Source of the DNA: Chiua virens
Lineage: Eukaryota > Basidiomycota > Agaricomycetes > Boletales > Boletaceae
Direction of reading: 5' to 3'
Assembly (NCBI GenBank): GCA_019787685.1
Contig: JAHNUO010000002.1
Coordinates: 434,001 to 498,000 of the forward strand
Length of the DNA: 64,000 nt
Shown here: one piece after another, positions 1 through 64,000 of the stretch
How positions within the stretch are numbered: the first letter of the stretch is position 1
Layout of the letters: the number at the start of each line of letters is the position of its first letter
The notes under the pieces: generated by a model
The model's input: only the letters and a program-made list of their open reading frames with translations
What the model was told of the DNA's origin: nothing
The model's database searches: none
Position numbers and translations under genes: made by a program

Positions 1-524
1 TTTTCACTTTTATTCCATCCAGGGCTCCTGCCCTGTACGTCTCCTTTTGTCCCTTTGGTTAGTTCTGGCTTCCTGGCCACCCTTTTGAACCTGGTCTGTG
101 CCCCAGTCCCCTATGTATAAATACCCACAGCAGTACTCTGTATTCCTTAGTCTTGATCTCCACAATACTATGCTGAGTATCATTGCTCCTCAGCCCTGCT
201 CTCTGCAATCTAGCTGAGTATCTCTGCTCCTCCTTGGGCTTCACCTAGGCCATCCCTTCTTCACTGCAACCAACATCTAGCTCCTCGGTCCATCCCAATC
301 ACAAGGGGCAGTCTTTAGTCCTTCAGGTATAGATTCCCAACAGGACACTCTCAGCAATGCCTGAGTTCTAGCTTTGTCTCACTGGTAGCAATCTGCTGAC
401 CAGTACTCCTCCTTGAACTCTTCAGCACACCACATATCAAGTGGTGGTTGTTTGAGTTATCGCAGCCACTTGATACTTAGTGCTTTTGCAGATATACTAG
501 GCCCTACCCAGGACTATTGTAACA
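1..524 (+). repeat. Decayed LTR of Gypsy family A (solo or truncated)
   Basis: Reverse-complementing this block aligns it from end to end with the 720-bp LTRs at 53730 and 60695, so its sense strand is plus, opposite to the intact element. The terminal bases (ATTGTAACA, ending at 524) and the LTR core are recognisable. Many CG sites of the young LTRs are TG or CA here. The TATA box (TATAAATA, 116-123) and the 12-mer TAGTCTTGATCT (148-159) are preserved, with the same 32-nt spacing as in the intact element. Downstream sequence shows no primer-binding site or gag, so this is a solo or truncated LTR; its left end lies outside the window. Confidence 0.85.
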
Positions 525-1000
525 ATATTGTTCTATCTGTCCAGTGAATATATAATATAGTAAACTTTAAGTTTCAGTATTCAGCACAGATCATTGTCAC
601 TGAGTTATCAAAGTCTACTAGTAAGACTGTCTTCAATAGATCTAAATCAATGTATCTGTTTAAAAGGAATTTGTTAATGAATTATGTGATAGATTTAGCT
701 AGATAAGGTAATATAACCAGTACTGAGGATCTGCTACATATGTCTCTAGGCTTCTGCTGATATAGACCTGGGGCCCAATAACACCTACAGGCATTCTTCA
801 CTCTATCCCTGCACCAAATTGCTCTTCATTTTGAAGCCACAATCAAGCTTATACTTGTGAAAATGACACTTGATTGATTTCACCAGCAATTCTGGAAAGC
901 CATGCAATAGAGAAAGAGATGATGGCTCCAGGGCTTTTCTTCAAAGAAAGTGGTATAGCTTCTAATGGTGGGTGTGCTGAATCACACTTTTTCAATCAGC
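525..1000. other. AT-rich spacer, nothing recognised
   Basis: I find no coding similarity or repeat partner here. A 66-aa frame starting at 874 ends inside the dispersed repeat that follows and is probably not a gene. Confidence 0.5.
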
Positions 1001-1427
1001 CTGTATGTCATATCCCGAAAATCCAATCAATAAGGCCAACTCTCCTATTTCTAACTCCAACCTTTGAGACCTAATTCCCCCAACTCCAGGGCATTCTCAT
1101 GCTCCTCCCTCAACTCCAGACATTTGGACTTGTACTCTAAATATATCTCAGATCTCCTTTGTCCCTTTTTGTCCTAGTATACATTCTGTATTCCTGTGTC
1201 TCACTTAGGAGCACAGCTCTGGCTTTCATATATATCTAACTCCTCCTGGTTACTTACTTTCCCATCATCCATCTCACTCAACTCTTTATTCATTGTCTAT
1301 TTCTCTAACTACTCATCTCCTGAACTCCTTAGTAATATCTCTGAGTACATACATAAACTTAGCTACTCCTCTTGTAACTCTAGCTTGATTATCAACATAG
1401 ATAAATTCCTTCTAATCATCTCTGAAC
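1001..1427. repeat. Dispersed repeat copy 1 (partner at 27347-27785)
   Basis: This block aligns with 27347-27785 over its whole length; both contain, for example, TCACTTAGGAGCACA and the TATATCTCA tract. In the second copy it abuts a minus-strand Gypsy gag fragment, so it may be the LTR or leader of that Gypsy family, read on the minus strand. Copy 1 stops exactly where the Copia relic begins at 1428. Confidence 0.75.
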
Positions 1428-1944
1428 TGGGAAAGAGCGGTCGAGCGGTCGAGTTTAGCAATGTCCTGCATGTTCCAGAGCTTCGCAACAATCTCGCTGT
1501 CCTGTATCTAACTCATCACTCCTCCTTCGTTGTACACATCAATGCGACACAAATGATGTTTTCGTGCACTTCTGGACCACCTCTCTTCGTTGCTAGCATA
1601 GACAGCCACAATGCTGCATGTCTGAATGGCACTATCTCGCTGTCTTCATCTTTGATAAAGTCAAATCCGGGGCTCGTGTCATCTGCATCATCGTCTGGCA
1701 CGTGGACGATGGACTGGCAGGGAGCAACAGCCGGCCTTTCCTTGACTGGGTGAAGAAGATGATCGGGGACCGCTTTGGGATCAGTGATCTCAGGGCAGCG
1801 AGCACTTATCTGGGAATCCAGATTGAGCGAAGCAGAGAGAGGAGGGAACTCTGGATCCATCAGGAGGCGTACATCGACCATCTGTGCATGGAGTATGGGC
1901 TAACAGATGCTAACCCTGTGTCGTTACCGATGAATCGCAAAAGC
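1428..1944 (+). pseudogene. Ty1/Copia pol relic: pre-integrase region joined to reverse transcriptase
   Basis: Frame 1431-1640 reads as the Copia gag-pre-integrase region (VEFSNVLHVPELRNN, then LFVASIDSHNAACLNGT). From about 1650 a second frame gives the RT palm and thumb: VWHVDDGLAGS, holding the catalytic DD pair of the usual YVDD box, then ASTYLGIQIER and HQEAYIDHLCMEYGL. The whole integrase core and the N-terminal half of RT are missing between the two pieces, and the frame changes, so this is an internally deleted pseudogene. Its RNase H tail is separated from it, at about 2640-3201. Confidence 0.88.
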
Positions 1945-2480
1945 ACCCTTGGGACCCGACGGAGTGGGCGACAAAAAGGGGAGACTCGGGCGGTGTGAGA
2001 GGAACGGATTAGTGGAGATGCCGGGCGTGAACGGGTTTCCAGCGAGTGGCGCCCATCTGAAGGGCGGAGGTGCGGTTGGCGTTGTCATTGTCGTGAATGG
2101 TCCAAGTTGTGGGGACAGAGGTTGTGAGTGGATGCTGGGGGAACTACCAGTGGAAAGCAGGGTCAGCTGATACTGTTGGTGCTGTGTATATCGTGCCACT
2201 TCGTTGCTGCATTCAAGCTCCACCTTGATCCCTTTTCAAATCATGGGCCATAGCCCAGACTTTGGCAATCCGCGGAGAAGCGTGTAGATGGTCTCCGTTT
2301 CTGTCGGTTTCGCTCCCATTCAAGCCAACTTTTCATTCGCGTGAGTGTGCGCTGCAATGTACTTTTCTGTGTCGGAGGCACCCTTCATTTGGAACCGGCA
2401 CAACTGAGCCCGTGACTGACAATGCATGGCCTGCAACGACTGTGCCACTTGACTTCGTGCACTTTGGCATCGCAGATTTG
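1945..2480. other. GC- and CpG-rich block of unknown origin inside the Copia relic
   Basis: This block lies between the RT and RNase H pieces. It is clearly richer in G, C and CpG than its surroundings. The longest frame (minus strand, 99 aa) is proline/threonine-rich and unrecognised. It could be a small insertion or undecayed Copia sequence. Confidence 0.4.
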
Positions 2481-2636
2481 TGTTAGATGCCGTGATTGCG
2501 CATCAAACCCTTTCTAGGTGCTTTGTCATTCATACTTAGAGTTTCAGCCACTTGGCTGTTTGGTAGTGTATGTATCTACTGTATTTAGACTTGGAGTTCG
2601 ATGTAGTTGCTTCCTTAGCTTCTTACATCGAACTCA
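2481..2636 (+). repeat. Copia-type LTR fragment (copy 1)
   Basis: It begins TGTTAGATGC and shares about 155 bp with copies at 3240 (plus) and 5841-6034 (minus), including CTTAGAGTTTCAGCCACTTG. It is embedded between the RT and RNase H pieces of a Copia relic, which indicates a nested or rearranged insertion. Confidence 0.75.
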
Positions 2637-2639
2637 TGG

Positions 2640-3201
2640 AGGTGCCATTGGCTCACTTCAGTACCTGTCCTGTGCAAGAAATGCATTGCCTTTGCAGTCG
2701 GTCAGCTGGCATCCTTCAGCTCTGATGAACGCCATCAAGCACCTCTTGTGCTATATCTGACCCAACCTCTGCAGAGCTCTGAGCTCTTCAGCACCTTCTC
2801 TGATGCGAACCATGGTGGTTGCAAGGATTCTGGACGCTCCACCAGCGCATTTGTGGTCAAGATTGGCACTGGTATTGTCTCCTGGATGTCCAAGCGCTAG
2901 CCCATTGTCACTCTCTCCACCACTGAAGCCGAGTACGTTGCTGCATATGAAACAGGCCAAGAGATTGTCTGGATGCGCAAAGTCCTCCAGGAACTTGGCT
3001 ATACCCTCCATCCAGTCAGAGATTCAAGTAGCAAAACATCCCGAGCATCATGGCAGGATAAAGCACCTGGACCTTCGCTGGAATTGGCTGCAAGATGTCA
3101 TCGATAAAGAGGACTTGCCAGCTGATCTGTTGACCAAGGAATTACCTCATGTCAAAGTGCAACATTTCTGCGCTTTGCTTGGACTTGGCTCATTTCTGTA
3201 G
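2640..3201 (+). pseudogene. Ty1/Copia RNase H relic
   Basis: Frames across this block give the conserved Copia C-terminal landmarks in order: GSLQYLSCA and AIKHLLCY (the RT-RNase H connection), DANHGGCKDSGRSTSAF with the catalytic Asp region, LSTTEAEYVAA with the catalytic Glu, and near the end HLDLRWNWLQDV and LPADLLTKELP. The path needs at least one frameshift (near 3020) and crosses an in-frame TAG at about 2911, so it is not functional. The frame ends just before the LTR copy at 3240, as expected for the 3' end of a Copia element. Confidence 0.87.
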
Positions 3202-3239
3202 GTTTCGCTTTCTTACAGAGATGCGCAATCAGGGCAGTG

Positions 3240-3470
3240 TGTTAGATGATTCGCATCAACCCCTTGTTATGTGATTTGTCACCCATACTTAGAGTTTCAG
3301 CCACTTGGCTAAACGGTAGTGTATCCACCTACTGTATTTAGACTTGGAGTTCAATGTAGTGGCTTCTTCAGTCTCTTACATCGAACTCCAGGTATGTGGT
3401 CGCACTAGACTCCTAATAATAAAGCTCTTATATTGAACTCCAGTCGCCCAGTGCAGCTGTTTTATCAGGA
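3240..3470 (+). repeat. Copia 3' LTR (copy 2)
   Basis: It begins TGTTAGATG 40 bp after the RNase H frame ends and matches the copies at 2481 and 5841-6034. The right boundary is approximate: similarity to the 5841 copy fades after a CCCAGTGCAGCTG tract. Confidence 0.75.
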
Positions 3471-4690
3471 TTGTCTAGCTTTGCCACTGCTGCAAGCATC
3501 AGTACCAGAGGTATCTGTGGAGCCCTCAATGGTTTGCCTTGTCTTTGCCTTTCTTTGCTTTGACCTGGACTCATGGGGTTCACTGAAGTTTAACCTGTGA
3601 GCTTGGAGGGCATATGGGAACAACAATAGTCGATTTGATTGTCAGCTCCATCAGTATCCTGACTTGATGGTTAATTGGTTTAGCTCTGCTTTTTAATTCA
3701 GGAGTATGAGTTTCATCAAACCTAGTTGGGACTCAGTTGCTGTCCAAGCTCTAAGGTAGTAAGTTAGTAAATAAAATTCTACTGAGCCCTTCATGTCATG
3801 GCTATCACTGTTATTTCCTTGTTTGAATGAAAGAGACACCTACTGTTAAGTAGAGTGTATTGGCAGTGAAGGCATGAAAATGGGGAATGATGATTGCACA
3901 TGTGTCAAACTCATCAGATGTAGCTGACTGAGTAGGAATGTAAAGCATACAAAAGACATACAGTGAATATGTCTAAAATGAATGATGAGTCAGTGACTGT
4001 GTGATGGGTGTCAACCAAAGCAATATCAACTATCCTGTGTGTGAGGCTGAAGAAAAGAAGATGAATTAGATCTGGAGAAAGTGGATAGGACATATAATGT
4101 ACACTGGCATAAATCTGAGCATCCACACACATTCAAAATGTCAGTGCAACAGTAACATTTGAGAATGTGAAGATAGACTTAAGGCTATAGAGATAAATGA
4201 GTGCATAATGCACCTGTGAGCCACTGAGTGATGATGTGAATATATTGGTGATGGTGCCAAATATGTATAGTTGGATACTAAAACAACAAAGTTACATCAA
4301 TTGTGGTGGAAGAAAGAAAAGAAAGAAACACATAGGCCATGATCATGACCAGCAATAAAACAATCTACTCTGGAGTGAATTGTAATGATCCATATCTCTA
4401 GGGACTGGATTGATGACCCTGATATTGGGGAATTTGGATATACTAGTTGGTAGAAAGAGAGAAAGAATGATATAGCTATTAGCTACAAGTTGTCTTCATG
4501 CACTTTTTGTAGTGACTACCTAATTGGAAAAGTGTGATTAGCACACTAGCAGTGTTTAAGTTTTGACAGCACTACTTTTGTAGTGACATATATGATATCG
4601 TGTTAAGACTATGTTCCTCCAGAATGAACTAGACGGGGTATGTTGGAGTTTGAATGTTTGGATACGACATTAATGTCCCTGAGTTACGGA
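3471..4690. other. Non-coding AT-rich stretch
   Basis: No conserved frame, RNA gene or clear repeat boundary is seen. The ORF of 72 codons near 4130 looks random. Confidence 0.5.
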
Positions 4691-4696
4691 GGTAGA

Positions 4697-4933
4697 TTAG
4701 AGGTGTTTAAAGGTGTTCAAAGATGAACAATGGAAGTTGCCAGGACCTTTGGGTGAGAGAACTGGGTGGAACACCACAGACCAGACTCCAGCAGAGTAGA
4801 TGATGGTATTGTCGGCGAGTTTGATTGGGACGCCGTTGGGGGTATAGTTGCACAACCAGTGACAATGGGGAGTCATATGAGAAGTGGCCCCCAAGTCTGC
4901 ATTCCAGTCGTACGAGTGGTGAAGAGGGATCAC
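4697..4933 (-). pseudogene. Ty1/Copia protease fragment
   Basis: The frame contains WNADLGATSHMTPH followed by IKLADNTIIYSAGVWSVVF, the aspartic protease segment of basidiomycete Copia polyproteins. The usual D-T-G-A catalytic motif reads D-L-G-A. It lies downstream of the gag fragment at 5046-5618 on the same strand and belongs to the same truncated element, and nothing of integrase or RT follows. Confidence 0.85.
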
Positions 4934-5045
4934 ATGGATCGGTGGAACAAAGACTTACATTGCCTGCGCGTTCCACGAGTCGCGTCCTGAGCGGCTGGGG
5001 GCAATACAGATGCAGCTTTGGCCTGTTCAGAGAATAGCACTTGCA

Positions 5046-5618
5046 CTAGCAGTGTCCTGGCTTGTCGCAGAATGAACATGTCGCATTAGGAGCGCACGAA
5101 CAGCCAGAAGATGATGTCGAGAGCACAGAGTCGGCAGCAGTGGTGGAGAGGGCATCAGAGCAAGGGCGACGCTGAATTTCCTCGGTCTGGAACGCTGCTT
5201 TGACCTTATCCTTGTCCAGGGCGGTCAGGAGAGCGAGTGAGGAGATAAAGTGGTTGAACTCAGGCCCAAGTTCGTCATCGAGTTTGCTAATGTCGAATGT
5301 GGATGTGCGAACATCTTTAATGCGAAGCATGCTGTCTTCGACTCGAGCGGCAAGGGCAGGAAGGGACTCATCAGGACGCTTCCTACTGCTGAAAAACTCA
5401 TCATAGGCGATGAAGCGGCTACCAGCCTGCTGGTGAACAAAGACGGTCTTGAGCGCCTTCCAGGCCTTGGTGGGATATCCTGGTCTGCTCGGATATGGAC
5501 TCGCTGATCTGGGGCAATGTTGAGCATCAACTCGCCAGACACTTTGTCCTGTTTGATGTCCCAAGCGCTTGCCATCCACAAGTCTCCAGAGTCCCTTGGA
5601 ACGAAACAGGGCCTTCAT
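5046..5618 (-). pseudogene. Ty1/Copia gag fragment
   Basis: This 190-aa frame opens with MKALFRSKGLWRLVDGKRL, typical of the UBN2/retrotran-gag region. It continues through the helical gag core (SRFIAYDEFFSSRK, LDDELGPEFNHFISSL) and ends at CSFCDKPGHC, the start of a CCHC zinc knuckle (CX2CX4HX4C). The knuckle is cut after its fourth ligand. The protease fragment follows downstream. With the LTR at 5841-6034 this forms a 5'-half Copia element on the minus strand. Confidence 0.87.
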
Positions 5619-5840
5619 CTATTCACTCAGAAATGGGAAGTTTAGGACTGCACACCTGCAAATTGCTCAAAAATGCTTTGTTGTCTGCCATGCCTACTGC
5701 AAATGTTGCTAGCCAAGACCTTCCCATTTCTGTCCACCACCATCCTCCCTTGTGTTTGCATCAAACTTCTCCGCTTTGGTACCACCTTCTGGATCCTGGC
5801 TTGGCTTTTCATCTGGAATGCAGGTGGTACAACAAGGATC

Positions 5841-6034
5841 TGTAACAGAAACTGTAAAGACAACTGCACTGGACAGCTGGAGTTCGATGTAAGAAGCTAA
5901 GGAAGCGACTACATCGAACTCCAAGTCTAAATACAGTAGATACATACACTACCAAATAGCCAAGTGGCTGAAACTCTAAGTATGAATGACAAAGCACCTA
6001 GAAAGGGTTTGATGCGCAATCACTGCATCTAATA
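5841..6034 (-). repeat. Copia-type LTR (copy 3), 5' LTR of the minus-strand Copia relic
   Basis: This is the reverse complement of the repeats at 2481 and 3240, running from GCATCTAATA (right end) to TGTAACAGAA (left end). It lies about 220 bp upstream of the gag fragment. I see no target duplication. Confidence 0.75.
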
Positions 6035-6059
6035 GAAACATCGATTGAGAACACCGATG

Positions 6060-6560
6060 ATCTGTTGCAAGCCATCAGACCTCAGTAACTTGACATCCTT
6101 GAGGTAGAGAGGGGGGAAAGCCAGATTCTTGAGGCATCATATGGAAATATCTGCAAGAGATCTTAGGAGTATATTCATAGACAAGGGGTGAAAACCAGAC
6201 ATGGATATTGTGGAGACAGAATGTTGTAGACATTTGGCAACATGCCAAAATGAAAGGCCTGTGAACAGGTTGCTCCTGAACACATCTTGAGTTTACAGTG
6301 TTTCCTGACCCCTAACTCATTGTTAATGCGATCCAGGTGTCCTGTGAGAATGGAGGCATGGTATGGTATTGCTTTTGCCTGCTCGAATGAGGCAATGGCA
6401 TCATCCATTTATACGATAAGCCTTCAATATGATCTGCACCATATCTGTTGATTCAGAGTCAATTGGAACTCTATCACAGCTGCCAATATATCTGGAGACT
6501 CAACCTTCTCAGGGAGATCACCCAGCTGCTGTCAGGAAATCTCTACCCCTCACTAATCAA
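6060..6560 (-). other. Unrecognised minus-strand ORF remnant
   Basis: A 77-aa frame (6175-6408) with protein-like composition contains ASFEQAKAIPYHASILTGHL and LGMLPNV-like segments, and neighbouring frames add further plausible peptide. I cannot assign a family. It may be a relic of a fungal hypothetical protein. Confidence 0.25.
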
Positions 6561-7155
6561 AATGTTCATCTGCCACACAAAGTGAGCTCACTAAGGTCAT
6601 CACTATAACCCGCTGCTAGAAAAGTCCATATTGTCCTCCAGTTGCTTGATGGATCAATGTTCCAGCAATCTCTCCAACAAAAGCAGCTTTGTCCGCTGTT
6701 GGTTGCACAAGTATTATAAGAAGTTTCAAAGATGTCATCTCAGAGTATTTCATAAGATGAACTGGCTGATCCGATGTGAATCACCATTGACTTCCCCTTC
6801 TGCACCTGAGCTCTCTCCTCTTTGTTGTCCACCCATGCTTCTATATCCACGAAAGAATTGACCTGCACGAGATTTCTGTGAGCTAAAGAGTATCCCAGCC
6901 AGAATACCCATTCTTCAAGCCTGTTTCCTGTGTCTAGGCTCTAAAGGCATTTCCAGACCTTGGTTAATACACTGCTTGTTGGCCCATCAAGGATCTGATT
7001 TGAATGCATTTAAATTTTAATACACATTGGAAAGGGCTAGAATCTAGAATTATCTCAGTGTATGCAGCAAATATGAAAGAAAAGGACTGATCATGTCAAT
7101 CATTCATGCATTTGCCATTCAAAGTGATGGTTGTGCAGATGTGGCCTGTGATGCA
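6561..7155. other. Nothing recognised
   Basis: Short frames only (up to 76 aa on plus at 6631), and no repeat partner was found by eye. Confidence 0.4.
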
Positions 7156-7160
7156 AATCA

Positions 7161-7393
7161 TGATAACAGCTGGAATCACACAGCTGGAGTCCACAGTGAG
7201 AAGCTAATGTATTAGAGGCTAAATGCGACATACCTGGAGTCCACAGTGAGAAACTGAAGAAAGCGAACACTGTGGAACTCCGACTATAAACTAGGTGTGA
7301 AACAAACACAAACAATTAGCCACAAGTGTGGCGCAATATCCAAATAAAGTATATTAGCTAAAATGCGCGAAGTGCGCAATCAGAAAGCTAACA
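7161..7393 (-). mobile_element. Short solo LTR with 5-bp target duplication
   Basis: On the minus strand it begins TGTTAGCTTTCTG and ends CA. It is flanked by perfect AATCA duplications (7156-7160 and 7394-7398), so it is a complete solo LTR of 233 bp. It contains an internal duplication of CTGGAGTCCACAGTGAGAA. Similarity to 11125-11212 shows another copy of its end there. The small size and TGTTAG start resemble the Copia LTRs at 2481 and 3240. Confidence 0.87.
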
Positions 7394-7699
7394 AATCACA
7401 CTAGCAGAGAATTGCCAGCATTGAGAGATGCCTCAGTCCTGATGACAATGAATGAGCCAAGAAAGAAGCAGGCTGCACAAAAGAAGCCACTGGGTCACCC
7501 AATTATGTAACAGCCTTTGCTGGCTAGGTCTCCTGTAACATGCTGGCACCACATATGCGGCCATCTTGACAGTTTTTCCCATCTCTTGGGTCTTAAGTTT
7601 AGCTCGCAAAATGCTTCTTGATCTGGTACCACTACCATCCCTTCCTCTGTGAGCCTCTCAGAGGTTGGCAGAGTATGTTCTGAAACACTATACTGTCTC

Positions 7700-8595
7700 G
7701 GCATCAAGCACACTTAGGCAGAGTACATGTCTCAATTTGATCTTGACTCATCTGATACATTCATGGTGAGGATAATGTTGTGGCAGATGCCCTATCTCGC
7801 TGGCTGGACGACTTGGAGGTCATTGCCACAATAGTGCCTCATGTTCAACCAGGCAACATCTCTTACACAATAATGCTGTTTCGCAACTTGATGTGCCAGT
7901 GGTTGCTGGTGTATGTCTCATCAAACATGATCATGGACTGATTATTGAGATTGTTCAGTGATACATGACCAATGTATACCACACAAAGGTATTCTCCCTG
8001 TTGGGATCAATGCTGGACCTTGTTGAACAAGGGGGCTTACTATTCCTCAACCATCGCTTGGTCATTCCAAACATTCCCTCCATGCGCAGCTGTTCCATCT
8101 TGCACTATGACGCAGGTGGACATGTTGGCACAGACAAGATGTATGAATCACTTCAGGGCTTGTTGACCTTGTCAACCGCTACATTCCAAGTTCTTCAGTG
8201 TTTATCTGTAAGAAGTCGCCGACCACAGCTCCACCACTGGGGCCTGCTACACCACTCCCTCCCAGTACCTGATTGGCACATGGCGATTCAGTTGCCATCA
8301 ATTTTATTGGTTCCTTACCAGAAGACTATGCATAACCAACTGACTTGACACAGAGATCCGACTTGTGCCCTGTTGACTTGGCACAACTCTTCTTCACACA
8401 CTGGTATTGCGAGAATGGGCTGCTACCCCAGGAGATGTATCAGATCACAATATGCTCTTCCTGTCTCATTTTGGAAGGCACTGCACAAATTGACTAATGT
8501 GTCCCTCAAACTGTCATGTTTCATGATGAACTCAGTAAATGGCAAGCACTGGTTGTTCCCCTTTTCAGTTGCATCTTGGTCACTACATTAGATCA
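7700..8595 (+). pseudogene. Ty3/Gypsy RNase H-integrase relic
   Basis: Frames give, in order, HGEDNVVADALSRWLDDLE (end of RNase H), LNHRLVIPNIPSM and HYDAGGHVGTDKMYESL (integrase zinc-binding HH region), a shifted frame with the linker TAPPLGPATPLPVPDWHGDS, then THWYCENGL and FWKALHKLTNVSLK (integrase catalytic core). Several frameshifts separate these pieces, and no RT or gag lies next to them, so this is a 3'-part relic of one Gypsy element. It is a different lineage from elements A-C, judging by the HGEDN motif. Confidence 0.83.
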
Positions 8596-11100
8596 AACTT
8601 ACCTTTTTTCTTCCTGTTTGCTCTCACCAATACTACAGTTCTGTTCCCCCCTGTTCAAGCGTGCTGACTACTAGTGTTACCGCCGAGGGCTCCCAGGCAG
8701 TTTCCTTTTTTTTAAAAAATATGTAGTAGATCAGCAAAAATAGTATTGATGAACTCTCAGGGATACAAGAGAAACACATGTGCTATGAAGGGTGACTTAG
8801 GAACATACTGGGTACAATGAACTATGATGTAGGAAAGCTAAAACCAAGAAATACCATATCCAAGATGACTGAAGTGAAAGAGGAGTGGAATGATAAAGGC
8901 AAAGATGAGAAGGTGAGTTGATTGGGAGTGAAATGCACCAATGAGTTCAGAAGTTCCATGGATGTGAGATACTCATGCCAACAGACATTGGGCATGGTAC
9001 TGCTGAGCCAGCCTGACCAGCCCTTTGAGATCAGCAACACAGACCCTGCCTTCATTGTCCCTCATGTCAAAGTCATGCGTGGCTGGCCTACATCTGACTT
9101 GCCTACATGCATTGAATTCCAACCCCCAAGGAAAACATCAGAGTGGAGGATGGTACAACCTCATTTGTTGAGACGTCACCTCTTTGTTTAAATGAGAACC
9201 ATGGTGTTCATCTGCAACAGTCCGAAGTCCATTCCTACCATGCATGAGATGGTTTCCCACATGAGTCTACCCCAATTCCCTCAATCATTTGTGAAATTGC
9301 TCCTTTGGTGTAATTAGGTATCATCTCTGACTCTTTGAATGACAATATGAAGTCAAAGTCATCCCTGTGAGTGAACTCATTGAAGACTCAGTATCACCAT
9401 CATACAGAATGTTGCATGGAGGAGCACTGCACCCACTGCTTTACTAATCCTTTGAGATCATTGAACCCTTACTCGAGTCACACCATAGGTGCACAGGTTG
9501 TCAACAAAATTCCCTTCACCTGCCATGGTAAAGGGGTGAGTCTTTGTACCAGCCCAGGTTAATGGGGGGGTTGGAAGCCCTAGGCTGCCTCCACAGCCCA
9601 TTTCATTGCAGTCAGGAAAGTTTTACCTGCCAAATGCAGCTAGGATGTCCTGCCTGTCAGCACATTGGAATGGGTGTTGAATACAAAAAATGTGAATTTA
9701 TGGATCAAATGAGTCCACCATAAATTTCTCAATGATGTGTCCTCCACTCCAGTCAGAAACCAGATTCTGGGCTCATGGATTTGTGTGCCACCTGTCCAGA
9801 AGTCCATCGGTCAGAATCAGGAGAATATGGCTTGTCTTCTTTGCCAGCTTCTCAGTAGTTTGCTGCAGTAAAATCCTTAAAGGGAATGTCTGAGCATCTG
9901 ATCAAACTGAAGCTTGGGGGTTAAAGTGGTTGATCTTGCCCCAAATCCTTTCTGGTCAAATGACAGAGTGATGGTCATGAGGAGGAGGTGGATCTTGTAA
10001 TGTGCTAAAGTGAATATTGCATTGTAGGATGCATGAAAATCCCATTTACTCATACAGCAAGGTGGATCATCAACTGTGATTTGGGTGTAGTTTACCCATT
10101 CAAATCTCATTGGGAAGATGCACATAGGCACCACATTCAAATACACATAAGTGTGAGATTCAAGTTTTCCAATTCAAATGTGTGGTTATACACATGGGAA
10201 GCATGTAAATTCCCAGGAGGAAGACAAGCTTGAAGTTGCACTACCTGTGCCTTATCCATAAGAGCACAGATTAACCATTCCTCCCATCCACAAAGTGGAT
10301 GAGCATATCATACAACCTCAAAATACTTGAGATCTGAATCTGAATTAACTCCAAGGGAGCAGAGCAGAGGCTCTCTTCTCAGTATGGAGGGAATATCAGT
10401 TTTGTGGTTTTCCAAGTTCACATCCATGACAGATGGGTGCATTCCATGGAATATCTACTTCCAGAAAGCTTTTGGTGTGTTTGCATGCAGGCAATCCTGG
10501 AGAAGACAATGATGTATCAACTCAAAATCAATAGTATTGAGTGACTTTGAGATTATGACTTTTTAGTGTTTTCAGGTATGTTTCATTTCTTTCAAGTCAT
10601 TCGAACTTAATGTTCTGGGTGTTGTTCCAGACTGGAACTGGCCTTCCAAGTTGATTTTAAGTGTGTGTCAGTGGTTCTGAGTGTTCCAAACTGCAATGAA
10701 GTTTCTACAATGTCTTTGATCAAAAAGCGTGCTTCCAAGCACTTCTGGGTTAGAAATGTCAGTAGTGATCAAGGTAGGTGTAAAACTGTTCAGAACTGCT
10801 TCAGAACAGTCTCAATAGTAATCAGAAGTGTTTGGGAGGAACTTGGAGGTGTTTTGCAAGTGATCAGAGGTGATTGGAGCAGGTTTGGTGCTCTTAGCAT
10901 GCAACCAGTACATGAAATGAAAGTCTATGCATCCAGGCTGTGTGTGCACAGTGCCCATTGAGATTAGCTTCATTTTACAAGCAGGCAAATGACCAGCAAA
11001 ACACCTTTGAATGGTCTGCTCTCATACTCAATGATGACAGTTCCTGAACCTGATACAGGAGCTTTTCTATTTGCGGTTTGCATATAGTGTGGTGTGGTGT
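8596..11100. other. Long stretch without a recognisable gene
   Basis: Several short frames occur (for example 8922-9191 and 9371-9562 on plus), but none shows a motif I can name. It is AT-rich with few CpG, consistent with old decayed repeat sequence. A T/A run lies near 8706. Confidence 0.4.
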
Positions 11101-11124
11101 ATGGCTTATACTCAATGAAGTCTT

Positions 11125-11212
11125 CAATATTTGATGTTGTGCCACATTGTGGCTCATGGTCACTCTCTTCAGTTTCTCACTGTGGACTCCAGCTGTGCAA
11201 TCTCGGCTGTTA
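11125..11212 (+). repeat. Fragment of the short LTR family of 7161-7393
   Basis: The tract CAGTTTCTCACTGTGGACTCCAGCTGTG, split here only to name it, matches the reverse complement of 7161-7260 and ends near GCTGTTAACA. It is the 3' part of an LTR in plus orientation. Confidence 0.6.
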
Positions 11213-11319
11213 ACAATAAATGGGTGCACATTAGTGTCAGAGTAGGATCATTGTCATCCTCAATGGTAGCTATGGAAATGTCATGTTCAACATGTTCCAA
11301 GAAACACTTGGATAAAGTG

Positions 11320-11898
11320 TGAATTTCTTCCAACCAATCTGAGAGTTTATTGGCTATTTAATAATATCCACATTGTGGACAGATTGGATAGGAGTTTTCC
11401 CAATATAATAGAGAAGGGATATTGCATTCTGAACATGAGAGAATGCCATGAGAGAATGCAGGAGTACCATATTGAGTTGAAGCTGATTTATGAGAGAGCA
11501 GACATGGGTCAATGGTCAGAGAGGTAACAGTAGTAGATGAGGCAAAATCAATGAGGGGATCTCCTCAGCTACAATGTTGGTTTTGTGGCAATGTTGCTGG
11601 GGGTAGTCAGAGCATCAGAGCATTTGCCATGTCTTTGTTTCTTTCTGAAGCCTTCTAGACCAGAACCACCAGAACCAGAATTTCCCTGTTGCTTCTGCTG
11701 GGAACCAAACTTTGGTTCCTCCCCTTTCCACTTAACAGCAAAAACTTTGTTTGCTTGCTGTTCAGGCTTATTCTGAGATCTGGGTCTGAGTTGGATGGCA
11801 AACAACATGTTGTTGCCAAGCAGCTGTGAATCATGGCCTGTTGTAGATCTGCCATGATTACCTAAAATACCGCAAAAAAGTATGGAAAGTAGGCCCAA
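11320..11898 (-). pseudogene. Ty3/Gypsy gag C-terminal relic
   Basis: The frame reads KVFAVKWKGEEPKFGSQQK, then glycine/serine-rich and basic KK/R tracts, as seen between the gag core and protease of basidiomycete Gypsy elements. Continuing on the minus strand to 11320, the DNA is homologous to 27083-27345 (shared TTCAGAATGCAATATCCCTT and TCCAATCTGTCCACAATGTGGA). Stops and frameshifts interrupt it. Confidence 0.6.
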
Positions 11899-11899
11899 A

Positions 11900-12080
11900 T
11901 GGGGGGGGACTCAGGGCCAATACTGGTCTTCCAAATTTTAAGACTGGTTGCAACTGGCCCAGGACCAGTCTTTTCATTTTTCTCAATTTTTTGAAAGACC
12001 AGGACCACTTCTTTTTGTAAAGTATCAACCAGGACCACCCTTGCAGTTTTTGACCAGTCCTGCAACTGGACCTTAAAACA
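11900..12080. repeat. CCAGTCC/GGACTGG subterminal-type repeat cluster
   Basis: Six or more copies of GACCAGTC/CAGGACCA-type motifs occur within 180 bp. A similar cluster of GGACTGG/CCAGTCC motifs occurs at 37230-37440, next to a hAT transposase relic. Subterminal motif arrays of this kind are typical of hAT ends, so this may be a hAT terminus. No transposase is attached here. Confidence 0.4.
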
Positions 12081-12460
12081 CTATATGTACATGGCACCAG
12101 AGAGTCAAAATATGGATGAAAACTGGAGCCCTTTGTATGATTCACTTGTCACTGCTTATCTCCAATTTCACTTCTCCCCCCCAGAGTGTTCAACCACTTC
12201 TCCGTTGACATTATTGACCTCTACACTCTCAACACCAATGTGCTAATTTATCATGGTCAGATCAAGTGGTGGGATATGCCATGGATTACTTCATTGAATG
12301 AAACTTTGGGGCGAAACTTCAATTTCTGACTTCATTCAACTTAGACCTTACTTCAAAGCAGCTCATGATACTACTTTGATACACTTGAATGGTCAGAATA
12401 TTGCCAGATCAATCCAAAACCAGCAGCAGCACCCATAACCGACAGGGCAGCCCAGATCAC
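12081..12460. other. Nothing recognised
   Basis: This is spacer between the repeat cluster and the tail of the KDZ relic. A proline/threonine-like frame is too short to name. Confidence 0.35.
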
Positions 12461-12466
12461 ATCCAA

Positions 12467-14727
12467 TCAGACAGACTCAGAGGTACTGTCCTGGATCAAT
12501 TCAAAATTAGCCACAGCACCCAAAATCACCCCAGGTAGGATCAAATCGGAGGGGGGTATCGGGATCAAATACACCCTTCCAGTATGTTTATACATAGCAA
12601 ACGACAAAATGCTAATCCTGAAAATAGCATTCAGAATATGTAACAGTAACAAAGAACGAACGACACTTACATGCAAGACAAAGTCAATGTCAGCATCATC
12701 ATCCTCGGAGATCAAGAGTTCATTCTTGCCACCTTTATCCTGGGGTCTGCTGCATCAAATGGGGATGGTGAGCTATACTTGACATCCCAAATTGGGGGAC
12801 AATACTGTTCTTCATGAGGACCAGGAGCCAGCATCATGCAAACTTCTGGGAAACTGATAACATGATGGAAGCCTGCTTGTGCGAATAGCCAACAAGACCA
12901 GAATGCAAAGCAGGATGGTTAACACGATGAAGATCAGCCTGCTTAGTCCACTATTTTGCCTTCCACTCAAAAAAGGCCTGAGTATGTCACATCTCTTTCT
13001 CAAGGAGGACTTCTTTGTGCCACTGGATTGCTCGAGCACGAGCCCTACACCATTCGATGTGCACATCATCATGGATGTTTGCTGGATCATCAAGAGCTGA
13101 CTGATGTTGTGAGATTGTCCAAATCCAGGAAGGTTCATAGTGTCCTTGACTTTTCTCCCATTCCTTTGCCAGACCATGGATATCCACTGGGTAGAGAGGA
13201 TGAAATGAAGTCAACCATGAACTACAAGGGTCGTGTTTCTCAATGATAGCATAGGCATGATGGTAGGATTCAGCATGCAACTGGATCTGATTGTTGAAGT
13301 GAGAGATGACTGCTTGTGTGCGAGTGTTTGCCTTGTGTCCAGTGCTCGCAACTTGAACCTTCTTGAAGTGATACAATCCCTGGATAATCTGATGATGGTG
13401 GCAAACCTCGTTAAGACTATCCACCATTTGTGCAAGTCGAAGGTGCAGCTCTAGGGCAAGAAGATGCTGATTGTCTCCCGTGCTGAGCAAGGCTTTAGGG
13501 ACTGATGATGGAACCCACAAGTTCATTTCTTCCATTTTGTGACACAATGTATCATCCTCAGCAGAGGAGGACAAGGAAAGGCCAGATATGTAAGGCATGT
13601 ACACCATGTGGGCAGTACACATTGGGCAATGTGGTGACAAAGGGTATGGCTCCATTTCTGTATGCCCACGAGCTGAAGGGATGATACTTTCCCACCTAGC
13701 TGTTTGATCTGATTTTGAAGGCACCATCTAGTTTAGTATATGTAGTTAGTGAAAGCTGCAAGAGCATAAAATTCAAACCTACTGTTGGTCTTCTAGCTCC
13801 AGACTGACTGCCAGCAAGGAGCTCACACTCATTTCATGAACTGCAGGAGTATCAGTAGCCTGGCAGCTCTCTTCTCATGCTAGCTCCAATTGGACATCTG
13901 ACAGCGTAACACCTATAAACCAGTGTTAAATCCACATGGTACAACAGGGAGACAAGACACTTATGAGACTGTGGCTCCTCATAAGGATTTGGCCAGGTGT
14001 GACATTGTTCCCAAAGTACTATATTTGACACCCACTGGTTCCTCATATCCTCTGTGAACAATGCTGAGAAGTCAGCAAATATTTCTTCCTGCTTACGACA
14101 CATTCCGACTGCTTCAGTGTACTTCTTAGCAAGATATGAACCTGTCATATCATGTTTAAATCAGTTTACATGCCTAGACTTGAAACATACCTAGGGTAAC
14201 AATTTTCCTCCAGTTCCATGCACTTCAGTGATCATCCAGTGTCTCATGATGGGCATATGGTGACATCTTGCGAATACTAGTTGCAACTCCATTCATGTGT
14301 GCCCACTTGGTCTTGATGGCTTCACCACAAGTCTAGGTATAAAGTTCAATAAGAACTTTGACTGGTAATCATTTCCATGGTTGTGAAGGTGAAAAGGAGG
14401 AACAGCATAGTGGGTGTCGAGAGTGTCCATTGCAATATGACAAGGAGGTAGTGTCATACATGATATATAGTGTTGTAAGTGCAAGGCCAGCAAGTGTTGA
14501 GAAAATAATCCAGTCCATGTTGCAATACCTGAGAATAGTCAGTAAGATTCATCATGGCAATTTACACAACATACTTTTTACCCTTCTGCAAATCACAGAT
14601 ACCTTGTCCTCGCATGATGAGATGATGGGCACATGTCACTGCCCCTGTGCCTGATGCAATCCAACTCTGCTTATTGTGCGTCTTTGCATGTGCAATGGCA
14701 TCATGCTCAACCATACATGTGCTTGTC
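12467..14727 (-). pseudogene. KDZ transposase relic, C-terminal part
   Basis: On the minus strand from 14727, frames give NKQSWIASGTGAV and LIMRGQGICDLQKG, then EWAHMNGVATS and a DDHWSAWNWRKIV-like segment (the conserved DHW...NW block of KDZ transposases). A 246-aa open stretch (12987-13727) follows, holding the C-terminal helical region and WCRARARAIQWHKEVLLEKEM. An acidic tail lies near 12690. Several stops and frameshifts break it. The N-terminal part continues at 19044-20580, and the two halves meet exactly at the TTGTC target duplication of the inserted element B. KDZ transposases are DNA transposases common in Agaricomycetes. Confidence 0.85.
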
Positions 14728-15282
14728 TATTAGAGACTGTGCGACTCGGAGGTAGCCAACTCCGGATCTCCGGAGTTGTAACGTCGGACAGGACTTGGCT
14801 TCACCGTATGTGGTGCGCCCTTGTCACAGTCTGTCCCTATATTTCGGACGTGCAGAGAATGGAGGTAGATATATGACTCAACACATAAAGTGGAGTCGAG
14901 TGGAGTAAAGATTGTCAAGGTCTTATGGAGTGTTCGGAGTGAGTCATACAAATAAACTAATATTCAGACTAAGGGTACACAGTTGGGGTACTACAGTTTA
15001 TATACTCGGAGTGGAATGGAGATTAGTAACGGAGTTGGTAAGAACTGAGTAAGATGGAAGATTGGGAAACTACATAGCCGGAGGTAAGTTGGGTACTGAG
15101 AAAGCCGGAGCTGTGCTCATAAGCGAGACACAGGTTATGTACTAAAATAAAAGAGGAAACATATATACGTAACGGAGGTCCGGGGTCGCGGAGTTGCGTC
15201 CTGAGGGTAATCGACCCAGAGTTATGGTCTAAGAGGTACGGAGTTGTATCCGGAGGAATGGAGAATGGAGTGGTATATGACA
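14728..15282 (-). repeat. Element B LTR (3' LTR in sense orientation)
   Basis: 555 bp; the first bases read TATTAGAG where the partner has TGTTAGAG. It ends GGTATATGACA. On the minus strand a TATA box (TATATAAA, 14997-15004) lies about 31-33 nt upstream of TAGTCTGAATAT (14960-14971). Confidence 0.93.
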
Positions 15283-15298
15283 GTATCCCCCTTTTAGG
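15283..15298 (-). promoter_or_regulatory. Polypurine tract next to the 3' LTR of element B
   Basis: In sense orientation the tract reads GCCTAAAAGGGGGATAC and directly abuts the LTR. It is the expected plus-strand priming site for reverse transcription. A near-copy lies at 16511-16526. Confidence 0.75.
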
Positions 15299-15420
15299 CC
15301 GGAACCCTTGAAGGCCTTTAGCGAGGAACAATAGTCAAGCGGAGTCAAAGCGCGAACAAAGCGCGACTGGAGGTGACAGATGTGAGGAGTTTGAATTTGG
15401 AGTGTGGGTGACGTGTTCTG

Positions 15421-15428
15421 TATATAAG
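15421..15428 (+). promoter_or_regulatory. TATA box of the antisense gene
   Basis: TATATAAG lies 44 nt upstream of the ATG at 15472 in a CpG-rich context. It points antisense to the retroelement's own transcription, so the embedded gene seems to have its own promoter. Confidence 0.6.
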
Positions 15429-15471
15429 TCCGGCGGATGGCTGTTTCATTCCTTAACCATTAATTCCTACC

Positions 15472-16417
15472 ATGTCCGATATCAGCAACATCAAGGGGTG
15501 GGACGATGCGCGTCTCAAGGAATGCGACGATGACAGCAACGAGCTGTTCGACGCGAAGGTGATGTAGCGGCAACGACGGATGAAGGTGCGGAGAGAAGCG
15601 GAGGAGTGGAGGAAGGCGGAGGAAGCTGAGGAGGCACGCAAGGCTGAAGAGGCGAGACAAGGCAGAGGAGGCAGAGAAAGCGAGGAGGGCTGCGGAGGAG
15701 TGGAGGAAAGCGGAGGAGCGCGAGGTGCGAGAGGTCGAGGAGGCCAAGAAGAGGGTAAGTGGTTCAACAACGTCTGGCTTCTGGAGCTGACGGAGTTACT
15801 AGGCCGAGGAGGTCCGTGCGGAGCAGAGTGCTCCCAAGGAGAAGGGCAAGGAGAAGGAGAAGGCATGAGGGTCGGAGTGGGAGACATGCACTAGGTGCGA
15901 GGACCGAGGCCTGGAGTGCGTACTGGGCGTGGGGAGGAAGTCGACGGCTTGCGAGCCTTGTCGAGATGCCAAGGTGAAGTGTGAGAGGCCCGGAGAGGAG
16001 GTGATGGAGAAGAAGGTGCGCCAGAGGAAACAGGTGGAGGAATCAGAGGAGGTGCCAAAGTCGAAGAAGAAGGCGAGGACCGAGTCATTGTCCACTGGTC
16101 TGAGCGGGGCTCAGGTCTCGTCTCTCCCGGAGACGTTCGTGCAGGCGGCGGAGTTGTGGGCGGGGGTTGCGAAGCAGATGACGGAGGCCATAAGGGATCT
16201 CCAAGCGGCGATGAGGTCGCAAAACAGGCGTCTGGATTACCAGAACGCTCTGTTATTGAGGCTCGTGGAGCTGAAGGTGGAGGAGATGTACGGAGCGAAG
16301 TCGGAGGAGTCGGATGATGAGGATGTCGATGCGGAGGTGGGCGAAAAGGAGCTCGTGGAGATAGGCATGGAGGCGGAGATGGGTGACTCGGTGGATACGG
16401 AGGGAGAAGTAGAGTAG
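15472..16417 (+). pseudogene. Antisense gene in element B: coiled-coil protein with a Zn2Cys6-type cluster
   Basis: Starting at the ATG at 15472 (MSDISNIKGWDDARLKE), the protein has an acidic start. A long charged coiled coil of repeated KAEEA/RAAEEWRKAEE units follows (about 15580-15754), then a 48-bp intron (15755-15802). After it come a basic KEKGKEKEK stretch and a cysteine cluster spaced CX2CX6C-X10-CX2CX6C (15887-15979), matching the Zn2Cys6 pattern of fungal DNA-binding proteins. A basic region, a hydrophobic helix (about 16090-16290) and a strongly acidic C-terminus end it at 16417. This copy is damaged: TAG at codon 32, a frameshift near 15657 and TGA at 15866. From 15869 the frame is open for about 180 codons. 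I recall similar coiled-coil/cysteine proteins in Agaricomycete genomes only as hypotheticals. DNA or RNA binding is inference. Confidence 0.7.
15755..15802 (+). other. Spliceosomal intron in the antisense gene
   Basis: Donor GTAAGT, branch-like CTGAC and acceptor TTACTAG over 48 bp. Splicing joins two codons in phase 0 (AAGAAGAGG to GCCGAGGAG) and continues the coiled-coil frame. An intron on this strand would not be removed from the retroelement's own (minus-sense) genomic RNA, which explains how it survives retrotransposition. Confidence 0.7.
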
Positions 16418-16510
16418 AACATGTACTTATGAAGTTGCAAAAGGCAACAAGATATGATTCTCGCAGGAAAACAGAGTGAGCGGAGATGGAAGTGTGGGGA
16501 ACAGGAGGTC

Positions 16511-16526
16511 CATATCCCCCTCTTAG
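16511..16526 (-). promoter_or_regulatory. Second, internal polypurine tract in element B
   Basis: In sense orientation it reads GCCTAAGAGGGGGATA, 14 of 16 bases or better against the LTR-adjacent tract at 15283-15298. The flanks beyond it are also similar (a GTCTAGTAGCGGAGG-like run). It marks the far side of the antisense gene block. Confidence 0.55.
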
Positions 16527-17201
16527 GCTAGACGTCCCAGTGTCTAGTAGCGGAGGTGGACGGAGGGAGTTCGGGGTACGAAGGAGAAGGGATGTGAGTG
16601 CCTTTCAAAGTAATCCAGGAAAGAACGGTATACGTCACTGAGGTTCCATGGAGTTTTCAATGTCGAGCAAGGAGGGATGACCGGAGTAACCTAGAGGATC
16701 GGAGTAATAGCTGGAGTTGCCAGAGGGAACACCCAAAGGCACAGAGTCGAGCTCATATGTGTTGGCGTCCATGTTCAGGTGAACAGAAAAAAGTTACTGT
16801 CCATAACTTGTCACTCAACGGAGTGTTAGCGAGTGGATCAGTGGTATCCAAGAATCAAGAGAACAGGGGGACCCAACAGAGGTGCATGGAGTGCGGTCGG
16901 AGTGATCATAGGGTAAGGTCGGAGGAGTTATGAGGAGGTCGGAGATGAGAGTCAGGGTAAACAGAGTTGAGGCTCGGGGTAAATGGAGTTCTGAGGAGTG
17001 GAGGGGTAGGGAGTATCGAGGTGAAGAATCATGTCCTCGAACTCTCTCGGGGTGAAAAGAAGAAGGGAGGTGACGACATAAACTGAAGTTCATGAGGTCC
17101 AGAGTGTTGAAAAGACTGGATGCGTTGGTTCTGGGTATACTCCTTGTTGTGCAGTAGAAGATAACGCTCCTTCAGAATACACGGAGTCAGGGGTCGGAGG
17201 C
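16527..17201. other. Element B internal region without recognised pol
   Basis: This lies between gag and the internal purine tract, where protease/RT would be expected. Minus frames are short and serine/proline-rich (for example 16815-17093), and none shows D-S/T-G or RT motifs. Confidence 0.5.
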
Positions 17202-18470
17202 TTAGTCGGTGTCCTCGGAGGAGGATGCCGGAGTTGCTCGCGTAGCACAGGGCTTCGCAGAGCGAGAAGTGGACTTGGGGCAGTCCTTAGCCTTATGTCC
17301 TGGGAGGCCACAGAACATACATAAGAAGAGGTTGAAACGTCTCTGACGTTCGATGGAGGTGAGTTTACCGTCTTCACCGAGTGGTGATTCAGGTTCTTGG
17401 GGTGTGGAGGTAGACTCGTCGGAGTCGTCGCAGTCATATTCTTGGTTGGATTTGGAGATAGGAGGTGATGTGGATGTGGAGTTTCTGGAGGATTGCACGG
17501 AGGCGTGATTAATCTCGGAGTTGCGCTCCCAATGGCGAGCATCGATAGCTTGCGCCATGTAACGCATTTCAGAGAGCCTTGGGGGTTTGCCTACGCGACA
17601 GATTTCGTCTTTGATGCAGTTTGGCAGACCATTGTAGAAATGGGTACGGAGAGCACCTTCTCCATAACCATGGACTTGAGCAGCAAAGCAGTTAAACTCA
17701 ACTACATATTTGTTGATTCTTTGTCCATCACTCATGGACAGATCTCGGAGTTTGTACTCTGCATCTCCCACCGGATCATGCGGATAAAAGTTCATCTAGA
17801 GTTCCAGAACGAAGTCGGTGTAGTGATCTTTCCAGAGGGGACGGGAGACAGAGGGGTCAGATTCGAGGAGGTCGGGTTCAAACCATTCAAGGGCAATTCC
17901 TGTCAGATAAGACAGTGCAAATGTGACTTTGGCATGGTCTGAGCGGAAAGCCTTGGGACGGTCCTGGAAGTTCAACTCGCATTGAACAAGAAAGACTCGG
18001 AGTTTGCAGGGACTTGTCCCATCAAACTGATCAGGTTCTCTGACTTTAGTGCGAGGGGAGGAGCTAGAGGAGGGGTGACAAGAGGTGCGAGTGAGACTTT
18101 GTATTGCATTTGTCAATCGCCCATAGGTATCATCAGAGGCAAGTTCGGTTTCGGGGTCAGAGAAGTCATCTCTGGAGTTGGGTTCATCAGAGGGATGTCC
18201 CCTGGAGGAGCCTGGAATACTCAGAGATTGATTACGGGAAGACAGAGTTCATGCACCCAGGAATACAGGTGCTTGAGAGGCAGAGGATGCGATAAGTCGA
18301 GTGGAGAAACCTTGGAAATCTTCGATGACTTCAGGAGTTCGTCGGTGACTGAGGAGGTTTCTGAGGGATTGGATGCAGGTAGTGTCAGATAGGTTCAAGG
18401 TAGAGATACCAGTAGTACTGGTCTGAGGGCGGGTGTGAGAGGACATAGGTCGTGAGGTGACTGATAACAA
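17202..18470 (-). pseudogene. Element B gag
   Basis: Two open pieces lie in one frame, separated by a single TAG at 17796-17798. The upstream piece (18116-17799) carries REPDQFDGTSPCKLRVFLVQ and ALEWFEPDLLE, typical of the Ty3-type retrotransposon gag domain. The downstream piece (17795-17202) continues with DPVGDAEYKLRDLSMSDGQR, INKYVVEFNCFAAQ and a zinc knuckle CMFCGLPGHKAKDC (CX2CX4HX4C). The leader frame up to the ATG at 18470 is serine/threonine-rich and may be the true N-terminus after a frameshift. TAG could derive from CAG by C-to-T change. Its product would be the capsid/nucleocapsid of the particle. Confidence 0.88.
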
Positions 18471-18474
18471 GAAG

Positions 18475-18486
18475 TAGTCTGAATAT
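18475..18486 (-). other. Self-complementary primer-binding site of element B
   Basis: The sense sequence ATATTCAGACTA starts 2 nt after the 5' LTR end at 18489. It is the exact reverse complement of the LTR sense segment TAGTCTGAATAT (18721-18732), which begins about 31-33 nt after the TATA box (18758-18765). No match to a usual tRNA 3' end (TGG...) is seen. Confidence 0.75.
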
Positions 18487-18488
18487 AC

Positions 18489-19043
18489 TGTTAGAGACCG
18501 TGTGACTCGGAGGTAGCCAACTCCAGATCTCTGGAGTTGTAACGTCGGACAGGACTTGGCTTCACCGTATGTGGTGCGCCCTTGTCACAGTCTGTCCCTA
18601 TATTTCGGATGTGCGGAGAACGGAGGTAGATATATGACTCAACACATAAAGTGGAGTCGAGCAGAGTAAAGACCGTCAAGGTCTTACGGAGTGTTCGGAG
18701 TGAGTCGTACAAATAAACTAATATTCAGACTAAGGGTACACAGTTGGGGTACTACAGTTTATATACTCAGAGTGGAATGGAGATTAGTAACGGAGTTGGT
18801 AAGAACTGAGTAAGACGGAAGATTGGGAAACTACATAGCCGGAGGTAAGTTGGGTACTGAGAAAGCCGGAGCTGTGCTCATAAGCGAGACACAGGTTATG
18901 TACTAAAATAAAAGAGGAAACATATATACGTAACGGAGGTCCAGGGTTGCAGAGGTGCGTCCTGAGGGTGATCGACCCAGAGTTATGGTCTAAGAGGTAT
19001 GGAGTTGTATCCAGAGGAACGGAGAATGGAGCGGTATATGACA
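18489..19043 (-). repeat. Element B LTR (5' LTR in sense orientation)
   Basis: 555 bp, starting TGTTAGAGACC and ending TATATGACA in plus coordinates. It is followed by the TTGTC target duplication. Related copies: 29866-30217 (partial), 39594-40163 and 62400-62985. Confidence 0.93.
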
Positions 19044-20580
19044 TTGTCTTGCAGTGGATCAATGAGCAAACAAGCCACTTAAATGTATCTGAATACATAC
19101 CTCTCATTGCTCGCCAGCCTGGGAGACATATTCCTGGAATGGCTGTTCTTTGCAGAAGTAAAGCCATCCATTGGTCAATGGGACATCTTTAAGATTACGA
19201 CTTTTCAATGCCAACTTGAAGTTTGTATCCAATGAGAGATAAAGTGCATACAAAAACCTACAAATGCATTATATTCCTGCAATAACCCAAGGGTGGAAGA
19301 GACATTACTTTGATGCAATACCCACCTTGTCCCAACTATCTGGCAGGTTTTGACCTGGATGTGGGCATGCAGGGCACTCCACAGCCAAAGAACCTGGAGT
19401 TGTAGCTTCAATGCTGGCTGGATCATGTGCACGACCACCACGCTTGAGACACATGAGATTTTGCCACTCATGCACAGTACGTGTAAATTCCTTGTAGCCA
19501 TGCTATGACAATACATCAATACCAGTCATACTTAGATTCAGAGAATATACACACAAAGGTCTTTGAGAGCCCAGCATTGTCTGTCTGCCTCACAAGGGTC
19601 TGGTAGAAGTCATGGGCTGTGGTTTTACTCTGCAATATCAACTCATGGAAGTGTGAAAGTACATTGAATGCAAATGCTGTCTGAGGTCTTTCTCCAGACA
19701 CAGGGAACCAGCCAGTACAAAGCAGTCGTATGTCATGATGAGGTGCTTGAGAACATCCACAGAACTGGATGGCCAAGGTGTGAATCATATTCATATTGCC
19801 AATTGGTAACTGGGTTTGAGTAGATGGATAGGGACAAGAATGCCCTTGATGGCCAAGCTGGACACACATCCCAAGTGTGGAGAGACTTGTCTTTCTTCAA
19901 AATACAACTGTCCATTCCTTAAACATCTTAATCAGCCTGAGTGGAACACCAAGACTATGATGACACAACCAATGACTCACCTTGATCAGATGAAGAGGAA
20001 GTAGTTTATGGGCAGTGAGCATACAATCCCTACAGGTCAACTCATGGCCAAAGCAAGTCAGACACTGAAGTGTACTGACACTGGGACATGATGAACAAGT
20101 CTGATCATTGACATGGTCACCTAGTCCATCCAATCATAATAACTTATCCAAGTATTCAGCCCTTCGTGGAAGCCACTCAGCAAGCTTAGTCTATCATAAA
20201 GTGAATGAGTCAATCCAAAAAGAAAGGAAAGAATTTACTGCTTGGGTACATGAAGCACGGTTTTTTAGTTGAATTTGTGATGACATCACAATACTACTAG
20301 TAGGCATCAACTCCATTGTCGGCTGTGACTCAACAATGCTATGATTCACCAATGGGATGGGAGTTACATTCACTGTAACCAAAGATAGCTGCTGCTTGAT
20401 ACATCCTGATCGGGAGTGAGTGTTGAATGAACGAATTGTTTGCTCCCCCAGCAAACAAGGACCATGACACTCTACTGGCATAATGCCACTAGAAGCAACA
20501 TGATCAGTGACAAGGAACAAATATTTACATATTATGCACAAGTATGATATACAGAAACTTATATACAAAAGCAAGAACAA
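19044..20580 (-). pseudogene. KDZ transposase relic, N-terminal part with CxC2-like cluster
   Basis: On the minus strand from about 20580 a low-complexity leader runs into SFLSFWIDSF. Then 20133-19897 gives the CxC2-type cysteine cluster: DQTCSSCPSVSTLQCLTCF, LTCRDCMLTAHKLLPLHLI. Next, 19869-19516 gives FCGCSQAPHHDIRLLCTGWF and TAFAFNVLSHFHELILQSK, then FYQTLVRQTDNAGLSKT, all in the order known for KDZ proteins of Agaricomycetes. Around 19480-19330 a shifted frame gives VECPACPHPGQNLPDSW. Frameshifts and stops make it a pseudogene. It continues across the element B insertion at 14727. Confidence 0.87.
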
Positions 20581-20584
20581 AAGA

Positions 20585-23285
20585 CCTACTTACATTTAAT
20601 ATACCGGTACCTAAATATGGAGTAAGAACCATGAATAAACCAGACTGGAAATTGTGTCACATACTGGCAAAAGATGAACTTGAATACAGATTCCTCTGTC
20701 GAGCAGATGAGATGGACTTAAAGTTGACACCAACTTCAACAGCAAAACTACTGAAACACATTACAATACATCTTTCTGTGATTCCAAAATAATATACCTG
20801 AGCAACAAATTGTCAGATTTGTCACATGGAAACACATGGCCCAGAATGGAGTGACAGAACACTATCTAAATTAAATCATGAAATTATGATCAACATTCAC
20901 ATGCAACATCAAGTATAACAACACACCAAAGGTTAGTCAGAAGGGTAGATGTGGATGGATGATGACAAGAAATAATGAAACAGCATCACAAACAACATAA
21001 AAGCATAACAACATACTGGCAAGGTCAGCCAGAAGTGGTAGATAGAGATGGACAATGACAAGAACACTTGTGGATGAAAGTATGAGCCAGAAATTGCAAA
21101 GCTCAAGGTTGATGATGACAATAGAGGGAGGAAAGGAGGAAAGAAAGGATGAGAGCAGGTTGGGAGCTACTAAGGTTTTAAATATAACTATTTAAAAGCC
21201 TGCTCGCTTAGAAATGATGACTGCCACGATGAACACTTACTTCCAAAAAAGGATATTACACAGTCTGAAGCAATGCAGGGACAGTGGTATTCCAAGAAAG
21301 CTATTATGGTCACTATACAGAAAGTTAATTATTCTAATAGTGGTAGTCAGCTGTATTTTGGTGATTTGTACCATATACTGAGCCCATCTTAGAGTCTAGT
21401 AATGAGACATTGGGTGTGCACTTTGAGATTTCAATGATGAGAAATCTGTGTGCTGGCCTCAGTCAAATCATGCAAGTATTGGTGTAAAATGCATGTGTAC
21501 AACATGCCACTCTGAGAAGAGACAGAGTTCATCATAATGATTGGCTATCCCTACTGAATAAAAGAATTTGCTATGGTACAGGTTCATGCAACTCCACTTT
21601 AAGTTTAGTGTGTTTTCACTACTTTCAGGACAACTTGAATACATATGTATGACAAGTCAGTATCCTGGATAGTACAGTTGACACAACACAAAATGATTCA
21701 TCAAACTCATAATTGATCAGAATGATCTGGATCATGGCATTCAATACACAACAAAAAAACTTGTATACAGTGTGGCATGTTTGCAACTCAACTGCACACA
21801 CAATATCATAAAAGTATCTATGGTACATGCTCCACTAAACATGCCTATGACATTTGGACCACTGTGACTGAGCTGTTGCGCTTAGCATGTCAGTATGCCT
21901 CTATTGCCTCAGACTTCATCTTAAACCCTTGCCAAAGAGCACCAGGGACTCCCAAAATATACAACCCAGCCTGAATCCTATTGGGGAATCACAACCATCC
22001 TATGTAATGGGTAGTGAATGATTGAAAGAGCAGTATTACCATGAATGCATAACACTGGTTTTTGTGCCAACTGTGACACAGTACCACTTTGAAGCATTTA
22101 CCACCAGGGTATCAGAGATTGATCTAGAATCTGAGCTTTCAGCTGCCTCTTGCTGAACTGGGTTGGGGTTGTGGACCCTGGATAGCGAGGAAACAGGGGA
22201 ATGTAATGGGTTGACTCAGAGGGAGGCCATGCCATGCCGAGACTTGGGCACATATGGCAGGGGGAATTGAGGAACAGCTTGCTCATGCAGCACGGGGTTC
22301 ATGATTCATGGCTGAAAAATCACTGAGAAGTAACTGGTCTGAGTGTTAAATTGAAACATACCATGATAGGATATTTGACACCATGCTGGTGGTCATTGTT
22401 GAAGCAACTGTGTGATAATGTTGGATGCTATGACCGACTGCATTTTGGTTAGTGAAAGTTTCAAATTATAGAAAAAACATTTTCTCACCTTGTGGACCTG
22501 GAGGTCTGCAGGCCCACGGGCAGACTTGGACTTCCATGGGGTTGAGCAGACACTGGCAGTTCAGTATCCAGTAGTAGTAGACACAGAGAGAAGGTGAAGT
22601 TGGACTTGCTTGAGATGAGGGTGATACCAGGTGGCCATCATTCAAGTACATGGACTCAGCCCATTGCTGAAGATTATTGTTATGGGATGTTCTGTTAAAA
22701 CATACCATCACCTCTGCGTTTCCAGAAAGTGTGATGTTCTGGATTTGCTCGGTGATACTGTCCACTGGGAAAAAAATTTGTCACCCACCAAATCACCAGA
22801 CAAGAAAATCGGACTCACATTCAACACATACCATGGTTGCAACAGCTTGGGGCTGGTGTCACCCAACACAGTCTGGGCTCTCCTGGTCTTGGGTCATTGG
22901 GTCAAGGTTCTGCTCGCGAGGTCACACTGAACTGTGCTCCATGTTAGAGATCTTGATGTACTTTCAAGGTGTGTGAAATGAAATAAGAGGTTCGGCGGAG
23001 GAATGTGATATGAGGTAAACATATGATCTGCTAAGTTGCAATCAGCAGGACGGGGATCTTGGTTACACCTCTGCAGGCAATTTTGCCATCACATTTGCTG
23101 GGCATTGCATGGGTTTCTCAGCATGTTGAGGGTCTGGTGTAGCACTAATCTCAATTTTGACACTGCCACCATGGTAGGCAATTTGCTGTAACCTTGCTCA
23201 GCATATTACGCAGATTTCTTGGTGTTATCTATTTTCTTGATCGTTCACTTTCTGCCGGACAGGGAGCAGCTGAGCAATATAAAAG
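20585..23285. other. No recognisable gene
   Basis: This is upstream of the KDZ start on one side and of the next relic on the other. Frames of up to 99 aa occur (for example 22466-22765 minus, 20544-20792 plus), but I cannot assign them. Parts may be the 5' end of the KDZ transposon. Confidence 0.4.
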
Positions 23286-23289
23286 TGGG

Positions 23290-25830
23290 CCACATCAACC
23301 TGACCTTCCCTCTTCCACCTCCTGCACAATGGGTTGTGAGTGGTGGACTTCAGATGAGCAACATAAGTGGCTCACTGCACGAATCTCTGACTTCTTCTCT
23401 GCTCAATCTACTCGCTCACTTACTGCCTTCCAAACCTCAATCAATGCCTCATAGTTCCAAGCCTTTCCTTTCTTGACTGCATCTCTTCGTGTTACGAAGG
23501 AACCAGACTCCATTACCTTGAGTAAGGATGACCAAGAATGTTTGGTCAAGGTTAAGACAGTACATATTAGCATTGCATGCTTACCTTCCATGAATTGACA
23601 CTGTCATTGTTAGTGCATAAAGAGTTGGTTTTTTAACCACACACACACGCCTTTAGCTGGCACTGGTTCCTGCAAGGTCCTTCATCTTTCTGGGTGCAAG
23701 AAGCAGCTGTTGCAGCCATGGCAAGCCTACATGCATCTCTTTTACAAGATGAAGCATAAGGCTGAAGTGGAGTGGGACTATGCCAAGTACATCCAGTCCC
23801 TGCCACTTGAAAAGGCACCACAGACATTGTTTCATTTTGCCAACATGAAGACGATGGAATACTACAAGCATGCCTCAATGGAGGAGCTTGATAAAGTAGA
23901 GAGCTTTCACAAGGGCAAGACAGAGGAGGATTGTCCAGCTCCAGTAGGAAGCCCTGCCAAGTTGAGGCAGAATGCAATACAGACATAAGTTTTCAGTATT
24001 CAGTGGTGAGTTGTGCAACTGACTACTGTTCATGCTGTGACAGTGCTCAGCATGTGTTGACAAGGACATGAAACAGCAGCCTCACAGATTATGATCAGAC
24101 CGGTTGTGCTGTCCTCATGGTCGTTGCAGGCCCATCACCCCTGGATGGGTGGTTGAATCATCCAATGGATGTAAGTTTTTTTTTGTCAGTCTGCAAATGT
24201 CATAGCATTACTCACCATGACTTCAATGTGACAGTACGTTGTGTGGGAGCAAGTTGAATGGGCAGATCTTTACAGACTATGCTGACATGGCAAAAGTCCT
24301 CAAGTCATTCAATACTCACATTGTTGAGGTGTTTTGTAAGTTTTTTTTCATTCTCATCACAGGAGAATAATGACTCATTGGTGAATGTTTAAACTTGTAC
24401 AGCCAAAACGGTCTGCAAGGAGTACGCATTCCCTTGTGAGGGTGCAGCTGGTGAAGAGTCTCACAAGAACAGCGAAACCACTTTTATCAATGCCAGCACT
24501 GTCAATGCTGTGCCCTGTGCCTGCCATCACTATGCTTGCTGCTATCAACTCTGTGCCATGTGCTTGCTTACTTCCCACTGTCATTGCAGTTGCTGTTGGC
24601 CTCTTCTGTTGCCCTTGACTCTGTGCCCCATGCCTGCTCATCTCCAGCTGTGGTCATAGCTCCTCCTGTCGTTAGTATACTCACTGTCGACTCTGTGCCA
24701 TGTGCCTGCCCACCTCCAGCTATCATTGCAGTACCTGCTGTCTCTTCTGTGGCCCTTGACTCTGCACCCCATATTTGCTTGCCTCCACTGGCCATTGTCA
24801 CAACTCCTGCACAAGCTGTCTCTACTCAGGCTCTTGCCGTTGACCTTGCCAGTGTGTCCTCTGCTTACATGCCTCTGACGATTAGTTGCAGCTCCAGTTC
24901 AAGTTGTCTCCTCCATTGCCCATCCACTCCCAGTTGTGTTCCAGCTCCAGCTCCCTCTTCTGTCACTGTTGCCACCCCAGTCACTCCTTCAACTTGCACT
25001 ATGATTGACCCTTACCTACCCAGTGTTGTCAAGCTTCTCACTGTTGATGATGGTCACATTGCCCATTTGTCTTCTAGCATCATTGATAGCACAATGCAGC
25101 TTGATGCCACTGGGTCTCCAACATCTTCGAGTTGTACTGTTTCTTCGCTGTTGACTACTGATAGCCTCTGATCTCTCCTCTCTCATGGACATGGTACATG
25201 GATTGTGGACACAGTGCACTACATGATCACATTGAACACTGAGCATCATCTGAATGTGTGTATCCGTCAATGGCTGGAGATTGAAAGGCTTTTGGGTTAT
25301 CCAGATGGAAATGTGAGTAATTCACTTCATTGTTCTGGTGCCTTTGATTTTCTCATTGATTGACAAACTGCATAGGGCCATGCCAACAAGTTGGGCTTGA
25401 GGGGACATCCAGAAGAAAATTTTCAGTGGATGACATCTAGTCGACCCCTGGATCCTGCAAAGCCTGTCACGATTAAGGATTTCCTGAAATTTGTCACAGC
25501 TTTTCAGTCATGGTGGACATCACTGCAGCCCTCTTGGCGTGATCCTGGACACTTGTTCATACATCCCCGACACCCAATGCTGGGTGGGGTACTCTGACTC
25601 ATGGTGGGAAATGTGGAGTAGTGCTCATTCTTCTGGGCCTGGTGTGGTGGTGCCATGGAGATTCATCATTGCCGACTTTCAAGGCAACAGTCAACAATAC
25701 CGAGTGGGCTCTTGGTGAAGTTCTTTGGCTGCTGCAAGCTTCACCTTGTCAGTCAACTGGTGGGAACAAGAGATCCCTTGTGGAACCTAGGCCCACATGC
25801 AAGCATCAGTGGGTAGCTTAGGTAAGGTTT
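23290..25830 (+). pseudogene. Relic of a multi-exon conserved fungal protein of unknown function
   Basis: Successive plus frames fit one gene: GCEWWTSDEQHKWLTARISD near 23330, PWQAYMHLFYKMKHKAEVEW and KAPQTLFHFANMKTMEYYKH (23718-23870), SKLNGQIFTDYADMAKVLK (24250-24310), a repetitive alanine/proline/serine region (24490-24820), MTSSRPLDPAKPVTIKDFLK and AFQSWWTSLQPSW (25430-25540), then GKCGVVLILLGLVWWCHGDS and NNTEWALGEVLWLLQASP (25610-25750). GTAAGT/AG-like introns lie near 24172-24232 and 24337-24362. I know this architecture from Agaricomycete hypothetical proteins that occur in many copies; no function is known to me. In-frame stops (for example after 23985) indicate decay. Confidence 0.6.
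24490..24820 (+). repeat. 72-bp minisatellite inside the fungal protein relic
   Basis: The phrase CTCTGTGCCATGTGC-type recurs at about 24549, 24618, 24690 and 24762 (spacing 69, 72, 72), with an earlier copy near 24506. Because the period is a multiple of 3, it encodes repeated DSVPCACPPPAII-like peptides. Confidence 0.65.
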
Positions 25831-25834
25831 GTTT

Positions 25835-26805
25835 TTATTGGTCAATGATCTCATCTGATTGTCTGTGCTACAGATATCTGGTTTCTCATTTGGTAGCATT
25901 AATCATTCATGAAGTGGGTTTTGACTTTCATGTGGTTGGCATTTTACTGATACATTATGTCCAACAGCTGACATGTATTCACCTTCCTGCTAATGTCACT
26001 CATGCTAATTCCGTGCATATGAATGTCTTCGTTGTCTCTGAGTCGTACCATATTGTGAAATGTGTGGCTATTGCAGCATGTGGTTTTCTCTCTCCTTGCT
26101 ATGACGATAGGAGGTACCCACATGCTATACTGCATTTTTCCAATTGGCTTGACTGTATAAGCGATTGCATTGCATTGGTCTCACTGTGGGAAGTTTTAGT
26201 AGTGATTGATTGGCCACATTCGATGTGATTGGCCAGGCTGATCATCTTTTCATTGGCTGGTTCCTTCCCTTTCTGCCGGTTTGAAGTAAGGTCAGTGACT
26301 CTTTGATTGAAATTGCCTCAAAGTGGATAGAAGTAGATACAATGAAGTTGCCAGAGTTTATACACTATAGCTTCATGCTTTGGTCATATTTCTCATGAAT
26401 TGGGTGTGTCCCACTAGTGTCAGATCAATGTCAATTAGCACATTCAAATGAGCACTTATAATGTTGGGCAAATTAAGTCAGAAATGGGGGATGTAAGGGA
26501 TATCATCATTGTTGCTGTTTCCCACAGTGATGAGAAGGCCTTGGATGTTGACAAGCATTTGTTGATATGACAGGATGGCAACAGGACATTGCTGAGCATG
26601 ACAACATAAATAGAAACACATCAGGAAGCCTTGGGATGGACTACAATGTGCCTGTCAAAGCTCTCTACACATTTTCTCCTCTTTCAGAAAGGTACAAATA
26701 GGAAATAAAGTGAATTACTGAAGGTGCTACTGGGGGTGAGTGATGTTGTGAAATTATTATGCTAAGAAGCATGACATTTACATGCATTTGGCAAGCTTGT
26801 CTTCT
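25835..26805. other. No recognisable gene
   Basis: AT-rich. A plus frame of 143 aa (25797-26228) has a hydrophobic, cysteine/histidine-rich composition and overlaps the end of the relic, but I see no motif to support it as a gene. Confidence 0.35.
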
Positions 26806-26819
26806 TATGTTAATGTGAT

Positions 26820-27055
26820 GTTCAGGTGATGAGTCATAGATAAGGAACATGAGGTGCACAGGTATCTAATAATTATGAGTCATGATGAGTCAATGTGTGA
26901 ATACACATGTGTGATACAAGTCATAAAGAAGCATAGATGTGGACAGCCAATTGAATATGATCCTTTGGATAGCCTTGACATGAGGTGTGATGTTATATTA
27001 TATTTCTAGAAGAGATTGAAGGTGTAATCCATTAAGGGATAAATCATTGAAATCA
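26820..27055 (-). repeat. Partial LTR of family C
   Basis: It shares GATGAGTCATAGATAAGGAA, TGTGGACAGCCAATTG and GATAGCCTTGACATGAG-type segments with the LTR copies at 27860-28264 and 51796-52215. The terminal bases are eroded. Confidence 0.65.
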
Positions 27056-27082
27056 TAATAGAAGTGTCTTGTTCAACACATT

Positions 27083-27345
27083 CTAAGAGACACTTGGATA
27101 AAGTAGGAATTCTTCTGACCAATCTGAGTGCTTATTGGCTATCATGTCCACATTGTGGACAGATTGGATAGAAGGAGTTTCCCTAATATGGTGGAGAAGG
27201 GATATTGCATTCTGAACATAAGGGAATGCAAGAAGACCATACTGAGTTGACGCTGGTTTCTGGGAGAGCAAATGTGGGTCAATGGTTGGAGAGGTGAAAG
27301 CAGATGAGGCAGGATCAATGATGACAGGTTGATCAAAATTGACAG
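27083..27345 (-). pseudogene. Ty3/Gypsy gag-protease linker fragment
   Basis: The open frame contains YGLLAFPYVQNAISLLHHIR followed by NVDMIANKHSDWSEEF, the spacer between gag knuckle and protease in basidiomycete Gypsy elements. It is homologous at DNA level to 11320-11560. The dispersed repeat on its 5' side (27347-27785) could be its leader or LTR. Confidence 0.55.
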
Positions 27346-27346
27346 C

Positions 27347-27785
27347 ATGTCTGTCATATCCTGAAAATCCTATCAACAAGTCCAACTCTCCTATTTCAAA
27401 CTCTGACCCTTCAAACCTAAATTCCCACAACTCCAGAGCATTCTTGTGCTCCTTCAGACCTCCAGACCTGTACTCTGAATATATCTCAAATCTCCTTTGT
27501 CCCTTTTCATCCTAGTATACATTCTGTATTCCTGTGTCTCACTTAGGAGCACAACTCCAGCTTTCATACATACATATCTGACTCCTCCTGGTTACTTACT
27601 TTCCTGTCATTCATCTCACTCAGCTCTTTAGTCATTTTCCATTTCTCCAACTTACTTATCTCCTGAACTCCTTAGTAATATCCTTTGACCTCTGACTATA
27701 TAAACCTAGCTACTCCTCTTGTAAACTCTAGCTTGATTATTGACATAGATAAATCCCTCCTAATTATATCTGAACTCCTGAAGGT
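27347..27785. repeat. Dispersed repeat copy 2 (partner at 1001-1427)
   Basis: It matches copy 1 across about 430 bp with small gaps. Two independent contexts (a Copia relic at one, a Gypsy gag at the other) show it is itself a mobile or LTR-like repeat. Confidence 0.75.
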
Positions 27786-27859
27786 CATGGCTAAAAACAG
27801 GCAGGCATGACCAGAGCTAAATGAGTGGACTAGTCAGTCCCTCAGTTTCATATAGTGAA

Positions 27860-28264
27860 GACTGTATATATTATGTACCTAGAAGTCCAACAAGCAAGGC
27901 AAAAACTCCAAGAGAACCTTGTCAGAGTTCTCTGGCTTTAATTCATAGGGTTTATACATATACTACATGGATGTCAGAGTTCTAAGCTAAGTATGAACTA
28001 CAGTACATATAATGCTATTGAATGATAGAGTATGAATCATAATGAGTCATAGATAAGGAACATAAGGTGCACAGGTATCTGGTGATAATAAGAGACAAGG
28101 GTAACATCATATGATAACACATGTTGATGTGAGTAATGAAGAAGCATAGATGTGGCAGCCAATTGGGTGTGATCATTTGGATAGCCTTGGCATGAGGCAG
28201 AGTATGTGATAATGTTTTAGAATAGATTGAAGGTGTAATCTGTTAGAAAGTTAAAATCGTAACA
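27860..28264 (-). repeat. Decayed LTR of family C
   Basis: On the minus strand it starts TGTTACGATTTTAAC and follows the family C LTR to the AACTCTGACAAGGTTCTCTTGG region. The far end has diverged and I see no target duplication. Confidence 0.7.
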
Positions 28265-29006
28265 CCAGGATTTCCAGGAATGTGCAACAAGGGCAAAGAA
28301 GAGCAGGATTGTTGACAGTTGATGTCAAGATTGAGGATGCCAGTAATCTTATCTTGCCTCCAAGTTAGCTTATATAACTGCATGACTCTGGTAAGCACTA
28401 ATATACAGAGGATTTAGACAAAGACAATGTACTACTGCTACAAACATTGACAGCTCAGACTTGAATGCATTCAAGGCCTATAAAGACCCATGCAAATGCC
28501 AAGAACAGTCTGAGAATAGCAATAGTCTTGCATGAATTTTGACACCAGAGTTTGAACTTGTAGGGTGGATGGTGTGTATGCTGTGGATGGTTGGATTCCA
28601 AGTAGTGCTATGCTGGCCCAGCCTGAAGTCACCAAGCTGGCTAAGCTAAGCCCCAAAAAGCTGAGCTGGGCTGGGCTGTCATGAGAGGCTTGCAGGGGCT
28701 CAAGGCCTGGCCTGGGAATTCATGAAGCCTGTTAGAACAGACCAGTTCCAAAGGAGCTGGTTGTCCCAAGGGCAGAGTCACTGCTCTGGTGACTTACCTG
28801 ATGGTGGAGCTCAAGATAAAATTATAGAGGATAAAGAGAGAGGAAGATTCTTCTTTGTATATACAATAGAACATTTTTATATGTCAACTATAATGCTATG
28901 CTGTACCTGTAGTAAGGACTAATGGTACTGCATGAATGATTGTAACTAATTGTATTGTAGTGCCTAAGGTACTACAATAAGTCTATAATTGTTCCAGTAT
29001 TACTTC
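28265..29006. other. No recognisable gene
   Basis: AT-rich, with short frames only. A plus frame at 28722-28922 contains a GQSHCSGDLPDGGAQDK segment that I cannot place. Confidence 0.4.
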
Positions 29007-29223
29007 TATCAGTGGAAGCACCTTATCATTGTGGAAAGTCTAGGACTTATCACAAAAGCAAAGTCATGTCTAGGGTCATGAAACCTATGTCAGATGGCTT
29101 CATTTCATGTAAAGATTGCTCTGTTAAAATATGAGAACAAGTTTATATATAGGTAGAATATTTTGTCTACTTTCTGTCCAGCTCTAGCCAGCTCTGGGTA
29201 GACTGAGGGTTGTTTTGCTGATG
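29007..29223 (+). mobile_element. Copy of the CATCAG-ended MITE-like repeat
   Basis: About 217 bp matching the 249-bp insertion at 33971-34219: it starts TATCAGTGGAAGC, shares CAAAGTCATGTCTAGGGTCA and ends GTTGTTTTGCTGATG. It lacks part of the palindromic GTCCAGACTGGAC segment near the right end. Confidence 0.7.
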
Positions 29224-29824
29224 AGTCTAGAGCATGGGAACCTCAGAACTTCTGGAAGCAGAAGCCTTGGAAGCATGGAACTATCTGGAATGGTCAGAAC
29301 AGTTTATACATGTTCCAACAAAGCCTAGGCTGAGCTGGGCTAAGCCCCCAAATCCCTTAGAGCCATGATGATACCCTGTACCCACCCCAAACCTGACACC
29401 TATGGTGGGTAGCTGTGAGAATGTTGTGCTCATGTTGTGCAAGTTGCAACTGCACAATGTTTGTGCCATCTGGACATAGGATGATGATACAATGTGCTGC
29501 AATGATGACACAGCATGTTGTCACATTGTTGTTATGCTCTATCTCCCCCACCTTTCTTGTCATAATGACTCAAACATAATGAACAACATGACAGATAACA
29601 CAACAATAACAATACCACTCCTTCTCTTTTTCTCCCTCCCCTCCCTCCCCTCTCTCTCTTATCACCCTACCATGGACAACATGATGGACAATATGATGTA
29701 GCATGCCATGACAATGATGATGGCAGTGACATTTGTCAATGTAATGATATCCCCTCCCTTCTTTCTCCACCTTTCTCTTCTCTCCCACTTCCTTTCTGCC
29801 ACCTCACCTAGATGATGCAACATC
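29224..29824. other. Spacer with a CT-rich low-complexity tract
   Basis: A CCCTCCCTCCCCTCTCTC tract lies at 29636-29655, and another pyrimidine-rich tract at 29755-29790. No gene is supported. Confidence 0.5.
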
Positions 29825-29865
29825 AGCAAAACAACCCTTAGTCTGTCCAAGCTCTGGACAGACTA
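29825..29865 (-). repeat. Inverted end fragment of the CATCAG MITE-like repeat
   Basis: CATCAGCAAAACAACCCTTA followed by GTCTGTCCAAGCTCTGGACA is the reverse complement of the right end of 33971-34219. It faces the copy at 29007-29223. Confidence 0.6.
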
Positions 29866-30217
29866 GTTATTAAGGCCATATAACTCTGAGGTTATCAATT
29901 CTGGATCTCTAGAGTTATAGCGTTGGACAGGACTTGGCTTCATCATATGTAGTGCACCCTTGTCACAGTCTGTCCCTGTGTTTGCAAATGTGTGTGGAAT
30001 GGAGGTTGGAGTAAGACTTAACACATAGAGTGGAGTCAGTAAAGATTGTCAAGGTTTTTCAGAGGGTTCAGAGTAAGTCATAGAGATAAATTAATATATA
30101 CACTAGAGTTACAATTGAAGTAACTACAATGAATATACTTGGAGGGAACAGAAGGATTAGTCATGGAGTAGAGGGATGAGTAATATGGAGAAAGAGAGAA
30201 TAACTAAATCTAGTAAG
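29866..30217 (-). repeat. Truncated family B LTR
   Basis: It matches the family B LTR from its left end (GGACAGGACTTGGCTTCA, CCTTGTCACAGTCTGTCCCT) to a point where the family C LTR begins at 30218, showing that element C inserted into it. It is more decayed than the LTRs at 14728 and 18489. Confidence 0.75.
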
Positions 30218-31283
30218 TGTTACGATCTCAATGTTTCATCCCTCAATGGACTCAACATTCAATTGTTTCTAATCATTATGACATATAATATCTCATGTCA
30301 AGGCTGTCCAAAGGAACACATCCGATTGGCTGCCACATATACACAGCATCACCATGACTCATGTCCTTATCTTTCATTTCTATCACATCAAGGCAGTGCA
30401 AGGCTATGTCTCTTATCTATGACTCATTATGACTCATATTAATTCACACCTTATCATCCAATAGGATACATTATGCTTATCTACATAGTTCATACTCAGA
30501 TTAGAACTCCAACATCCATATAGTATATAAATGTTACAATCACACAATATACTATTCTAATCCCTTTATTTTTTTTTTGCCTATTTTTCCATATTTTTCC
30601 CTTTGCATTTGAGCTTGCTACAAGTATTCTATTCCTTCCAAGTTTCCGAGTTTCCAGGGTTTTGAAATTCCCACACTCTCGGAAACTCCAGAACCAAACA
30701 CTTAGTGAACACAAAGTGATATATAATTGAATACATTCACCCATGCCTTGCTATAGTCTAGAACCTACTAACCCTTGACCAGTCTAGACCATACAAACCC
30801 TCAGACACCCTCTAGACTCATAGTATGTCACTCCATTCTACACATGCTCACCTCATGCCTACTCTCATAACTATTTCCCCTCATGTCTATGATGCAATTA
30901 CATACATTCTATGGCTATGTATTCTAGACCCATATATCCTATACTCACTCAAACCCTATTCCATAGCATACCATATCTATAGATTTAGTTTACACTTGTA
31001 CAAACAGTAGAATAGTATAAAAGGGACATTCCCAACTCACTGAAGGACCCAGTCTTGTCCTTCTGGAGTTTCCCCAAGCCTCTCTAAACCCTTGACTCGC
31101 TTTCATTGTCCTTCCAGCAAATAACTTAAGCCTGTAAAGGTTTGGTTGTTTCAATAAACCCCATGTATTAAGACCAAGGAACTTTAACAAAGTTCTCTTG
31201 GAGTTTTTGCCTCTTTGCTGGACATCACATCCTCTCACTTCATCTATCCTCTTAACAGTCTAGCCTTGTTCTATGTTGTTTCA
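30218..31283 (+). repeat. 5' LTR of element C, split by a solo LTR
   Basis: 30218-30531 and 31159-31283 together make a 439-bp LTR starting TGTTACGATCTC and ending GTTGTTTCA. The TATA box (TATATAAA) sits at the split point. The sequence AACAAAGTTCT (31186-31196) lies about 33 nt downstream of it once the insertion is disregarded. Confidence 0.85.
30532..31153 (+). mobile_element. Solo LTR, family D, in the 5' LTR of element C
   Basis: It starts TGTTACAATCACAC and ends GGTTGTTTCA. Perfect ATAAA duplications flank it (30527-30531, 31154-31158), and removing it restores the family C LTR as seen at 37187. A TATAAAAG box lies near 31016. Other copies: 38534-39126 (minus) and 49053-49683. Confidence 0.93.
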
Positions 31284-31285
31284 TT

Positions 31286-31296
31286 AGAACTTTGTT
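31286..31296 (+). other. Self-complementary primer-binding site of element C
   Basis: AGAACTTTGTT begins 2 nt after the LTR end and is the exact reverse complement of AACAAAGTTCT in the LTR (31186-31196). Position, spacer and length match the sites of elements A and B. Confidence 0.65.
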
Positions 31297-31499
31297 CTTT
31301 AACTTTGCCATCAACACCACTACCAAGTTTCTTGACCTTGTCAGTAGCCACCTTCTCAAACTATACAAGTAGTGCCCAGAGTAAGCTTTGAACATTGAAG
31401 GAAAAGTCCACTCTCAATAAGCCATTGATATAAGACTCAAGGTCTTGAATAATGCAATAGCAGACAGTGCACCATTGATGACAGCTGATTGGACTCTTT

Positions 31500-32720
31500 A
31501 CTGAGACCACTCTCCCAGTGTCCCAACCCTCATTCGCAGCAGTACCCTTTGAGGTTGCCAGAGAGGATATCCTTTTTGATAATGAGGCAGACCCAGCCTT
31601 CCTAGACACTGCTTTCCTCACTGAAGTGGTTATTGCTGAGGATCTTGACCCAAATTACCAGACTCAAGAAGAAGTCTTTCATGCACTACTTGCACAACTC
31701 ATTGGAGCACAGTCTCCACTACTGGATTTCCAGTCTGAAACCAATAGTCAGTGCAGCAGTATAAACTTATGCTATCCAACAGAGGAACCAGAGATTAAGT
31801 GTGAAACATCCACTGAGCCCACCCCTAAGAAGGAATCTTTACCGAATTGTTATCCCACTCCAGTCACCTTCCCTGTGCTTGAAATGTGAGAGAGAAGATG
31901 ATGAAGAAGAGAGTTTAGGAGACCCTAATGATTGGATCCCACCACAAGAACTAGAGAGATGTGAAAGGAGAACCATATGTCAAAGAAGGCAGCAGATAGG
32001 AGGCACCCAATTCCAGCTAGAATCAGACCCTACTCACACTATGATATTTTCGAATTCCCCTACTTACATCCAAGGAATACTCTAAAAATACCTAGGAGAT
32101 TTCTCTAGCACCCTTTCCAACAAAACTAAGTACATGTACTTTTACACAATACTTGCAATATTCTTCATTATCACTATTACTTTCTTGATTGGAGCTTACA
32201 AAGTTTCCAAGAACCTCATCAATTACCAAAGGTCCCTGAACTTCCAAATCCAGCTCAACAAGCACACTATTATCTTCACTCTCTACACTCCCTATGAGCA
32301 ATAGCAACCAGAAGAAGTTACTACCGCTCTGCCCCCACAATCACTAATAACACTTGGGGAGCATCTCAACCTGAGGCTTGGAACACTGACAATGAAAACT
32401 AAACAATGGCATTCAACGTCGCTTCCGCCACTGCCCAGATGAATGATCTGACCCAAGCAGAATCAGACTGTCTCATCACTGTAGCATGGCTTATCCAAGA
32501 ATTATTGACCACAGTACTCCAATTACAAAATGTGACCAGCAAAGTAATGGGGCAAAAGAAAAGATCCCCTGAATGCTTCAATTGTGATGCTCAAGGGCAC
32601 CACCAAGGACTGTTGAAATCCTAAGAACCAATGTGGCAAATGCCACTTCTATGGCAGCGGACATCAGAAGAACTGCTCAAAAAAGAAGCAGATCCAAATC
32701 ACTACAAAGAAGGAATGACA
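31500..32720 (+). pseudogene. Element C gag relic
   Basis: Frame 31518-31889 (FAAVPFEVAREDILFDNEAD...) is the N-terminal part. Further acidic/charged frames follow to 32085. Around 32400-32700, frames give the helical end (MAFNVASATAQMNDLTQAES) and a knuckle CFNCDAQGHHQ, then in a shifted frame QCGKCHFYGSGHQKNC, so two CCHC-like knuckles were present. Stops at 31889 and 32622 break it. Confidence 0.65.
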
Positions 32721-33099
32721 ACCTTCTTCCACCCCTTCTGTACCAGCTTCAGACCCCTTTGCTGCCATTCATGGGATGACACCCAAACAAGTACAGGCAT
32801 ATTATTATAACAAATACAAAACAGAAGAGAAGGGAAAGCCAAGGTAAACTGAGAAAACTGGGATCTCACATTCACATAACCCTTTCGAAAGAATATGAAA
32901 ACTCTATCTCTTTAGGTTTCAACTTTAATTATTCTGCTGATAAACATCTCAAGCAAGACAAAAACTGCCAATACAAAACAAAACAAAAACAGAAAGCCAT
33001 TGACAGTGTCTCTTCAGAGCGCAGCAGGGATGTCACTCCTGTGCTTAATTCTGTCACAAAAAATATTTCCAAAGATTCTTTTCTTAGATCTTTATCTAT

Positions 33100-36000
33100 G
33101 GAAAGAGAAATCTCTTTACCGATTTTGGTTTTCCCAGTGAATCAAATTGGCTATGTAGGAGCAAAGGCATTAATTGAACAGTAGAGCTAATGTGATCTTC
33201 ATTCATGAAGAATATGTCACTAAACATAATCTCTCTCAATTTGAATTGCCATGCCCAATACAAGTCTTCAATGTGGATAGAACCAAGAACCAATCAGGCT
33301 CTATTACACATGTGACACAGATCTTGATTGATTAAAAAGGTCACAGGGAAATAGTTGATGCCAAAATAACCAATTTAGGAAAGAATAATCTTATCCTTGG
33401 GTTCACATGGCTAAAGCACCATAATTCCCATTTGACTGGATGACAGGACAAGTCACAATGTGTCATTGCCTAGAAGAATGTCACTCACAAGCTGAGGACA
33501 ACTTCTTGGATTTCATAATTGCAGAAGAAATATCATATGCAAACTCTATCATGGAATCCTGTATTTTTTTTCTGCTCACATGGAAACTCCACCACCTCCT
33601 CCTAAGGAATGCACTCTTGAAGAGATGGTTCCCAGGGAATTTATGAAATGTACTAAAGTTTTCAGCAAAAATGAAATCTAAAAGAATCCTGTTATATAAA
33701 CCATGGGATCATGCAATAGATCTCAAGGACACATTTGTACCTAAAAAAGGTTGCCTCATTCCTCTCTCTGTTACTACACAAGAGGAGGTGTCAGCATTCA
33801 TTGATGACCAACTCAAGAAAGGTTACATCAGATCCTCTAAGTCCAAAGAAACATCCCCAGTATTCTTCATCCCAAAGAAGGATAGAAAGAAGCATATGGT
33901 TTAGGACTACAGATACCTTAATGAACATACATGCAAAAACAATTACCCTCTTCCCGTTATCTCTCAACTCCATCAGTGGAAGCATCTTATCATTGTTGAA
34001 AGTCTGGGCTTACCATAACCAAAGTCATGTCTAGGGTCATGAAACCTATGTCAGATGGCTTCATTTCATGTAAAGATTGCTTTGTTAAAATCTGAGAACA
34101 AGTTTATAGAGAGATTATTTTGTCTACTTCCTGTCCAGCCCTAGCCAGTTAGATACCTTGCTAGACTAGTCTGGCTAGCTCTGTCCAGACTGGACAGACC
34201 AAGGGTTGTTTTGCTGATGTCGTTGATAAGTTGAAATTGGCTAAACTCTTTACAAAAATGAACTTAAGATGGGGATATAATAATGTATGCATCAAAGAAG
34301 GCAATGAATGGAAGGCAGCTTTTGTTTGCCATTGAGGCTCCTTCAAACCCATTATTATGTATTTCAGATTATGCAACTCTCCTGCAACCTTCCAAATTAT
34401 GATGAACAAAATCTTCTCAGACATGAACAGAGTCATGGTTGTCTACATTGATGATCTCATGATTTTTACCTATACTGATAACCAAGAAGAACATGACAAA
34501 ATAGTTCTAGAGGTCTTAAAATGCCTCGAAGACAATGACCTCTATGTAAAACCAGAAAAGTGCTTTTTTCGCATAAAAGAAGTGGACTTCCTCAGAATGA
34601 TCATGGGATCTGATGGGATCAAAATGGATAATGAAAAGACCAAAGCAGTAGCTCAATGGCCAATTCCCACAACAGTCAAATATGTTTGCAGTTTTCTCAG
34701 ACTTACCAACTTCTATCACAGATTCATAAAGACTATGGAAAATTTATATAACCCCTACATGATCTAACAAAAAAGGATCAAAAATTCAAATGGATCTTCA
34801 CATGCAACGAGGCCTTTACCACCTAAAACAGGCTTTTATGACAGCCCCTATCCTAGCCTATCCTGATCAAAACACCAAATATTGTCTTGAATGCAATTCT
34901 TCAGATTTTGCTACTGGCACAGTTCTATTGCTTGAAAAGGAAGGCTTATGGCATCCTGTGACTTACAATAGCCACTCTATGACCCTAGAAGAATAGAACT
35001 ACCCAATAGCTGACAAAGAGATGCTCTTGGTTATTTGCTCTTTGGAATTATGGTGCTACTACTTAGAAGGTGCAAAATACGAATCTGAAATATAGAATAA
35101 TCACCAAAACCTTATGTGGTTTATGACCTGCCAAGACTTTAATTGAAGGCAAGCAAGATGGGTGCAATATCTCTCACACTTCAACTTCACTTGGCACCAC
35201 AAGGCAGGTGTAACTATGGGAAAAGCACACACTTTAAACAGGAGGGAGGATCACACAATCAGTATTGATGATGACAACAAGGGAATACTCCTAATGGACC
35301 CTGAAAAGATCAGATTAGCTGTCACTCTCCTCTACAATGGAGATAAATTCCTTACCTTTATATAACATGAAACCATGAAATTATCACCTTCAGCTATGAA
35401 ATACTTTCTATCTATTGGATACTCAGTTGAGGATGCCTTCCTTAGAAAGGGGGGTAAGATCTTCATTCCCAATGAATTGAGAACCAAATCCATTACTATG
35501 TGTCATGACACTCCTGAAGCCATACATCTTGGTTATAATAAAACCCTTGAACTTCTCTCATGAAACCACATATGGCCCAATATGAAAGAAGACATAAAAA
35601 CCTATGTTTCACATTGTGAAAGATATGCTTGTTTCAAAGGTTCAAATCAAAAGACAGCAGGATCTCTGTAACCCTTAGAAACACTGTCATTACCATGGGA
35701 AGACATTACAGCAGATTTCATCACTGATCTTCCCCCTTCACACTCCTATGATTCCATTCTCACAGTGGTAGATCACTTCCCTAAAGAAGTTGAATTCATC
35801 CCCTGCCACAAAATGTGTTCATCTATGGATTTCACCAAATTATATCTTTCACATATATGGAAACATTATGGCCCTCTGAAAATCACAATCTCAGATAGAG
35901 GGCCACAATTCACTTCCAAACTTATGAAAGACATATGCTCAGGGTTAAAAATTACACCCAAATTATCCACCACTCATCACCTGTAAACTAACAGACAATC

Positions 36001-36752
36001 TGAATGAATGAATGAGGAGGTACAACAATATCTTCACATGTTCTTTGCAGAGAAGGACAACACCTGGTCTGACTGGCTCTCCTTAACCTAGTTCTCATAC
36101 AATAGCAAGAAACATACATCTATGAAATTCTCCCCTTTCGAAATCACACACTCTTACATCCCTTGCATGGAAATTATGCCTCATGACATGAAACACCTGG
36201 CTGCTCAGAACTTCATCACAGATTTCTCTGAAATACTTGAGCAAACTAAGTCTAACATAGACAAAGCCATGGAACATGTGAAAAATGTTAGATAAATTGA
36301 GATCAGAACCCCCTTCTTATCTAACAGGAGACAAGGTCTGGCTCTTGATTGCAAACCTAAAAATAAAACAATACCCTAAATTCACAGACAAGTGGATTGG
36401 TCCCTATGACATAATCTCTATGCATGGCCTGAACACTCTTAAGCTTTGGTTACCTAAAACCATGTGAATTCATCCTGTGGTGAACATCTCTCAGGTCAAA
36501 CCATATAAAGAACATTTATCTGATCAACCGCTTTATAAACTGTGTCCTATTGTGATTGGAGATGACTGAGAAGAAGAATATGAAGTGGAATACATAGTCA
36601 ACTCTTGTATAAGAGGACGCCACTTAGAATACCTCATCCACTGGAAAGGATATGATAATGACAAATGCACATGGGAACCCCTTAAAAACCTCATGAATGC
36701 TCAGAAGTTGATTGCTGACTTCCACAAAGCTCACCCTGAAGCCCCACACTGA
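33100..36752 (+). pseudogene. Element C pol relic: protease, RT, RNase H, integrase, chromodomain
   Basis: Order on plus: a protease remnant (NQIGYVGAKALIEQ, whose catalytic D-S-G is lost to a frameshift; then NNLILGFTWLKHH); RT (DHAIDLKDTFVPKKG, FFIPKKDRKK, MNLRWGYNNVCIKEGNEWKA, LCNSPATFQIMMN, VVYIDDLMIF with the YIDD active site, LTNFYHRFI); RNase H (LAYPDQNTKYCLECNSSDFA); integrase zinc region near 35440-35640; integrase core (ITADFITDLPP, ITISDRGPQFTSKLM); then WIGPYDIISMHGLN and a chromodomain (YEVEYIVNSCIRGRHLEYLI, HWKGYDNDKCTWEPLKNL). Many stops and frameshifts occur. The insertion at 33971-34219 interrupts RT. Confidence 0.92.
33971..34219 (+). mobile_element. 249-bp MITE-like insertion in the element C RT
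   Basis: Starts CATCAG and ends CTGATG (6-bp inverted termini), with TC on both sides (33969-33970, 34220-34221). Removing it and one TC rejoins the RT frame ISQL-VDKLKLAKLF, which matches the corresponding LISDLVDKLKDAKLF of element A. Related copies: 29007-29223 and, inverted and partial, 29825-29865. No coding capacity. Confidence 0.82.
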
Positions 36753-36882
36753 TTAAAAGTCACCTTTATGGAATTTAACTCCATGTTCTGACACTATGAA
36801 CAAGCAACCAAACCCAAATTCAAACATGATTCAGGAATTCATCACTTAAACTATGAAACAGATCATCCAGAGTTTAATTATC

Positions 36883-36895
36883 AGATGGGGGGTAG
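36883..36895 (+). promoter_or_regulatory. Polypurine tract of element C
   Basis: AGATGGGGGGTAG directly precedes the 3' LTR, as expected for the plus-strand primer. Confidence 0.7.
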
Positions 36896-37228
36896 TGTTA
36901 TGATCTTAACATTTCATCCCTCAATGGACTTAACATTCAATTGTTTCTAAACATTACAACATATAATGCCTCATGTCAAGGCTGTCCAAAGGAACACATT
37001 CAATTAGCCACCACATATACACAGCATCACCATGACTCATGTCCTTATCTTTCATTTCTATCATACCAAGGCAGTGCAAGGCTACATATGTCTCTTATCA
37101 ATTCACACCTTATCATCCAATAGGATACATTATGCTTATCTACATAGTTCATACTCAGATTAGAACTCTGACACCCATGTACATAGTATATAAACCCCAT
37201 GAATTGAAACCAAGGGACTCTAACAAAT
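36896..37228 (+). repeat. Truncated 3' LTR of element C
   Basis: Starts TGTTATGATCTTAAC and follows the 5' LTR to CTCTAACAAA, then stops; about 100 bp are missing where GGACTGG/CCAGTCC repeats begin. Confidence 0.85.
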
Positions 37229-37229
37229 A

Positions 37230-37440
37230 GTGTTTGTTTTAAAGTCCAGTCCAGTCTGGTTTTCCACAGTCCAAATGAGGCAACTGGACCAAGACTGGTT
37301 ACTTAGTAAGCTTCCAAAAGTGGTAGGACTGGACCAAAACCACAAAAAACCGGTCCTAACAACTTTAACAATGTTTTTAGGACCAGTTTGGACTGGGTTT
37401 CACAAAGACTGGCTTAGTCATCAGTGTACTGAATTTAGAT
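37230..37440. repeat. Probable hAT subterminal repeat region
   Basis: Clustered CCAGTCC, GGACTGG, GGACCA and ACTGGTT motifs on both strands, upstream of a hAT transposase relic. Similar to 11900-12080. Confidence 0.45.
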
Positions 37441-37989
37441 TAGATTCTTGCCATTCTGGGGATCCAATTTTCGTGGGAGTCAGTGCAGAATGACTGAGAT
37501 ATGATCATTTTCACATCACATGTTATCTACAGGTGTTATCTACTCATCTGCAATAGAGATCACAATCAAGATAGGTATATTCACATCATTCATGCTTTGT
37601 CATCAGTGTATGTAATGTAGAGAAGACCCCTGGTGTGTCGTGGGTCCAATAGTTGTGAGAATTGGTCACTAAACAGCTGAGATAGTAGCTCAAACAAAAG
37701 TGTTGTTCATGGGTCTCACAGTCACCTGGATCAAGGACACAGGCAAAGGTTCATCAGCAAACCAACCATCATCTGGACAGTGCTGGACAGCTCTAGACAG
37801 TTTCTGACAGAAAGGTTCCCAACTGTCTAGAACTGGACAGATATTGAAAAAAAATCCTGCCTCTAAACTTCTCAAAATTTCACAAGGTAAAATTTCCATC
37901 AAATGAAGTCAATTGAGATAGTTTTTATGAGCCTAGACATTGATTTGCTCATGTGGCAAGCCCAGACTTTCAACAGTGTGAAGGCTGTT
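37441..37989. other. Spacer before the hAT relic
   Basis: No motif is recognised; it may be the decayed N-terminal part of the hAT gene. Confidence 0.4.
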
Positions 37990-38533
37990 CCACTTATAAG
38001 TTAGATAATGCACAGTGAGGTCATTGGATTCCATGCTGTTTCAGAAGCACACACAGGTGAGAGGCTTGGTCAGTGTTTTGTGATGCTGTGTCAGCAAGCA
38101 GGTATTATCACTAGCAAAGGGTCCAAGGTAAGTTCTCTCATTATTTTATTTTGCCTGAATGCTACTGTTTGCCATTCACAGCTGTTCTATGTAACTGTGG
38201 ACAATATGAGCAATAACAACATGACATGCAGCCATATCAAGGCAACTCTCTACTCATGCTGTATCTACTTCTTCAATTTGGACCAGCACTGTCTCCCATG
38301 TGTCGTGCACATTGTCAATCTTGCAATCACTACCTTCATGGGTGTCATCATCAAAATCACCCATGTTGAGACCACCACCTCTATCTGAGAATTTGATCCA
38401 ATGCTCCCTGAAAACCACATCCTTGACAATTTTTGGATGCTGTTGCTACCATCAGAACCCTCATTGTCAAGATTCAATCCCTTGGTGAATGTGTTACATA
38501 TTTTGAGTGACTCCAGTGAGTGTGGAATTGAGG
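37990..38533 (+). pseudogene. hAT transposase relic
   Basis: The frame reads SEVIGFHAVSEAHTGERLGQ, GIITSKGSK, an intron (GTAAGT to CACAG, 38128-38181), LFYVTVDNMSNNN, HCLPCVVHIVNLA (the conserved CxxH hAT block) and, in a shifted frame, DAVATIRTLIVKIQSLGE and TYFE. These match the central region of Agaricomycete hAT transposases. The family D solo LTR at 38534 cuts it. I see no clear hAT sequence after that LTR before the Plavaka relic starts. Confidence 0.8.
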
Positions 38534-39126
38534 TGAAACAACTAAACCTTTATAGGCTTAAGTTATTTGCTGGAAGGACAATGAAAGTGAGTCAAGGGAC
38601 TGGAGAGGCTGGGGGAAACTCCAGAAGGACAAGACTGAGTCCTTCAGTGAGTTGGGGATGTTCCTTTTATACTATTCTACTGTTTGTACAAGTGTAAACT
38701 AAATCTACAGATATGCTATGCTATGGGACAAGGGTTTGAATGGGTATAGGGTATATGGATCTAGAATACATAGACATGAGGGGGAAATAGCCATGAGGGT
38801 AGGCATAAGGTAAAGTAGGCATGAGGTGAGCATGTGTAGAATGGAATGACATACTATGAGTCTAGAGGGTGTCTAAAGGTTTGTATGGTCTAGACTGGTC
38901 AAGGGTTAGTGGTTCTAGACTATAGCAAGGCATGGGTCAATGTATTCAATCATATATTACTTTGTATTTACTCAGTGTTCAGTTCTGGAACTTTCAAAGG
39001 TGTGGAAATTTCAGCAACTCAAAAGGAATGGAATGCTATATTATAGCAAGCTCAAATGCAAAGGAAAAAATATGAAAAATGCATGAAAATAAAGTGATTG
39101 GAATAGTATATTGTATGATCATAATA
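38534..39126 (-). mobile_element. Solo LTR, family D, minus strand
   Basis: Reverse complement of 30532-31153 and 49053-49683, from TGAAACAACTAAACC to a decayed CATAATA end. It is flanked by TGAGG (38529-38533) and TAAGG (39127-39131), a 4/5 target duplication with one G-to-A change. Confidence 0.87.
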
Positions 39127-39289
39127 TAAGGGATGATGATGAGTGACCCCATCAAAAACCTTTAATATTGTTTCATCCCCTCAGGTGGCTTCATAGATTG
39201 CAGGTACCCCAGAGGAGAGTTTATTAGCAGCCACAGGTCTGAAAGCATCACTAGTCACCATTGCTATGTCCAAAAAATTTAGTAACCCT

Positions 39290-41318
39290 TATCAGCACCC
39301 TCCTTGCACTGCTGAGAAAACTCTCCTTGCAATTTGTTCTGCTTGCTGAAAGCATTCACCCATGGACTATAAGAACTTTTTCAAGGTCATCAAATTGTTG
39401 AGTTTAAACAGTGTTATTGAACCAGTTTGGATAGACTGGGCACTGTTGAGCCCTTCCAACTTTATTACTGTTGAACTGTTACACCAGTTTCATCAGTTCA
39501 CATGGGACCATGATGTAAAGCAGTATGTCACCATTCTTGGTGTCAATGAGCTTAACTTTTACTTTTCCATTATTTAGATATTATTGGGTTACCTGTTAGA
39601 GGTAGCCAACTCTGGATCTCCAGAGTTGTAGCATTGGATAGGACTTGGCTTCACCGTATGTGGTGCACCCTTGTCACAGTCTGTCCCTATATTTCGGATG
39701 TGCAGAGAACAGAGGTAAATGTAAGACTCAACACATAAAGTGGAGTCGAGTGGAGTAAAGACCATCAAGGTCTTATGGAGTGTTCAGAGTGAGTCATACA
39801 AATAAACTAATATTCAGACTAAAGTTACAATCAAAGTAACTATGGTTTATATACTCGGAGGAAACATAATGATTAGTCATGGAGCAAGGAGATGAGTAAT
39901 ACAGAGAAATAGAGAATGACTAATTCTGAGTAAGATGGGAGATCAGGAAACAAGATAACCAGAGGTAAGTCGGGTACTGAGGAAGCTGGAGCTATGCTCA
40001 TAAGCGAGACACAGGTTATGTACTAAAACAAAAGAGGAAACATATATATGTAATGGAGGTCTGGGATCATGGAGTTGTGTCCTGAGGGAGATCAACCCAG
40101 AGTTATCATCTAAGAGAACCTGAGTTATATCCAGAGGAACGGAGAACAGAGTGGTATATGACATTACCGAGCATTTGATGATGATTCCAAATATTCAAGC
40201 TGAAGCAGGTTATAGGCCATGATCACTGTGCTGTACAGTGGTATATCATAGGTGCCACAGCTGATGGTGTCCCTTGGAGATTCCTTATTACCATCTGCTC
40301 ACTTCTAGATTTCTGTTATCTGGCACAAGCATCTACATTCATGACTCATTCCCTGGATCACATTGCCTAGGCACTACAGGAATTCTATGATCACAAAGAT
40401 GCAATTCACCAAGGTACCTGAGACAACTGGGAACTTCCTAAACTTGAACTGCTTCAAAGTGTAGTCCCTGGCATCTGTCAATCTGGCACTGCAGTGCAGT
40501 GGAGTACCAATGTCATGGAGCATGCCTACATTAATGAAATCAAGATTCTGGCACATGTAGAAAACAATCAAAATTACTGCAATCAGATTGCCTGTCACCT
40601 CAACAGACTTAACAAATGTTTCAGGTTAGATTTATGTAGTTACATACATGAAGGAGCAGCACTGTGTGGACAGAGCAGATAAAGAACTTTCTGAGAAGTG
40701 GGAGGAGGATCACAAAGCTGATGCAGAGCTGATCACCATCTCTGAATATGTTGCTCCAACATGCCCAATCATGCACTACTTCTCTGCTGTGCATGCCCTT
40801 CTGAATGGATCTCACCTCAATGCTCTACAACCTTTCTGGACATTTGCCACCTTGACTACTGCATTTTACATTGCACTCAAGCCATCATTGCAGCTCACTC
40901 TTGTAGAAGCTGCCATCAAGTAAAGTTACCTGATTTCGTTCCCACTGTCACCTCTTTCATCACACAGCAGGACTACAGCTTGGTACTGATGGCACTGGAT
41001 AGCATCAAGCTACAAGTTTTGCACACCATGCATGGGCAGGAAATGTCTTATCATACTCATGATTTGGAACTGCCCTAGACCCTTTGTGCTGTTCTCCTGT
41101 CCACCAAAAATCCCTATGATAAATATGATTTGGTGACTGTTGGCAATCAACCAGAAAGTGATTGGCCAAAGCAAGGTTAGAAGCACATGCTGTCACCCAA
41201 CTCTGACTTATATTTAAACTTCTCCATTGTGAGGTTTCCATCATATACATTCAATGCTTCAATGTGGGGAGCATGAGCATGGTAACTGGAATGTGCCTTC
41301 TCAAGTGAGCAGTGAGGG
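39290..41318 (+). pseudogene. Plavaka transposase relic 2 (split by a solo LTR)
   Basis: Before the LTR at 39594: DYKNFFKVIKLLSLNSVIEP, HQFHQFTWDHDVKQYVT and NELNFYFSI. After it, continuing across the TTACC duplication: YRAFDDDSKYS, then in mixed frames VPWRFLITICSLLDF, ALQEFYDHKDAIH, NWELPKLELLQSVVPGI, VQWSTNVMEHAYINEIKI and NNQNYCNQIACHLNRLNKCF. The C-terminal part is open at 40648-40923 (TCPIMHYFSAVHALLNG, TTAFYIALKPSLQLTLVEAA) and fades by 41260. The motif order is that of Plavaka/CACTA-like fungal DNA transposases. Stops and shifts make it inactive. Confidence 0.82.
39594..40163 (-). mobile_element. Solo LTR, family B, in a Plavaka relic
   Basis: Starts TGTTAGAGG and ends GGTATATGACA, flanked by perfect TTACC duplications (39589-39593, 40164-40168). 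The first 15 or so bases after TGTTAGAG seen in the 18489 copy are deleted. Orientation follows element B (sense minus). Confidence 0.93.
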
Positions 41319-41320
41319 TA

Positions 41321-42191
41321 TAGTGGCTCAAACAACTGTCCCAATATTTGTATGTTTTTCACCAAATGCAATAAAACACGGTAACCACTAAACCTTACCA
41401 AAACCTGTGTGAATACAAAATATAGTACTTACTCCTGGCTTTCTACTGGACCAAGGGTCAAAGGATTTGAATAAGATTTGATGAAATGACAATCATTTCA
41501 AAATGATCACTCATTGGGACAGTTTTTTGACTTTACATAAATGTAAGTATTTGGTATTTGGTATTACCTCCTTTGACCTTGATAACTGCTTCAAGCCTTT
41601 AGTGAGCTCAATAGCATTTTTTGGCCTTGCCAGTAATGATCTGTTGTATAATAGCCCTTTGCTGGTAAATAAAAACTTTGAAGAGTGACCACCAAGATAT
41701 TTAGTCTTGTCTGGCTAGACTTCCTGAAGGACCCTAGACACTGTAGACTTGCCTAGACCAGTTTGAGAGGTTATTTCCTGGAAGAAAGATTAATGGAAGG
41801 GAAGGAGACAGTATTGTCCCTTAAAAGCTGGAGATAGGTTTTATAATGATGATAGGAAAGTTACTATGAAATAGTGGGTGCTAGCTGACAATAGTTACAC
41901 AAACATAACATAATTGAACCATTATCAAATGTATGTAAGTACTTTACAACATGTCTAATATATGTAATCCAAATCTAAAGTCAAAGAACTATCCCAATGA
42001 GTGATCATTTTGAAATGATTGCCATTTCATCAAATCTTATTCAAATCCTTTGACCCTTGGTCCAATAGAAAGCCAGGAGTAGGTACTATACTTCATATTC
42101 CCACAGGTTTGGGTAAGATTTAGTAGGTTACTGTGTTTTATTGCATTTAGTACAAAACATGCAAACATTGGGACAGTTGTTTGAGCCACTG
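41321..42191. mobile_element. 871-bp MITE with about 205-bp inverted termini and TA duplications
   Basis: 41321-41535 and 41985-42191 are inverted copies of each other, starting TAGTGGCTCAAACAACTGTC and CAGTGGCTCAAACAACTGTC. TA dinucleotides flank both ends (41319-41320, 42192-42193). The CAGTGGCTC terminus and TA target fit the Tc1/mariner superfamily. The 450-bp centre has no transposase frame. A half copy lies at 51388-51695. Confidence 0.85.
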
Positions 42192-42199
42192 TAAATGGA

Positions 42200-43090
42200 A
42201 TCACATCAGAGAGGTAATCTCATTGACATTTATCCATTCACCTTTACACATTATTCCTAATTTTGGTGCTGAGGCACATCCCTGCTTGAACAAGTTGAGC
42301 AGTAATGAACTTAGCACTAAGTTTGTGTTATCACCCCTGGAAGCTGATTTAGTCACTGAACACAACAACCTCATCCCTACTCAAAAAATCAACACCAATG
42401 ATGACATCATGCTACTCATGGGTACCAACAATCCTGATGATGATCCCTGCCAAACAATTGATCTATGCCCATTCTATTGCACAGTAAGCCGATATATTTT
42501 TGTTCAGCATGACCAAACGAATGTACAGTTGAACTGAGGGCACCTGGTCATGGATGGCTGGTCCAGGACAGCCAGTGGTGCATGATGCACTTTATGATCT
42601 AGAATTGTTTTTGTATGTCCTCATTAGGATCTGACAAGTTCTTCAATACTTTCAAGCCAAGTGTCCTCAAAATGATCACTGTTCAATCTGACTTGATGTG
42701 GGTGCCTTTATTTTGCCACATATACATCTGTACTTCAAGTCTTTTATCCCACTCCTATTGTATCTTTGAGCAGACATCATCCTACCACAGGTGACAAACA
42801 AGCACTGTGACTTCTATCACAAAAATACTAATCATAACACCTTCATTAGGTACATTGTCATGGCTCTTTCCAATCTTCAACCCAATGACTGGATCAATAT
42901 GTCAGTTCAGCAGAAGAGTAGCAATGTGTTTTCTCAGATCTCACTGGAAACTGCCACTTTGCAAAAGGGATTTGCACTACTCAAGATTATGCTACTCGTG
43001 CCCTCCCCCCCTGCTGCCCTGAAGAGTCTGCTACCTGGTCATGCTGCCATTAGGAGCAAATCAGGTCTTCACCAACCTCCAGAATAGAGT
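42200..43090 (+). pseudogene. Possible FunK1-like fungal kinase relic
   Basis: Frames give DDDPCQTIDLCPFYCTVSRY, HLVMDGWSRTA and ALYDLELFLYVLIRI, then ALSNLQPNDWINM. The DLELFLYVL segment resembles the DLES(L/F)xYV region after the activation loop of fungus-specific FunK1 kinases. No complete catalytic loop is visible, and stops occur. The assignment rests on memory of the family. Confidence 0.35.
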
Positions 43091-43425
43091 TTGAGCAGAG
43101 GCCTGATGGTGACAATGACTTCATGCCTGCCAGTCCTACTACTCTGAAGTATATGCTTTTGGACCCTTTTCTACCCTCTCCTGACTCTTGCCACTATTCC
43201 AAGCAAATGACCTGCAACTCCAGCACATTGCACTGTGTACTGTTCAATGACTCAAGGACCAAGCTGATTGGTCTTTCAGGGAATGAGGGACTTTAGATCT
43301 GAGTCACATCTGTACTCATGGCATGTTCTACTTGTAGCATAATATAATATGCCCTGTTTGACCTTCATTGGTGTATAGGTGATTATATTTCCAGCTATTT
43401 TGTACATTACTATTTTATATATGTT
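43091..43425. other. Spacer before the helicase fragment
   Basis: No motif I can name; it may be decayed upstream helicase sequence. Confidence 0.35.
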
Positions 43426-44316
43426 CTAATGTTACATAAATATACCCAACACATATCTATCACTGTCCTGTTCAGTGGGGACTTTAGACAAATTCTTCCT
43501 GTCATTCAGCATGGCTCAAGGGAACAGATTGTCCCTGCCACTCTCACCCACTCTCACCTCTGGGCCAACATCACTGTCCACTATCTCCTTCAAAATATGT
43601 GTCTTGGCCATGATCCTGAATCTGATCAATGGGCACAACAGCTTCTCAACATTGGCATTACTTCTGGAGACCTCATCCTTCCTGACCACATGCACAGTTG
43701 TGATGACTTGCAATCCCTCATTGATGCCATCTACTCTCAGCTCCTGGCCAGAAACCAACCTCTTCCTGATCAGTACTTTTTGGATTGCACTATTCTTGCT
43801 CCTAGGAGTGTCCAGGTCCATGACATCAACTCTACCATTCTCAACTCTCTGGCACCTGACCAGAAGATGACCTATCTTAGTGCTGACTCTGTTACTGACA
43901 GAGAATATGACTATGTCCAACCAGAAGTTCTCCATACCTTCAGTCCCTCTGGTTTTCCCCTTCACAAGCTGGAGCTTAAGGATGGTGCCCCACTCATGTT
44001 GTTGCACAATCTTGATCCCACCCATGGTCTCTACAATGGCACTCACTTGAGACTCATTAAATCTACTCACCATATCTTGGAGTGTCATATCTTGGGTGGC
44101 AATCCCAATGACAATATTGTCTTCATCCCTTGCATGGCTTTGGATAGTGGTCTGGAGGATTCCCCTGTTCCATTTTGTCGCTTGCAATTCCCTGTCCATC
44201 TGGCCTATTCAATGACTATCAACAAATCTCATGGTCAACTCTATGTTGCTCTTTCACATTATACTCATCCTAGAAATATCAAAGTTCTCTTTCCTTCTGA
44301 TCCAGACAATTATTAA
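43426..44316 (+). pseudogene. Helitron Pif1-like helicase, C-terminal fragment
   Basis: A 295-aa open frame starts in motif III (VLFSGDFRQILPV). It continues with WANITVHYLLQNMCL, QYFLDCTILAPRSVQVHDIN, YLSADSVTDREYDY, GFPLHKLELKDGAPLMLLHN, LDPTHGLYNGTHLRLI and QFPVHLAYSMTINKSHGQ, and ends LYVALSHYTHPRNIKVLFP. This is the second RecA-like half of the Pif1 helicase encoded by Helitrons. Walker A/B and the Rep/HUH part are absent. Between NKSHGQ and LYVALS the usual segment of about 15-20 residues is missing; it would itself end in HGQ, which suggests an internal deletion. A second C-terminal copy lies at 46195-46320. Confidence 0.9.
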
Positions 44317-44466
44317 TCTACCAAAGTTACAAATATTGTTTAGAATGAAGTATTTAGAAACTTGCAAATATGATTTGTACTACTACTATACATTTGTAAC
44401 CATGATATCCAAAATGAATCTATTATACCTACTCAAACTTTATAACTCCCCAAAAAACTAACCTTA

Positions 44467-44495
44467 CAAGGCAATGACTCAGGTGGAATGCCTTG
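44467..44495 (+). other. Hairpin near the Helitron 3' end
   Basis: CAAGGCA (44467-44473) and TGCCTTG (44489-44495) form a perfect 7-bp stem with a 15-nt loop, about 180 bp after the helicase stop. A diverged copy (GAGGCAACAACTTGGGTG) lies at 46501-46530, where Gypsy sequence starts immediately. This fits a Helitron-like 3' terminus. I do not see a canonical CTRR end. Confidence 0.4.
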
Positions 44496-44499
44496 TCAA

Positions 44500-45640
44500 A
44501 AAGTGAGCAGAGAATAGGGGATGGGACAGTCATGACCACACTTATCCAACACTTTTTCACTTGTTGTGGCTGTGTCAGCTGCAAGGCCTACCCGACACTT
44601 TTTTCGTCTATCTTGACAGCTGTTGCTTCTCTCACTTACCAATACAGTCCTGCCATTTTTATCTGATGAAACCATGTGGCTTTCAAACTCAGCGTTCACA
44701 CAATGTGCTGTCCGTTCAGTAGGCAGCCTTCAAACTCAGCTTTTGTACAACATGTCAGTTGGCCAGTGCCACAGCCACATCCCACATTATTTTTGGGATC
44801 CTCTGGTGTGATTTCACTTTGTCTTTGCTCATGTCCTCTGATCTGATCTAATCCATCCCCTTCTTCTGGTGAGTTGCTTTTTGTCACATGATGTTCTCAA
44901 AGATAACTGGTCTTTTCATATTTCTGGTCTATTTCCATTATAAAATCAAACACTTGGAACTTTGCTAATTCCTGTATGTTTCATTACTTTTTCTTTGTTC
45001 ATTGGCTGACAACAATGTATATCTGGCATTTAATGGCCCTACAGGCAGACCTGGACCCCAAGCAATAAACAGATTATGTGATCACAATGCCATATATTGT
45101 ACAATTCATACCCAAGATTTTGAAGACAGTGAATACATTACACTTATATACTCAGTCATTTAGATCAGCAGAGTGAATTCCCATGAACTGAATTCATGCC
45201 ATAATATGGAGTATGTCACAGTGCCATCCACCCCAGACAATTCTCCATTAACACCATCAATCACAACATGTTTTATATCTGTCACAGAAAGGCAGTCAGT
45301 TCAAGAAAATTCAGAAAGACAGATCAGCAGTAGCAAAAGACATACAATTTGCAGCCATAGCTATAGAAAAATTATTGGCAAAAAGATGTACAATTTGCAG
45401 TGATAGCTATCACATCAAAAAGATAAAAATGAAGAACTAGAAGAAAACAACATCCAACAACAAACATCTAATTAGATCTGTTGAGACTCAGACAAAATCA
45501 GAGCAGCAACAAAACCCAGCCCATCCTACAAAGAATTCAAATCCAACCAACTCTGATGGGTGCAAGACATCCATGTTTTATTGGTACTCCACCCACCTCA
45601 TAAACCTGGGTCTTAGGGGCCCAGGAACTTTCTGTGTGCA
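44500..45640. other. No gene recognised
   Basis: Short frames only (44623-44811, 45173-45403). A partial unit of the tandem repeat that follows is visible at about 44965-45035. Confidence 0.4.
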
Positions 45641-46185
45641 TCTCAAGGATTCATCCAAGTCCTTGCCTCTAATTGGTGAGTTTCATCAATTCTTCACATA
45701 TATTGATCTTGATCTTGAAAAGGTCCTCTATTTTGGCATGTGTTATCACTCTTTCTCTGTTCATTGGCTCATAGCAACAGATAATTTCTGTGTGTAACCC
45801 AATCTTTGTTTCTACTTGGTGAGTTTGATCAATTCTTCACATATGTATATTGGTATTGATTTTGAAAAAGTTTTCTATTCTGGTATGTTTTTTACTTTTT
45901 CTTTGTTTATTAACTGACAATACTGATATTTGGCATATTCTCTATGTATAACTCTTTGTTTCTATTCAGTGAGTTTGACCAATTCTTCACATATACTGGT
46001 ACTGATCTTGAAATGGTTTTCTATTTTGGTATGTTTCATCACTCTTTCTCTGTTTATTGGCTGACAATATAGATATTTGGCATATTTTCTGTGTATAACC
46101 CAATCTTTGTCTCTACTTGGTGAGTTTGACCAATTCTTCACATATATTGGTACTGATCTTGAAAAGGTTTGCTATTCTTGTATCT
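45640..46185 (+). repeat. Four-unit tandem repeat (about 143-150 bp) with splice-donor-like sequence
   Basis: GTGAGTTTSATCAATTCTTC-type starts occur at about 45677, 45820, 45968 and 46118. Each unit also carries TTCTATTYTGGTATG and TTTATTGGCTGACAAT-like segments. The array ends where the duplicated helicase tail begins. Confidence 0.75.
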
Positions 46186-46194
46186 TATATCACT

Positions 46195-46320
46195 CTTCTT
46201 TATGTTGCTCTCTCTTGCTGTACTCACCCTAGGAACATCAAGGTCTTATTCCCACATAAGGAAGATACCAATGTAACAAATGTAGTTTGGCCAGACGTCT
46301 TTAGAACTTTGGATATTTAA
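46195..46320 (+). pseudogene. Second Helitron helicase C-terminal exon
   Basis: LYVALSCCTHPRNIKVLFPH repeats the last helicase segment of 44235-44316 and continues KEDTNVTNVVWPDVFRTLDI to a stop. It follows an AG after a pyrimidine-rich run, as expected for a last exon. Confidence 0.75.
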
Positions 46321-46823
46321 CATTCACTTCATATGTATACTTACTCTTGATTTTTTGTACAACCACAATATATCTTGATGCTGAATAAAACTTTTATACA
46401 ACAAAAAACATTTGATCTTATAGATTGTGGATTTGTCTACTTGAAATTCAAATATACTATATGTATTCAAAATTTACAAACCCAAAAAAAATAACCTTAT
46501 GAGGCAACAACTTGGGTGAAACACCATGTCTATCAGTTATTCAGCCAAGGATGCCTTCCATAGAAAGGGGGGTAAAATATTCATTCCTAAGGTTCTGAGA
46601 ACCAAATCTATTATGATTTCATGACTCACCCAAGGCTAGACACCCTGGTTACAATAAAGCCTTAGAACTTATCTCATGAAACTTCACATGGACTAAAATG
46701 ACCAATGACATTAAAAACTGTAGTCTCAAATTATGAAAGATGTGTATGCTTCAAGGGTTCTAATCAGAAAACAACAGGACTCCTGTAACCCTTAGAAACA
46801 CCATTCTTACCATGGGAAGATAT

Positions 46824-47444
46824 TGTTACGATACATGATTCCCATGCACTGACTTTTCATGATATGTGTTTACCATGTTGTCTAGGGTTACAAACATGAC
46901 CCTTGTGCATGTTCTTAATCTCTGTGTGCTTCCATTTCATTACATGCCTTAATAACATGTACTCACATGCTAGATCCTTCCAGTTGATGTATCATGCACC
47001 ACATGACTCATCATGACTCTAACCTAACTCATATGGATCATATCCTATTGGTCAATGCCACGACTCGAATCACATGCTCTGCATCACCATTGCCTCATGT
47101 AGCCGATACCTAAGACTATTCACAATTATGCTTACCTACCTGCTTTCCTTATCTGGTAGTGTACAGCCACATGTATTTAGTATATATATCTGAGTGACCT
47201 AAGGGATGATTCCCCAGTTCACTAATTGACAATGTTTACTGTCTATCCTTTGCCCAAGCAGATTGATCTCTATCAACTACTTGTAAATCATTAACTCACT
47301 GGATAAACATACAGGTGCCTTTGTGCAGTAAACCCTGTACTCGAAGCTGACACCCTTAGGAGTTACTCTCATTAAAGAGTCTCTCACAACTGTTACATGT
47401 TGCCTACACCCTTCTACACACCTCATCATATTCGGCTTGTTTCA
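46824..47444 (+). mobile_element. Solo LTR, family E
   Basis: 621 bp, starts TGTTACGATACATG and ends GGCTTGTTTCA. Perfect GATAT duplications (46819-46823, 47445-47449) flank it, and removing it rejoins PWEDI-LADFI of the Gypsy integrase. The similar end GTTTCA suggests relation to families C and D. Confidence 0.92.
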
Positions 47445-47614
47445 GATATCCTAGCAGATTTCATCTAGATCTCCCACTTTCACACTCCTATGATTGCATG
47501 CCACAAAACATGTACTTCTATGGAACTCACAAAACTATATCTACCACATGTCTGGAAGCATCATGGTCTATCTAAAATGATTGTATCTGATTGGGGACCA
47601 CAATTTACTTCATA

Positions 47615-48227
47615 CATCCCTGGGATGATTGGATAAGTCCTTGTAACATATGCTATACATAGCTATAAACATATTCCACCTAGCTAACTACAAATGTGGT
47701 TAAAACATAATTAACAACAAACTCATAAAATGTTATTAACTTTGCCTATGGGACTTAGGCTTGGGACAAAGGCAAAATATTAAGTCTAAATTTAGACAAA
47801 GTAAGAATGAAGCCTTTATTTTGTAAACTAATTTTAAAAACAATAGAAAATATGTTATTAAAACATGTGCCTTGATCATATTTTGACCATGTGTGTGAGT
47901 ATGTAAGCTGGACATACCTAGAATGCTTTGCTATGGTTGGCCAGAACCTGTTAACAAATTTGAAATATATATTGTAATATTTTGTAATGTATTTTTTATA
48001 ACATGTATAATTACAAATGTGATGTAAACATAGGTGCAGATGAATATTTTAAGCATTTGTAGGGCAGATATTCTAAATCTATTGTTTACTCTGTCATAAG
48101 AACATTTCACAATATTTATTTTTAATATGTAGTAAACTATGTTAAGATAAAATATTTAGAGGCCTAGACAGAATAAGTTTATAGGCTATGTACAGCATAT
48201 GTTAACAGGACTTACCCAATCATCCCA
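47615..48227. mobile_element. 607- to 613-bp non-coding TIR element (MITE) in the Gypsy integrase
   Basis: TGGGATGATTGG(A/G)TAAGTCC at 47621 and its inverted copy ending at 48227 begin terminal inverted repeats that continue with few mismatches for at least 43 bp (to TACATAGC). TA at 47613-47614 and 48228-48229 fits a TA target. Excising the element with one TA leaves the same codon count as element C at this point. The interior is very AT-rich with no frame. Confidence 0.83.
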
Positions 48228-48712
48228 TAGCTTATGAGAGACATATGCTCAGGGTTAAAAATCACACTCAAATTAAGCACCACTCATTATCCACAAACAG
48301 ATAGACAATCAGAATGGATGAACCAAGAAGTGCAATAATATTTACATATCTTCTGTGTGGAAAAGAACAATACATGGTCCAACTGGCTCCCATTAGCCCA
48401 GTTTTCCTATAACAGTAAAAGTCATACCACAACTAACTTTATACTCTGTTTGAAATCACATGTTCCCTACATCCCTAGGATGGGCATTATGCCACATGTT
48501 CATAATAACCCTGCCACTCAGAACTTCATAATGGACTTCTCTGAAGTTCTAGAACAAACAAAAAAAAATATTGAAAAAGCCATGAAATGCATGAAAAACA
48601 ATGCTGATAGATCTTGATCTGAGGCACCATTCTATATGACAGGTGATGAAGCATGGTTAGCCACACAAAACTTAAAAATAAATCAACACTCAAAATTCAC
48701 AGACAAGTGGAT

Positions 48713-49052
48713 CATGAAACAAGCAGAGGAATGTAATGCATGGGGAGATGGTAAGTTTCATACTAAGTAACAATGCTGAAGTGGCATGGTTGTGTACTTT
48801 GCTCACTTTTAAACTTCTGTTTACTTTTAGCATTTTGATGTAATGGAAAAGCACATAAAAGCATGAAAAGTAACTTGACAATTTGCCAATGCATCAGCTG
48901 GCCAAGTTGATCCTACATCTACATTCTTACCTGAGCATAATGCTACATTATTCACTCCATGTATAGGTTAGGCCAGAAATCTCACCAACCAGAACCCCAT
49001 TTGGTTGTATGGACAGTGGGCATATTGTTTAAGGTATATCTCAGTTAAGGCA
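48713..49052. other. Unrecognised sequence between Gypsy relic and solo LTR
   Basis: The plus frames are short and broken and I cannot name a family. The segment continues after the LTR at 49689. Confidence 0.35.
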
Positions 49053-49683
49053 TGTTACAATCACACAATATACTATCCTAAGCCCTCTATTTTTTGCCTA
49101 TTTTTCCATATTTTTCCCTTTGCATTTGAGCTTGCTACAAGCATTCCATTCCTTCTGAGTTTCCGAGTCCCTGGAGTTTCCGAAATTCCCATGCTCTTGG
49201 AAACTCTGGAACTGAACACTTAGCAAATATAAAGTGATATATGATTGAATACATTGACCCATGCCTTGCTATGGTCTAGAACCACTAACCCTTGACCAGT
49301 CTAGACCATACACGCCCTCAGACATCCTCTAGACTCATAGTATGTCATTCCATTCTACACATGCTCACCTCATGCCTACCTTACCTCATGCCTACCCTTA
49401 TATTCATTCCCCCTCATGTCTATGATGCAATTACATTCTATGGCTATGTATTCTAGATCCATATACCCTATACCCATTCAAACCCTTGTCCCATAGCATA
49501 GCATATCTGTAGATTTAGTTTACACTTGTACAAACAGTAGAATAGTATAAAAGGGACATCCCCAACTCACTGAAGGACCTAGTCTTGTCCTTCTGGAGTT
49601 TCCCCAAGCCTCTCTAGACCCTTGACTCGCTTTCATTGTCCTTCCAGCAAATAACTTAAGCCTGTAAAGGTTTGGTTGTTTCA
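49053..49683 (+). mobile_element. Solo LTR, family D
   Basis: 631 bp, starts TGTTACAATCACAC, ends GGTTGTTTCA, with perfect AGGCA duplications (49048-49052, 49684-49688). A TATAAAAG box lies near 49546. Confidence 0.95.
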
Positions 49684-50664
49684 AGGCAACACTTGAATCA
49701 GTTATCATATTGCAATGCTGGCCTCAAGTATTGTAGCTATGCTGTCATATGACTTATGAAACTAAGTAGTTCCTCCCCCCGAGCAAAAATGTTATCTGCC
49801 AAACTGTTATAAGCCCATTGCTGCTGAGAATCAGCTTCAGTTGAGTGAAGACTTTGGATTCAAGCGAGTGCCAAGTTGTAAGTCACCTTGTACTTGGATA
49901 CCTCGAATGCAGTGTCCTGTCTGGATCAAAAGGATTCCAAAGCCCATCTGATGATCGCCATCGTAAATGCTATCAACTTGTCCATATTTTGGTTGGTGTG
50001 ATCCAACCCGGTGTGAAGTTTGGTCTTTTGAGACCAAACCACACTGAGAAGCATGTCAATGATGGCAGGATGATGAAACAGCCCTGTGATATAGGTGCCA
50101 CTGATGTCCTCAGGCAGGTGAGTCCATATGTTATAATAATAAAAAACTTCACATACCACTGTCAGAGCATCCATATATGCCCAGTCAACCAGAAATTGAC
50201 TAATGTGCTGTTCACGCCATGCCAGCAGCATGTATTGCTGAGTTATGGGGGGGTTTATTTCATACGTTTGTTGCACAATATAATATACAGCATTCTTGAA
50301 TTCCTTTGTGAACATGATGAGTTGATTCTTCATCATAACCTTGAGGGATTTGATGTTATTGTGCAGCCACACCTCAGGCTCAGCTCCACTGCCAAGACAT
50401 GACATTGCTTCATCTTAGATAGTATCATCAAGAAATGTGTGTCTTTGCTTCCAGAATGAAGGGGGTATTTGTGGATGAAGTAACAGATGACCCTCTGGTG
50501 TACAGCAGCCCAAATGTCTTGTGTTGTAGGTTGGGAAACACATGGGGTTGGACTTGGAACATTGGGCACATCAGCAGGAATGGACAGCTCATCCACAAGT
50601 TGGGGTGATTGAGGGGGTAGTGGAAGGTGAACAGTACAGGCCTTGTGAACATTTCATGAACTTT

Positions 50665-50726
50665 CTATGTTGAACTAAACATCAAATTAACAAATTTATG
50701 GTATGTACAATAGGAGAGATTCTTAC
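50665..50726 (-). other. Intron in the DUF6532-like relic
   Basis: GTAAGA donor and CATAG acceptor, 62 bp, joining GVIN to KVHEMFTRP in frame. Confidence 0.6.
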
Positions 50727-50779
50727 ATTGATAACTCCATACTGAAAAGGCTTGCCACGTGATACTTCACCTTGCTGTG

Positions 50780-51140
50780 GGGCACAATGTGCAGCCACAA
50801 CCCGAACATCATGTTCTGGCCTCCAGTTGGATGGTAGTAGTGCCAGGGGCAGGTTATAATCAACCCCCACATTCTGCTGAGGAAAAAGTAGGCTGGGTTG
50901 GCGAGGATAGTAGTAGATCGTGTCTGGATAACACCAGGGGAGGGCTGTAATCAACCCCCACTGGCATGTTCTGCTGAGGGAAAAGTAGGTCAGGTTGGTG
51001 GGATTGTAGTAGATCGTGTTTGCCAGATGATGGATAGGTGGTTCATAGAGGCACCAGGGGTAGATTACCGTCATCCTCCATGTTCTGCTGAGGAAGGATC
51101 AAGTTGGACCAGTGCGGTTGAGGTAGATTGTGTCCAAATG
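50780..51140 (-). repeat. Degenerate tandem repeat encoding the N-terminal repeats
   Basis: Three to four imperfect units contain TGTTCTGCTGAGGAAAAAGT-like and AGTAGATCGTGT-like cores, spaced roughly 100-120 bp. Confidence 0.55.
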
Positions 51141-51387
51141 GTGAGTAAGTGGTTTGTGCAGATATAACATGTTGCTCCACTTGGGGTTGCTGGGTTGTTG
51201 CAGAGATGTCAGACATTTTGTTAGATTATACCTGAGCATGAAATCTTACCATTGACATAGACCCTGTAGATGGCATATGGAAGGGGTTGCTCCAATGTGT
51301 TTGCAAGTTGAGAGTCAATCACCCCACCTGATGGGTTGAACCCATTTTCTGCATGATAATTCTGGGTGTTGATCAGTGAATGATCTA

Positions 51388-51695
51388 CAGTGGCTCAAAC
51401 AACTGTCCCAATGTTTGCATGTTTTTCACTAAATGCAATAAAACACAGTAACCACTAAACCTTACCCAAACCTGTGGGAACATGAAATATAGTACCCACT
51501 CCTGGCTTTCTATTGGACCAAGGGTCAAAGTATTTGAATAAGATTTGATGAAATGGCAATCATTTCAAAATGATCACTCATTGGGACAGTTCTTTGACTT
51601 TAAGTTTGAATTACATATATTAGACCCTAAGATGTTGGAAAGTACTTACATACATGTGATAATGGTTCTATTATGTTATATTTATGTATGCACTG
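51388..51695 (+). mobile_element. Half copy of the TA-flanked long-TIR MITE
   Basis: After a TA at 51386-51387 it starts CAGTGGCTCAAACAACTGTC and matches the right terminal repeat and adjacent interior of 41321-42191 (reverse complement), to about 51695, where similarity stops. Confidence 0.8.
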
Positions 51696-51795
51696 GTCCT
51701 GTGAATGCAGCAGCCCGTCTATCCCTGTCCCTCACTCTCCTACCACAGGTACTCAATTGGGGCATGGAAAGATAGTTGTGTTGGACTCAGATGAC

Positions 51796-52215
51796 TGAAG
51801 CAACCTAGAACAACCTAGACTGTTAAAGTGGTGGTGGTTGTGAGAGAAGGGGGTTCAGTCCAGTGAAGAGGTGAAAACTCCAAGAGAACTTTGTTAGAGC
51901 TCTCTGGCTTTGATTCATGGGGTTTATATACTACATGGATATCAGAGTTCTAATCTGAGTATGAACTATGTAGATAAGCATACTGTATCCTATTGGATGA
52001 TAAGGTATGAATAGATATGAGTCATAGATAAGAGCATAGCCTTGTACTGCCAGTGATGAGTCAGTGATAAGGGAAACAAAAGATAGAAGCACATGTGTGA
52101 GATAATGTTGCAGTCAATCGGATATGATCCTTTGGACAGCCTTGACATGAGACATTATTCTTAGAAGAGATTGAAAGTGTAATCTGTTAAGGGATGGAAA
52201 GTTGATATCGTAACA
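51796..52215 (-). mobile_element. Solo LTR, family C
   Basis: On the minus strand it starts TGTTACGATATC and ends TTGCTTCA, flanked by perfect ATGAC duplications (51791-51795, 52216-52220). It keeps AACAAAGTTCT (51885-51895 on minus), the segment complementary to the element C primer site. Confidence 0.92.
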
Positions 52216-52408
52216 ATGACTGTGTGTCAGGCTGCTGCTTGCTGACCTTGAACTACAGAGCGTTCTAGTCTCCAGTCTGAAAAGGAAAGAATCAAAGATT
52301 ATCATAATTGAACAAACAACTACACAATGTGTACATGACACAGAGATCAAGAAATAAGAATAACAGACATAATTGTCCTTAAACTACACTCATAAGTGCA
52401 AATATTGA

Positions 52409-53026
52409 TCAGATCATCTTAGAAAAAATTTTACCATTTAATGCACCACACTTGCCTTTGAACTCATCATAGACCTGAATATCATCTTCCAAATCAGTTG
52501 GGTCATATACCACAGCCTGCCCCTGTTCATGTTGCTGGCAGTGGATAATGACGGCAGATTCTACTTGATCCAGATGCATCTCAGCCTTTTCCAACAACAC
52601 TACATCCTCAAAATTAGCTTCACGAGTATACACCACCATATCTTGCAGATCAGAAATAGACGACACAGTAGAAGGAGACGAATTGCTTTCAACCTCAGTG
52701 AAAGATTCCTCAGTGGCAGCTGTATCCTCAGCATGGATTATCCAAACAAAGTTGAGCCTGTGCTCAGCAGACTTGACCTCCCATGCTGATGCTATTGCCC
52801 TGTGGCACTTTGTTTTGCAGTCGGCATGTTTCATCAGGGTGGCTTCTTGAAGAGCTGCATCAGATAGAGGTTGAAGGCCAGAGACAAAAACCTGCTTTCC
52901 CTTATAAAAGAGCATGTCACTATGAGCCAGATAAGTAACAATCTCTCGGTGAATTGTGCTGTTACTGCCCTTAGCACAGGGGAACTGCAATGCGGTGTAT
53001 AAGATCTGGAGGCTGATTTGGAACAA
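52409..53026 (-). CDS. Unrecognised 205-aa ORF
   Basis: One of the few long uninterrupted frames in the AT-rich part. It has no membrane segment. The middle is cysteine-poor and acidic (TAATEESFTEVESNS), with helical charged stretches (VLLEKAEMHLDQVES) and an acidic C-terminus. I recognise no domain. A 113-aa frame in the same direction overlaps upstream (53312-52971). It may be an exon of a larger relic, or chance. Confidence 0.35.
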   Translation of the reverse strand: MFQISLQILYTALQFPCAKGSNSTIHREIVTYLAHSDMLFYKGKQVFVSGLQPLSDAALQEATLMKHADCKTKCHRAIASAWEVKSAEHRLNFVWIIHAEDTAATEESFTEVESNSSPSTVSSISDLQDMVVYTREANFEDVVLLEKAEMHLDQVESAVIIHCQQHEQGQAVVYDPTDLEDDIQVYDEFKGKCGALNGKIFSKMI

Positions 53027-53394
53027 ACAGGACAGGATGAGTGGATTCTCCCCCTGCTGGGTGTTCAGCTACTGTAGTTCTCTGGGCCAAAAAAATCCTG
53101 TCTCTCTGGCAAGGAAAGGGGAAGAGAAGGGGAAGAGACTGGACTTGACATGAGAGTGAGTGTTTCTTGTTGGGCTCACTGGAGTAGATCCATCCATTGT
53201 GTAGGGCCTGCCAGAGTTTGAAAGACTTAGAGATTTTGCAGCACAGTGCTGTAAGTCCAAGCCTCCTCAATGGCACACTCTGTGGAAACAATGCCCATAA
53301 CTGAAGTTCCACTGTATGAAGATTGGTGGGTAACTATTCTTTTTATCCAAGTTGAAAAAGTAGCAAACAACTTGACCTAGGTACAGTATACAAT
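53027..53394. other. Spacer upstream of the Plavaka gene
   Basis: No independent feature is recognised; it would hold the Plavaka promoter and 5' end. Confidence 0.35.
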
Positions 53395-53729
53395 ATGCCC
53401 AAATTCTTCTTGCAATGCACCGTTTGCAACACCTAGTGCACTAACAGAGCACCTCAACTCGAGCGATCTATGTTGGCCTTCAAATTTGTGGGCCTTCTGC
53501 AGTGATCAAACCTCATGACACAGCCAGAGTACAGGAACCCCTTCCAGTGGCCAGTACAGCAAGTATCATGAATGATCTGGTTATCTCTTCAGAACCAAGG
53601 AAAATAGTTTTCAGAAGATGAAACATCACTCGTTCCAAGAGGAGAGAGGGAGAAATGTCTATTACCCATTCACATCTTGGGGTGAATGGTCATTAGGGAA
53701 CTTCCTGGCTGAAAATCTGACGAGAGGCC
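53395..53729 (+). pseudogene. Plavaka transposase relic 1, N-terminal part
   Basis: ATG at 53395 opens MPKFFLQCTVCNT, the short C2H2/CxxC-like start of Plavaka proteins. A stop follows at once and frames shift. Just before the Gypsy insertion the frame reads VYYPFTSWGEWSLGNFLAEN, the conserved W-E/S-L block. It continues on the other side of element A at 61415: removing the insertion and one AGGCC gives LTRG-QITRFLLL in one frame. Confidence 0.75.
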
Positions 53730-54449
53730 TGTTACGATAGTTCCGGGTAGGACCTAGCGTAGCCGCAAAAGCGCCAAGTACCAAGTGGCTGCGATAACTC
53801 AAACAACCACCACTTGATACGTGGTGCGCTGAAGAGTCGAACGAGGGTTTCTGGTCAGCTGAATGCTACCAGAGAGACGAGTGAAAACTCAGGCGTTGCT
53901 GAGAGTTGTCCTGTTGGGAATCTATACCCGAGGGACAGTCAAGGGTCGAGGGTTGGCTGCGATGAGCCCGAGTGGATAAGGGACTAGGAGTAGTCCAGTC
54001 GAGTGGTCACAGGCGCTGGGCGAGTGGAGCAGAGATACTCAGCTAGTATTGCGGAGATCAAGACTAGAGTACAGGAGTATCGCTGTAGGGTATTTATACT
54101 ACAGAACTGCACACGGACCAAGTAACTAAAAGGGGTAGGCCAGAAGAGCGGAAGGGTTAAAGGGCCAAAAGGAGTGCGCAGTAATCAAAAGGGGAAATCG
54201 TACGATGCGATGGCAGCGGACGATGACGAAGATGGAATGACAAATGCGAAGCCATCGGAGGATGACGAGAAGAGAATGAGTAAGTGCGATGCCATCGGAT
54301 GATGACGAGAATAGAAGGACGTAAGCATCCAGGTAAAGCCGGTGCGGAGATACAAGCGTGAAAGGAAAGCGTACGGATGAACGTACGAGGATACCTAGGT
54401 ATCGAGTGTAGTGAAGAAGTACAAGAGACGAAAGAAAGAAATTGTAACA
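53730..54449 (-). repeat. Element A 3' LTR (sense orientation)
   Basis: 720 bp, TGTTACGATAG to TTGTAACA. It carries the same TATA box (54091-54098) and TAGTCTTGATCT segment (54055-54066 on minus) as the other LTR. Confidence 0.97.
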
Positions 54450-54462
54450 TTACCCCCGGAGT
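54450..54462 (-). promoter_or_regulatory. Putative polypurine tract of element A
   Basis: Sense ACTCCGGGGGTAA abuts the 3' LTR. It is a weak purine tract compared with elements B and C, but in the right place. Confidence 0.45.
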
Positions 54463-54491
54463 ACGATCAAAGCACCAAGCGAAGATCATCT

Positions 54492-56222
54492 CTAGAAATT
54501 GGACGCATCACGGACAGGACTGCCGGTGATATTGGCGTAACCCTCGTCGTCGATAGGGTCATCACATGGGGAGACCGAGCGTCGGCCAGGAGACTCGGAA
54601 CGTTGTCGCGCATGGCGGCGGGCTCGTTGAGGTGGGGGTATAGGGAGTATGGAGCGGCCATTGCGGCGCGACGAAGAAGACGAGTTCGTTGAAGAGGACG
54701 ACGTGGAGGGGATAGCGGGGCGAGGCGAGCGTCGGGTCCAAGTGTTTCCGGCGGCCACGGGAGTAAGCCGGTTGGCAAGGGGGATGCGTGCGTGTACCCG
54801 AGGAGGTTGTCCAGGGCAGCGGGATTGGATGTGTCCAGGGGCCCAGGTAAGACAGATGGGGCACTGGTACATGGGGCATTCAACCCGGACATGGCCAAGC
54901 TTCCTACATTCGAAGCAGGCTTCGTGGTATCGGGGGTGATCGTCGGGGAGGGATACCTGACCGGTCCAAAACATCAGTTCGGCTTCGGCGCGGTTGCAAG
55001 CAAGCATTTCCTCTTCCGTGAAGGGAGCAGAGGATGCGGATGGGGTAGACGGGGTTCGAGGGGAAGGAGCCATATGGCGGGCGAGGTCCGCTTGGTAGCG
55101 GTGGAGGTCCTCCAGGAATTCGCCCATCTGCATTTGGTGGAGGGTATGCTCGATGTAGGCGCGGATCCGGTCGTGGATCTGGCCGGTTACCGCAGAGAGG
55201 AGGTGGGAGTGACGATCTCGACCGAGGAGGTCGGACTGGACGAAGGTAAGGCGCTCACACTGCAAGTACGCCAGATATAGAGCGTTGAGCGGCGAGTTCA
55301 AGTCTAGGTGATGTTCAATGGGGAAGGCCATCGCTGGGTCAAGGATGAGTTCGCGCATGCGGCGAAAGTACTCGGGGGTCGAGGAGGAAGAGCGGATGGT
55401 GTGGGAGTGGTAAGGCAGGTCTACCGCCTGGAGAGGAGAACGAACGCGACTAGGGCGCTCAGAAGAAACAGGCCATTGAGAAGGAGCTCCCCATCCTGCA
55501 GAGGCAACTGCTGAAACAGCAGGAGAAGGGGGTCGGGTGGACTCTGTGAGGGAGGATTCGGTGGAGAGGGTGGATGCATTGGATACGGGGGTAGCCGGCG
55601 GGGGAAGAGGTAGGTGAGGAATAGACGCAGTGGGGGTGAAGATGGGGACCGGGTGGATGATTTCGTTTTCGAAGTCGGGGGTAGAGCAGGAGCGGTAGGT
55701 CATTATCGCCTTGACGGACACTGGTGGAGGTGGTCGAAGTGGGGAGCGAGGTGGTCGAGGTGGTACCGAGGGGAAATCCTTCGAGTGGGTCCGCTTATAA
55801 GCGTCGACCGTCTCCTTGGCGTTTCCTAAGTTAGACTCGGGTTCCCATGAGTCATCGGCGGCGGAGTACCCTTTCCATCGGATCAGGAACTTGCGGTTGA
55901 GCGGGTTCCGCGTGTGGCGTAAGATCCGCTCAATTTCGTATTCCTCTTCTCCAGCGATAAGGTCAGGTGGGGGTTTCGGGAAGTTCGGGCCGTAGGTTTC
56001 TGTTTCGCGATAGGGCGATAACAGCGAAGCGTGAAAGACCGGATGGATCTTCCAGGTCTTAGGGAGGCGGAGTCGGTAGGTGAGCGGAGAAAGGACTTCC
56101 GTGATGGAGAAGGGTCCTTCTCGGCGAGATGCGAGTTTTGGGGAGATGAGCTCCCGTTTCAGGTTGCGGGCTTCGAGCCATACTTGGTCTCCTTTAGCAA
56201 ACGGTTTGAATTTGCGGAAGGA
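54492..56222 (-). CDS. Element A pol continuation: integrase tail, chromodomain and zinc-knuckle extension
   Basis: This is the same frame as the 1130-aa pol ORF, separated only by the TGA at 56223-56225. From 56222 it reads FRKFKPFAKGDQVWLEARNL (integrase C-terminal domain), RLRLPKTWKIHPVFHASLL, and a chromodomain (EEYEIERILRHTRNPLNRKF, IRWKGYSAADDSWEPESNL; about 55953-55800). It does not stop there. Counting from the internal Met at 55721, a proline/serine-rich linker (1-115) leads to a helical region (120-215), a knuckle CFECRKLGHVRVEC (269-282, CX2CX4HX4C), a second CX2CX6HX4C cluster (287-302), and a basic, serine/arginine-rich tail to residue 409. Chromodomains direct integration to marked chromatin; the knuckles suggest nucleic-acid binding. 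I do not know this extension from described chromoviruses. Confidence 0.87.
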   Translation of the reverse strand, partial: SFRKFKPFAKGDQVWLEARNLKRELISPKLASRREGPFSITEVLSPLTYRLRLPKTWKIHPVFHASLLSPYRETETYGPNFPKPPPDLIAGEEEYEIERILRHTRNPLNRKFLIRWKGYSAADDSWEPESNLGNAKETVDAYKRTHSKDFPSVPPRPPRSPLRPPPPVSVKAIMTYRSCSTPDFENEIIHPVPIFTPTASIPHLPLPPPATPVSNASTLSTESSLTESTRPPSPAVSAVASAGWGAPSQWPVSSERPSRVRSPLQAVDLPYHSHTIRSSSSTPEYFRRMRELILDPAMAFPIEHHLDLNSPLNALYLAYLQCERLTFVQSDLLGRDRHSHLLSAVTGQIHDRIRAYIEHTLHQMQMGEFLEDLHRYQADLARHMAPSPRTPSTPSASSAPFTEEEMLACNRAEAELMFWTGQVSLPDDHPRYHEACFECRKLGHVRVECPMYQCPICLTWAPGHIQSRCPGQPPRVHARIPLANRLTPVAAGNTWTRRSPRPAIPSTSSSSTNSSSSSRRNGRSILPIPPPQRARRHARQRSESPGRRSVSPCDDPIDDEGYANITGSPVRDASNF

Positions 56223-56225
56223 TCA
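56223..56225 (-). other. Single in-frame TGA in pol
   Basis: QAMKA-TGA-SFRKFKPF. The codon could come from CGA by one CpG transition, the same change class that separates the LTRs. Alternatively it is a readthrough stop. Confidence 0.8.
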
Positions 56226-59200
56226 AGCCTTCATGGCTTGGCGGGCGAGCTCATGTGCCGCGAGGGCTTCATCGCGGGCAGCGGATAGGACATCAAGGCG
56301 TTCCTTGACAGCAGGGAGGTTGGTGTCGGCGATGATCGTGGGTAGGGGACGGGGTTCATATCCCATCATCAAGAAGAACGGCGATTTGTTGGTGACGGAG
56401 TGAGGACGGTGGTTATGTGCGAATTCGGCCATAGGAAGTAAGTCGGCCCATTTCTCCGGGTTGTTTTGGCAATACATGCGGAGATAGGTTTCTACCTCTT
56501 GGTTTACTCGTTCTGTCTCACCATCGGATTGGGGATGGTAGGCGGTCGACAGAGAAAGGCGGTATCCGATAAGCCGGGAGAGTTCCTTTGCAAAAGCAGA
56601 AGCAAACTGCGGGCCTCGGTCGGATATGATCTTGTCATAGAGGCCGAATCGGGTGTAGACTTTGTGGAAAAAAAGGCAGGCAATACCTGCGGAGTCGGCG
56701 GTTTTTACCGTGGGGCAAAGAATTACCCCCTTCGTAAGGCCGTGGTCGACCACGACCATGAGAGAATCGTAGCCCTCCGCAGACGTGGGTAGATCCGTGA
56801 TGAGATCCACGGACACATTCTGGAAGGGACGGGAACATGCGGAGGGTATCGGAGACAAAGGAGGGGCGGTCGGGTGGGTGTTAACCTTGTGCTGTTGACA
56901 GGCAGCACAACCGGAGACGTAGGAGCGGACGAAGGAGGCAAGGCCCGGCCACCAGAATTCGGCGGCGACGAGCTGGCGAGTTTTCAAGTAGCCAGGATGT
57001 CCCGCGGCGTGAGAGTCGTGGTGTCGGGCAACGATCTGTCGCCGGAGTTCGAGGTTAGGGGGAACATAGACGCGGCCCTGGTAAGTCAGGACGCCGGCGT
57101 CATATTTCCAGTCCGAGAGGCGGGCACGGAATGAAGACGGTAGGCCGCCGTCGAGGGCATTGAGAGTCTCCAAAACCAGCGGGTCGTCGGTGGAAGACTT
57201 GGCAATCAAAGATTGCAAGTCTAGGGTCACTAGGTTTACGAACACGTCATCCGGAAGGAGCGTAACGTTTTCGTTGTCGGAGTCGGAGGTGATATGGTCC
57301 GGTCGGCGCGAGAGTGCATCCGGACCATCGAGGAGTTTTCCGGGGACGTGAGAGAAGGTGAGGTCGAAGTCGGCGAGGTCGAGTAGCCAACGAGCTTGTC
57401 GGCGGTTGAGGTTCTGTGGTTGACGGAAGTACGTCAGGTTCTTGTGGTCGGAGAAGACCGTGACAGGGTGTGCGCTTCCTCGGAGGTGGTGGCGCCAGGC
57501 TTTGAGGGACCGGATGACTGCAAGGAGTTCTCGGTCGTAGATGTCGTAGTTCCTTTCTGCAGCGTTGAACGACTGAGAAAGGTAGGAGCACGGCTTCCAG
57601 TCTCCGTTTGTGTCGGTCTGGAGGAGTACGCCCCCGGTTGCATACTTGGATGCGTCCGTGGCGATAGCGAAGGGTCGAGCGGTATCGGGAAACCGGAGTA
57701 CTGGATCCGTGGTAAAAGCCCTTTTGAGGCGTTCGAAGGTGTCGACCTGGGCAGATCCCCAAGTCCAAGGAGCGTCTTTCTTGGTGAGATCGACGAGGGG
57801 GCGAGCGATGGTCGAGTAGTCGGGAATAAACCGACGGTAGAAGTTTGCGAAGCCCATGAACGATCGAACGTCTTTGAGCTTGGTGGGGGTTGGCCAGTCG
57901 GCAATACCGGCGACTTTGACGGGGTCCATGGCTAGTTCGCCTGGTCGGGCGATCATCCCAAGGTATTCTACTTCGGTGGTGGCGAAGTGGCATTTCTCTA
58001 GTTTCAAGTGAAGGTCTAGTTCCTTCATGCGGGCGAGAACGCGTTTGGTGCGCTCCGTGTGAGTTGCCTCGTCTTCGGAGAAGATGAGGAGGTCATCCAT
58101 GTAAATGACGAGCCATCCCTCGGCGATCATATCGCGGAAAGAGTCGTTCATGAAGCGCTGGAATGTCGCAGGGGAATTGGTCAGTCCAAAGAACATGACC
58201 GTGGGTTCGAAGAGGCCGCGATGAGTGATGAAGGCGGCTTTCCATTGGTGTCCGTCCTTGATGCGGACATTGTTGTAACCCCATCGGACGTCGAACTTGG
58301 TGAACAGTTTGGCATCCTTTAACTTGTCGACGAGGTCGGAGATAAGGGGAAGGGGGTAGGCGTCATGAACAGTGTGTTCGTTAACGTAGCGATAATCTTG
58401 GCAAGGACGGAGTTTGCCATCCTTCTTTTTAACGAAGAAGAATGGGGAAGCTTGTGGAGAGTTGGAAGGACGGATCTTGCCATTGGCCAGGTGTTCGTCG
58501 ATGAAGTCGTCGGTGGCCTTGCGCTCGTCTGGGGACAAGGGGTAGACCTTTCCGACCTTTGGTACAAAGGTGTCTTTCAGATGGATTTCGTGGTCACAGG
58601 ACCTCGAGGGAGGCATCTGATTGAAGGGTTCCTTCGCGAATACGGATTCGAATTCCGAGTATTCCGAAGGGAGGGTGACCTGGGGTTTCTTCGCTGCTGC
58701 TGCGAGGGCGGTAGTGTTGGTGAGCTTCTCGGGTTGAGTGGTCCGAACGAAGCGTTGTCCTGCGCGCATTACGCGATTGACCGAATGTTGCACGGATTGG
58801 GTCGTGAAACGATGCCCAGTTTCGGTGCCGAGGTAGTCGTAGAGTTTGCCGTCCCAAATGGGATCGACATCGAGGTGGCGAACGGGACGGATTGGCGGTG
58901 GGTGAGTGAGTCTGGCGGAGTGTTTGGGTTCGTCGGTAGTGATGGGAGGTAGGTCTGGTTCCGGGGCAGAGACGGTGATGGTTTTTGCTACCCAATCGAT
59001 GATCAGGTTGGTTGCCTTAAGCCAAGGGAGACCAAGGATGACGTTTTCAGAACCACAGTGGATGATGTGGAACTTAATGCGTTGGAGCACTCCGCCAAGA
59101 GCGATCCGGAGGGTGGTGGTGAATTTGATGTCACCGTTCTTGTTCATGGTGGAGTCCACGTTCCTAACCGGGATTGGTTTCGGAAGGCGCTCCTTCGGGA

Positions 59201-59408
59201 ACTTGTGTTTCTGGACGAAATTCCAGTCGATGCAGTTGATTCCGGCCCCAGAGTCAATAAGGGCGCGGGTGTCGACGTCTTGAGAAGTAGCCGTTACGTT
59301 CAATCTAACAGGGATTTGCATAGATTGAGACGAAAGTTCAGCTACAAGTACATGGGTACGTGAACGGGAAGATACCGGCGTCGAATCGGTCTTCCTCCTT
59401 AAAAACCC
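56226..59408 (-). CDS. pol: Element A pol: protease, reverse transcriptase, RNase H, integrase
   Basis: Entered by -1 frameshift at 59402-59408; the open frame extends back to a Met at 59615 (1130 aa), which is used for numbering. Protease DSG at 121-123 (TRALIDSGAGINCID). RT: FDVRWGYNNVRI at 441-452, FGLTNSPATFQRFMN at 476-490, YMDD at 505-508, FANFYRRF near 589. RNase H: ATDASKYATGG at 652-662 and YDRELLAV. Integrase: HHCC zinc site H869, H873, C903, C906; catalytic D937, D999, E1035 with 35 residues between the last two (ISDRGPQF, HPQSDGETERVNQ). All key residues are present, so the enzyme looks functional up to the TGA at residue 1131. The chromodomain follows it in the same frame. Confidence 0.96.
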
Positions 59409-60613
59409 GTGACCGGAGTGGTCACCTTGTTGACGCTCATGGCGTCCTCGTCGTCCTCCTCTACTTCTACTAAGGCGGGGATAGGTTCTGGTTTCGAGGC
59501 GGTCTTTCGAACCTTCTTGGAGGACAACGGGGGGTTTTTGGTCGAGAACGCCGTGCAGGCGGACGTTTGGTGCCCGGGTTTGCGACAGCGGAAACAAAGT
59601 TTTTGTTCGAAGCATCGCTTTCGCTCTGCCTCGGTAAGTTTTGGAACATAGATGGCGTCTACGTCCATTGCGTCGGGGTCTCGCTCCTTCTTGCGAGGCG
59701 GCTGTTCATGGTATACCACGGCAGCGGCGGGTTTCTTGTTTCGGCGAGCAATCTCGTCGGCGCGTTCCCATTGGGTCTTGAAGTGGATGGCTTGGGTATA
59801 CCACTTATCGATCGTGGTAGGGACCGTATCCATCCCTTGGATCCTCCTCATAAGAGAAGGTGGGAGTCCGGCGGCGAAGAAGTTGATGAGGACCGAGTCA
59901 GAGCCGGCGAGCCCTGCGGTGACGACCTTGTTGCGGAAGGAGGAGATATACGAGGGGACGTCCTCGTTTTTAGTGGAGCGGGTGGTGGATAACCAGGCGA
60001 TGGCGTCACCCTTGGTGTCATGGTGTTCGAAGTCCTTTCGGAACTCCGTTTGCCAGTCGAGCCAGGTCCCAAAAGATCTAGCGGTGATGGACTTGGCGCG
60101 GAACGTGTCGGCCCAAGTCAGAGCGGATCCTTCGGTCATGAAAGAGAGGGCAAAAGCCACTCGTTTGTTTTCGGTGTTGTACACATCTTCGTTAACGAAG
60201 AGGTAGGTGGCGACGTCGTTGAGCCAGGGTATGGCGCGGTCGTAAGAGCCGTTGAAGGCCGATGGTTTTCCGAGACGAAGTTCAACTGCCTTGTTAGACA
60301 TGTTGGTCGAGGTGGTGGTCGTTCGTACGGGTGGTGGTACGATGGATGGGTTTGGGTTCCGGATAGATGGTGGTCCGGGGTTCGGCCTTCGTGGGGTCGT
60401 AGGGGACGCGAAGGTGGCAAGTGCGGGGAGGTCGAGTGTTTGATGAAGACGGTCAGCTAGTCGCTGGGTTTCGTCTTCTGAGTCAGGGTGTTCGACGTTG
60501 ATGTCGAGGTCTGCTTCCTGAGGTTCAGAAAGTGGGGTCGAGGGTTCAGGGTTTTCGTCAGATAAATCTGACGACGGGGTGTGGGTGGCTCGGAGGTTCC
60601 AAGCGGGAATCAA
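59399..60613 (-). CDS. gag: Element A gag
   Basis: 404 aa from the ATG at 60613, 67 nt after the primer site. The N-terminal third is acidic and proline-rich (SSDLSDENPEPSTPLSEPQ). The capsid-like domain follows (VELRLGKPSAFNGSYDRAIP, LSFMTEGSALTWADTFRAKS, FEHHDTKGDAIAWLSTTRS). The nucleocapsid knuckle CFRCRKPGHQTSAC (CX2CX4HX4C) is at residues 340-353. The acidic end VEVEEDDEDAMS leads to VTTPVTGF and TAA. Pol starts in the -1 frame at that stop. No damage is visible, so this gag should be able to form particles and could also package non-autonomous elements such as B. Confidence 0.95.
   Translation of the reverse strand: MIPAWNLRATHTPSSDLSDENPEPSTPLSEPQEADLDINVEHPDSEDETQRLADRLHQTLDLPALATFASPTTPRRPNPGPPSIRNPNPSIVPPPVRTTTTSTNMSNKAVELRLGKPSAFNGSYDRAIPWLNDVATYLFVNEDVYNTENKRVAFALSFMTEGSALTWADTFRAKSITARSFGTWLDWQTEFRKDFEHHDTKGDAIAWLSTTRSTKNEDVPSYISSFRNKVVTAGLAGSDSVLINFFAAGLPPSLMRRIQGMDTVPTTIDKWYTQAIHFKTQWERADEIARRNKKPAAAVVYHEQPPRKKERDPDAMDVDAIYVPKLTEAERKRCFEQKLCFRCRKPGHQTSACTAFSTKNPPLSSKKVRKTASKPEPIPALVEVEEDDEDAMSVNKVTTPVTGF
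59402..59408 (-). promoter_or_regulatory. -1 ribosomal frameshift heptamer GGGTTTT at the gag stop
   Basis: The gag frame reads ACG GGT TTT TAA. The heptamer G-GGT-TTT fits the X-XXY-YYZ rule exactly, and slipping one base back continues as G-F-L-R-R-K into pol. Pol lies in the -1 frame (offset of 998 nt between the two ORF starts). Confidence 0.8.
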
Positions 60614-60680
60614 AGTTGGACGGGTTGGGGGTCGTCCGGCAATGGTGGGCAGCTGGCTGCGCGAAGGCAGGCTGTATTGG

Positions 60681-60692
60681 TAGTCTTGATCT
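60681..60692 (-). other. Self-complementary primer-binding site of element A
   Basis: Sense AGATCAAGACTA, 2 nt after the 5' LTR end at 60695. It is the exact reverse complement of TAGTCTTGATCT in the LTR (61020-61031, minus), which begins 32 nt downstream of the TATA box, where the RNA should start. This is the arrangement used by Tf1 for self-priming. No tRNA-type TGG site is present. Confidence 0.82.
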
Positions 60693-60694
60693 TA

Positions 60695-61414
60695 TGTTAC
60701 GATAGTTCCGGGTAGGACCTAGCGTAGCCGCAAAAGCGCCAAGTACCAAGTGGCTGCGATAACTCAAACAACCACCACTTGATACGTGGTGCGCTGAAGA
60801 GTCGAACGAGGGTTTCTGGTCAGCTGAATGCTACCAGAGAGACGAGTGAAAACTCAGGCGTTGCTGAGAGTTGTCCTGTTGGGAATCTATACCCGAGGGA
60901 TGGTCAAGGGTCGAGGGTTGGCTGCGATGAGCCCGAGTGGATAAGGGACTAGGAGTAGTCCAGTCGAGTGGTCACAGGCGCTGGGCGAGTGGAGCAGAGA
61001 TACTCAGCTAGTATTGCGGAGATCAAGACTAGAGTACAGGAGTATCGCTGTAGGGTATTTATACTACAGAACTGCGCACGGACCAAGTAACTAAAAGGGG
61101 TAGGCCAGAAGAGCGGAAGGGTTAAAGGGCCAAAAGGAGTGCGCAGTAATCAAAAGGGGAAATCGTACGATGCGATGGCAGCGGACGATGACGAAGATGG
61201 AATGACAAATGCGAAGCCATCGGAGGATGACGAGAAGAGAATGAGTAAGTGCGATGCCATCGGATGATGACGAGAATAGAAGGACGTAAGCATCCGGGTA
61301 AAGCCGGTGCGGAGATACAAGCGTGAAAGGAAAGCGTACGGATGAACGTACGAGGATACCTAGGTATCGAGTGTAGTGAAGAAGTACAAGAGACGAAAGA
61401 AAGAAATTGTAACA
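60695..61414 (-). repeat. Element A 5' LTR (sense orientation)
   Basis: 720 bp, differing from the other LTR at positions 60901, 60902, 61076 and 61296 only. Confidence 0.97.
61056..61063 (-). promoter_or_regulatory. TATA box of element A
   Basis: Sense TATAAATA, first T at 61063. The inferred start of the RNA is at about 61031. Confidence 0.75.
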
Positions 61415-62399
61415 AGGCCAGATCACTAGATTCCTCTTGTTGCCTTGGGTAATCCATGATGCTACTCATGATGTGAACTGTGACTGACTTGATCTTAGTT
61501 TACTGAGCACCACAAGCTTAGTTTCACCTCTGCGGATCAACTTTTTGGATGGGTTGATTGTTTGCTGTCTGGTCTGAAATGGCAGTCAACATAACTGCAT
61601 GTGGAAGGGTACAAGACTCAATTCGATATACACATCATCTGGTGTGATGGACTTGAGGTTGTAAAGTCATTGTTTTCGAATCCTGTTTATGGAACCAAGG
61701 TGTCTTTTGATCCCATTCACATCCAGACCCCCTCCAGTCGTGAATTTGGTGAATGGTTTAGTGCTGAAGAAGCCGGATGTATTCAGGCAAGTCTTATCAT
61801 TGATGTCCTTACGCTCAACTCACAGTGGGTTAGGACCAGCTTCCAGAGGGGGCAACGATCGTGCCAATTCTTGCTGCATTGGATAAAACTCCTGTTACGA
61901 GGATGACTGCAGCCTTAGAGATGCACCCCCTGTTCCTCAGCATCAGCAATATTGATTCCTGTGTCAGGATGGCAGCCACTTCGCATGCCTGGCAATATGT
62001 GGCGTTTTTACCCATCCTGAAGTTTGAGAGCCATTCCAATTACCAGTCTATCTTGCAGGCACATGTGTGGCACAAGTGTGTCAATCTTGTCACTGCCAAT
62101 CTCAAACATGCAGCTGGATTCAGTGTCTATATTCCCGATCTCAATGGTCACATTCGACATTACTTTACTCCCCTCACTGCCTGGACAGCTGATTTACCAG
62201 AACAACTCATGGCTGCTTGCATTGCCAAAAATGCATCCCCATATCAGAAGCATTCACAAAGGATTTCAGCAATGATGTTTGCCATGCACCTCACACTGCT
62301 GAGCTCACAATAAACCATATATATGAACTCACACAAGACACAAATCCTTGGGATCTCACCTATTTCCAGAAGTTGGCAAAGCTCCTCTTTCTCAGCAGA
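61415..62399 (+). pseudogene. Plavaka transposase relic 1, middle part
   Basis: After the insertion the frames continue: a segment FDPIHIQTPSSREFGEWFSA, then EGATIVPILAALDKTPVTRM, LEMHPLFLSISNIDSCVRMA, ATSHAWQYVAFLPILKFESH, LQAHVWHKCVNLVTANLKHA and YFTPLTAWTADLPEQLMAAC, and finally, in another frame, ELTQDTNPWDLTYFQKLAKL. These are the conserved central blocks of Plavaka transposases, with the presumed catalytic region among them. A 150-aa stretch (61861-62313) is open, but frame changes occur on either side. A family B solo LTR cuts the gene at 62400. Confidence 0.9.
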
Positions 62400-62985
62400 T
62401 GTTAGAGACCATGTGACTTGGAGGTAGCCAACTCCAGATCTCTGGAGTTGTAGTGTTGGACAGGACTTGGCTTCATCATATGTGGTGCACCCTTGTCACA
62501 GTCTGTCCCTATATTTCAGATGTACAGAGAATGGAGGTAGATGTAAGACTCAACACATAAAATGGAGTCAAGTGGAGTAAAGACCATCAAGGTCTTATGG
62601 AGTGTTCAGAGTGAGTCATACAAATAAACTAATATTCAGACTAAAGTTACAATCAAAGTAACTACGGTTTATATACTCAGAGGAAACATAATGATTAGTC
62701 ACAGAGCAAGGAGATGAGTAATATGGAGAAACAGAGAATGACTAATTCTGAGTAAGACAGGAGATTGGGAAACAAGATAACCAGAGGTAAGTTGGGTACT
62801 GAGGAAGCCGGAGCTGTGCTCGTAAGCAAGACACAGGTTATGTACTAAAACAAAAGAGGAAACATATATACATAATGGAGATCCAGGATCACAGAGTTGT
62901 GTCCTGAGGGAGATCGACCCAGAGTTATTGTCTAAGAGAACCAGAATTATATCTGGAGGAATGGAGAATGGAGCGGTATATGACA
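62400..62985 (-). mobile_element. Solo LTR, family B, in the Plavaka gene
   Basis: TGTTAGAGACC to TATATGACA, 586 bp, flanked by GCAGA (62395-62399) and GCAAA (62986-62990), a 4/5 duplication with one G-to-A change. Many CG sites of the 18489 copy are TG/CA here. Confidence 0.88.
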
Positions 62986-64000
62986 GCAAAGTACATCTAC
63001 CTTTTGGGGGCAATTGGCCATTCTCTGACCCCCACATTTTTCTTGTTCCAGAAATACTTCATATGCTACACAAATACTTCTTCAATCACATTCTGAAGTG
63101 GTGCAAGGTGGTTGTTGGGGATGAACTTGACAAGCAATTTAAGGCTCAGCATAAGCGTGTTGCTGCACGTCATTTACTGGTGGGGTCAGTCACATCAAAC
63201 AGATGACTGGGTAGGAACATTGCAACATCCAAAGGACCCTTGTTGCTATCATTGCTACTGCCCCTGGTGTCAAGGCTAACTTCCTGCAGGCCATTCAAGC
63301 AATAATTGACTTCATCTACCAGGCCCAGAGTCCCATGCACACAGAGTCCTCTATCCAGAAGATGGAGGATGCATTGCATGCATTTCACAGGTACAAGCAT
63401 GTGATCATGGATGCTGGAGTGTGAAAGACACAAAGTGGGAGCATCAAAATGGACTTCCATATTCCAAAGTTAGAGCTCTTTCAACATTTCACAGCTTCCA
63501 TTCATTGCAGTGGATCACTCATCCAACACACAGCTGATGTAAGTGAACATCTACTTCACATGCATTGCAAGAATCCATTTGAGCATACCAATAAGCACAA
63601 GGATTTTGCAGGACAGGTCATCTGTATCCTTGACCATGAAGAAATGATGCGCCAATATGACCTCTACACAATGCTTCACACAAATGACATCCCACTTGTC
63701 AATCTTATCAAAGAGGAGGAGGAGGAGGAGATCTATATGGTGGATCCAACAAGGGAATGGATTTCACAAGTCCTGCCCAGCGAACTTAGGCAAATCAGTA
63801 CTCCCCTGCTCCATCTGTAATCATTTTTAGCAGGGTTTCTGTCTCATAACGTTCAAACAGCTCTCCATGTCACTGTGGCCCCTGATGAGAAGAATATCAC
63901 CCTGGATGTCGCCATGAGCCTTTACAACCTCCTGGACTTCTGCAAGTGCTATGACCAGTACCTCAAACAATTTGTTTCACCTTCCAATATTTCACGCATT
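62986..64000 (+). pseudogene. Plavaka transposase relic 1, C-terminal part, runs off the window
   Basis: Frames give NWPFSDPHIFLVPEILHMLH, KYFFNHILKWCKVVVGDELD and QFKAQHKRVAARHF, shift to SHIKQMTGREHRDIQ-like and IDFIYQAQSPMHTESSIQKM, then FHIPKLELFQHFTASIHCSG, IQHTADVSEHLLHMHCKNPF and an open stretch 63449-63820 with a glutamate-rich run (KEEEEEEIY). After a stop at about 63820, conserved-looking sequence (HVTVAPDEKNITLDVAMSLY) continues to the window edge. The order matches the Plavaka C-terminal half and relic 2 at 39290-41318. Confidence 0.88.

Follow-up and report, generated by a model that had tools for sequence, protein, structure and literature searches.

A Zn2Cys6-like antisense gene in a self-priming Ty3/gypsy retrotransposon lineage of Chiua virens and its candidate target word, CGGAG

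A pol-less element and the gene on its opposite strand

We analyzed a stretch of 64,000 nucleotides from the Chiua virens genome (contig JAHNUO010000002.1, positions 434,001 to 498,000), hereafter called the window. By direct reading, a complete, non-autonomous LTR element in minus sense (element B) occupies positions 14728-19043, and a sequence check places the target-site duplication TTGTC on both of its sides (left, 14723-14727; right, 19044-19048). Comparison of the two LTRs (3' LTR, 14728-15282, which starts with TA and not TG; 5' LTR, 18489-19043; both on the minus strand and 555 bp long) gives an identity of 95.7%; the 552 aligned sites hold 24 differences, and CpG transitions account for 19 of these. 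Also on the minus strand is gag (17202-18446), identified by Pfam and ORF reading as a Ty3-type capsid with a CCHC knuckle and carrying in-frame stops at codons 66 and 217. No pol was found when the whole element (14728-19043) was read. The primer-binding site (PBS; 18475-18486, minus strand) can pair without mismatch, over 12 nt, with the LTR of the same element. Its partner is ATATTCAGACTA, at 14960-14971 on the plus strand in the LTR, whose element-sense strand is complementary to the PBS in a self-priming pairing; ATATTCAGACTA is also found at the first bases inside the 5' LTR.

A polypurine tract (PPT; TATCCCCCTTTTAGGC, 15283-15300, minus strand) adjoins the LTR. It is exact in 27 of the 36 loci examined, and an autonomous relative described below, L054, has a single C for T change. 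A second PPT-like tract (16513-16528, minus strand; TATCCCCCTCTTAGGC on the plus strand) lies between the antisense gene and gag, exact in 31 of 35 rows and recognizable in 33, the rows representing 34 distinct loci since L025 and L041 are one copy; it is absent from L019 and L021. The antisense gene of the gag-only family is flanked by two PPT-like tracts (15283-15300 and 16513-16528 in the window); none was seen by eye between the gene and pol in L054. The pair could reflect a central PPT or a scar of the origin of the gag-only family. Elsewhere in the window are two solo LTRs of the same family (82%), one at 39594-40163 with a TTACC target duplication on both sides and one at 62402-62985 with flanks GCAGA/GCAAA (one mismatch). 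A different, young Ty3/gypsy element lies at 53730-61414, with 720 bp LTRs that are 99.4% identical and minus-strand ORFs for gag and pol; genome searches with both types of the antisense gene gave no match in it.

The antisense gene lies on the plus strand. A TATA box (TATATAAG, 15421-15428) stands 51 nt before the ATG at 15472. Alignment of the copies delimits exon 1 (15472-15754), which encodes an E/K/R/A-rich helix, and a phase-0 intron of 48 nt (15755-15802; GTAAGT...CTGAC...TAG). Exon 2 (15803-16417) encodes a Zn2Cys6-like cluster, a basic stretch, a helix and an acidic C-terminus. The cluster itself, CX2CX6C-X10-CX2CX6C, spans 15887-15982 on the plus strand. The window copy is a pseudogene: exon 1 has TAG at codon 32 (15565-15567) and a net loss of 2 nt (283 nt, compared to 285 in most intact copies), and exon 2 has TGA at codon 22 (15866-15868). 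The first-pass annotation had not noted this decay. The layout given in the first-pass annotation (LTRs, TTGTC duplications, minus-strand gag, TATA box, ATG, intron and cysteine spacing) was found in every part as described.

The predicted antisense protein is approximately 300 amino acids long and consists of a charged N-terminal helix, the Zn2Cys6-like cluster, a basic stretch that is NLS-like in sequence, a long helix and an acidic tail; the last 50 residues have a net charge of -18 and -16. The canonical cysteine spacing of Zn2Cys6 clusters is CX2CX6C twice, and sequence comparison shows the six cysteines to be kept across species. Matches to Pfam Zn_clus (PF00172) are half-length only, with the two halves in swapped order, and among the antisense proteins scanned the window ORF alone passes the cut-off (22.9 vs 21). 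A first structure model (7 sequences) had pLDDT 63.6 and pTM 0.23, and a later one is also weak (pLDDT 63.5, pTM 0.27). The first, weak model had two matches in Foldseek, with E values of 7.1 (a chain of a flagellar doublet) and 8.7 (the DNA-binding domain of Leu3). Sequence searches of the PDB found no Zn2Cys6 match: with a single sequence the best hit was squamosa promoter binding protein-like 7 (E 0.16), and with a profile it was designed constructs (E 0.0076), entries named GCN4 ranking lower. Against a set of 5.8 billion proteins, the exon-2 piece alone gave no match, the autonomous-type protein gave 7 and the alignment gave 163. Pisolithus tinctorius accounts for 117 of the 120 among the matches listed (120 of 163), and many of these proteins, annotated as the host's own, may be encoded by elements. 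Zinc-finger-domain genes are described as among the commonest genes near repeats in Pisolithus, which fits an element-borne gene family, as far as the accessible text goes (PMC10066745).

Copies of the gene and the lineage that carries it

We searched the Chiua virens genome (48.3 Mb, 136 contigs) in six frames. The antisense gene occurs at no fewer than 68 loci, at least 38 in the gag-only family to which element B belongs and at least 30 of a second type linked to autonomous elements (found with an unbroken relative as query; rows were grouped by hand and a few small fragments left uncounted). In the gag-only family an LTR lies in register at 36 of 38 loci, and the gag side is present within the limits used at 33 of 38. 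The gene thus sits in antisense between the gag/purine tract and an LTR across copies, and these loci bear out its earlier description as a passenger, here a stable and inherited one, of an LTR element; its homologues in this genome do not lie mainly outside such elements. As for the exceptions, neither LTR nor gag side was found at L019. The short stretch of L025 has no LTR, its exon 1 and LTR lying beyond an insertion (L041, L034). No gag side occurs within 1.5 kb of L021, L029, L051 and L053, that of L051 sitting beyond an insertion. Full copies have a constant order: LTR, approximately 190 bp, exon 1, intron, exon 2, approximately 780 bp, gag, 43 bp, LTR. Later insertions have split the gene in L041 (C9:199500-209400), L051 and L053, and the two exons of L041 are separated by an element whose pol belongs to another Ty3/gypsy lineage (C9:202551).

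A TATA box is present between -60 and -40 at all 36 loci examined, and exactly at -51 in 32 of them; the set comprises the loci where the alignment of exon 1 starts at base one, with the autonomous L054 and dead copies counted in. For the intron, we aligned 32 distinct gag-only copies of the 38, leaving out L017, L019, L028, L051 and L053 (displaced ends) and L025/L041 (split by an insertion). All 32 share it (47 nt in 27 copies, 48 nt in 5), with GTRAGT in 30, AG in 32 and CTGAY in 32, and by these signals it is of the spliceosomal type. An unbroken spliced frame (291-310 amino acids) is kept in 10 copies and broken in 22, and all ten intact frames are interrupted if read unspliced. The same intron was recognized by pattern in eight of the ten autonomous-type genes fetched, at 47-49 nt in seven (in L064 the pattern took 42), and five of the ten have an unbroken spliced frame of 290-304 amino acids. 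A protein from an ENA contig (P0001) reads VSLFGGRRGCWLTEQ at the intron's place and looks like a case where the same intron is retained. L054 is without the intron, but since approximately 21 neighboring codons are gone with it we regard this as a deletion and reject L054 as a case of intron loss. The intron runs opposite to the genomic RNA and so is not spliced out during retrotransposition, which plainly accounts for its survival; the first-pass annotation was right on this point.

The first-pass annotation placed the gene in a gag-only element, but it is not special to one: an autonomous relative has it too. L054 (with L065) is a gag-pol element in which Pfam identifies a Ty3-type gag, zinc knuckle, protease, RT, RNase H, integrase and Tf2-type SH3; protease, RT, RNase H and integrase follow the Ty3/gypsy chromovirus order. 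A chromodomain match at the C-terminus of pol (E 2.5e-5) falls just under the Pfam cut-off (24.6 vs 25.1 bits). The two 570 bp LTRs of L054 show a single difference and the target duplication reads GATGG; between pol and the 3' LTR lies an antisense ORF of 268 amino acids, which is unbroken. Around this young autonomous element runs a tandem array of approximately 86 bp units (GATGGATCAGCATCCTTCTGGAAG...), visible in L065 828-1201 and in the left flank of L054. L054 and L065 have a PBS of 11 nt complementary to their own LTR. The PBS and PPT of the gag-only family and of L054 are nearly letter-for-letter alike, which makes it plausible that an autonomous relative mobilizes the gag-only family.

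How closely does the gene follow this lineage? It lies tail-to-tail with pol in 28 of the 29 pol C-terminal pieces of the lineage (at least 72% identity), at a distance of 38-46 nt in 20 pieces and 102-939 nt in 8. The 29 pieces represent 27 loci (six further rows, other parts of pol genes already listed, were left out), and the gene is present at 26 of them, the exception being C15:249400. Conversely, pol of the lineage was found at 26 of the 30 second-type gene loci; its lack at the other four (C3:1262589, C13:1029686, C6:880248, C15:614249) is a weak absence because 144 of the 476 pol candidates were scored. Among 113 scored pol matches of other Ty3/gypsy lineages (at most 40% identity), none has an adjacent antisense gene; a single one, within the 3 kb considered, has a copy of the gene in the tail-to-tail orientation, 2,919 bp away. 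Given 28 of 29 against 0 of 113, the gene goes with one Ty3/gypsy lineage and, in the scored matches, with no other.

Selection, CpG decay and the word CGGAG

In seven LTR pairs, CpG transitions make up 91 of the 215 changes, at a rate of 0.277 per site compared to 0.033 for other transitions. Because of this eightfold difference, raw dN/dS misleads. An excess of this size at the CpG sites of the family's LTR pairs suggests CpG methylation of the elements. Older copies also contain many non-CpG transitions (37 of 48 changes in L043), which a further process beyond CpG decay may have added.

Under a CpG-aware neutral expectation, the recent gag-only copies have a ratio of 0.81 (N 28, S 21, p = 0.28), calculated from seven intact, mutually non-independent copies against L015, with L022 and L052 excluded for length. 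L022 against L015 gives 0.90 (p = 0.38), and the 16 broken gag-only copies of frame-compatible length give 0.86. In the autonomous type, three disjoint pairs (N 83, S 83) have a ratio of approximately 0.6 (p = 0.0006). The test detects purifying selection in the autonomous type, and recent gag-only copies are not distinguishable from neutral; the expectation of selection among copies holds for the former but not for the latter. Raw NG86 values run from 0.17 to 0.33 among autonomous-type genes and from 0.25 to 0.52 when the two types are compared. We did not accept the raw value of 0.386 for intact gag-only copies as selection, since the CpG-aware expectation lowers the neutral ratio as well.

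Zn2Cys6 proteins favor CGG triplets. The word CGGAG was noticed by eye while we were looking for a Zn2Cys6-like target, and the ranking over all 5-mers came later. Element B (14728-19043) contains 58 copies on the plus strand and 2 on the minus strand; the other 59.7 kb of the window contain 40 and 10. The 570-nt LTR of L054 has 17 CGGAG/CTCCG on both strands, compared to 1.7 in dinucleotide shuffles (maximum 5 in 200), and the strand bias in L054 is 15:2 in the LTR and 63:9 in pol. Measured against Markov expectation, CGGAG is the top 5-mer in the L054 LTR (z 10.3), in L054 pol (16.5), in an LTR of the gag-only family (13.1) and in the post-gag region (7.6). The LTR of element C, another Ty3 element, and pol stretches of three other-family elements have other top 5-mers (z 3.7-6.7).

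We also compared the counts in coding sequence with a strict null in which protein, codon usage and dinucleotides are kept (100 randomizations). In pol, 63 CGGAG stand against 30.6 expected (sd 3.4), a count that no randomization reaches. The excess is weak in gag (14 vs 10.6; 6 of 100 reach). The antisense CDS has 18 vs 11.9 (2 of 100 reach), an excess that comes partly from Ala-Glu codons. Among the controls, element C pol shows a slight excess (18 vs 13.9; 3 of 100 reach), and no clear one was found in L066, L067 and L068 (100, 11 and 20 of 100 reach). We initially counted these four Ty3 elements as four lineages, which we rejected: element C belongs to the same family as L067 (96% alike), and with L066 and L068 (66% alike) the controls represent three families.

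The spacing of CGGAG is not fixed, and over 77 sites no strong preference for flanking bases was seen, the core being five bases. In the more diverged L069 (798 bp of pol) there are 2 CGGAG and 14 forms one CpG transition away; the corresponding stretch of L054 has 15 and 2. Between the LTRs of the two families, site-wise conservation of CGGAG shows no excess over other CpGs (23 of 34 vs 29 of 41, p = 0.71). We regard CGGAG as a candidate target word of the antisense protein.

Known systems and a possible role in self-recognition

The first-pass annotation knew of no described system of this kind. Accessory ORFs in antisense orientation, placed after pol and before the 3' LTR (aORF-3R), have been reviewed for gene23 of maize Grande, rice RIRE2, Silene Retand, bean PvRetro13 and fungal Boty, and the review, of 2020, calls the function of such ORFs of LTR retrotransposons unknown (PMC7264820). 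Since antisense genes at this site are known from Grande, RIRE2, Retand and Boty/brtn, the kind is not new. The aORF-3R are alike in position and direction and in their presence in most copies of a family, traits that the present gene shares. Grande is reviewed as having its own promoter and a nuclear protein; here a TATA box precedes the gene at 36 of 36 loci and marks a putative promoter. Grande, RIRE2, Retand and PvRetro13 have plant hosts; the accessible text of the review names SMC and transposase 28 domains but no Zn2Cys6-type cluster, and does not mention introns in these antisense genes, whereas the gene described here has a conserved one (PMC7264820). No fungal antisense Zn2Cys6 ORF was found in the titles and abstract openings of the literature searched, most subscription papers lying outside it, and the same literature yielded no swapped-half Zn2Cys6-like cluster with a conserved intron in an antisense retroelement gene. 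Boty/brtn of Botrytis cinerea is reportedly the subject of a study by Zhao et al. in 2011. The gene brtn is described as an additional antisense gene of Boty, a chromodomain gag-pol element (PMC4227169, PMC8365987). Tcn1-like chromoviruses have an additional ORF of unknown function, its direction not given in the accessible text (PMC2864245). Compared by description, Boty is like the present lineage a fungal gag-pol element with a chromodomain and an extra antisense gene, and unlike it in its ascomycete host.

Tf1/sushi-type Ty3/gypsy elements are self-priming, with a PBS complementary to their own LTR. The present lineage resembles them in its PBS (11-12 nt complementary to its own LTR) and in the order RT-RNase H-integrase-chromodomain, and differs by its extra antisense gene; we know of none in Tf1. 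With fungal Zn2Cys6 factors (GAL4-type, PF00172) the protein shares the six cysteines, CX2CX6C twice, and helices with an acidic region, but its halves are swapped and its Pfam matches are half-length, all but one below the cut-off. VANDAL elements are a class of plant DNA transposons. In Arabidopsis, their VANC proteins have their own short word, highly enriched in one-orientation arrays (PMC5735166, PMC10398659), as are the VANC21 motifs (PMC5735166), and DNA binding and methylation loss have been demonstrated (PMC5735166, PMC10398659). The likeness is an element-encoded accessory protein and an own word that is dense, in one orientation, and rare in four other elements (three families). The VANC motifs, however, lie in noncoding tandem repeats, whereas CGGAG is dense in coding sequence too, and where VANC comes from a plant DNA transposon, the present protein is a putative zinc-cluster product of a fungal retroelement.

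We propose, with a probability of roughly 0.5, that the antisense gene of element B is the decayed form of a genuine accessory gene whose product, a predicted DNA-binding regulator, acts on its own lineage through CGGAG. The anatomy, the conservation, the lineage restriction in the Chiua virens genome, the intron signals and the motif saturation are the data on which this rests directly. The host would be a self-priming, Tf1/sushi-like and chromodomain-bearing Ty3/gypsy lineage in which the gene, with its own TATA box and one short intron, lies antisense between pol (gag in the pol-less derivative) and the 3' LTR. Expression of the gene would start at its own promoter and not depend on the LTR. 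The spliced product would enter the nucleus and bind the CGG-core word CGGAG, spread in one orientation over the whole element. Its action would be limited to copies of its own lineage, which it may activate or shield from host silencing as VANC does for VANDAL, and the gag-only family would keep gene and motif and rely on its relative for pol. The close parallel in layout with VANC leads us to favor an element-specific DNA-binding regulator, probably activating or anti-silencing, and the sequence pattern suggests an element that recognizes and controls its own copies. Several observations count against this proposal: CGGAG sites are not better kept than other CpGs; the word lies in coding sequence, with a weak excess in gag, an Ala-Glu contribution and a slight excess in element C as well; recent gag-only copies look neutral and the structure model is weak; and the controls comprise only three families, with 4 of 30 second-type loci lacking pol in the scored matches.

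The strongest competitor, unlikely though to be taken seriously, is an ordinary regulator to which the spread of CGGAG is unrelated. Such a protein would bind the LTR or leader only, as an activator or as an auto-repressor controlling copy number, or would serve nuclear entry of the pre-integration complex. The acidic last 50 residues, the basic stretch after the cluster and the 17 sites in the 570-nt LTR are consistent with it, as is the nuclear protein with an accessory role proposed for plant antisense ORFs (PMC7264820). However, CGGAG is dense in pol too, above the strict coding null, and an LTR-only factor has no need of that. We think it distinctly less probable that CGGAG, which is CUCCG in the genomic RNA, is a signal at the RNA level (e.g., for Gag/nucleocapsid binding or packaging) with no relation to the antisense protein. 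The strong one-strand bias in element B, in the LTR and in pol is expected for one RNA, but a directional DNA-binding protein explains it equally, the VANC21 motifs being in one orientation as well (PMC5735166), and the four other Ty3 elements (three families) have no comparable word.

It is improbable that the antisense transcript is what matters, through dsRNA or antisense RNA regulation, with the reading frame a bystander. Regulation by antisense transcription is discussed for such elements (PMC7264820) and tail-to-tail genes may yield overlapping transcripts, but six cysteines are kept across species and the autonomous type has fewer nonsynonymous changes than expected under neutrality (p = 0.0006). 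A single capture of a host gene that has since drifted as a neutral passenger, a reading already disfavored, is very improbable: the broken window copy, the 22 of 32 broken gag-only copies and the near-neutral ratios of recent ones (0.81-0.90) would agree with it, but the gene is present at 26 of 27 pol loci of the lineage, has many homologues in Pisolithus tinctorius among the matches listed and is under selection in the autonomous type, and no host orthologue was recognized, though 2 of 38 and 4 of 30 loci are without the expected element part in the sequence and matches covered.

Our proposal can be taken one step further, to a possibility that we regard as somewhat doubtful. The antisense protein with its swapped-half Zn2Cys6 cluster may be a sequence-specific self-recognition protein whose word, CGGAG, is written in a single orientation into the whole element, also into its coding parts, so that it de-represses or restrains only its own copies. 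It would then play in a retroelement the part of VANC, and the autonomous element and its pol-less derivative would share it in trans. The antisense accessory ORF described here combines a recognizable DNA-binding-type domain with a concrete candidate target word inside the element, and the question of its function is therefore directly testable. If the binding is true, sequence-specific transposon self-recognition of the VANC kind would extend to retroelements and to fungi, and it would suggest that many Boletales hypotheticals annotated as "Zn(2)-C6 fungal-type" belong to elements and are not regulators of the host.
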